From positions 1 to 30,294 of IMG/VR virus record IMGVR_UViG_3300030101_000584: 30,294 nucleotides of DNA. The stretch is one strand, 5' to 3'. Origin of the DNA: a virus. Below the pieces are notes generated by a model. That model was not told the origin of the DNA and did not search any database. It was given only the letters and a program-made list of their open reading frames with translations. Position numbers and translations under genes: made by a program. Of this stretch, positions 1-30,294 are shown piece by piece. Position 1 is the stretch's first letter; every line of letters starts with the position of its first letter.

Positions 1-66
1 CAGTTTCACTAGCAGCCTTTGCTGTTTCGGATGCAGTCTTTGCTGTCTCACTAGCGGTCTTTGCAG
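1..66 (-). repeat. 21-bp tandem repeat in tail fibre gene
   Basis: Three consecutive 21-bp units (4-24, 25-45, 46-66) encode heptads of the form TAKTASE/TAKAASE on the minus strand, and the array continues past the left edge. The seven-residue period, rich in Ala, Ser, Thr, Lys and Glu, is what a trimeric coiled-coil or fibrous shaft would show. Unit copy number could vary by slippage without breaking the frame. Confidence 0.8.
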
Positions 67-826
67 TTTCACTTGCTGTAGCACTTGTAGCTGCCTCACT
101 TGCCTTAGTGGTTGCTGTTGCAGCGCTTGCAGCAGCAGCATTTTGCGCTGTGGTTGCAGTTGCAGCATCGACTATCAAATCATACTTTGCGCTATTAGCA
201 TTTGTTGTAAGAGGCTGTGCGCCCGAGCTAGTGTGCGCTGTGTTAACTAGAAATATGTTATTAGTGCTTGTGTCTTTAACGATGTCACGCACCGCATATG
301 TAGTTGACGTAGCCCAATTTCCTTTGAATTCACCAAGCTCTTGCGTAACGGCTAAATTACCACTGCCGTCAAAACTAAAAACTTTATTAGCCCGGTCTGT
401 AGCAGATACAGTAAATTCTGAATTAGATATTACATTTGTACGCGATCCTTTAATAGCACGACTTAGTTCCTCTTCGTGCTTTTGCGCCATGAACACTAAC
501 TTATCTAACGCCTCTTCTAAGCTTGCTGCCGGAAATGGATCATTAGGAACGAGATCTAAACCTTGCGTAAATGGTTGTTCGCGTAAAATAACAACGGTCA
601 CACCGCTTGCCGGGGCAGAACCAAATACAACATTACCGCCACTAGCCGACCCTACGCCTGTAACTGTATAGTGCGTTGTTATAGTCTGGACAGTTTCTGT
701 TCCATCAGCTGCGCGCAAGATAACTGTAAGATCATCTTGGTCGAATATCTTAAAACTATAAGCAAAGGTAGTAAGCGAACCGTTACCACTAAAACTAACT
801 TTACTTGTACTACTACTTACTGTCAT
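1..826 (-). CDS. tail fibre protein, N-terminal part (T7 gp17-like), truncated by window edge
   Basis: The frame is open from ATG at 824-826 to the left edge, giving about 275 residues with no stop. The N-terminus is a beta-rich domain with the order seen in T7-like tail fibre N-termini: F-Y-F-K-I-F-D-Q-D-D-L near residue 25, YTVTG near 50, an 'ILREQPFTQG' strand near 80, and 'LEEALDKLVFMAQK' near 100. This domain docks the fibre to the tail. A second beta domain follows, then an Ala/Ser/Thr-rich shaft starting near residue 225 and ending in heptad repeats at the edge. The receptor-binding C-terminus is not in the window. An AAGGA ribosome binding site sits 6-7 bases before the ATG. An 11-codon frame ends by ATGA overlap on this start and may be chance. 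It is the last visible gene of the minus-strand late operon. Confidence 0.85.
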   Translation of the reverse strand, partial: MTVSSSTSKVSFSGNGSLTTFAYSFKIFDQDDLTVILRAADGTETVQTITTHYTVTGVGSASGGNVVFGSAPASGVTVVILREQPFTQGLDLVPNDPFPAASLEEALDKLVFMAQKHEEELSRAIKGSRTNVISNSEFTVSATDRANKVFSFDGSGNLAVTQELGEFKGNWATSTTYAVRDIVKDTSTNNIFLVNTAHTSSGAQPLTTNANSAKYDLIVDAATATTAQNAAAASAATATTKASEAATSATASETAKTASETAKTASETAKAASET

Positions 827-882
827 AGCAATTCCTTACCTTGCTGCCCTAATACCATAATTTAACCTAATTGTGTAGTCTT

Positions 883-3381
883 TCATTCAATCGCCGCTGA
901 ATAACGTGGCGCTCTTGTCGGCGCTGTATCACCCGGACCCCACCAGTATTTTTGACCAAAATCCCTACGATACTTTGTTTCTGCCCTACGAAACTTAGAC
1001 CGCGCTTTTGGATCTGTCATAAGCTGTAGTTGATCCCATACTTTGCGTTCTAATGCTAACCTTGCATACCACAAAGACGAACCGGGTAAATATCTTTGCG
1101 TAAATTTAACTAACTCACCAGCTGCGTTTGTATCGTCACCAGTAGCAGCTTGATATAAGTTACCAACACTTAATTTTAAAATATCATCGCCAAAACCAGC
1201 AACAGGTCCAGCTATAGTTTCTGCTAAACCACCGCCAAATCTATTTGTTCCAGAGTTTAGAAAATCACCAAAGATACCTAGACCACCGCCTTGCATAAAT
1301 GCGGCAAACCAGAACTTTGCAGTTTCTTCACTATCACCAAACATATTACGCGGATCACGACCTTTAGATATTTCTTTAAGTTGCAATGCTAACGCACCCA
1401 TCATTGTAGTAGAAATAAGTAAGTTCGCGTAGTAACCACCTTTGCTTGATGTTTTATCTAACGTCATGCCGCGCATCAAATGTGTATTTACAACAGTAAC
1501 GCCAAAGTTTTTATACATTGCAAAAGACCGCGATAACTCACCTGTAACTGTTCCGGGCTGACTGTCACCTGTGAGAAATACACGACCTCTCAGTGAATTA
1601 GATGGCACAGCAAAGTTTGTTTCGGTATTAATCATTTCTAAATACCGAGTTGCTACACTTTCTCTTAAACTAGGGTCTAAATCTGCACGATCCATAAGAT
1701 CAGTAGGTCTTATAAATTTTGCACCTTTTTCATCATATGGGTTTGTTGCGCGTATAACATCCCAATCAGATTGATTTATGTTGTAACGTTGCAACGTAGA
1801 TTTAAAATTTGGATCTAAATCGTTAAAACCTTTGGCAGCGTTACGCCCAACAAACTGTTGAAACTCCATACCAAAAGCCCAACGCCCGGCAGAAGTCATT
1901 GGCGATAGAAAAGAAGCGCGCATTACAAAATCAGATATACGCCTAGTAACTTCTGGACCCGACATATCGCCAACAAAACGCATTTGCCCGGCAGCTAAAC
2001 TTGTCCAACCTTCTGCAATTAAACCAGAACCGATTGCTAACTCACCTTTTTCTTTTGCACCTAGAGGACTAAGGTATTCTAAATACTGTTGTAACGTGCG
2101 CGTTTGCGATAAACCTGTAAACTGACGCGCTAACCGTTGAAAGTTTAGATCTGTAATTGCAGAGATTGACGCAGCACCTAACTGCGCCGATTGCAGTATT
2201 TGACGCAACCCAGCAAAAACAGGTGCGTATGTTCCATCAATGGGTGCATTATTCCTACCAGTAACGGCAGCATACAAATGTTCTATTTTTTTATTTGTTT
2301 TCGCAACTGCGTTTTCAGCTTTTACGTTAACTGGTCCAGTAAGGGCTTCTGTTTTTACTTTTTTATTTAAAGTTTGCTGTAGAAAATTTACCGTTGCTGT
2401 AGGATTAGGCCCAAGTATTTCCATTAGCGCAATGTCACGCGACATATTTTTTACATGAGAAATCATAGTGTCAAAAACATTTGGATCACCAAATTGTTCT
2501 TGGTACTTCATCCAACTGTCTGCATTTTTAAAAATTAAAAACCTATGATCTTGCCGCGTATTACCTAAAGATTTACCGCGCCCACCAGCCCCCGGATTTA
2601 ACTTATTAAATCCTTCTGACGTAATACTATCGTAAACATCGTTTAACGCTAAGTCTAATTGAAAATCATTAAAAGGTATACCTGTAGTTTGGTCTATCAT
2701 TTGTGTACGATTTAATAACGGTTTTATAAAGGTTTTCCACAATTCTCGACCAGCTTTTGCAATAGTAATTCTATTGTGATTTTGTGAAATTCCGTAATTT
2801 TTCTTAAATGCAATATTGCCGCCAGCCCTGTTAAATCTTTTGCCTAACATTTTTGTTGTGCCACCCCAAGCTTCGGCAAGTTCTTTTGCGCTTACATCAC
2901 CTGTATTTTCACCAAACGCCTCTCTAACAATATTTTTAAGTTTTGCTTTGCTTCGTACATTACCTATTAGATTGCGACGAAACGTACCAAGAATTTTATT
3001 CATGTTTGCAAACGCAAAACCAGCAATAGCTTCTTCTCTTTGCACTACACTAGAAAACTTTGACATTCCATCTTGCTCAAATAAAGCAAGCGCAGCTGCA
3101 TTTGGATCTTGTTGACCTAACCTATTACGATAGCTATCTAGGTTTCTTGTAATTTCTTGCCATGTACGCATTTGCGTAATCTTTTGGCGTTTGCTATGTA
3201 ACTTTTTATTTTTAATTGCATTGAAAGCATCTTTGCCAGCCTCTGCTTCGGCAGCTGTATCGCTCATTTTCCCTTTATGAAACTCTAGCTGTTGCTCATA
3301 AACCTCGCGCACTTCCTCCGCTTGGTTTCTTGTAAGCTGATTGCCGTTTTCTAAATCATCAATACATTTTTTAAAACTCAT
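883..3381 (-). CDS. large internal virion / DNA-ejection-type protein (about 832 aa)
   Basis: I recognise no enzymatic motif. The length, the position directly before the tail fibre, and the place after two other giant proteins match the internal core (ejection) proteins of T7-like and related podoviruses, which pass into the host envelope on infection. The N-terminal 100 residues are charged and helical. The middle is mixed. From about residue 640 there are Gly/Ala/Phe-rich, moderately hydrophobic stretches such as 'LISTTMMGALALQL' that could insert into or associate with membrane. The C-terminus is basic and Trp/Tyr-rich. A GTG nine bases upstream (3388-3390) is possible, but the ATG at 3379-3381 overlaps the upstream stop as ATGA and has AAGG before it, so I prefer it. 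Translation is probably coupled to the upstream gene. The functional assignment is positional inference. Confidence 0.75.
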   Translation of the reverse strand: MSFKKCIDDLENGNQLTRNQAEEVREVYEQQLEFHKGKMSDTAAEAEAGKDAFNAIKNKKLHSKRQKITQMRTWQEITRNLDSYRNRLGQQDPNAAALALFEQDGMSKFSSVVQREEAIAGFAFANMNKILGTFRRNLIGNVRSKAKLKNIVREAFGENTGDVSAKELAEAWGGTTKMLGKRFNRAGGNIAFKKNYGISQNHNRITIAKAGRELWKTFIKPLLNRTQMIDQTTGIPFNDFQLDLALNDVYDSITSEGFNKLNPGAGGRGKSLGNTRQDHRFLIFKNADSWMKYQEQFGDPNVFDTMISHVKNMSRDIALMEILGPNPTATVNFLQQTLNKKVKTEALTGPVNVKAENAVAKTNKKIEHLYAAVTGRNNAPIDGTYAPVFAGLRQILQSAQLGAASISAITDLNFQRLARQFTGLSQTRTLQQYLEYLSPLGAKEKGELAIGSGLIAEGWTSLAAGQMRFVGDMSGPEVTRRISDFVMRASFLSPMTSAGRWAFGMEFQQFVGRNAAKGFNDLDPNFKSTLQRYNINQSDWDVIRATNPYDEKGAKFIRPTDLMDRADLDPSLRESVATRYLEMINTETNFAVPSNSLRGRVFLTGDSQPGTVTGELSRSFAMYKNFGVTVVNTHLMRGMTLDKTSSKGGYYANLLISTTMMGALALQLKEISKGRDPRNMFGDSEETAKFWFAAFMQGGGLGIFGDFLNSGTNRFGGGLAETIAGPVAGFGDDILKLSVGNLYQAATGDDTNAAGELVKFTQRYLPGSSLWYARLALERKVWDQLQLMTDPKARSKFRRAETKYRRDFGQKYWWGPGDTAPTRAPRYSAAIE

Positions 3382-6300
3382 AACGGACACCTTGATATTG
3401 CATCGACCATTGCATCATCTTGATCTATTTCATCAAGCAACTGCCTAGCTGTTACTTTTCGCAAAACAACTTCGCCAGTAACATCATCTACTTCGCCTAA
3501 GACTTCTAACGGAAATTCCTCGTCTAAAAAACTTTCGCTAATAGTGGGTGTGTCTAGCTCCTCAAAGCTTTCAGAGATCTCTCCAACAGATACTTTCCTA
3601 CCTGTCCGTCTGACTTCTGGACCGCTTTCAACTCCACCTCTTCTAAGTCTAATACTCGTGTCTTTGAGGAGTTCCCCGGTTTCTGTAAGGACTTCTTTGT
3701 ATCCGTCTTGAGGTCCGTTGTTGTCGATTCTGTAATAGCCATCTGCTAAACCTTTCTTTTTAATTTCATCAAAAGTTTTGCTTGGATTTTCACCAACCTT
3801 AACTACATATTGTGGATTAATAAATCTATCCTTTGATACAAAACGTTGCAACATACGCTGCATTGCATTGTCAAAAGATACCGCCATATCAAATACTTCT
3901 ACACTATAACCTTTTTGTTTTATCATAGAAATAGCACGTTCTATACTTTCTACGTTACCGCCGACTTTTGGCAACACTAAGTTATCACCTTCCTCTAGCA
4001 ACGTTTTAAGCAAAATGTCCGACATTAAAGAACTTTCTTCATGTATTGCATTTGCACCTATACCACCTTCGTATTCTGGCAAAAGCTTCTTAGCTTCATC
4101 TGCATCAACAATAGAAGCACCCATCTTGCGCGCTATAGGATTAGCAAGCGTACTTTTCCCGGCAGCTGGTGGCCCAAGTATAATTACTGCTTTCTTTTCT
4201 TTTCTAATAGCATTAGCTGGCAACTCTATCTTATCATCTATCCAGCCAAGACTACGCGCTGTTTTAACCATATCGCGCATAGCATCGTCAAAAGTACCGT
4301 TGTTACTACCGTCAACAATGTACTGTCTTTCACTCACCCAATTTGCAATACCTTCAACATCGTTTTCATCTTTAGGGTAGCCCGGCATTTTATTTGTTTC
4401 GGGCCTACTTTCCATATCTTCTACGGCTCTTACAATGTAAGGATGTCGTATTAAAGTTTCATTATTAGGATTGTTTTTAAGTTGCCGCTGAAAATCTAGT
4501 TTATATTCATCAAGTATTTCATTAACATCTAAATCTTGACGCAACCCGGCATCTAATATTCTAGCTTGTTCCTCCATGCCCTCGCTAAACAAACTATCAA
4601 ATTTATCTAGCTCGATTTCCTCTGCATCTGTTCGTATCTGAGGGATTTCTTCTGGAGCATCGAAAGCGCGTCCAGCATCGCTAATTTCTGCGCGGTCGAA
4701 CTCGCCATCTGAAATTGCTCGTCTGACATCTTCGACAAAGCTTGTTGTAGCGCGGTTGTAGTTTCCTGTTTCTTTTGCTTGCCTTGCTGCGGTTGTAAGG
4801 GCTTCTGAGAGGCTACCTTTCCTGTTCGCTTGGCTTTGGAGGAGCGAGATCGCTTTGCCATCGTTTGTTGCCCTTCTTTTGTTTGCTTCGTTTGCTAGTT
4901 TGTTACCTTCATCTTCCAGCCTATCTGCATTTTTAATTAAGTTCTGGAAAGAGTTTTTATCTTTGCGTAATTGTTTTTGCGCTCGGTCTAACACTTTTGC
5001 GCGCTCGGCAAACAAGCTTTGCGTTAACACTTCCTCACCGAATAAGTTTTCTTGCGTTTCGCTTACAAGTTCTGTTTCGCGTACCTGACGCACTATTGCT
5101 TCTGCTTGAAACTCATTAGACGGTTCTGTTTTTGATAATACATCTAACGCTGCTTTTTGCATTGTGGCATCATCTGCCATCAACCGACCAACAATAGCTG
5201 CGTAGTTTGGTGCAACTATTTCATTTTTAACCATACCCCACGCATCATCTGATAACTGTGACAAGTCTCTAGCCTGTCGGACAAATGCAGATTTTGGCGG
5301 TAACTCAACAATTCTATCTGGGTTTATGCGTAGTATCTTTGCTGCATCTATAACAGTGCCAGTACCTTCGGCTATGTTTTTTAGTGCAGCAATAACGGTT
5401 GCCTCTTCTGGCGTGATGCCATCTTTTTCACGCAATCTAAAACCAACCATTTGTATATCTTGGCTAGGATCTTGATCCATAATACGTTTGGCTAAACCTA
5501 GTCGCTGGTGTCCATCTGCTATAAACAAACGACCATCAGCGTATTCATACACTGTAATCATTCCAGCTTTTATTGGGTCAAACTCTGTTACACCCTCTAA
5601 CCTATCGGTAACACCGTATATGTCACCACCTTCTTTAAACTGAAATGTTTTAGCATCTACGTTTATATCACGCGGATTAAATTCATCTACAACGCCGCCA
5701 AGATTAGTAGCTTGATTAATGTTATCTGGTATAACAACTTGCGCTTCCGTATTGTCTGACAGCCTTGGCATTTCGCCATCGTTAATTGCTACGGTTGCCT
5801 CTGTAAGCCGGGCTTGATGTTCAGCTTGACCTATAGAATTATGCGATTTGTTTTTTTTATTTTCTAAACGTTGATTTTCAAGACCTATAGCTTCTTGCTC
5901 TTTCTGTATTTCTTTAAGTCTTTCATTTATCTTTATTTGTCTTGGATTTATACGCGCAACTATTTCTTCATTACTTAAACCTTGATCTGACAATTCCATT
6001 GTCTCATTCGTAAGTTCTGTGCTTTCAGCATTTAGACGTTTTTTTTCTGCATCCAATTCGTCAAAACGTTTGTTAATTCTTACAAGCTGCTCGTTTATAT
6101 TATTAATATTTACATCACGATCTTTTGCAGAAACTTCAAATGGACTGCTTTCTACTGTTGAAGATGCAACCTCTTCTAAAATTTCAGCTGTTTCTTGTAG
6201 ATCGGTTTTCCTTGTGCCTGTTAGTAGACGCGCACCTTTTTTTGCTTGCTCGAATGTCAAGCCGATAGTTTTGCCACCGATCTTTATACCAATAGGAAAA

Positions 6301-7025
6301 GCACCACCAATAATTGCTGCGCTACCTACATTAGTAACAAAATCTTTCCAAGAATATTCTAAGCCTAAACTTTCGTACCACTCGGCAACCCCCGGTTGTT
6401 GTATAGCTTCTACACCAGCATTTGATATTGCTTCGCCAAACACGATAGCGCTAAAAGTATTTCTCAGACGTAACGCCGGAACAAGCATACTTAGTTGGTT
6501 TATTGGATCTTCAGCGCCAGCTGCTAAACCACCTAAAAACCTAGCCGTTGTATTACCTATCCCCGGGGATCTGTCAGTAATTTCTGCTAACTCACGCTGC
6601 TCGGCATGGTATTCATCTTTTGCTTGTTGCCGCCAAGTGTTATCTCTTTCTTTGTCTAATACTGTATTCACTACATTTTCTGGCAACACATCTTGATTAT
6701 CACGCACATAGCTTTCTACTTTTTCTACATAGTGATCGTAATGAAACTGCTTGTTTATAAGTGGATAGCCCCTACCTATTTCAAAAATATTTGGCCTAAG
6801 ATAAGAACCGGGATTGTTAAATGAAACGCCAGTAATATCTTTTATTTCGTCAACTACAGGCTCCCACGCTTCTTTGATATAGCGCTCGGCAGACGTTCCG
6901 CTTTGCATTAGACCAGCATCAAAAGCTTGCGATAAGTTTTCTACAAACGAACCTAACGGTTTATCTGCCCTTGGCGCAGACGCAAACGCTAACTTGTTTA
7001 CTTGATTAGGTAGATAGCTAGCCAT
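3378..7025 (-). CDS. 1215-aa polyvalent ejection-type protein with ParB-like and zeta-toxin-like kinase domains
   Basis: A giant protein lying between two other internal-virion candidates. Residues 1-300 are a structural N-terminus with a Gly/Ile-rich hydrophobic stretch around 230-255. Residues about 310-400 are strongly coiled-coil (repeated K/E/N-R-L patterns). A ParB/sulfiredoxin-like domain spans about 460-570, with the signature DGHQR at 504-508 after a 'YEYADGRLFI' strand. A long charged helical region follows. A P-loop kinase domain begins near 940: 'IILGPPAAGKST' with Walker A at 951-959, then 'IVDADEAKKLLPEY' and 'ANAIHEESS', a pattern like zeta toxins and related phosphotransferases. 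The C-terminal 120 residues are acidic. Such multi-domain 'polyvalent' proteins are known from phages and conjugative elements and are thought to enter the cell with the DNA. The start overlaps the upstream stop by one base (TAATG). Domain calls are by motif only. Confidence 0.8.
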   Translation of the reverse strand: MASYLPNQVNKLAFASAPRADKPLGSFVENLSQAFDAGLMQSGTSAERYIKEAWEPVVDEIKDITGVSFNNPGSYLRPNIFEIGRGYPLINKQFHYDHYVEKVESYVRDNQDVLPENVVNTVLDKERDNTWRQQAKDEYHAEQRELAEITDRSPGIGNTTARFLGGLAAGAEDPINQLSMLVPALRLRNTFSAIVFGEAISNAGVEAIQQPGVAEWYESLGLEYSWKDFVTNVGSAAIIGGAFPIGIKIGGKTIGLTFEQAKKGARLLTGTRKTDLQETAEILEEVASSTVESSPFEVSAKDRDVNINNINEQLVRINKRFDELDAEKKRLNAESTELTNETMELSDQGLSNEEIVARINPRQIKINERLKEIQKEQEAIGLENQRLENKKNKSHNSIGQAEHQARLTEATVAINDGEMPRLSDNTEAQVVIPDNINQATNLGGVVDEFNPRDINVDAKTFQFKEGGDIYGVTDRLEGVTEFDPIKAGMITVYEYADGRLFIADGHQRLGLAKRIMDQDPSQDIQMVGFRLREKDGITPEEATVIAALKNIAEGTGTVIDAAKILRINPDRIVELPPKSAFVRQARDLSQLSDDAWGMVKNEIVAPNYAAIVGRLMADDATMQKAALDVLSKTEPSNEFQAEAIVRQVRETELVSETQENLFGEEVLTQSLFAERAKVLDRAQKQLRKDKNSFQNLIKNADRLEDEGNKLANEANKRRATNDGKAISLLQSQANRKGSLSEALTTAARQAKETGNYNRATTSFVEDVRRAISDGEFDRAEISDAGRAFDAPEEIPQIRTDAEEIELDKFDSLFSEGMEEQARILDAGLRQDLDVNEILDEYKLDFQRQLKNNPNNETLIRHPYIVRAVEDMESRPETNKMPGYPKDENDVEGIANWVSERQYIVDGSNNGTFDDAMRDMVKTARSLGWIDDKIELPANAIRKEKKAVIILGPPAAGKSTLANPIARKMGASIVDADEAKKLLPEYEGGIGANAIHEESSLMSDILLKTLLEEGDNLVLPKVGGNVESIERAISMIKQKGYSVEVFDMAVSFDNAMQRMLQRFVSKDRFINPQYVVKVGENPSKTFDEIKKKGLADGYYRIDNNGPQDGYKEVLTETGELLKDTSIRLRRGGVESGPEVRRTGRKVSVGEISESFEELDTPTISESFLDEEFPLEVLGEVDDVTGEVVLRKVTARQLLDEIDQDDAMVDAISRCPL

Positions 7026-9595
7026 TAATTACTTTCATCTTTTAATTGTTTATCTACTAATTTTTGAATTTCCGATAACATCGCATCATTAACAGAAACA
7101 TTGTTTAATTCAGCCCAAGATTTTATTATTTCTCTACCATCATTATCAGTTAAAACTTCAATCATAGAAAATTCATCAACAAGATCATCTAATATACTTT
7201 GTGCTGATTGTTTTGTTTTTTCTTTAGGTTCTGATGTATCTTCGTTTTTTTGTTCAGCAACAAACTTTGCTGCTTCTTGCGCTGCACCTGTTGCAGTAAA
7301 ACCAGCTACGCCAGTTTCTTCAACTACTTTTGGCGGTTGTATCCTAGAAGCTGTAACAAGTTCTTCCATAGTAAAAGCTAAATCCTCACCATTACTATCA
7401 GTCATTATTCCAAAGCCAGCTGATCCATACTCGCCACGCTGCACACCGTAAACAATCTTTCCGTTTTCACGACCTCTTGCGTAAAAAGAATATTCTTCTC
7501 CACTTTGAATTGCCTCAAATAATTCTTTGTCAACGAGTGTAGTGCTAGCAATACTGCTAAAGTTTTCTCTAGTAATATTTTCTAATGCTGTTTTTATTTC
7601 TTCAGCTGTTCTATTTGGCGGTAGAATTGTTGGTTTTTCTTTAATTTCTTGCACACCACCGCCACCAGTTTGCGGATTAAAACCTGACGCAATCTTAACA
7701 GCTTCTGACCACAAACCTTCGTCATAAGTCTTATCAACTTTACGCGAAATAACTTCTGCGTAATACGCTAATGCTACATCTTTTATATCTTTTTTAAGTT
7801 TAGCATTTAGTTCGCCGGGCAAAAATTCATACGCCGCACCAATAATACCAAACATTGTGCTTTCTGCTTCACGCATATCAGCGCCCTCTATCGGCACACC
7901 GTTTGCGTTTATTTCTTCTACACCTTTAAATATTACTTCTGCTTGTGGCATAAGCCCATCTTGCATAAGACCAGCAACGTGCATTGTAACAGGCGCTTGA
8001 CTAGACAGCTGTTCTAACACCGACCCGGCGTGTCTACCAAACATTTGTTGAACTGTAGTGATAGCTTGCATTTTTTCTACAGCTGTTCCTGTATTAAAAC
8101 TTGGCGCATATTTAGCAACATCTTCTGGCGTAAGAAACTTTATAGCTCCGTCAAGTTCATAATGACCATGTATTGCAATCGCATCATTTATTCTTTTAGA
8201 GATCCCGGTGTTATCAATACCACCTGTAAAGTTTGAACTTTGTATTGCCTGTGGAGATAAGTCTATTGGAGTTATATCTACCGACCCTACTTTAGAAGCG
8301 TATCCTACAGGATCAGATTTAAGTTGTTTTTCCATGTCAGCTTTAAAACCGCGCAAAAACTCTAAACCTAAACTTGCTTGACCTTCTGTAACACCCGGAC
8401 CTTCTAAGCTAATTATTAAATCGTTAATACCTTTTGTGTTACTGACACCTTTAACAGCTTGCGAAAGATTGTTTAAAAAACGTAAATCAGCAAGACCTTC
8501 AGTAGTAACAGTTTGGTCTGCTTCATCTCCGAAAGGCATAGTCAGTTGCGCTTGCGCTTCTAACGTTTCTATATAACCATCAGGTAAAGCCAATCCTTTT
8601 TGCAACATTGAAACGCCATCAGTAATTCCTTTTTTTGTTTCTTTAAGAATTTGAAGATTAACTCTTTCAAGTTTTTGTTGTTCAGCTGACGGAGCATCAA
8701 AAAACGCTGCACCAGCGCCAAGACTTTGCAATAGTTTTGCCGCATCATTCATCGGCAACATTTCCAGTAAACCGATCTGCATACGCCCGGCTCCACTGTT
8801 GGCTAACACAGTTTCCCTACCAGCTGCCCTTTCGGGTTCTGGTCTGCTTTGCAGTTGTTGTAGCTCCCTAAGAGTAAGTCGTAACTCTTCTAAATCTTGT
8901 ACAGGCGTACCGCTACTATTCAATGCTGCACGTATATTGCCAAGAATACCGTTGTACAAAGCATTGTACTCTTGTTGTTTTAATGCACCGGGATTGCCTA
9001 ATCCTAATTGTGCAAGCCTGACAGAGTTAATGCCAAAGTTATTTGCGTGAAGCTTTGCTTCGTTTAGTTCTGTAGCACTTGCAATGTTTTGCGAAAACTG
9101 CGTTGCTGCATCGGCTCTTGTTTTCTGCGTAGCTGCATCAAGCTTTGTATCTATTGCACCGCGTAAGCTATACCGATAGGTAAGCTCCATTTGATTGAAA
9201 CGATCAGTTAATACTTGTTGACTACGCCGATCAGTAACACCGTCTAGCAAACTTTCTCTTGCTGTTTTAGTAGCTAACGCCCACTGACCTTCTTCTTCGT
9301 TGCCACCTTCGTTAAAAATTGAACCAAGTTCACCCGGATCAACTCTAGACAATCTACGCGCATCTTCGCGTAAGGCTGTTTCACCAGCTAGCAACTTTTG
9401 GTTTATCTGCGCTTCCCTAGCGGCCTTGTATCGCGTAGCAGCAAACTCACCAATCTCTTTAGTAGCAGCTGTAAACACACTAGCTTTAGCTTCTGCCTGT
9501 CTAATAAAAGGCGCTGCACTTGCTCTTGCTCTAAAACTACGACCCGGCGCTTCGCCTGTAGGTGTGCTACCAGCACGATAGATAGGTATACGCAT
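7025..9595 (-). CDS. internal virion / ejection-type protein (856 aa)
   Basis: A long, Ala/Glu/Gln-rich, largely helical protein with no catalytic motif that I recognise. I see no lysozyme or transglycosylase signature. The N-terminus begins 'MRIPIYRAGSTPTGEAPGRS', a short proline/glycine segment, followed by a long helical region ('TKEIGEFAATRYKAAREAQ'). This resembles the beginning of inner-core proteins in podoviruses (the role of T7 gp15). The C-terminus is acidic and charged. Order in the operon (gp14-like, then this, then two larger proteins, then fibre) supports a role as an inner-core protein ejected with the DNA. AAGG precedes the ATG by about 10 bases, and the stop overlaps the next start by one base. 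Function is inferred from position and size. Confidence 0.75.
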   Translation of the reverse strand: MRIPIYRAGSTPTGEAPGRSFRARASAAPFIRQAEAKASVFTAATKEIGEFAATRYKAAREAQINQKLLAGETALREDARRLSRVDPGELGSIFNEGGNEEEGQWALATKTARESLLDGVTDRRSQQVLTDRFNQMELTYRYSLRGAIDTKLDAATQKTRADAATQFSQNIASATELNEAKLHANNFGINSVRLAQLGLGNPGALKQQEYNALYNGILGNIRAALNSSGTPVQDLEELRLTLRELQQLQSRPEPERAAGRETVLANSGAGRMQIGLLEMLPMNDAAKLLQSLGAGAAFFDAPSAEQQKLERVNLQILKETKKGITDGVSMLQKGLALPDGYIETLEAQAQLTMPFGDEADQTVTTEGLADLRFLNNLSQAVKGVSNTKGINDLIISLEGPGVTEGQASLGLEFLRGFKADMEKQLKSDPVGYASKVGSVDITPIDLSPQAIQSSNFTGGIDNTGISKRINDAIAIHGHYELDGAIKFLTPEDVAKYAPSFNTGTAVEKMQAITTVQQMFGRHAGSVLEQLSSQAPVTMHVAGLMQDGLMPQAEVIFKGVEEINANGVPIEGADMREAESTMFGIIGAAYEFLPGELNAKLKKDIKDVALAYYAEVISRKVDKTYDEGLWSEAVKIASGFNPQTGGGGVQEIKEKPTILPPNRTAEEIKTALENITRENFSSIASTTLVDKELFEAIQSGEEYSFYARGRENGKIVYGVQRGEYGSAGFGIMTDSNGEDLAFTMEELVTASRIQPPKVVEETGVAGFTATGAAQEAAKFVAEQKNEDTSEPKEKTKQSAQSILDDLVDEFSMIEVLTDNDGREIIKSWAELNNVSVNDAMLSEIQKLVDKQLKDESN

Positions 9596-9616
9596 TAATA
9601 TTTACCTTTTTTAAAA

Positions 9617-10138
9617 TTACGCAAAAGCTCTAGTATCATAACCAATACGTGCAGCCGAACCAAAACCAGCTATTAAACTTGCCGTACCTGACGATCTAAG
9701 CGCTGCCGCTGATGCACCAGCTTCCATACGCGATAACTGCGCTGTTAACTTGGTATCTTCTATAGCATCGTTGATTTGCATATTAGTTACATAGTTATTG
9801 AACTTATCTATAGCAATTTCAAAATCACTTTCTCGACCACCCTCGCGCAAAACTTGCATAGGTGTGCCGACTGCAATATCAACACCAGCGTAAGCAAACC
9901 CAGCTACAGCCTGACCTTGCGTTTTACGAAACGCCATCCGCTTACGCTTGTTAGAAATAAGCACATTGTTGTTAATAATAGTACGTTGATTTTCTAATAA
10001 GTTTACATCACGCTCGATAATCTGTGCATTAAACTCACCAACTCTTGCAGCTGCCGCTGCCGCTTTGTTAGCAGCTTTCTTTTCTGCTATACCGCCAGCA
10101 ACTTGCGTACCCATCATTATTAATGGCAGTGCTTCCAT
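9617..10138 (-). CDS. internal virion protein, T7 gp14-like
   Basis: 173 residues, close to the 196 of T7 gp14. It begins with a short hydrophobic segment ('LPLIMMGTQVAGGIA') followed by an Ala/Lys helix, then 'QAVAGFAYAGVDIAVGTPMQVL', a pattern I associate with gp14-type internal virion proteins. In that family the protein forms the outer-membrane part of the ejection channel. Its place between the gp13-like gene and the large inner-core proteins is the same as in T7. The start overlaps the end of the upstream gene by 19 bases. The Ala-rich C-terminus ends with 'RIGYDTRAFA'. Confidence 0.75.
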   Translation of the reverse strand: MEALPLIMMGTQVAGGIAEKKAANKAAAAAARVGEFNAQIIERDVNLLENQRTIINNNVLISNKRKRMAFRKTQGQAVAGFAYAGVDIAVGTPMQVLREGGRESDFEIAIDKFNNYVTNMQINDAIEDTKLTAQLSRMEAGASAAALRSSGTASLIAGFGSAARIGYDTRAFA

Positions 10139-10566
10139 TTCGCGTACCTTTCGTAATCTAAACCATCTGGTCCATACTTGTGCATTAGACCTTCGCTTGT
10201 AAAACCTAAAAACTTTGCAAGCTTATGTGCGTTTGTAAAATCTGATCTAACAACAGCTTGTACCCTTGTCAGCTTCAGTCTAGTTATTGCGGCATCTAAC
10301 TCACGTTTAACTAAACGTATTGTTTGTATCCGCTTACCTTGCATTTCTCGCGTAGGCAAAAACCAAGCTTCTGCTACACCTTCCCATACAGGCGCTAGAC
10401 CTGTAACAGCGTAAACCTTGCCATTGTCTATAAGTGCCAAACCTCTACCCGGCTGCAAATAAACAGGCATTGCAGAAAGAACTAAACCTAACTGCGAATT
10501 GTTTTGCAACGGAACCCGATCCGCTACATCTAAAACGTGAACTTTACTAAGTGGTCTTGCTATCAT
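10120..10566 (-). CDS. internal virion protein, T7 gp13-like with GNAT-type fold
   Basis: 148 residues similar in plan to the T7 gp13 family, whose members look like GNAT acyltransferases. Strand-like segments 'GLALIDNGKVYAVTGL' and 'AEAWFLPTREMQGKRIQ' come first, then a helix 'VKRELDAAITRLKLTRVQAV', and the C-terminal 'FLGFTSEGLMHKYGPDGLDY', which matches the usual end of GNAT domains (a neutral G-F-x-x-E-G-x-x-x-K-Y-G-P-D-G turn). In phages this gene sits next to gp14 and probably assists assembly of the internal core. Whether it binds acyl-CoA is unclear. It overlaps both neighbours: four bases with the upstream tail gene (ATGA type) and 19 bases with the downstream gene. Confidence 0.75.
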   Translation of the reverse strand: MIARPLSKVHVLDVADRVPLQNNSQLGLVLSAMPVYLQPGRGLALIDNGKVYAVTGLAPVWEGVAEAWFLPTREMQGKRIQTIRLVKRELDAAITRLKLTRVQAVVRSDFTNAHKLAKFLGFTSEGLMHKYGPDGLDYERYAKWKHCH

Positions 10567-12566
10567 TTATCAAAAGTATTCATCCTCGGATACAGTGCTA
10601 ATACTGTCAAAGGTAGTGGCTGTGTCTGTTGTAAGTATATTCTATCATCATCATCAAAGCCACCCGGAAACTCAACATCTTTATCGCCGGAGAAAAGAGG
10701 AACCGCCGTATCCATATCCATTGAACTATCGCGGAAAAAGATACGATCCGTTTCGGAGCTATCGTTACCTACTTCTACGCCCACTGTTTCAAATAATCGT
10801 ACTGTAATACCGTGTATTCTTTTCGGCTTGCCCTGACTTGTACCGTCAGAAGATCCGCTTTCAATGCGTAGCGTTTGCATATTAGATGTGTACCCATACC
10901 CAATAGCAGCGCTAGTTGCAGAGAAATTAAGTGCTATAGACGCGCTTGATACTGTTTTGTTCGCATGACTTGCGCCGTTAGCAAGCACAGAAACCGTTTC
11001 ACCTTCTAAATGATACAACGTACTAAAACTATTAACCGCACTGCCCGAATACGATAGACCGCTATCTACAAAAAATGCAGACGTAGTATTGCTACCGAAA
11101 TCAAAATCTTTCATGCGCTCTACATATCGCCGGGTAACACTATTGATAGTGCGTTTTACAATCATGTATAGCTCGTCATTACCTGTGTCCGTAGGTAACG
11201 TTGCAATGCTTTCGACCACTGCCGAACTGCCGCTAAACGTGCCACCTATCGTATGTTTATGCCACGCAACAACTTGCTCTTCACGCCGATACGTTAAACC
11301 TACTAGTGTGCCATCTGCACGAATAGCCCACACAATATTTTCTGGCTCTTGTTGGTACGCAAAACTTTCTAGGCCACCTTCCGTAATATGTTCTGCTAAC
11401 ACTGTAAGATCCGGCGCTTGATACCCGGCTGTATTTACTTCACCAATATATTTAAACTCTCTTACTTTTCTATTGCCGCGTTGCAGAAACAACGTTACAT
11501 CTGCGACCTGTACAGGCTCTGTATTAGCCGATCCGTAGTTAGAATACTTACGAATTTGCGTTGTAGTCGGCGTTATAGGACCGTCATTTGTAGTTGTAAG
11601 CACGTATTCACCGCCGGAAGTACCAATAGTAAGCACTCGCGTAGCTGATAAATACCTAATATTGTTTACTTGATTTGATGCAATCGTGTAAATAAGAGCG
11701 TCATCTGCGTTTGTTCCTGTAGTAAAGTTAAGATAATCTGCGCTTTTACTAAACCATAACGTTTGTGGGTTGTTGTTTGTTGCTGCAAAAACAAGTCTTT
11801 GTTCAAAAAACGTAACAACACTTGGGTAATTATCAGTACCTGACAGTGATGGATTAGGCGATCCTGTTATTGTTGCTGTGGCAAATGTCCAAGCGTTGTG
11901 ATTTGTACGCGATAAAGTACGAATTGCATAGCTTGGATGTACAAAATACATAATATCTGCACTTTGCGCGAACCGTAAATTAAATATGTCAGCCGCTGCG
12001 TATGGCGTTGCTACTTCAAATATTTCATCTACTGCCCCAGCTGACGCATATGTTGTAAAGTTTGTTGTGTTAATGTTGTTGCCAAACAAATCTTGCAACG
12101 TAAATGTATTTGTTGTGACGTTAGCCACCTTATAGTTACGACCATTTAATTCTGTCATGCCGACAACATTATCTAAAAATATTTCATCACCATTGCTATA
12201 GCCATGAGAAGATATTGTTACTACGCCGGGGTTTGCTTTTGTTACAGCTGTAATATTTTGTGCCGATCCTTTTAAAACTTGAGAGCCGTTGCGATACACA
12301 CGCATAACTTGATCCCCAAACACAAGTATGTATGTATCTGTGGTTTTAAACTGAAATGGTATAAGCCTACTTTTTACACTGCTATCTTTTACAGTGCCAA
12401 GATACTGAGTACCCGGTCTACGTGTAACGCCGCCGTGTGGTTGCACCACCATGTTAGTTAAATCTGATAAGCCAGCCTTGTATTTCTCTAGCGTAATACG
12501 CCCTTCTAAGCGTGGCGATATTTCACCAGCTGTAAATGTGCTTAGTGAAGGTGCAGATCTTGCCAT
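10563..12566 (-). CDS. tail tubular protein B / tail nozzle, T7 gp12-like
   Basis: 667 residues, beta-rich, with the diagnostic N-terminus 'FTAGEISPRLEGRITLEKY' followed by 'GLSDLTNMVVQPHGGVTRRP' and 'RLIPFQFKTTDTYILVFGD', typical of podovirus tail nozzle proteins. These form the distal tail tube below the gp11-like ring and attach the fibres. The middle contains 'FFEQRLVFAATNNNPQTLWFSKS', another hallmark of this family. The start overlaps the stop of the tail tube A gene by one base, so the two are translationally coupled, as expected for partners needed in a fixed ratio. The order gp11-like then gp12-like is the usual one. Confidence 0.9.
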   Translation of the reverse strand: MARSAPSLSTFTAGEISPRLEGRITLEKYKAGLSDLTNMVVQPHGGVTRRPGTQYLGTVKDSSVKSRLIPFQFKTTDTYILVFGDQVMRVYRNGSQVLKGSAQNITAVTKANPGVVTISSHGYSNGDEIFLDNVVGMTELNGRNYKVANVTTNTFTLQDLFGNNINTTNFTTYASAGAVDEIFEVATPYAAADIFNLRFAQSADIMYFVHPSYAIRTLSRTNHNAWTFATATITGSPNPSLSGTDNYPSVVTFFEQRLVFAATNNNPQTLWFSKSADYLNFTTGTNADDALIYTIASNQVNNIRYLSATRVLTIGTSGGEYVLTTTNDGPITPTTTQIRKYSNYGSANTEPVQVADVTLFLQRGNRKVREFKYIGEVNTAGYQAPDLTVLAEHITEGGLESFAYQQEPENIVWAIRADGTLVGLTYRREEQVVAWHKHTIGGTFSGSSAVVESIATLPTDTGNDELYMIVKRTINSVTRRYVERMKDFDFGSNTTSAFFVDSGLSYSGSAVNSFSTLYHLEGETVSVLANGASHANKTVSSASIALNFSATSAAIGYGYTSNMQTLRIESGSSDGTSQGKPKRIHGITVRLFETVGVEVGNDSSETDRIFFRDSSMDMDTAVPLFSGDKDVEFPGGFDDDDRIYLQQTQPLPLTVLALYPRMNTFDK

Positions 12567-13171
12567 TAGAAACGCGCCTCGACAAAATCATTAGCTTCAA
12601 TACGCTCTGGCGCACCTTCAGTTGCGTCCTGAAACGTACTTTCTTTAAGTTTTCTATCGTAATCAGCTGCCGATAGCTGCCGTACAGTAGTAGATCCTGT
12701 AATTGCATACGATATTTCATACGCTAATCTAGCTGCTAACGTTTCAATTAGCCCGGCATCATACTGTTGTGGGTCTGTAATCCGCGCAACATACTTGATT
12801 TTTGCAGTACCTTCGTCCGTTAATAGCTTGCGACCCTCAATAATAAACGCCGGAGTATCGCTATTACTTCGCATATTATCAAACGGAAACGTTAATGTGC
12901 CGTTGCTAAACTCTAAAACGCGCAAACAAAATGGGTCTGTAGGTAAAGCATACTGTTTACCGTAGCCGTATGTAGGCGCTGTACTTTCTTGTGCTAGCTC
13001 TGCCCTACGAATTAAACAATTCCAAGGATGCGATCTAAACACACTATCTCTTACCGCTTCGTATCGCTGGTTAACAATGCGCGCTGGTTTGCTGTTTTCA
13101 TCTAGCGCAGTAATATTAGATGCACCTAAACTGTTTAGCGCATAGTTAGCAATATCAACGGTACTTGTCAT
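12566..13171 (-). CDS. tail tubular protein A, T7 gp11-like
   Basis: 201 residues, the usual length for the gp11 adaptor ring. The N-terminus 'VDIANYALNSLGASNITALDE' and the motif 'RYEAVRDSVFRSHPWNCLIRRAEL' are the family hallmarks, followed by 'YGYGKQYALPTDPFCLRVLE'. The C-terminal half is helical ('LIETLAARLAYEISYAITGS'). The protein forms the dodecameric ring linking portal to nozzle. It is the first gene after the intergenic terminator at 13191-13217, so its expression depends on readthrough of that terminator or a nearby start of transcription. A GGAG ribosome binding site lies upstream of the ATG at 13169-13171. Confidence 0.9.
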   Translation of the reverse strand: MTSTVDIANYALNSLGASNITALDENSKPARIVNQRYEAVRDSVFRSHPWNCLIRRAELAQESTAPTYGYGKQYALPTDPFCLRVLEFSNGTLTFPFDNMRSNSDTPAFIIEGRKLLTDEGTAKIKYVARITDPQQYDAGLIETLAARLAYEISYAITGSTTVRQLSAADYDRKLKESTFQDATEGAPERIEANDFVEARF

Positions 13172-13190
13172 TCTCTATCTCCAATAAAAA

Positions 13191-13217
13191 AGAGGGGGCG
13201 CAAACGCGCCCCACTCT
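13191..13217 (-). terminator. rho-independent terminator between head and tail genes
   Basis: On the minus strand GGGGCGC-GTTT-GCGCCCC forms a perfect 7-bp GC stem (13206-13212 with 13195-13201), extendable by GAG/CTC with a bulged base, followed by CTCTTTTTT. It lies in the 47-bp gap after the decoration-like gene and before tail tube A. Its likely effect is to reduce tail gene expression relative to capsid genes. Confidence 0.85.
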
Positions 13218-13218
13218 A

Positions 13219-13680
13219 TTAGTCTAGAACGTACTTAATGGTAAGTTCAACAGTACCAGTGCCAGCTGCACCGCCCATTGTTACCGTTACAGGAACACCG
13301 TCCTCGTTAGCGTCTAACTCTGTGCCGGAGCCTAGAGCTAGTGTAGCAAGGATGTCTACCTTTTGCGCTGATGTAGAAGCCGCAGCTGCTTTATACGCTG
13401 CCGCTGACGCGCTTACTGCGCTACCAGCTGCGTTAGTATGTGCAGCAAAACCTACAGACAAGGTTGTAGATGAACCCATTGCATCATGTGCAAGTGATCC
13501 TTCTAACAATCTTGCCCCATCAGGCATGATAAACATTTCAATAACGTCACCAGACGCTAAAGAAGATGCTTCAAAAGTACCATGAGCAACTCTAATTCTG
13601 CCACTCATTTCGTTTGCCTTATTCATCACAGCTGGTGTAGCGCGTGAATTAGTGCGTTGGGTTGAATAAACAGTAGCCAT
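13219..13680 (-). CDS. probable head decoration / capsid cement protein
   Basis: 153 residues, rich in Ala, Gly, Ser and Thr, with alternating strand-like segments. Examples are 'GDVIEMFIMPDGARLLEGSL', a central Ala/Ser-rich stretch, and 'VPVTVTMGG' and 'GTVELTIKYVLD' at the end. No catalytic motif is visible. Immediate position after the major capsid gene, small size and beta character fit a capsid-decorating protein, which many phages encode at this place. The family is not one I can name, so the role is inferred. A strong AAGGAG site precedes the ATG, with only 12 bases between this gene and the capsid stop, and a terminator directly follows. This indicates high expression together with capsid. 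Confidence 0.7.
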   Translation of the reverse strand: MATVYSTQRTNSRATPAVMNKANEMSGRIRVAHGTFEASSLASGDVIEMFIMPDGARLLEGSLAHDAMGSSTTLSVGFAAHTNAAGSAVSASAAAYKAAAASTSAQKVDILATLALGSGTELDANEDGVPVTVTMGGAAGTGTVELTIKYVLD

Positions 13681-13692
13681 TAGTCAGTCTCC

Positions 13693-14553
13693 TTATTCGT
13701 TACACGCAATTTCTACTACTTTTTCTTCTTCCATGCGAGTTGCCCCGATGGATTGACAGTAATAGACTTGCGTTGAGTATGACTTATCGGCACGTTCATC
13801 AATCCGAGCAGACGGTTCTTTACCGATTGCCAGCTTGATACCGTCACTGGCAAAAGCAATAACCTGACGGTCACTGTTGCTGTCAGTGTTCAAACGATTA
13901 GATACGATAAAATTAAAGCCAACAAATGAATTAAGATCACCTGTTGCCAAAGCTTTTACAGTATTAAAATCACTTGACGTTACGGTTGTATTGTTAAGCA
14001 GATCAGAGATTTGCTTTGGCGATACAATAATATGCCGCGTGATGGATGGGTCAACACTGTTACTATCTAATACTTCTTTAGCACTTAGAAGTTTCGCAAT
14101 AGTTAACCCGGCGCTGCCATGTGCAATTTTCTGACCAGCTGGAAGCGTTGTAGAAGTGCTACCATCTTTACCAGTAGTTGCAGTGCCAAGAGCCGCAGTA
14201 ATAATTACATCATCCATTGCTCTGCCCATAGCTGCCGCCGCTGCTTGAGAATAAGTAGATGTTGGATCAGCAAGCAAGCGCACTTTGTCTTGATCGTCAA
14301 TTAAATCTGCATATTCATAATCAGCCATAGTTACCATACGTCTGCTATGCGGTGTTTCCACCAATGGCGTGTCTGCATGGCGTGAGGTTCGTAGAACAGC
14401 TGCTGCTGCACCTACTTGATCGAAAAAAGCTTTTTCACCGTTCACACTCTCACTGTCAACTGCATTACGCAGCAACGAACCCTTTTGCTGTGATAGCATC
14501 TGGATGTTCGCGGAGAACTGTTGAACAAAAGCTGTAGTTATTTGAGTAGACAT
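13693..14553 (-). CDS. major capsid protein
   Basis: 286 residues with the HK97-like pattern of the podovirus capsid group that includes Bordetella phage BPP-1-like and related marine phages. The N-terminus 'VQQFSANIQMLSQQKGSLLR' is followed by 'KAFFDQVGAAAAV', 'HSRRMVTMADYEYADLIDDQDK' (pieces shown), the helix 'AAAAAMGRAMDDVIITAALGTAT', then the hallmark 'RHIIVSPKQISDLLN' and 'FNFIVSNRL'. The C-terminus 'YYCQSIGATRMEEEKVVEIAC' is typical. Identification is supported by location between scaffold and a decoration-like gene. A strong ribosome binding site (AAGGAGA, 6 bases before ATG) and a 125-bp leader separate it from the scaffold gene. No protease cleavage region is visible at the N-terminus. 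Confidence 0.92.
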   Translation of the reverse strand: MSTQITTAFVQQFSANIQMLSQQKGSLLRNAVDSESVNGEKAFFDQVGAAAAVLRTSRHADTPLVETPHSRRMVTMADYEYADLIDDQDKVRLLADPTSTYSQAAAAAMGRAMDDVIITAALGTATTGKDGSTSTTLPAGQKIAHGSAGLTIAKLLSAKEVLDSNSVDPSITRHIIVSPKQISDLLNNTTVTSSDFNTVKALATGDLNSFVGFNFIVSNRLNTDSNSDRQVIAFASDGIKLAIGKEPSARIDERADKSYSTQVYYCQSIGATRMEEEKVVEIACNE

Positions 14554-14678
14554 AAGTCTCTCCTTATTACAGTTTCAGTTAAAGTTTGCTGCGCTTCGGT
14601 TATCCCATAAGGGCCAATGCTACTATTTAGGTTAGCTACTCCGCTTGACGCACAAGCTTGACGTTCTGGGCCTTTCGG
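14554..14678 (-). promoter_or_regulatory. capsid gene leader with short direct repeats
   Basis: The longest gap within the head genes. It contains an 11-bp direct repeat TTCGGTTATCC (14595-14605 and 14674-14684, the second overlapping the scaffold stop), a direct repeat GCTTGACG (14643-14650 and 14656-14663) flanking a CAAGCTTG palindrome, and the AAGGAGA site for the capsid gene. I see no clear sigma70 promoter. A leader affecting capsid yield is an inference. Confidence 0.4.
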
Positions 14679-15545
14679 TTATCCAGCAAAATAAGTACGC
14701 AAATGCAAAGCTTCATCAATATAGTTTTGATGTTCGGCATGGAATTTATCCCAATAAGGAGATCCTTGCGCGACCACTTCATTATATCGCTGTCTTGCGT
14801 CTTGCGAACTCATAACTACTTCAGTCGTTTCACCGACTAAATTATCTTCTCCTATAAGTTCAGCCATTTTATGAAACGCTCTTACAATTGCCGGGTGATC
14901 CCCTAACAATCTACCGTCTGCTAGCTGCACTTCAGAAAAAATCCTAAGATCATCTTCACTCATAACAGTCTGTGACGCTGACCTTGCCATTTCTAAGCGC
15001 TGGTCAAAATGATCGCCAAACTGTTGTCGTAACTCTTGCTCCCCGGAAAAACGTACTTCCTCTGCGCGCTGCTCTAAAACTTGCCGACCATTGTTTACTT
15101 GCTCTTGATACAAGCCAGCAATCTCTGCCGCCTGTTTGTTTGACAAGCCTAGCTCGTAAGCTTTGTTGCGAAAAGCATCAAAAGACGTTTCGTCAAATAC
15201 CTCCGTTTGTTCTAGCTCATAGCTGCCCGGATCTTGTGGTGCGCCTAATTTTTGATAAACTGCGCGCCATTCATCTGGCGTAGCAGATTGACCGGGTATC
15301 ACTACCTTATCAGCGCCGATCATTCTCTGCGCGCTAATATGGCTCTTTGCTAGTTCGTTTGCACTTGTAAACTTGTTTATCAAAGGATCTTGCTGATACG
15401 TTTCATCTAACGCATCAAGCCAATTACCTTCGCTTACAGGTTGTGCAACTTCTTGTTGTGCAACTGGTTCCTGTACTACAGGCTCCGCTGCAACTGCTTC
15501 AGCGACTTCTTGAGGTCCAGCATCTTGGGTTGTCTCTTCGCTCAT
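14679..15545 (-). CDS. head scaffolding protein
   Basis: 288 residues, acidic, Glu/Gln/Ala-rich and almost entirely helical. The N-terminus has low-complexity 'EEV/PVVQEPVAQQ' repeats, typical of scaffold proteins. The central part carries 'LAKSHISAQRMIGADKVVIP' and 'DEWRAVYQKLGAPQDPGSYEL', a signature I associate with podovirus scaffold/capsid assembly proteins (L-G-x-P-x-x-P-x-x-Y). The C-terminal part is a helical region ending 'YIDEALHLRTYFAG'. It lies directly before the major capsid gene, where T7 gp9-type scaffolds are found. It directs procapsid assembly and leaves the head before DNA packaging. Confidence 0.88.
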   Translation of the reverse strand: MSEETTQDAGPQEVAEAVAAEPVVQEPVAQQEVAQPVSEGNWLDALDETYQQDPLINKFTSANELAKSHISAQRMIGADKVVIPGQSATPDEWRAVYQKLGAPQDPGSYELEQTEVFDETSFDAFRNKAYELGLSNKQAAEIAGLYQEQVNNGRQVLEQRAEEVRFSGEQELRQQFGDHFDQRLEMARSASQTVMSEDDLRIFSEVQLADGRLLGDHPAIVRAFHKMAELIGEDNLVGETTEVVMSSQDARQRYNEVVAQGSPYWDKFHAEHQNYIDEALHLRTYFAG

Positions 15546-15553
15546 TTAGTTTC

Positions 15554-15766
15554 CTATCTTTGTTTTTTTCCTTCAGCCAACATACTGACGATCAATAGTA
15601 TTGCTGCGCGCTGGCCTTCTTGGAAAGCTGATTGATGGGGATCGCCAGAAACAAAAGTGGTTGTCTCAAAAGCAAAACGCTTTTTAAGATCACTAAGCAC
15701 TTGCTCCCCATCCTCCGTATTAAATGTACGTCGATAGGCGAGTTTTAATTGTTCTAATTCCTTCAT
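15554..15766 (-). CDS. Bbp19-like small virion-associated protein
   Basis: 70 residues matching the Bbp19-like pattern: 'AYRRTFNTEDGEQVLSDLKK' followed by 'TTFVSGDPHQSAFQEGQRA' and a final hydrophobic helix 'ILLIVSMLAEGKK'. The family is named after a Bordetella phage protein and recurs between portal and scaffold in such phages. Its exact function is not established. The start overlaps the portal stop by 4 bases (ATGA), and eight bases separate it from the scaffold gene. Confidence 0.8.
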   Translation of the reverse strand: MKELEQLKLAYRRTFNTEDGEQVLSDLKKRFAFETTTFVSGDPHQSAFQEGQRAAILLIVSMLAEGKKQR

Positions 15767-17376
15767 ATTTGTCCACGTTCACGCGCATCAGACGCGACTT
15801 TTAACGCCGGTGCTAGCTTCTGCGCTTGATCTGCTAAAGACGCTTCTTGTTGCGCTTGTGCTTGCGCTGCTTGCGCTTCTGCTCTTTGTCTGCGTAATTG
15901 TTCTACTTCACTTCTACTACGCACTACACGCGCCGGAATACCTGTTGTTTCGACTAAATACTGCACAAGCTTATCATCATCTAGATAATCCATTACTGGC
16001 GCTACTTGCTGCATCTGCAACAAGACTTCAAAACCACGCAACATTGATTGTAAATCTGTCATTTTCTGCGCTTTCGCTAGTGGCGATACATATTCAATAT
16101 CTATATCCTGACCTTGAAGCTGCTCCGGCGCGGCTGGGAGAAGACCGTTACGGAGCAGCAATGCAAAGGATCTGGAGATTAACGGCTGGAGCAATTCGGC
16201 TTGTAGCCTACCCAAAACAGGCCCAAGCAACCGCATCTTCTCTTCGTTCCTTTGCAAGACTTCGGTAGCAGTCATAGACGGTCCGTTTGCCATTAGCAGC
16301 TGATCTACAAAGAAAGCTTGCCTGATAGCGTTACGTCTTTGCTCTTCCATATTTAAACCTAGAGGGTTGTTTGCTCCTATCTGCAACGGCTCTAGTCTAT
16401 CTCTTGTACCTGTACGGTAAAAGTTTAAAGCCCCCGGTGTTGTCCTGACAGGCAACATAAACCCATCATCAGGAACCATTAGCGGAGGGTCGATCTGTTT
16501 TTGTGCAGCCCTAATTGTTGTTTCTGCCATTTTGTTTAGCATTTTAGTATCTGGCAGCGCGTTCATTGCCGGGCTACGTCCGTAGGTACTAACACTATCC
16601 TTAACAAAACGCGGAACCATAAACGGAAATTCATCAAAACCGCTTTCAGATAGTAGCTGTCGTGTATTAGCTGTATAGTAAATAGACGCTACAGGCTTGC
16701 TTTTCTTTGCTCTACCTTTGCCATCTTTGCGTGGGTGTACCACATGAATAATAGGATGTTCCTTAAATGGCTCACTATCTAAACTTTTTTTGATTTCTTG
16801 CGGTAAGTTTTCTTCGCCAAACTGCATAGCAATGCTACGCGCTGTTAGTTTAAACTTACGATACACCGTATCTACGCGACCTTCTGCATCTTCACTAATG
16901 CAAATTTCCGCAATATGCCGAGACGAAAACCGTAAACCTTCTGGCGCACTTTCCACATAAAAAGCAGCTGTACCGAATACAACTAAATCATAATAAAGTT
17001 CATGTATTTCTTGTTGGAAGTTAGATCTATGAAACGCTTGATACATTTGATCTATACAAACTTCTAACCATTCGTTTGCTGCATCGTCCTGTTGTAGTTC
17101 CGGGTTACGATAGCGCATAGAAAACCACGGCGTACTAGGAGAAGTAAGCATACCGTGTAGACTACTTGATAATAATTCTACAGCATGGATTGCAGTACCA
17201 TCAAACAACAACTCTGTACGCTTATCACCTTGCTGTCGTTTCTTAGTAATGTCTGCTTTTCGCGGCAACATAAAATCTGCTAGCTGTTGCCAATGGCTTT
17301 CCCAATTAGATCTTTGCGTTTGCAACGTCTTTAAACGCCTATCAAGCTGCGCTATCATAGGTAAAACTTCAGCCAT
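15763..17376 (-). CDS. portal (head-to-tail connecting) protein
   Basis: 537 residues, the usual size of T7-like portals. The N-terminus contains 'RSNWESHWQQLADFMLPRKA', then 'TELLFDGTAIHAVELLSSSL' and 'GMLTSPSTPWFSMRYR', the hallmarks of the bacteriophage head-to-tail connecting family. 'ALPDTKMLNKMAETTIRAAQ' and 'DPPLMVPDDG' in the middle and 'GPSMTATEVLQRNEEKMRLL' near residue 370 are also typical. The C-terminal 50 residues are Gln/Ala-rich and helical, likely forming the crown. It makes the dodecameric DNA channel at one vertex and docks the terminase. It overlaps its upstream neighbour by one base and the Bbp19-like gene by four. Confidence 0.93.
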   Translation of the reverse strand: MAEVLPMIAQLDRRLKTLQTQRSNWESHWQQLADFMLPRKADITKKRQQGDKRTELLFDGTAIHAVELLSSSLHGMLTSPSTPWFSMRYRNPELQQDDAANEWLEVCIDQMYQAFHRSNFQQEIHELYYDLVVFGTAAFYVESAPEGLRFSSRHIAEICISEDAEGRVDTVYRKFKLTARSIAMQFGEENLPQEIKKSLDSEPFKEHPIIHVVHPRKDGKGRAKKSKPVASIYYTANTRQLLSESGFDEFPFMVPRFVKDSVSTYGRSPAMNALPDTKMLNKMAETTIRAAQKQIDPPLMVPDDGFMLPVRTTPGALNFYRTGTRDRLEPLQIGANNPLGLNMEEQRRNAIRQAFFVDQLLMANGPSMTATEVLQRNEEKMRLLGPVLGRLQAELLQPLISRSFALLLRNGLLPAAPEQLQGQDIDIEYVSPLAKAQKMTDLQSMLRGFEVLLQMQQVAPVMDYLDDDKLVQYLVETTGIPARVVRSRSEVEQLRRQRAEAQAAQAQAQQEASLADQAQKLAPALKVASDARERGQI

Positions 17377-17564
17377 TAGTACATTCCTCCATACCCGGAC
17401 ATTAATGTTTTACGCTTTTTACTTTTAGCGCCGCCTTGTGTACGACCAGCCATACGCTGATTTAGACGCTCAACGGGATCTACTGTTGCGTTTTTCATTC
17501 TTTTTGCTGGTTGTGCGGATCTCTTACCCATAGCGCCAGCTATATTTTTTGGTCGTTTACCCAT
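17376..17564 (-). CDS. small basic protein of unknown function (62 aa)
   Basis: Very basic (about 30% Lys/Arg) with two 'MGKR' motifs, ending 'KKRKTLMSGYGGMY'. It overlaps the neighbours on both sides by one base, so it is translated as part of the head operon. The Lys-rich segment followed by a Met/Gly/Tyr tail resembles the tails of the tiny basic proteins at 27312-28048 in this same window. It may bind DNA or a virion component, but this is only inferred from charge and operon position. Confidence 0.65.
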   Translation of the reverse strand: MGKRPKNIAGAMGKRSAQPAKRMKNATVDPVERLNQRMAGRTQGGAKSKKRKTLMSGYGGMY

Positions 17565-18139
17565 TATGATATAAGCCCAGCGCTAGCTAATCCGGGTGTA
17601 GGCTTTAACAATGTACCAACACCAGTTGTTACTGGAGATAATAAACCTTGTGCCGTTGTAAGTATTGTAGCTTGCCGACCTCTTTCATAAAAATCTATAG
17701 CACTATCTTCGCCAACACCTGTGCTAACCTCTCTTGCAGCCTCTGCTACCTGTGTCCCTGTAGAAGCCACACTTTCGCTTGAAACTTGGTTATAATTTGT
17801 TGTGTCTACAGAAGTATCTACTATTTCTATAACTTCTTCTTGTACTTCTATTACATCGTTTATAGTTGTATCTTCGCCACCTGTTTCATTTTCTGTATCA
17901 ATAGCGGTAACATCTGTATCTACTGTATCTACTGCATCTACTATTTCTATAACTTCTTCATTAGGAATTTCCGTAGTTTGCGGTTGAAGGCTAGGAGCCA
18001 TTAAAGCAGCGCCTACCACCGCACCAGTAGCTGTTGCAACCGCCGTACCTACCGTACCTAAAGTTAACGCACTAGCGGCGGCGTAGCCTACTGCGCCGCC
18101 ACTTATGCCACCTAATATTACAGGAACTGCTGCTACCAT
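17564..18139 (-). CDS. unknown protein with hydrophobic Gly/Ala N-terminus and acidic repeats (191 aa)
   Basis: Residues 1-50 are strongly hydrophobic and Gly/Ala-rich ('VPVILGGISGGAVGYAAASA' and 'TATGAVVGAALMAP'), probably one or two membrane or fusion-like segments. Residues about 57-115 are acidic and carry a duplicated 'EEVIEIVD' block with VDT repeats. The C-terminus contains 'FYERGRQATILTTAQGLL', a motif that I have seen recur in small head-region proteins of podoviruses, whose role is not known to me. It follows terL by 10 bases and overlaps the next gene by one base. It may be a virion minor protein. Confidence 0.65.
   Translation of the reverse strand: MVAAVPVILGGISGGAVGYAAASALTLGTVGTAVATATGAVVGAALMAPSLQPQTTEIPNEEVIEIVDAVDTVDTDVTAIDTENETGGEDTTINDVIEVQEEVIEIVDTSVDTTNYNQVSSESVASTGTQVAEAAREVSTGVGEDSAIDFYERGRQATILTTAQGLLSPVTTGVGTLLKPTPGLASAGLIS
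17817..17962 (-). repeat. direct repeat encoding the EEVIEIVD block
   Basis: The stretch TCTACTATTTCTATAACTTC occurs at about 17817 and again at about 17937, with flanking TCTACTG/TCTGTATC minisatellite-like units between. On the minus strand both copies encode the acidic block of the 191-aa protein. The region looks like internal duplication. Confidence 0.7.
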
Positions 18140-18149
18140 CTAATATCTC

Positions 18150-19424
18150 CTATGCTGCGAATGGATCATAGTCCATTACCGCTTGTCTTTGCGGCGCTGT
18201 AACACCGCGTCCTTCTTCTCTAAGACCCACCGCCAAATATCTAAAAGCATCTGCCGCGTGGCTAGAGTAATCATGTACAGGCGTAGCCCTAAAACTCCTA
18301 GTGCGCTCGTTATACGCCCGGTGATATTGCCTAAGACATTCCAAGCCATACTTACACTTCTCTCTATCAAAATATAAACGCGGTATCAGCATCTGCGCCG
18401 CGTGAATACCATCCTCTATTGGTAACTTAGGAACCACCCGGAAGTTTAATCCTAGATCCCAAGCTATTTCTCGCCTACTCTTACCAGTACCTAACTCTCT
18501 AACTTCTATATCATGTGGTGCATTATGCTCACCATATAGATAATTCTTAGAAGAAAGTACCTTGCAATAGTGTGGCAACCCTTCCCCACGCGCTTCATAA
18601 TAATCAATAACGTGAACAGCGCGCCCTATGTTCTGCGTAAAAAATATTGCAGTGCTATCGCCTACACCTAAATCCCACCAAGTATCTACCTTGCTAGCCG
18701 GGTTGTAGGGTACATTCGTAATCCTACCATCGGCTTGCGCCTCTTCTAACTCTTTTCCATATACCGCACCGGGTACATTCGCGTTCCAACTACACTCAAA
18801 CTCCTGTGCATACTGATCGCGCGACATCATAACCTTCGCCGCGTCAAGCTCTTCTTGATCCAATATACCAGTTTCGCTAGCACGATACACCGCAGCTAAC
18901 CAATCATCATTCGCTACAGCTTCTTCATACTTTTCATAAAAAGCATTATGCCCCTTCGGGGTGCCTAGAAAAATACAAAACCCTTTGCGATCAGATAACG
19001 CCGGACGTAACACCTCTGGAAATACATTCTCTGGCATATCCGCGACCTCATCCATCACGCATCCATCTAAATATATTCCACGTAAACTATCCGGGTTCTC
19101 CGCACCCAGCAAAGAAATCCTAGCACCAGTAGGTAAATCACACCGCAGTTCCGTTTCATGGAAACGTACACCCGGTATTCTTCCAGCATACTCCTTTATA
19201 TAATCCCACGCTACATTCTTAGCTTGCCTATATGTAGGGGCCATATACGCTAGCCTAGGGTTGTTCTTCTCACACATTAACGCAGCACGTAGTATATGAT
19301 TAATCGCCCAGACAGTCTTACCAAACCTACGATGGCAAACAACAACACCCCAGCGCTTAACCGACATCTCATTGTGCAACTTACGTTGCAACTCCCTAGG
19401 CTCGTAAGGTATCTCAATGTGCAT
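18150..19424 (-). CDS. terL: terminase large subunit
   Basis: 424 residues. The ATPase part has a Walker A-type 'CHRRFGKT' at residues 30-37, the 'YMAPTYRQAKNVAWDYIKEY' segment at 60-79, and Walker B 'GCVMDE' at 121-126, followed by the coupling motif 'FLGTPKGHNAFYE'. The C-terminal RNase H-like nuclease shows 'WWDLGVGDSTAIFF' near 248 (first acidic residue), a second acidic segment near 'HNAPHDIEVRELGTGKSRRE', and 'DYSSHAADAFRYLAVGLRE' near the end. The protein cuts concatemeric DNA and pumps it through the portal. The start overlaps the previous stop as TGATG. It is slightly shorter than many homologues but carries all motifs. Confidence 0.95.
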   Translation of the reverse strand: MHIEIPYEPRELQRKLHNEMSVKRWGVVVCHRRFGKTVWAINHILRAALMCEKNNPRLAYMAPTYRQAKNVAWDYIKEYAGRIPGVRFHETELRCDLPTGARISLLGAENPDSLRGIYLDGCVMDEVADMPENVFPEVLRPALSDRKGFCIFLGTPKGHNAFYEKYEEAVANDDWLAAVYRASETGILDQEELDAAKVMMSRDQYAQEFECSWNANVPGAVYGKELEEAQADGRITNVPYNPASKVDTWWDLGVGDSTAIFFTQNIGRAVHVIDYYEARGEGLPHYCKVLSSKNYLYGEHNAPHDIEVRELGTGKSRREIAWDLGLNFRVVPKLPIEDGIHAAQMLIPRLYFDREKCKYGLECLRQYHRAYNERTRSFRATPVHDYSSHAADAFRYLAVGLREEGRGVTAPQRQAVMDYDPFAA

Positions 19425-19600
19425 CAGTGCTTAGTCTCGTCCTTGCCAAAATCCATAATACCCATATTCTGTAACATTCGCTCGTATATGTCCAACAATA
19501 ATACAGCGCTTTCGTATTGTACCGCCGCTGTAGACGCCTCTACAGTTAGCCTACGCAATTCGTTAATGTGACCTAGCAGTACAACGTTTTCCTCTTTCAT
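19424..19600 (-). CDS. small helical protein between terminase genes (58 aa)
   Basis: From the ATG at 19598-19600 the product is 58 residues, helical and acidic, beginning 'MKEENVVLLGHINELRRLTV' and containing 'AAVQYESAVLLLDIYERML'. The frame is open 42 codons further upstream (ATG at 19724-19726), but that part has an atypical Arg/Pro/Cys-rich composition, overlaps the candidate promoter and palindrome, and is probably untranslated. The TGATG overlap with terL indicates translational coupling. I do not recognise the family. A small terminase- or packaging-associated role is only positional inference. Confidence 0.6.
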   Translation of the reverse strand: MKEENVVLLGHINELRRLTVEASTAAVQYESAVLLLDIYERMLQNMGIMDFGKDETKH

Positions 19601-19644
19601 GGGCTTTCTTAGGCTGTGTGAGGGGCAGACACTATTGTTTAGGT

Positions 19645-19673
19645 ATATTATGTAGTAAGCAGACGCGCGGCAA
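19645..19673 (-). promoter_or_regulatory. candidate sigma70-like promoter upstream of terL unit
   Basis: On the minus strand TTGCCG (19668-19673), 17 bases, then TAATAT (19645-19650): 4/6 matches in each hexamer. It would start transcription about 38 bases before the small gene preceding terL. It lies in the 284-bp stretch 19601-19884, which otherwise holds no convincing gene. Confidence 0.3.
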
Positions 19674-19723
19674 ATTTTGGAGGGTAGGGTCGGCCGGATT
19701 GCCAAAAACAACCACCTAATTCG

Positions 19724-19739
19724 CATAATATGTATTATG
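19724..19739. promoter_or_regulatory. perfect 7+2+7 palindrome, possible operator
   Basis: CATAATA-TG-TATTATG is a perfect inverted repeat in the intergenic stretch between terS and the terL unit, 50 bases upstream of the candidate promoter at 19645-19673. It is too AT-rich and lacks a T-run, so it is not a terminator. A dimeric regulator site is plausible but unproven. It differs from the TGACA-type palindrome found elsewhere in the window. Confidence 0.35.
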
Positions 19740-19884
19740 TTAACACTTTGTAACGTTTTGTTCTACGCACGTACAGTTTTGTTCTTGTTTTGCGATGTCG
19801 AGCCAAGACGTTCCGCTTGTGTTCTGCAATCTTGCCGCCTCGCGCACGTAGCTCGGACGCACAGGATGTAATGTCATACGTGTC

Positions 19885-20331
19885 TCAGTGCCTAACAACA
19901 GCCTCCTCTTCCTCTTCAGTCGCGCTAACAGCAACGTCACCGCCAGCCCAGCTGATCGTGATCGCCGAGCTACTTGGTTGATCTTCTTTCTTGTCTCTAA
20001 TGCCAAATGGCTGGTTACGCGCAGCTGTCCATTTCAGCGTGTCAATCTCTAACCTACGCCGTTGCACCTCTGCGTTAATCATACGTGGATCTGCTACTTC
20101 TGGCAGTTCTTCCATAGCTAATCTATTGATATGGTCTGAATAGTATTCGCTCTGCAATATGCGCGCTTTCCTGTACATCTCCCATATCTCTTCGTCTGCC
20201 TGTACAGCGCGTGTAACGTTACGATAGTTAGGCATAGCTTTATCTTTGGTAATATCTACCAGCGTTTCACCTTCGGCTAACCTATCGCATATTTTCTGCA
20301 TTACTTTAATCGTAACAGTTCTACTTGGCAT
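19885..20331 (-). CDS. terS: terminase small subunit (Sf6-type)
   Basis: 148 residues. The N-terminal HTH has the usual sequence order: 'ICDRLAEGETLVDITKD' then 'MPNYRNVTRAVQADEEIWEM', followed by 'YRKARILQSEYYSDHINRLA' (oligomerisation helix) and 'VQRRRLEIDTLKWTAARNQP', the hallmark end of Sf6-like small terminases. The last 30 residues are low complexity, with five consecutive Glu near the end. It recognises the packaging site and regulates TerL. It is the first gene of the minus-strand late operon; AGGA lies 7 bases before the ATG, and a terminator lies immediately upstream in its leader. After the TGA stop the same frame stays open for 49 very basic codons (to 19735), noted as an oddity. 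Confidence 0.9.
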   Translation of the reverse strand: MPSRTVTIKVMQKICDRLAEGETLVDITKDKAMPNYRNVTRAVQADEEIWEMYRKARILQSEYYSDHINRLAMEELPEVADPRMINAEVQRRRLEIDTLKWTAARNQPFGIRDKKEDQPSSSAITISWAGGDVAVSATEEEEEAVVRH

Positions 20332-20342
20332 TACAGCTTCCT

Positions 20343-20367
20343 AAAAAAATGCCCGGCATAACCGGGC
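20343..20367 (-). terminator. terminator in the terS leader
   Basis: On the minus strand GCCCGG-TTATG-CCGGGC (20351-20367) is a 6-bp GC stem followed by A and seven T (20343-20349). It ends only about 12 bases before the terS start, so it would stop transcription coming from the divergent control region before the late genes unless it is overridden. Confidence 0.75.
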
Positions 20368-20428
20368 TAGTTAACAACAGCAAGGAACAGGCATTGTTGT
20401 GGCTTGAGGCAAAACACAACATCTTGCG

Positions 20429-20437
20429 ATTGTAGCA
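20429..20437 (-). promoter_or_regulatory. candidate extended -10 late promoter
   Basis: On the minus strand TGC-TACAAT is an extended -10 (5/6 match with TATAAT plus the TGn element). No good -35 is visible 17-18 bases upstream, as is common for extended -10 promoters. Transcription would start near 20422 and reach the terminator after about 80 bases. Within that RNA, GTTGTG and CACAAC could pair. Confidence 0.4.
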
Positions 20438-20496
20438 TACATATAGACTATTTCAGTACATTCGGCAATAAATATATTTTTTTTTCTATATACCCC

Positions 20497-20525
20497 TTGA
20501 CAGTATCTGTCACATACATTATATG
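20497..20525 (+). promoter_or_regulatory. strong sigma70-like early promoter
   Basis: TTGACA (20497-20502), 17-base spacer, TATATG (20520-20525): consensus -35 with a good -10 and ideal spacing. It points at the seven-gene early operon that begins 55 bases downstream at 20580. The -35 is embedded in the palindrome at 20498-20512, so a bound regulator would block RNA polymerase. Confidence 0.8.
20498..20512. promoter_or_regulatory. operator copy 1 (TGACAG-TAT-CTGTCA)
   Basis: A perfect 6+3+6 palindrome overlapping the -35 of the early promoter. Related 15-mers are at 21992-22006 (TGACACATACTGTCA) and 24816-24830 (AGACACAATCTGTCA). The right half CTGTCA is identical in all three, and all are intergenic or at gene ends. 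Confidence 0.65.
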
Positions 20526-20579
20526 TAGGTTGTGGTTTGAGCTTGCTCCCACAGTTTTCCAATCAACAACGGAGGTACT

Positions 20580-20753
20580 ATGGAGTACGAATTTTATTTT
20601 GAAAGTGACTATGGTTATCAATCAGGCATCATAGAAGCTGACAATGTTCAAGAGTTCTACAAGATCTTAAAAGAAGATTACAAACAAGATATTGGCGCTG
20701 ACGGTTTTTACAACTGTCCTATCAGCGGCAATGAGAAAGGTATTAAGTGGTAA
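20580..20753 (+). CDS. small acidic early protein (57 aa)
   Basis: First gene after the early promoter. GGAGGT lies 4-9 bases before the ATG. The product begins 'MEYEFYFESDYGYQSGIIEA', has an aromatic, acidic N-terminus, and ends 'CPISGNEKGIKW'. It has strand-helix character, with 'VQEFYKILKEDYKQDI' as the helix. I do not recognise the family. It stops six bases before the next ATG. As the first gene expressed it may act on host functions, which is inference from position only. Confidence 0.75.
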   Translation: MEYEFYFESDYGYQSGIIEADNVQEFYKILKEDYKQDIGADGFYNCPISGNEKGIKW

Positions 20754-20758
20754 GCGAT

Positions 20759-21283
20759 ATGGAATTTGCACTTCCCAAAGATGCTTTTAAAGGCGGTCAC
20801 TGCGGCGTTCAAGCAGTGGCTGTCGTTGCTGGCATCAGTTTAAACGATGCGTTTGTTCAGTTCAAAAAGCATTGCAAGCGTGTTGCTTCTAAGAAAAGAT
20901 GGCATGGCGGTACTAAGCATGACGAGCGTTTAGTTGTTTTAGACAAGCTTAACGTCAAGTACGACAAGTTACTTCAACAGCATAAACGAAACGGCATATT
21001 ATACAGCACCGGGTTCGACATGACTTTGCAGCGATTTATCAAAGACGTTGCCAATCCTAACCACGTTTACATGGTTACTACTACCGGGCACGTTCAATTA
21101 ATTCACGGCAACAAAGTGTTAGACCAAGGCGGCGTTGTTGACATCAACGACTATTGGGGCAAGCGAAAAAAGATTAGCCACACTGTTTTAGTGTTCAAAC
21201 AGATAGACGCTGCAAAAGCGTTTGACATAGCCGAGGCTCAGACTTTCGGCTTACCATTGTTCGATATGCAAGGAGGTAAGTAA
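20759..21283 (+). CDS. papain-like / C39-like cysteine peptidase-type early protein (174 aa)
   Basis: The N-terminus 'DAFKGGHCGVQAVAVVAGIS' has the active-site context of papain-fold peptidases: a Cys (residue 15 from the ATG at 20759) at the start of a hydrophobic helix. A second block 'HVYMVTTTGHVQLIHGNKVL' provides the candidate catalytic His (about 111) within two strands, followed by an Asp-containing 'DINDYWG'. A middle 'HGGTKHDERLVVLDKL' matches the spacing seen in phage C39-like proteins. A GTG twelve bases upstream is also open, but the ATG follows the previous stop more naturally. It could process a host or phage protein early in infection, or be a non-catalytic member; no substrate is indicated. 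Assignment is by motif. Confidence 0.65.
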   Translation: MEFALPKDAFKGGHCGVQAVAVVAGISLNDAFVQFKKHCKRVASKKRWHGGTKHDERLVVLDKLNVKYDKLLQQHKRNGILYSTGFDMTLQRFIKDVANPNHVYMVTTTGHVQLIHGNKVLDQGGVVDINDYWGKRKKISHTVLVFKQIDAAKAFDIAEAQTFGLPLFDMQGGK

Positions 21284-21285
21284 CT

Positions 21286-21549
21286 GTGTATCACATCAAA
21301 GAAATCCAATATTTAAATATAAGTAACCAATGCGAAGGTAATCAGACAGCTGTGTTTGCAATTACTGAGTGCGGTCGAGTGTTCAAAAAAAGAACTACTA
21401 GCTCAGAAGAAAGCGATGCTTGGGGCAAAGTTCTTGAGTGTAGAACTTCTGCAAACGCTCCATTTATACCAACAGTTGTAAAATACGATTATGTCTACGA
21501 ACAGCTTGATTATTGGGTAGACGTAACAGACGAACAAATTGACGATTAA
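21286..21549 (+). CDS. hypothetical early protein (87 aa, GTG start)
   Basis: The start is GTG at 21286 with AGGAGG nine bases upstream. The sequence is mixed alpha/beta and acidic toward the end ('DYWVDVTDEQIDD'), with two cysteines and no membrane segment or recognisable motif. It belongs to the early operon, with two bases separating it from the peptidase-like gene. Function unknown. Confidence 0.7.
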   Translation: MYHIKEIQYLNISNQCEGNQTAVFAITECGRVFKKRTTSSEESDAWGKVLECRTSANAPFIPTVVKYDYVYEQLDYWVDVTDEQIDD

Positions 21550-21565
21550 TTAGGAGGTAAACAAC

Positions 21566-21994
21566 ATGGCATATTTCAACCAAGAAATGAAAAAAGAATT
21601 AGCACCGGGCATCAAGGCAGTGCTTGCAAAGTACAACTGTAAAGGTTCTATCAGCGTTAAGAACCACAGCACTTTAAAAGTTACTGTCAAAAGTGGACCG
21701 ATAGATTTTATTGGTCATGCTAACAACAAAAGAAGAGATGCACAGTTAGCAGCTGGTAGAGAGTTTTACCCGGTAGAAACTTACTATCAGGAAAACCCAT
21801 ACAGAGAATACGTTTCTCACGATCCAGATAAACCGCTTCATATTTCAGAACAGTTTGTTAACGAAATGCAAGCTGCCATGAAAGGTACTTTGTACTACAA
21901 CAACAGCGATATAATGACTGACTACTTTGACTACGCCTACTTTATGTCAATCGACATTGGCGCGTGGGATAAGCCATATCAATTAGTAGCTTGA
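21566..21994 (+). CDS. conserved phage/plasmid protein of unknown function (142 aa)
   Basis: Excellent ribosome binding site (AGGAGGT, 8 bases). The N-terminus 'MAYFNQEMKKELAPGIKAVL' and the block 'GSISVKNHSTLKVTVKSGPI' are followed by a C-terminal 'NSDIMTDYFDYAYFMSIDIG' and 'WDKPYQLV'. From memory this combination recurs in many phage and plasmid proteins of unknown function, and it resembles a domain described among polyvalent-protein-associated domains. I cannot confirm the family name. The stop codon lies inside operator copy 2. Confidence 0.75.
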   Translation: MAYFNQEMKKELAPGIKAVLAKYNCKGSISVKNHSTLKVTVKSGPIDFIGHANNKRRDAQLAAGREFYPVETYYQENPYREYVSHDPDKPLHISEQFVNEMQAAMKGTLYYNNSDIMTDYFDYAYFMSIDIGAWDKPYQLVA

Positions 21995-22007
21995 CACATA
22001 CTGTCAA
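21991..22007. promoter_or_regulatory. operator copy 2 (TTGACA-CATAC-TGTCAA)
   Basis: A perfect 6+5+6 palindrome, overlapping the stop of the 142-aa gene and 19 bases before the next ATG. No good -10 is seen at the right distance on either strand, so here it may act as a roadblock or secondary site rather than a promoter operator. Confidence 0.6.
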
Positions 22008-22025
22008 ACCTGTTAAGGAGTAACT

Positions 22026-22202
22026 ATGCAATACATTGTTAAAAAAATCGCCATGTATGGCAACAGCATTGTCGGCAAGTACGACAGCCATCAGGCAGCG
22101 TTAGACGCTGCCGAACAACTCAAGGCTAGCAGTTTCAGTGAGTTCTACATAGAAATCATACCTGTTAGCAAAAATCACAGCATTGTAGGATTAGGAGGCT
22201 AA
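22026..22202 (+). CDS. small early protein (58 aa)
   Basis: AAGGAG lies 5-6 bases before the ATG. The sequence begins 'MQYIVKKIAMYGNSIVGKYD', then 'SHQAALDAAEQLKASSFSEF' and 'YIEIIPVSKNH', a strand-helix-strand layout typical of small phage proteins. It ends inside an AGGAGGC that serves as the ribosome binding site of the next gene. No family recognised. Confidence 0.7.
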   Translation: MQYIVKKIAMYGNSIVGKYDSHQAALDAAEQLKASSFSEFYIEIIPVSKNHSIVGLGG

Positions 22203-22205
22203 CAA

Positions 22206-22556
22206 ATGCAACAGCAATTAGAGAATTTATTAACAGCTATCAAAGATGATTATGCAAAAATGCAAAGACGCTGGATTAAAGCTGGCGGTAACGCAGAAAG
22301 GCTTGAAGCTAGCATTGTAAAACACGGTGAAGAGCTTGGTTACAAAGTTGGTAAAAAGTATATCAAGATAACAGAGATGAACGGCGGCTCTGCATGGGGT
22401 TTTGTTGTTAACTCTGACGATGATCCAAAATTTAGAAAAGGTGACATTTTAAAAGCAGCAAGCTGGTCTGCTCCAGCAAAAAACCAAGCGCGTGGCAATG
22501 TTCTTGATGGCGATTTTTCATGGGTTAGATGGACTGGCCCAGAATATTTACGATAG
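22206..22556 (+). CDS. hypothetical early protein (116 aa)
   Basis: The helical, charged N-terminus is followed by 'GKKYIKITEMNGGSAWGFVV', 'KFRKGDILKAASWSAPAKNQ' and 'ARGNVLDGDFSWVRWTGPEY'. I recall this arrangement from hypothetical proteins of many phages of aquatic bacteria, without known function. The end has a beta character and two Trp. AGGAGG precedes the ATG by 7 bases. Confidence 0.75.
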   Translation: MQQQLENLLTAIKDDYAKMQRRWIKAGGNAERLEASIVKHGEELGYKVGKKYIKITEMNGGSAWGFVVNSDDDPKFRKGDILKAASWSAPAKNQARGNVLDGDFSWVRWTGPEYLR

Positions 22557-22566
22557 GAGCAACAAC

Positions 22567-22662
22567 ATGAAATGGCTTGACCTTATCGGTGACATCATTG
22601 GAGCAGTAGCAGTGTTTGCTGCTCCGTGTATGTTATTTTTTATCTTGTGGGCTTTGCAATAA
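22567..22662 (+). CDS. tiny single-pass membrane protein (31 aa)
   Basis: AGGAGC lies 9 bases upstream of the ATG. The product consists mainly of one hydrophobic helix ('IIGAVAVFAAPCMLFFILWA'). It is the last gene of the early operon before the terminator at 22751. Too short for homology-based assignment; a membrane micropeptide acting on host envelope proteins is plausible. Confidence 0.6.
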   Translation: MKWLDLIGDIIGAVAVFAAPCMLFFILWALQ

Positions 22663-22680
22663 TTTCATAATATTTTATTG

Positions 22681-22722
22681 CAGTGTTTGTGAAGTGTATT
22701 TTAAACTGATCAGCACAAACTG
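22681..22722 (+). other. imperfect inverted repeat before the early terminator
   Basis: CAGTGTTTGTG (22681-22691) and CACAAACTG (22714-22722) pair with a two-base bulge. It is part of the 88-bp non-coding stretch between the 31-aa gene and the terminator. An mRNA 3' stabilising structure is possible. Confidence 0.3.
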
Positions 22723-22750
22723 GAGGTTAACGAGGGTGGGACTGCAATTT

Positions 22751-22781
22751 GCCGCATTGAGCTTCTCAGTGCGGCTTTTTT
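22751..22781 (+). terminator. rho-independent terminator of the early operon
   Basis: GCCGCA (T) TGAG-CTT-CTCA (G) TGCGGC followed by six T: a stem of 10 pairs with one wobble. It closes the rightward early operon. The stop codon and last codons of the convergent DUF6362-like gene are encoded by this hairpin. Confidence 0.88.
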
Positions 22782-23176
22782 ATTATCCAAGTCAAGCGTA
22801 CCAGCGCAGCGATATACTCATTCTTGACGCTTCTCCGTGAGCGTCCGAGCATTTTACCCAGCTTAGTCCATTGTGGACCGCGTTCCCTTCCTACGGCGCT
22901 ATGTGCAGCTGCCCAAATTATCTTTCTATCGTCCTTCCCCATGCGTAGACCCAAATCTAACGCAGTATACAAACGATCAATTTGTGTAGCTGTAGGCTGT
23001 ATGCGTACCTGTTTAACATCAGACCAACCATAACTCGACCATGATTGTACATAATCAGGCCAGCTTGATAAGTTTTGTCTGCGATACACACCGGGCATAT
23101 AACGTTCTGTTTGTGCCGCTTCCATAAATAAATCATTAAGATCTTCAGCTGTCATTTTCGATACATCTTGCGACAT
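22766..23176 (-). CDS. DUF6362-like protein with HTH (136 aa)
   Basis: The pattern is that of the DUF6362 family: 'AAQTERYMPGVYRRQNLSSW' near the N-terminus, a W-rich 'YVQSWSSYGWSDVKQVRIQP', 'TQIDRLYTALDLGLRM', then 'DRKIIWAAAHSAVGRERGPQ' and an HTH-like 'WTKLGKMLGRSRRSVKNEYI' before the end. Members occur in phages and prophages and are thought to bind DNA; a late gene activator role has not been shown to my knowledge. The ATG at 23174-23176 (GAGGA upstream) is preferred over a TTG four codons earlier. The start overlaps the upstream gene by 32 bases. Confidence 0.75.
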   Translation of the reverse strand: MSQDVSKMTAEDLNDLFMEAAQTERYMPGVYRRQNLSSWPDYVQSWSSYGWSDVKQVRIQPTATQIDRLYTALDLGLRMGKDDRKIIWAAAHSAVGRERGPQWTKLGKMLGRSRRSVKNEYIAALVRLTWIIKKPH

Positions 23177-23543
23177 AGTAATCCTCAAAGCTCTGGCAAA
23201 ACTTTGCTTGCTCCATTGGTGACAATGTAGCTACATGATTTACTGCTTCAATAAAATTCTGCGTTCCTAACCGGGTTCGCAGTAACTTCATAACTTTTTC
23301 TAAACGAAATGCTAACGGATCTTGTCGCGCTTTCTCGCCAGCTTTCTTGTATGCCGGGTTCATCTTGACAAGTGTTCGTTTCAGTACGTCTTGCTTATAG
23401 TTATTAACTATATTGTTATTATAGTTATTTATAGTTACTGCTATATTGTTATTAACTATATCGTTATTAACTATATTGTTATTAACTTTATAGTTATTAT
23501 CTCGCCTCGGGAGGCTCGCGTTAGCGTACAGCGGTTTTCGCAT
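23145..23543 (-). CDS. Asn-rich protein encoded by a tandem repeat (132 aa)
   Basis: The N-terminal half, about residues 15-50, is low complexity (repeats of NN-IVN, e.g. 'VNNNIVNNDIVNNNIAV'), translated from the 15-bp AT-rich array at 23394-23500. The C-terminal half is normal: 'KKAGEKARQDPLAFRLEKVM' and 'VATLSPMEQAKFCQSFEDYY', basic-helical and possibly DNA-associated. The start overlaps the zinc-binding protein by 23 bases. Alternatively, translation could begin after the repeat at 'MNPAYKKAGEKARQD'; I cannot tell from the sequence. Function unknown. Confidence 0.55.
   Translation of the reverse strand: MRKPLYANASLPRRDNNYKVNNNIVNNDIVNNNIAVTINNYNNNIVNNYKQDVLKRTLVKMNPAYKKAGEKARQDPLAFRLEKVMKLLRTRLGTQNFIEAVNHVATLSPMEQAKFCQSFEDYYVARCIENDS
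23394..23500. repeat. AT-rich 15-bp tandem repeat array
   Basis: Units CTATATTGTTATTAA at 23408-23422 (last base differs), 23441-23455, 23456-23470 (one change), 23471-23485, and a degenerate CTTTATAGTTATTAT at 23486-23500; 23394-23407 and 23423-23440 are related. It is followed at 23504-23515 by GCCTC-GG-GAGGC. The array is in frame with the overlapping gene. It resembles iterons with a DNA-unwinding region, but may only be a slippage-prone coding repeat. Confidence 0.75.
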
Positions 23544-23736
23544 TTGTCAACCCACTATTTTTATCATGCAAAGCTTGCATCTGTGCGCGCTTCTGTATGT
23601 ACCAATCACTCAGCTGTTCCCAGCACTCAGGCTTGTCAGCTGGATCACAAATCAAATCCCCGGTAGCCAATATAATCCAGCCACCACGATTAACGTCATG
23701 CTCACGACCACACGATTTACATTTATTCATCTTCAA
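23521..23736 (-). CDS. small zinc-binding-type protein (71 aa)
   Basis: The N-terminus 'MKMNKCKSCGREHDVNRGGW' has a CxxC with a downstream His, and a second pair is formed by 'ICDPADKPEC', so one zinc site of Cys4 or Cys3-His type is plausible. The C-terminal helix is charged ('DWYIQKRAQMQALHDKN'). It overlaps the neighbours by 14 and 23 bases. Such small zinc proteins are common in early phage regions; partner unknown. Confidence 0.7.
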   Translation of the reverse strand: MKMNKCKSCGREHDVNRGGWIILATGDLICDPADKPECWEQLSDWYIQKRAQMQALHDKNSGLTNAKTAVR

Positions 23737-23971
23737 TCACCACAAACCGATTGCCATGACATTCGTCACAAGTAACACGCTTCTCTTGTAAGTAACCACC
23801 ATGCACGTAATCAACTACAGGCTCTTCAACTAAATAATCGCCCTCACCATCACAGTAAGGGCATTTCTTCATTGGCAATTCAACTTTGCGCGTATCGTCA
23901 ATCACTGTAACTTCTACAGCGCTATCGCCTTTTTCAATTATGTAAGTCACTTTGCTCTCCATTTGATGCAA
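23723..23971 (-). CDS. small protein with DnaJ-like zinc motif (82 aa)
   Basis: After a beta-rich N-terminus, 'CPYCDGEG' (residues about 37-44) and 'CDECHGN' (about 68-74) form a CxxCxGxG-type pair as in the DnaJ zinc domain, with one zinc site. The connecting loop contains 'EEPVVDYVHGGYLQEKRV'. I infer a protein- or DNA-binding role only. It overlaps the winged-helix gene by 25 bases and the next gene by 14. Confidence 0.7.
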   Translation of the reverse strand: MHQMESKVTYIIEKGDSAVEVTVIDDTRKVELPMKKCPYCDGEGDYLVEEPVVDYVHGGYLQEKRVTCDECHGNRFVVIEDE

Positions 23972-24234
23972 GCCTTACCCCAGCGAGTTTTACCGCGTTC
24001 GCCACTGTCCTCAACCTTATCTTCATTCTGTAGTTCTGACAACCGGGGCTGTACAGAACCGTATGGTACGTTTAACAACCCGGCAATGTCCTCAGTAGAT
24101 AATGCGTGAGATGTTTTCTGTAGCAGCTGATGCACCCGGTCACGTATTGTTAGCTTGCCTTTGTAATTAGCTACAGCTGCCTCTTTGCTTGTATCTGTTG
24201 ATTGATACCCTATGCCTGTTTCAGTGTATCCCAT
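23947..24234 (-). CDS. winged helix-turn-helix protein (95 aa)
   Basis: Residues 25-90 form a winged HTH: 'LTIRDRVHQLLQKTSHALST' (helix 1), 'EDIAGLLNVPYGSVQPRLSE' (helices 2-3), then wing 'DKVEDSGERGKTRWG'. The first 25 residues are a flexible Thr/Ser-rich N-terminus. Such proteins are frequent in phage early regions beside resolvases. A transcription or replication role is likely, but no target is visible. One base separates it from the resolvase-like gene. Confidence 0.75.
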   Translation of the reverse strand: MGYTETGIGYQSTDTSKEAAVANYKGKLTIRDRVHQLLQKTSHALSTEDIAGLLNVPYGSVQPRLSELQNEDKVEDSGERGKTRWGKACIKWRAK

Positions 24235-24235
24235 T

Positions 24236-24568
24236 TTATTTCTCCTTTATCCAATCAAACCATTGTAAAAAAGTTTCGTAAGTTTCCATTGTTAAAACAA
24301 CTAATGCTGGTTTCCTGTCTTTGCGGATAAACACAACATCGCTGTTATCCTGATCGAACGCATCATATAAATCTTGCCACGCTCTAGCTCTGCGCTTGCA
24401 CTCAGCTGTTAACGCAAGTTGCGGTCCTAGCTTTATGTCACTCGCATAGTTTCCCTTCATTGCACCCGATAACGGTATGCGCTCTGCATCTACACCGCGA
24501 TCTTTGTGCCAGTTTACAATCTCGCGTTCAAATGCTGCGCCCTTGTCTCTACTTGCTTTACCACCCAT
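24236..24568 (-). CDS. PD-(D/E)XK nuclease, Holliday junction resolvase-like (110 aa)
   Basis: The small resolvase signature is present: 'SRDKGAAFEREIVNWHKDRG' (Glu 14/16), 'RIPLSGAMKGNYASDIKL' (Asp 44) and 'ALTAECKRRARAW' (Glu 56, Lys 58), i.e. E...D...ExK. The C-terminus has 'DVVFIRKDRKPALVVLTMET', typical of this nuclease group. It would resolve branched recombination intermediates or debranch DNA before packaging. It sits next to the HTH gene, three bases downstream, and across the divergent promoter from the exonuclease/annealing pair. Confidence 0.85.
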   Translation of the reverse strand: MGGKASRDKGAAFEREIVNWHKDRGVDAERIPLSGAMKGNYASDIKLGPQLALTAECKRRARAWQDLYDAFDQDNSDVVFIRKDRKPALVVLTMETYETFLQWFDWIKEK

Positions 24569-24571
24569 ACA

Positions 24572-24775
24572 TCACCTGTAGAAATCGTTTGGCTGCACTG
24601 CGCCGTGTGTGCTATCCTGTATGATACGCATAAACTTAGGTGACGGTATCATTCTATCCTTGTGGTCACTGGGTAAACACCAGCGCCGGGCAACCGTAGC
24701 ACCAGCTGCACCTAGTTTCCTTGCCAAAACCGGGTAGCTCATGCCTTGCGATTTTCGCCATTCATCTAGCGTCAT
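24572..24775 (-). CDS. Cro/CI-type helix-turn-helix protein (67 aa)
   Basis: A single HTH protein: 'TLDEWRKSQGMSYPVLARKL' contains the first helices, and 'GAAGATVARRWCLPSDHKDR' the recognition helix and turn, with 'MIPSPKFMRIIQDSTHGAVQ' as the last helix. No oligomerisation domain, so it is closer in size to Cro than to CI. It is the first gene of the minus block, with AAGGAGT 6-7 bases before the ATG. Its own promoter (24803-24831) overlaps operator copy 3, which suggests autoregulation and control of the early promoter at 20497. Confidence 0.8.
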   Translation of the reverse strand: MTLDEWRKSQGMSYPVLARKLGAAGATVARRWCLPSDHKDRMIPSPKFMRIIQDSTHGAVQPNDFYR

Positions 24776-24802
24776 AAAAAAACTCCTTGTAATTTATTTT
24801 CC

Positions 24803-24831
24803 TTGATACTAAGTTAGACACAATCTGTCAA
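24803..24831 (-). promoter_or_regulatory. promoter of the HTH gene block
   Basis: On the minus strand TTGACA (24826-24831), 17 bases, TATCAA (24803-24808): perfect -35 and a 4/6 -10 at ideal spacing. Start would be near 24796, about 20 bases before the ATG. Read on the plus strand the same bases give TTGATA-N17-TGTCAA, a weaker possible promoter for the exonuclease gene. Confidence 0.65.
24816..24830. promoter_or_regulatory. operator copy 3 (AGACACAATCTGTCA)
   Basis: Shares CTGTCA and GACAC with copies 1 and 2; one arm has a single mismatch. It overlaps the -35 of the HTH promoter, in the intergenic gap between the divergent HTH and exonuclease genes. Confidence 0.6.
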
Positions 24832-24845
24832 TCGAAAGAGAAAAA

Positions 24846-25829
24846 ATGATACGAAATAACTTTTCATGGGCGTACAGCAAAGGCTACTATCACCATAGTA
24901 ACCCAAGTACCCCTGATTTTTATACGTTTTTTGACAAGGGAATACTACGGACAGAAAGAAACATTGCGCTTGACGTTGTGAACGGAAAGACAGAAGGTGA
25001 CATTTCACAAGCTGAAGCAATACTTGCACAGTCTGGATATTATGTAGATTACCGCAACAAAGTACAGTTTAACGACAACGTAAATATGTGCAGCGGTAGG
25101 GCTGTAGAATACTTTTGCGATCAAATGTTAATTGATGGTGCAATGCAAGGTGAAGCATACCGGGAAGCATTAAACGTGCTTACGTCATTACAAACTGGTG
25201 CTTGGATAGATCAAGATAAAGTGCAACGTCAGCTGGAAGGTAGACAGCTACCACGATACAATGAGCAAGGTAAAGCAGTTAAGAAAGATGATATAGGTAT
25301 TAATGAATTTGAGCTTGTATGTAAAAACGCGGAGCTTGGTTTACGTGAAGCAATGCACGGTGCTAATGAGATTGTAGGGCAAACAATGCTGCGCGGTAAA
25401 CTGCCCGGTTGCGAACTAGATTATCTAGGCTTTGGTGATTATCAAGAAGGTGCGGTAGAACTTAAAACACAATGGGATACTAGCGTTGATACCGATAAAC
25501 CACGCGCAAACTCTTTGCCAAAGAAAATAAAAGATCCGCATCTCAAACAAATCGCCGGGTATTGGCATTTAACTGGCAAGATACCGCGTATCGTGTACGC
25601 AAACAGATTAGGTTACGTTGTGTTTGAAGCAACAATAGATGAATTAGAATACGCGCTTGCAGACGTTATTGCAGCGTGTCAGCGCCGTGAAAAACTAATG
25701 ATGGTGACGGAAAACGTACAACAGCTGTTAAAGCTGTGTGATCCACACTTTGCAGATAGTTTTGTGTGGCGTGATATGAACCCGGAAATATTGAAACAGG
25801 CTAAAGAACTAGGAGGTGTTACAAAGTGA
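24846..25829 (+). CDS. phage exonuclease, PD-(D/E)XK family (327 aa)
   Basis: The RecB-like nuclease motifs are visible: 'GRAVEYFCDQM' (Glu 88), 'CELDYLGFGD' (Asp 192), 'GAVELKTQWD' (Glu 205, Lys 207) and 'HLKQIAGYW' (Gln 235, Tyr 239, the QxxxY of this group). It would resect double-stranded ends to give 3' tails for the annealing protein encoded next, like lambda Exo with Beta. The stop overlaps the next start by 4 bases (ATG within GTGAGT context, GTG start). The 5' end lies only 15 bases from operator copy 3. The ribosome binding site is weak (AAAGAG). Confidence 0.85.
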   Translation: MIRNNFSWAYSKGYYHHSNPSTPDFYTFFDKGILRTERNIALDVVNGKTEGDISQAEAILAQSGYYVDYRNKVQFNDNVNMCSGRAVEYFCDQMLIDGAMQGEAYREALNVLTSLQTGAWIDQDKVQRQLEGRQLPRYNEQGKAVKKDDIGINEFELVCKNAELGLREAMHGANEIVGQTMLRGKLPGCELDYLGFGDYQEGAVELKTQWDTSVDTDKPRANSLPKKIKDPHLKQIAGYWHLTGKIPRIVYANRLGYVVFEATIDELEYALADVIAACQRREKLMMVTENVQQLLKLCDPHFADSFVWRDMNPEILKQAKELGGVTK

Positions 25830-26410
25830 GTAACTTAGAACAAGCCATGCAAGAGGTGAACAACCTTAACCGTACTGAAGGTGTTACGCAGCGTGGCGGT
25901 AAAAAATATACAATGGTTTCAGTTAGAGTAGAAGCTTTTAGAAAAGCTTTTGGTATGGACTACGGTATAGAAACTGAAATTATATCATACAATGGTGAAA
26001 ACGTTATAGCTAAAGCTGTTATTAAAAACAAAGACGGTATGATTATTGGATCTGGATATGCTGAAGAGATACGCGGCTCCTCAAACGTTAACAAAACATC
26101 TGCGATAGAAAACTGCGAGACAAGCGCTGTTGGTAGAGCGTTAGCAAGTATTGGTTTACATGGTGGTCAGTATGCTTCTATTAATGAAGTCGAACAGGCC
26201 CAGCAAAAAGAAGTTACGATAGATGAACGAGCTTCTTGGCAACAATTTGCGGATGAACGCATTGGCGAGGTGCAAGGTATTAAAGATCTAGATGAATTAA
26301 AACAATGGGATGAATATTTTTCTGACCAGCTGGATAAACTTAATTTAGAGTATCCTAAAATTTATGCACAAATTGAAACTGAAGTTAACAAAAGAAAGGC
26401 TTTCTTATGA
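25826..26410 (+). CDS. single-strand annealing protein (Rad52/Erf-like group)
   Basis: 194 residues. The core contains 'YTMVSVRVEAFRKAFGMDYG' and 'VIAKAVIKNKDGMIIGSGYA', followed by 'NVNKTSAIENCETSAVGRAL' and 'ASIGLHGGQYAS', the hallmark of Rad52/Erf-like phage annealing proteins ('SAIENCETSAVGRALA'). The C-terminal third is a charged helical tail. The start is GTG overlapping the exonuclease stop (GTGA), so the pair is translationally coupled, as in other phage recombination modules. Exact subfamily cannot be decided by eye. Confidence 0.82.
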   Translation: MSNLEQAMQEVNNLNRTEGVTQRGGKKYTMVSVRVEAFRKAFGMDYGIETEIISYNGENVIAKAVIKNKDGMIIGSGYAEEIRGSSNVNKTSAIENCETSAVGRALASIGLHGGQYASINEVEQAQQKEVTIDERASWQQFADERIGEVQGIKDLDELKQWDEYFSDQLDKLNLEYPKIYAQIETEVNKRKAFL

Positions 26411-26754
26411 AACCACAATTAGGAAATAGCAACAGCCAGATACAAGGCTTTATGAACAACGGACAGGCTGTTAGTATGTCCATATCAGCATGGATAAACG
26501 AACCTAAAGAAAATAAGGGTGACCCGGCAGCTATGGCTGCGATACAACAAATACATGATATTATGTTACAGCATAGGCTTGTCGTAAGTTTATCTGTAAG
26601 CGCTAAACAAGGGGATGATGCAAAACAATGGCCCAAGATCGGCAGCATTACACTGTTTCCAAATCCGAAAGCACAACAAGAACAACAACCACAGGCAAAC
26701 CAATGGCAACAACAGCAACAGCCACCAGCGCAGAAAGCACCGTGGCAGACATAA
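26407..26754 (+). CDS. small protein with Q/P-rich tail, possibly single-strand DNA binding (115 aa)
   Basis: The N-terminal 75 residues contain strands and a helix ('AVSMSISAWINEPKENKG', 'RLVVSLSVSAK'), followed by 'KIGSITLFPN' and a Gln/Pro-rich tail ending 'KAPWQT'. The layout (compact beta domain, disordered tail) and position after the annealing gene resemble small SSB-like proteins, but no OB-fold motif is certain, so the assignment is positional. It overlaps the annealing gene by 4 bases. Confidence 0.6.
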   Translation: MKPQLGNSNSQIQGFMNNGQAVSMSISAWINEPKENKGDPAAMAAIQQIHDIMLQHRLVVSLSVSAKQGDDAKQWPKIGSITLFPNPKAQQEQQPQANQWQQQQQPPAQKAPWQT

Positions 26755-26990
26755 AGCCGTACCCGGCATTAAAAGCAAAATACTATGAGGAAATGAGAAG
26801 CTTATTACTGCAATACAATAATCAAACAATAGGCGTAGCAGCTAAACAGCTTGGTATAGACCCTACTAACTTACGCACGTTAGCGTACCGTATGGGTGTA
26901 AAGTTTGTTCGTAGTAATGGTTCTGGTAAAACAACCATTAATAAGGTAACGCGCAAGCGTCACATAACTTTACCAATCGAACCGTGGTAA
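26742..26990 (+). CDS. small HTH-type protein (about 82 aa)
   Basis: The C-terminal 70 residues contain an HTH: 'LLLQYNNQTIGVAAKQLGID' then 'PTNLRTLAYRMGVKFVRSNG', followed by a basic tail 'KTTINKVTRKRHITLPIEPW'. The frame is open from ATG at 26628 and 26703, but those parts overlap the Q/P-rich tail in another frame and have an unnatural Thr-rich composition. I therefore place the start at GTG 26742, which overlaps the previous gene by 13 bases; this is uncertain. Likely a DNA-binding regulator. Confidence 0.6.
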   Translation: MADIKPYPALKAKYYEEMRSLLLQYNNQTIGVAAKQLGIDPTNLRTLAYRMGVKFVRSNGSGKTTINKVTRKRHITLPIEPW

Positions 26991-26999
26991 ATAAATCGT

Positions 27000-27060
27000 G
27001 GGGCAGTAAGGTTTTACAATATAGGATTAAGTAGCTTGCTTACGCTAGCTTTACTGCCCC
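27000..27060 (+). other. long stem-loop, possible structured RNA or regulatory element
   Basis: GGGGCAGTAA (27000-27009) is exactly complementary to TTACTGCCCC (27051-27060). Inside, AAGTAGC can pair with GCTA(G)CTT with a bulge, and GTAA with TTAC. No T-run follows on either strand. The 61-base span is too short and lacks the arms for a tRNA. It lies in the 104-bp gap between the HTH gene and the exported protein gene. Confidence 0.5.
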
Positions 27061-27094
27061 TGACTAACAATAATAAAACTATGAGGTATACACA

Positions 27095-27310
27095 ATGATA
27101 AAAACGTATTTTACATTTCTTATGATTAGTTATTTCGTGCAAGGTGAAGAGGTAAAGACAAGCATACTGTTACCCAGCTTTGACGATTGTTCGTACAGCA
27201 TACAGCATATGTCAGACATACTAGAACCGTATGGAAAAGACGCAGCTGTGTACTGCAAAGGCACTAACGTTGTGTCAAAGGATTATGTCAAACCAATGCC
27301 AAGACCGTAG
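27095..27310 (+). CDS. small exported protein (71 aa)
   Basis: The N-terminus 'MIKTYFTFLMISYFVQGEEV' looks like a signal peptide or anchor, followed by a short domain with two cysteines (near residues 32 and 54, which could form a disulfide) and a Pro-rich end. TGAGGT lies 9 bases before the ATG. In size and layout it resembles the 60-aa protein at 29607-29789. Role unknown; envelope action such as superinfection exclusion is inferred only. It is the last plus-strand gene before the convergent lysis block. Confidence 0.6.
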   Translation: MIKTYFTFLMISYFVQGEEVKTSILLPSFDDCSYSIQHMSDILEPYGKDAAVYCKGTNVVSKDYVKPMPRP

Positions 27311-27320
27311 TCTATTTTTT
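27302..27320 (+). terminator. weak candidate terminator of the plus-strand operon
   Basis: AGAC-CGTA-GTCT forms a 4-bp stem followed by A and six T. It overlaps the stop codon of the 71-aa gene and the end of the convergent 52-aa gene. The stem is short. Confidence 0.3.
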
Positions 27321-27470
27321 ATCCATCATTGACTTCGGTTTTTTATGAGACAAAACCTGACTGCTTTTTGTGTGGGTAGCACCAGTATGTAACGTACCGT
27401 CCGACATTTTATGTGTCGGTCCTTTGTACTCCTTACCGTTTGGCAAGTAATGCTTAACTCCCTTTGCCAT
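27312..27470 (-). CDS. tiny basic protein (52 aa), shared C-terminal SMMDK motif
   Basis: Begins 'MAKGVKHYLPNGKEYKGPTH' and continues 'KMSDGTLHTGATHTKSSQ', a pattern I recall from small proteins of marine phages, and ends 'KKPKSMMDKK'. Very basic, His-rich. It is the last gene of the minus-strand block; its start lies within the 21-aa gene. Function unknown. Confidence 0.7.
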   Translation of the reverse strand: MAKGVKHYLPNGKEYKGPTHKMSDGTLHTGATHTKSSQVLSHKKPKSMMDKK

Positions 27471-27519
27471 AGCCTTTATCCATCATTGATTTTTTTGGTT
27501 TACGTTTTTTTCCGTACAT
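27454..27519 (-). CDS. 21-residue basic peptide, shared SMMDK motif
   Basis: MYGKKRKPKKSMMDKGYGKG is nearly the whole product. A GGAG ribosome binding site lies 7 bases before the ATG. It overlaps the genes on both sides by 17-20 bases in a different frame. The shared SMMDK motif with neighbours argues that it is real despite its size. Confidence 0.5.
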   Translation of the reverse strand: MYGKKRKPKKSMMDKGYGKGS

Positions 27520-27661
27520 TTCCTGTCTCCGCTGCTTTCTTTGCTAGTTTTGGACCGCCAACCTTTTGCATTGTGCCATAAACGTAAGCGTCTTTCTTCT
27601 TACCTTTAAGACCTTTCTTTGTAGCGCGATCCATTAAACTTCGTTCTAATTTTTCTGGCAT
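27500..27661 (-). CDS. small basic phage protein (53 aa)
   Basis: 'MPEKLERSLMDRATKKGLKG' followed by 'KKKDAYVYGTMQKVGGPKL' matches a small protein widespread in phages (pattern SL-x-x-x-A-x-KKGL-x-G-x-x-x-x-AY-x-YGT-x-x-K) whose function is not known to me. AGAGGA lies upstream, and the start overlaps the previous stop by one base (TAATG). Confidence 0.75.
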   Translation of the reverse strand: MPEKLERSLMDRATKKGLKGKKKDAYVYGTMQKVGGPKLAKKAAETGNVRKKT

Positions 27662-27870
27662 TATGCTTTCCTCTTTTTGTTCATCATGGATATGCGTTTG
27701 CCTTTTGCTACTGCTTCAGACTTAGAGCTAGCGCCCCATGCCTTTAATGATTTTAACAACGGCGTATCAGTGCCATCTTTCTTTTTTGTTGGACCCGGCA
27801 TTTTACCCATGCGCTGTAAGAACGCTGCGCGTCTGCCACTATTCCCGGTACGTTCTGGTGGTCTAGCCAT
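27661..27870 (-). CDS. small basic protein (69 aa), C-terminal SMMNK motif
   Basis: N-terminus 'MARPPERTGNSGRRAAFLQR', a middle 'DTPLLKSLKAWGASSKSEAV', and the C-terminus 'KGKRISMMNKKRKA'. Strongly basic. It overlaps or abuts both neighbours, so it is translated within the same unit. No function can be assigned. Confidence 0.65.
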   Translation of the reverse strand: MARPPERTGNSGRRAAFLQRMGKMPGPTKKKDGTDTPLLKSLKAWGASSKSEAVAKGKRISMMNKKRKA

Positions 27871-27871
27871 A

Positions 27872-28048
27872 TCAGGACATCATAGATTTCTTGCGTTTCT
27901 TTGCGGTCTTTTCTGCATCTTTAAAATTTTGTGCAGTAGGCGCGCCAGCTGTGCCGGGCTTTCTCATTTTTTCTCCACTTCCGGCAGCAATTCTAGCCTT
28001 TTTTAACCTGATATTTTCATATAAGCCGTGTTTTTTTCCATGTGGCAT
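27872..28048 (-). CDS. small basic phage protein (58 aa), C-terminal SMMS
   Basis: Begins 'MPHGKKHGLYENIRLKKARI' and continues 'AAGSGEKMRKPGTAGAPTAQ', a conserved marine-phage pattern (G-L-x-x-N-I-x-x-K-x-x-R-I-x-A-G-S-G-E-x-M-R-K-P-G), then 'KTAKKRKKSMMS'. AGGAG precedes the ATG by 7 bases. An in-frame ATG at 27965-27967 with GGAG upstream could give a 31-residue short form. Function unknown. Confidence 0.75.
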   Translation of the reverse strand: MPHGKKHGLYENIRLKKARIAAGSGEKMRKPGTAGAPTAQNFKDAEKTAKKRKKSMMS

Positions 28049-28057
28049 TGCTTTCTC

Positions 28058-28513
28058 CTATACCATTAGTTCAAAATGTGGACCATCAATAAATGGTCTG
28101 CGGCCCTGACCACGCCGGGTATCAACGTAATCATTCATTGCAGCTTCCATTGTGCCATCCCAATGCGCTATGTTTGGAACAGTCCATGCTGCACCCCAGC
28201 GTACAGGAACATCACAAGCCCTAGCACCTTCTGCCATTGCATCAGCTATATCGTCATACAAGTTGAGTTCCCAGCTTGCCCGGCTACCAATGTAAGCCAT
28301 AAGATCTACAGCTATACCGTCAATATGCTTAGACTTCATAGTCTGACTTGCACCTTTTGCAACCAATTCTTTTTGTTCTTTAATGGTTCTAAGCCCACAA
28401 ACACAACCGAAATCAATTTTACTTACACCGATTGCGTGTTTAACAACAGCAACCATGCGTTCGTCTACACCTTCTAATCTTTCAAGGCTACGCTTTCCTA
28501 GTTTAAAACTCAT
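28058..28513 (-). CDS. endolysin, M15-family peptidase (L-Ala-D-Glu type)
   Basis: 151 residues, the length of T5-endolysin-type enzymes. Zinc ligands are visible: His 63 and Asp 70 in 'SKHIDGIAVDLMAY', and His 146 in 'GPHFELM' with the catalytic Glu 148; 'GLRTIKEQKELVAKGAS' upstream is also typical. It cleaves the peptide stems of peptidoglycan. No signal peptide, so release needs the holin genes upstream. The start overlaps the previous gene's stop by 4 bases (ATGA). Confidence 0.92.
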   Translation of the reverse strand: MSFKLGKRSLERLEGVDERMVAVVKHAIGVSKIDFGCVCGLRTIKEQKELVAKGASQTMKSKHIDGIAVDLMAYIGSRASWELNLYDDIADAMAEGARACDVPVRWGAAWTVPNIAHWDGTMEAAMNDYVDTRRGQGRRPFIDGPHFELMV

Positions 28514-28770
28514 TGCTCAACAAACTCCTTTGTTCCACACAATCTTTCGTACACCATATCACTACTATACGCTTCTGCCCATTTATTTTCCGTAAAAGTA
28601 CAGAACGCCCACAGATCATCTACATCTTGATCTATAATTTCAAGCAAGTCTTGCTGCGCTGATACAGTACCTTGCAAATGTTCGAGATCATGCACAAGCC
28701 CGGAAATATACCACACTAATGCAACTAGCTGCACAACCATTGCAAATGCTAATCCAACATTTACCTTCAT
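28510..28770 (-). CDS. small membrane-anchored protein, spanin-like candidate (86 aa)
   Basis: One N-terminal membrane helix ('GLAFAMVVQLVALVWYISGL') is followed by a short coiled-coil ('LEHLQGTVSAQQDLLEIIDQ') and an acidic segment with two Cys. Topology would be N-in, C-out. Position between the holin-like gene and the endolysin suggests a lysis role such as an inner-membrane spanin part or regulator. No outer-membrane spanin is visible. ATGA overlaps at both ends. Confidence 0.6.
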   Translation of the reverse strand: MKVNVGLAFAMVVQLVALVWYISGLVHDLEHLQGTVSAQQDLLEIIDQDVDDLWAFCTFTENKWAEAYSSDMVYERLCGTKEFVEQ

Positions 28771-29156
28771 TTTTTGCTGTCCGTTTTTTGTAACTTGTCA
28801 AATGAACGCATACCACCAATGCCAAGCATACCGAGTAACAACGGCATCATTACTGACATATCAGCTTGCGGTATTGCAAAACCAAAACCTAATGCAATGG
28901 GCGCAATCATGTAATTTATTCCTAATGATATACCACAAATCCAGCCGATAAGTGGACGCCAAGAAGCTTGAAACCAGTTACCTTGTGCATCAGCTTTTAA
29001 AATTTCTAACTGTTGCATCATCAAAGCTTGAGAATTTTTCTCTGCCATTGTTGCAATTTCGTGGGCTAACTTTGCTTTTTGATCTTTATCTTCAATAACT
29101 TTATCAAGAATATTGCTTACCGGATCTACCAGCTTTCCTAATAAATCAAACATCAA
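28767..29156 (-). CDS. holin, three-TM GTA-holin-like (129 aa)
   Basis: The amphipathic N-terminal helix 'AKLAHEIATMAEKNSQALMM' and 'ILKADAQGNWFQASWRPLIG' followed by membrane segments 'WICGISLGINYMIAPIALGF' and 'MMPLLLGMLGIGGM' match the pattern of GTA-type holins (E-x-x-A-Q-G-x-W-x-x-x-S-W-R-P-x-I-G-W). It would form holes in the inner membrane to release the endolysin. The start overlaps the previous stop (ATGA) and the stop overlaps the next start. Confidence 0.85.
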   Translation of the reverse strand: MMFDLLGKLVDPVSNILDKVIEDKDQKAKLAHEIATMAEKNSQALMMQQLEILKADAQGNWFQASWRPLIGWICGISLGINYMIAPIALGFGFAIPQADMSVMMPLLLGMLGIGGMRSFDKLQKTDSKK

Positions 29157-29500
29157 TCTCCCTCCATTTGTATGCTTGCTTTCTTTGGCTCCGCTTTTGC
29201 AGCATACGCATTAAATCCCATAAATGCAGCAACCACACCTGATGCAGCTATCACGTATACACTTGCTATATCTGTAATAAGACTAGCTGCTTTGTCAAAG
29301 CCAAGAACAGAAGCTAACAAAATGATAAACGGATATATCAACATCCCGGCAAGAGCAAACCCGGTAAACCTACGCTCCGCATTGCGCTTTAAATCCCGGT
29401 CAATCATTTCTAATCTGCGATCTTCCAAAGCCAGTTTGTTCCACTCAGCTTTTTCTATAACACCGTTATTGTTTAGATCAGCTTTCTCAAATTCAGTCAT
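29153..29500 (-). CDS. two-TM protein with EF-hand-like loop (115 aa)
   Basis: The N-terminus 'EKADLNNNGVIEKAEWNKLA' fits an EF-hand calcium loop (D-x-N-x-N-G-x-I-x-x-x-E). A charged helix 'DRRLEMIDRDLKRNAERRFT' follows, then two membrane segments ('GMLIYPFIILLASVLGF' and 'VYVIAASGVVAAFMGFNA'). A second holin or holin partner is plausible from the location; the EF-hand assignment is by consensus only. ATGA overlap with both neighbours. Confidence 0.7.
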   Translation of the reverse strand: MTEFEKADLNNNGVIEKAEWNKLALEDRRLEMIDRDLKRNAERRFTGFALAGMLIYPFIILLASVLGFDKAASLITDIASVYVIAASGVVAAFMGFNAYAAKAEPKKASIQMEGD

Positions 29501-29610
29501 TTCAAAGACCTTGCGTATTTAACCGCTACATTTTTATCGCGTGTAATTATAACAACTTTTCCGTTTTTATCATAGATAATATATTTATTACGCCACTCTT
29601 TTAATATCAC
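29497..29610 (-). CDS. micro-ORF with double start/stop overlap (37 aa, GTG start)
   Basis: GTG at 29608-29610 overlaps the upstream stop (GTGA) and its TGA overlaps the downstream ATG (ATGA), so it exactly fills the gap between two genes. The product is basic and beta-like ('KYIIYDKNGKVVIITRDKNV'). The double overlap is the chief evidence that it is translated. No separate ribosome binding site is seen. Function unknown. Confidence 0.6.
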   Translation of the reverse strand: MILKEWRNKYIIYDKNGKVVIITRDKNVAVKYARSLK

Positions 29611-29789
29611 CGTTCAATTTTAATACACACTACTTTAGAGTTTTGGCTGGTGACTAGCACCTTTGCTTCTGCTTTGCCTTGCTTACAAGCTTCTTCACTA
29701 GAGTAACTACCTACGTGGTAATGATCAAAACTTCCACTCACTAATTGTAACCATAATAGCACCCACATGATCACCAACGCCCTTGCCAT
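29607..29789 (-). CDS. small exported or membrane protein (60 aa)
   Basis: Signal peptide or anchor 'ALVIMWVLLWLQLVSGS', followed by a short domain 'HVGSYSSEEACKQGKAEAKV' with two Cys (near 35 and 55). ATG at 29787-29789; an alternative ATG is 21 bases downstream at 29766-29768 (M8). It overlaps the preceding gene by 19 bases. Layout similar to the 71-aa protein at 27095. Envelope function inferred only. Confidence 0.6.
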   Translation of the reverse strand: MARALVIMWVLLWLQLVSGSFDHYHVGSYSSEEACKQGKAEAKVLVTSQNSKVVCIKIER

Positions 29790-30256
29790 TTGCCGATGAA
29801 ATAGAAAATGCAGAACAAGATACCACCACTGAGGATAAAAATAATAAACCCAATAGCAAAGTTAATAATCGCATCTAGTTGCTCCTGTTTTTTATACAGT
29901 TCATCTTTACGCCTTTTACGTTGCTGCGCCTCAATTGCTAAAACCTCTTTCCAAGCGGATGGTCCGTATACGAAACTGATTTCGTCTTTTAAGGTTTGGC
30001 GCATCTCCTTAAATTTACGCTCATTATTCCATATCAAGATAGCGTTTTCCTCATCGCTACCTTTAAATGTTTTTTTCCAAAAGGGAGGGTTCTCCTCACG
30101 TTGCTGAAGCATAGCGAAATCCGAGCAAGCTTTGCCCCACTGATTTAGTTGCCCGGCTATATCACTTAGATCTTTACCAGCGGAGACTGCTCCCTTGATG
30201 GCTTTAAAACTGCCAGTGGCAAGAGCTACGCAACCACTGATTGTAACCGGGTCCAT
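29771..30256 (-). CDS. conserved phage protein with C-terminal membrane helix (161 aa)
   Basis: Begins 'MDPVTISGCVALATGSFKAI', with Gly/Ala-rich 'GAVSAGKDLSDIAGQLNQWG', then a long charged helical part 'YGPSAWKEVLAIEAQQRKRR' and a C-terminal membrane segment ('FAIGFIIFILSGGILFCIFY'). I recall this combination, including G-P-x-A-W-x-E-L-x-x-x-x-A-x-Q-R, from proteins of marine T7-like phages placed after the tail fibre. Function unknown. AGGCAA is upstream of the ATG. It is the first complete gene of the lysis block. Confidence 0.7.
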   Translation of the reverse strand: MDPVTISGCVALATGSFKAIKGAVSAGKDLSDIAGQLNQWGKACSDFAMLQQREENPPFWKKTFKGSDEENAILIWNNERKFKEMRQTLKDEISFVYGPSAWKEVLAIEAQQRKRRKDELYKKQEQLDAIINFAIGFIIFILSGGILFCIFYFIGKWQGRW

Positions 30257-30260
30257 TTGC

Positions 30261-30294
30261 CTAGCCTAGAAAGTTCATGCGTATAAGAAGCAGT
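30261..30294 (-). other. possible 3' end of the upstream gene
   Basis: One minus-strand frame at the right edge reads LLLIRMNFLG followed by TAG (30261-30263), five bases before the next ATG. It could be the C-terminus of a gene outside the window. Evidence is only an open short frame and the tight spacing. Confidence 0.3.

Follow-up and report, generated by a model that had tools for sequence, protein, structure and literature searches.

Five small ORFs close the late genes of the window (the whole stretch of DNA analysed here, a virus record of 30,294 bases), and four of them carry the same three residues, S-M-M, near their C-termini, which raises the question of what a single tail on otherwise different small proteins is for. 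The window belongs to a podovirus related to the HTVC010P-type pelagiphages, its portal being 60.8% identical to that of HTVC204P, and its late genes lie on the minus strand. If the ends of the record are joined, as the gene order suggests, the late genes run from terL, portal, scaffold, capsid, adaptor, nozzle and internal proteins through the lysis region to the five small ORFs, which stop at 27312 and face the plus-strand early genes in convergent orientation. The clade with the SMM tail consists of uncultured, probably marine, viruses of bacteria; a search of bacterial genomes with the portal for a host or prophage returned no relative. The probable lysis region (28058-30256, minus strand) contains small ORFs with hydrophobic stretches and an M15-type endolysin (28058..28513, minus strand), which closes the region just upstream of the small-gene cluster. 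By eye, the hydrophobic-stretch ORFs at 28510-28770, 28767-29156, and 29153-29500 are holin or spanin candidates.

Small late genes and their tails

An earlier note on this DNA had described a shared terminal motif in four of five overlapping genes. This was confirmed: all five ORFs lie in their stated places on the minus strand (27312-28048), and four carry the motif. The description needed three corrections: SMM lies 1 to 9 residues from the C-terminus and is thus not always terminal, two of the tails had been quoted in shortened form, and the 69- and 58-aa genes are separated by a 1-nt gap. In the direction of transcription, the first of the five encodes a 58-aa protein (27872..28048, minus strand; SMM codons 27878-27886) with the tail KKRKKSMMS, whose match to the phrog_16028 profile (E 1.3e-22) covers the body (residues 5-52) and stops short of the tail; tails of the KKRKKSMMS type were also found on this protein in L010, L013, L014, L011, L086, L087, L016, and L088. 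The second is a 69-aa DUF6321-like protein (27661..27870, minus strand; SMM codons 27682-27690), which ends KGKRISMMNKKRKA and has the tail KRISMMNKKRKA. Its match to PF19846 (DUF6321; E 1.6e-5, 25.9 bits) is under the Pfam gathering cut-off of 28.5, and a 105-aa relative in L005 scored 82.1 bits against the same family; a literature search on DUF6321 found nothing. The third, a 53-aa protein with a YVYGT-type body (27500..27661, minus strand), ends NVRKKT and has no tail. The last two are a 21-aa microprotein, MYGKKRKPKKSMMDKGYGKGS, which is a free-standing tail (27454..27519, minus strand; SMM codons 27481-27489), and a 52-aa HYLPNGK-type protein with the tail KKPKSMMDKK (27312..27470, minus strand; SMM codons 27324-27332), the last late gene. 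Searches of Pfam and PHROG assigned no function to any of the tail proteins, and literature searches yielded no description of such a common tail. Two related contigs have an inserted gene for a 240-aa protein between the DUF6321 and 53-aa genes of the cluster (L007, 6182-6904; L008, 4253-4975).

The recurrence of SMM exceeded that in shuffled proteins, and the homologues described below strengthen the case against chance considerably. When whole proteins were shuffled, any 3-mer was shared by the last 15 residues of at least four of the five proteins in 333 of 200,000 trials; when only the tails were shuffled, their lysine-rich composition being kept, a shared 3-mer other than pure K/R arose in 1,086 of 200,000 trials and SMM itself in at least four of the five proteins in 0 of 200,000. 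The 21- and 52-aa tails have 15 nt in common, TCAATGATGGATAAA, and the serine codons of the four SMM copies are TCT, TCC, TCA, and TCA; since they differ, the tail is not one copied DNA word. In the 69-aa protein, SMM may have originated by substitution inside the body, because the relatives end KRISAINK (L005-type) or KRISRINE at the site that reads KRISMMNK here.

Two other explanations were rejected. A C-terminal degron does not fit, as the residues after SMM differ in number and kind (S, DKK, NKKRKA, DKGYGKGS). The 53- and 21-aa pair is not one gene split by a sequencing frameshift in an A-run, as many relatives have the same layout, and in L010 the 21-aa ORF occurs alone.

Carriers of the tail and the virion lineage

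IMG/VR homologues were collected for the endolysin, the 58-, 52-, and 62-aa proteins, and the portal. Across them the tail is degenerate: a [KR]-rich stretch, then [ST]-[MLI]-[ML], often followed by x-[SGN]-Y-G. A scan for KKKSMM was set against the scrambled control KKKMSM, with all figures being samples among the matches listed; in these, the frame ended within 12 codons in 45 of 121 cases for KKKSMM versus 19 of 114 for KKKMSM (Fisher p 0.0004), and among the matches listed the control had none of the gene families of KKKSMM. In addition to the phrog_16028 (58 aa), DUF6321 (69 aa), and HYLPNGK (52 aa) bodies, the carriers included the following: the YVYGT body, untailed in the window and joined in frame to the tail in L088, L097/L616 (G008), L298, and L326; a KQMKIASAAAP/NKITxADF body (L016, L264, L292); an SLYxNINKRKKAGTS body (phrog_25774; L268, L271, L331); a GKGGARKADSDLL body (phrog_28338; L292/L579); the portal-upstream NIAGxMG..QPA..VDPLERL family; and phrog_831-like proteins of 187-209 aa (L543-L558), which end RRRRSLMGGGLIR or close variants. 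In related phages the tail is thus found on eight or more small late proteins that have no relationship to each other, in line with the earlier observation that the bodies differ and the tail is common.

Absence of the motif from homologues, which the earlier note had named as a refutation of its reading, was found for many of them, most 58- and 52-aa homologues in other phages having no tail, because the bodies are widespread phage families that are tailless elsewhere. We read the tail as an optional module that accompanies this virion type, hence its absence from many body homologues. Among long records, all 12 that bear the tail have a portal close to that of the window (69-98%) or, where the portal is missing, a close nozzle (73-74% identical to the window's), versus none of 34 records picked for a related body or endolysin and having no SMM tail (Fisher p 2.6e-11; scoring as failures three tail-bearing contigs of 10-14 kb in which no portal matched gives 4.9e-9). 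The best portals of the 34 comparison records are about 30% identical to the window's; one of these records, L238, has a tail-like end, KKKSRMASAMGYGTS, and the K/M-rich repeat proteins of L322 and L349 stand outside the count. Because the records share ancestry, the link between tail and virion is an association and not a series of many independent events. Judged from these genomes, the presence of the tail tracks the virion lineage rather than the bodies.

In L184 and L238, a 52-aa type body is fused to a KQMKIASAAAP-type body. The L184 fusion has the tail-like end KKKSRMASAMGYGNS; L238, with the end given above, has no related portal and lies outside the main clade. Several unrelated contigs encode K/M/G-rich repeat proteins in which the tail is a repeat unit, KKKSMMRGGGMKKTMMRGGG and MPGMYKKPMTKMPMKAKPKMGMKKKSMMKKGY (L276, L339, L349 [81-aa ORF]; L322, 5195-5293). 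These proteins were left out of the tail carriers, a decision made after they had been seen, and the longer records G029 and G031 of such proteins have no related portal.

The tail beside the portal and as a free peptide

A 62-aa ORF directly upstream of the portal (17376..17564, minus strand; TLM codons 17400-17408) abuts the portal gene (15763-17376) and, as had been noticed earlier, ends in a related tail, KKRKTLMSGYGGMY. In its family, [ST]-[MLI]-[ML] is kept in 18/18 diverged representatives (80% identity), with serine codons from both the AGY and the TCN box (AGC, AGT, TCA, TCC, TCG, and TCT) and with TTA, TTG, CTA, and CTT for leucine. The constancy of S-M/L-M under changing codons indicates that selection acts on the residues. 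A tail-ended protein is encoded one or a few genes before the portal in nearly all portal relatives examined, G009 being a portal relative that the regular expression for the tail did not flag. In L562, L564/L573, and L579, three to five small tail genes, mostly T-M-M variants, lie upstream of the portal, so the small-gene cluster can adjoin the portal; the T-M-M variant probably became common to this lineage through one evolutionary event. The suspected tie to the virion is thereby strengthened at the sequence level, by the portal-adjacent 62-aa family together with the way the tail follows the portal and nozzle lineage. A PDB sequence search with the 62-aa protein gave nothing up to E 10, and AlphaFold2 modeled the family with low confidence (mean pLDDT 64) and an unstructured tail. 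Between terL and the 62-aa gene lies a gene for a 191-aa protein (17564..18139, minus strand) with a weak profile match to phrog_831, GRQATILTTAQGLL (E 0.0054, residues 140-178), the counterparts of which in L543-L558 are the phrog_831-like carriers listed above.

Several contigs encode microproteins of 17-21 aa that consist of barely more than the tail, among them MKKPKKKKSMMNGGYGK (L286), MHKKKGKKKSMMGGGYGK (L291), MYGSKPKKKKSMMNSYGKGK (L297), and MKKKPKPKKTIMSGYGKGK (L264), and most of these ORFs have a purine-rich stretch upstream. Between the window's 21-aa ORF and its counterparts there are 6 synonymous changes in the case of L010 and 7 in that of L612, with no nonsynonymous change in either (pN/pS = 0 in both comparisons, with some codons constrained by the partial overlap of this ORF with its neighbors). 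Across the free tail ORFs, pN/pS was 0-0.23 in 9 of 10 pairs; the remaining pair, which has three differences, gave 0.43. The free microprotein is under purifying selection in several genomes. Recent DNA duplication with no selection, the second explanation that the earlier note had set against its own, is contradicted by the differing codons and the mostly synonymous divergence. The same 20-aa sequence, MPGKKTKPKKKSMMDKGYGK, is fused to a YVYGT body in G008 (L616) and free in its close relative G023 (L603), the portals of both being 87% identical to the window's; the tail therefore exists with or without a body, and we read the G023 peptide as having arisen by loss of the body.

Candidate docking sites and alternative explanations

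The common address proposed in the earlier note is well supported as far as a virion address is concerned, because the tail recurs, its residues are selected, and its presence follows the portal and nozzle lineage, on bodies that vary and within the late operon; we infer the virion partner, the tail-channel site, and a function in assembly or in holding the DNA. It is probable that the SMM tail serves these proteins in common as a docking tag, one that is under selection and linked to the virion. The candidate partners are the portal (15763..17376, minus strand; PDB 8ck0, E 7e-88; T7 portal, E 2e-4), the T7 gp11-like adaptor (12566..13171, minus strand; phrog_394; connector 8ck1_E, E 1e-10), and, most favored, the T7 gp12-like tail nozzle (10563..12566, minus strand; phrog_376; Tail Nozzle 8ck1_A, E 2e-90), all three being relatives of solved podophage structures (8ck1 and 8ck0, which we take to be those of phage Carin-1). 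The nozzle has an insert at residues about 82-182 that resembles a ubiquitin-activating enzyme E1 domain (PDB 4p22, 2lzj; E about 4e-6) and also phrog_584, "major tail protein."

Among solved structures, the nearest precedent found is T7 gp7.3. In a cryo-EM structure, six copies of its residues 84-98 are anchored to adjacent subunits of the nozzle gp12 at the adaptor junction (PMC11784390; PDB 9jyz), the DNA end is contacted by K84 and K85, and the rest of the protein, which is basic, was attributed to density around the channel DNA (PMC11784390). Like the window's 62-aa protein, gp7.3 is small, basic, late, and encoded close upstream of the portal (the T7 order is 7.3, 7.7, then gene 8); like the tail, its C-terminus is of the KKS-hydrophobic kind and rich in glycine and serine, the protein ending KKSLSVARSSGGGINI, with the C-terminal loop KKSLSVARSSGGG and with KKSL at the start of residues 84-98. 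Unlike the tail, it has no M-M or Y-G element, and T7 has one such protein, whereas the clade has several bodies and a free peptide. We know of no T7 counterpart for a free peptide and many bodies. The resemblance to the tail comes to four residues, charge, and position, and an hhalign comparison of the portal-upstream family with gp7.3 gave no homology (probability 0.1%, E 0.54). With position and charge alike and profiles negative, the tail may act as that of gp7.3 does, but it is not established as a gp7.3.

The reading that we prefer, tentatively and at a little under even confidence when taken as a whole, is that the tail would be a portable C-terminal docking peptide for the clade's own virion, with a site in the channel and a role in DNA retention or assembly. 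Its carriers would be tiny basic late-operon proteins with bodies of their own, plus the bare tail of 17-21 aa. In the tail, which comprises a lysine-rich linker, then [ST]-[MLI]-[ML], and often x-[SGN]-Y-G, the [ST]-[ML]-M part would most likely bind a repeated site in the portal-adaptor-nozzle channel, with the lysines and basic bodies contacting the DNA end as in the C-terminal loop of T7 gp7.3, and several tail proteins might share or compete for one type of site while the tail is assembled or the DNA is retained. Docking at a gp7.3-like site in the channel, suggested by gene position, charge, and a short resemblance, is the more doubtful element, and the placement of the main small-gene cluster after the endolysin and not by the portal counts against it. 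Such a system could amount to a modular virion-targeting code, a suggestion made with similar reserve, in which new bodies are recruited to one place in the particle by gaining the tail and the bare peptide perhaps serves as a filler or competitor.

A different site in the same virion is unlikely but deserves weight: the tail could bind either the scaffold or the inner face of the major capsid protein and load small basic DNA-binding proteins into the procapsid. The capsid-targeting sequences of T4 and the cargo peptides of encapsulins would be parallels. The occurrence of one tail on many small basic bodies and its association with the virion lineage fit such loading equally, a capsid site would not restrict copy number to a few sites, and podophage PhiM1 places one virion-protein-binding module on two small proteins, alpha-claw and alpha-paw (PMC11440229). 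That module is a 46-residue folded unit on the capsid surface, unlike a short C-terminal peptide (PMC11440229), and the best conserved tail carrier adjoins the portal, although the location of a gene says little against binding to the capsid.

Binding to one host protein or nucleic acid, through which the small proteins would act on the host late in infection, appears improbable. Phage proteins that are small and basic often have host targets, and the main cluster lies after the endolysin, away from the head genes; yet the bodies are tailless in many other phages while the tail follows one virion lineage, and the most constant carrier is directly upstream of the portal. A still poorer account of the data is convergence at the protein level, or shuffling of tails, with no common partner and at most general nucleic-acid binding; lysine-rich C-termini would then be swapped by recombination or would drift to a similar low-complexity composition. 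It would explain the related K/M/G-rich repeats in L276, L339, and L349, the derivability of the DUF6321 copy from KRISAINK, and the TCA ATG ATG common to some tails of one genome, but not the purifying selection on the free microprotein, the conservation of S-M/L-M through codon change, or the want of comparable gene families among the matches listed for the scrambled motif. Scarcely credible is a nucleotide-level artefact in which the tail sequence serves the following gene as a Shine-Dalgarno or as a signal for translational coupling: the genes do overlap or abut and several starts follow purine-rich stretches, but the 52-aa gene is tailed despite being the last late gene, codons differ between copies, and divergence is mostly synonymous.

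If docking in the virion is correct, the tail leads one to expect no fewer than eight unannotated families, along with the microprotein of 17-21 aa, at one location in the particle. For most small phage genes no function is known, and a swappable, selected tail offers a handle on them; by itself it would aid the annotation of small virion proteins in a clade of uncultured podoviruses with abundant pelagiphages among its relatives, and with it the part played by the small terminase-to-portal proteins of many podophages would become directly testable.

The HTVC010P-type pelagiphages have the virion type and late-gene layout of the window, with portals about 50-61% identical in the three examined, and encode DUF6321-like and SLYxNIN-like bodies. 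No SMM tail was found in HTVC010P, HTVC204P, or HTVC028P, the terL-to-portal proteins of which end KTLLGS, RSLLGQ, KTLLG, or KSLLGG. The phrog_831 family (that of epsilon15 gp3), likewise encoded between terL and portal, has the elements STxLTG and a C-terminal [KR][ST]LLG; neither the 62-aa family nor the end-of-operon proteins match its profile, and a profile comparison of the portal-upstream family with phrog_831 gave no homology (probability 0.2%). Small terL-to-portal proteins with [KR][ST]LLG-like C-termini were found in epsilon15 (gp3), phiV10, BIP-1, Flu_PA14_4, and HTVC010P. An STxLTG-like element and a C-terminal KTLLG are common to terL-to-portal proteins of distant podophages, with examples in L002 at 2216-2437 and 2640-2882 (HTVC010P), L580 at 3037-3243 (epsilon15 gp3), and L585 at 1118-1372.
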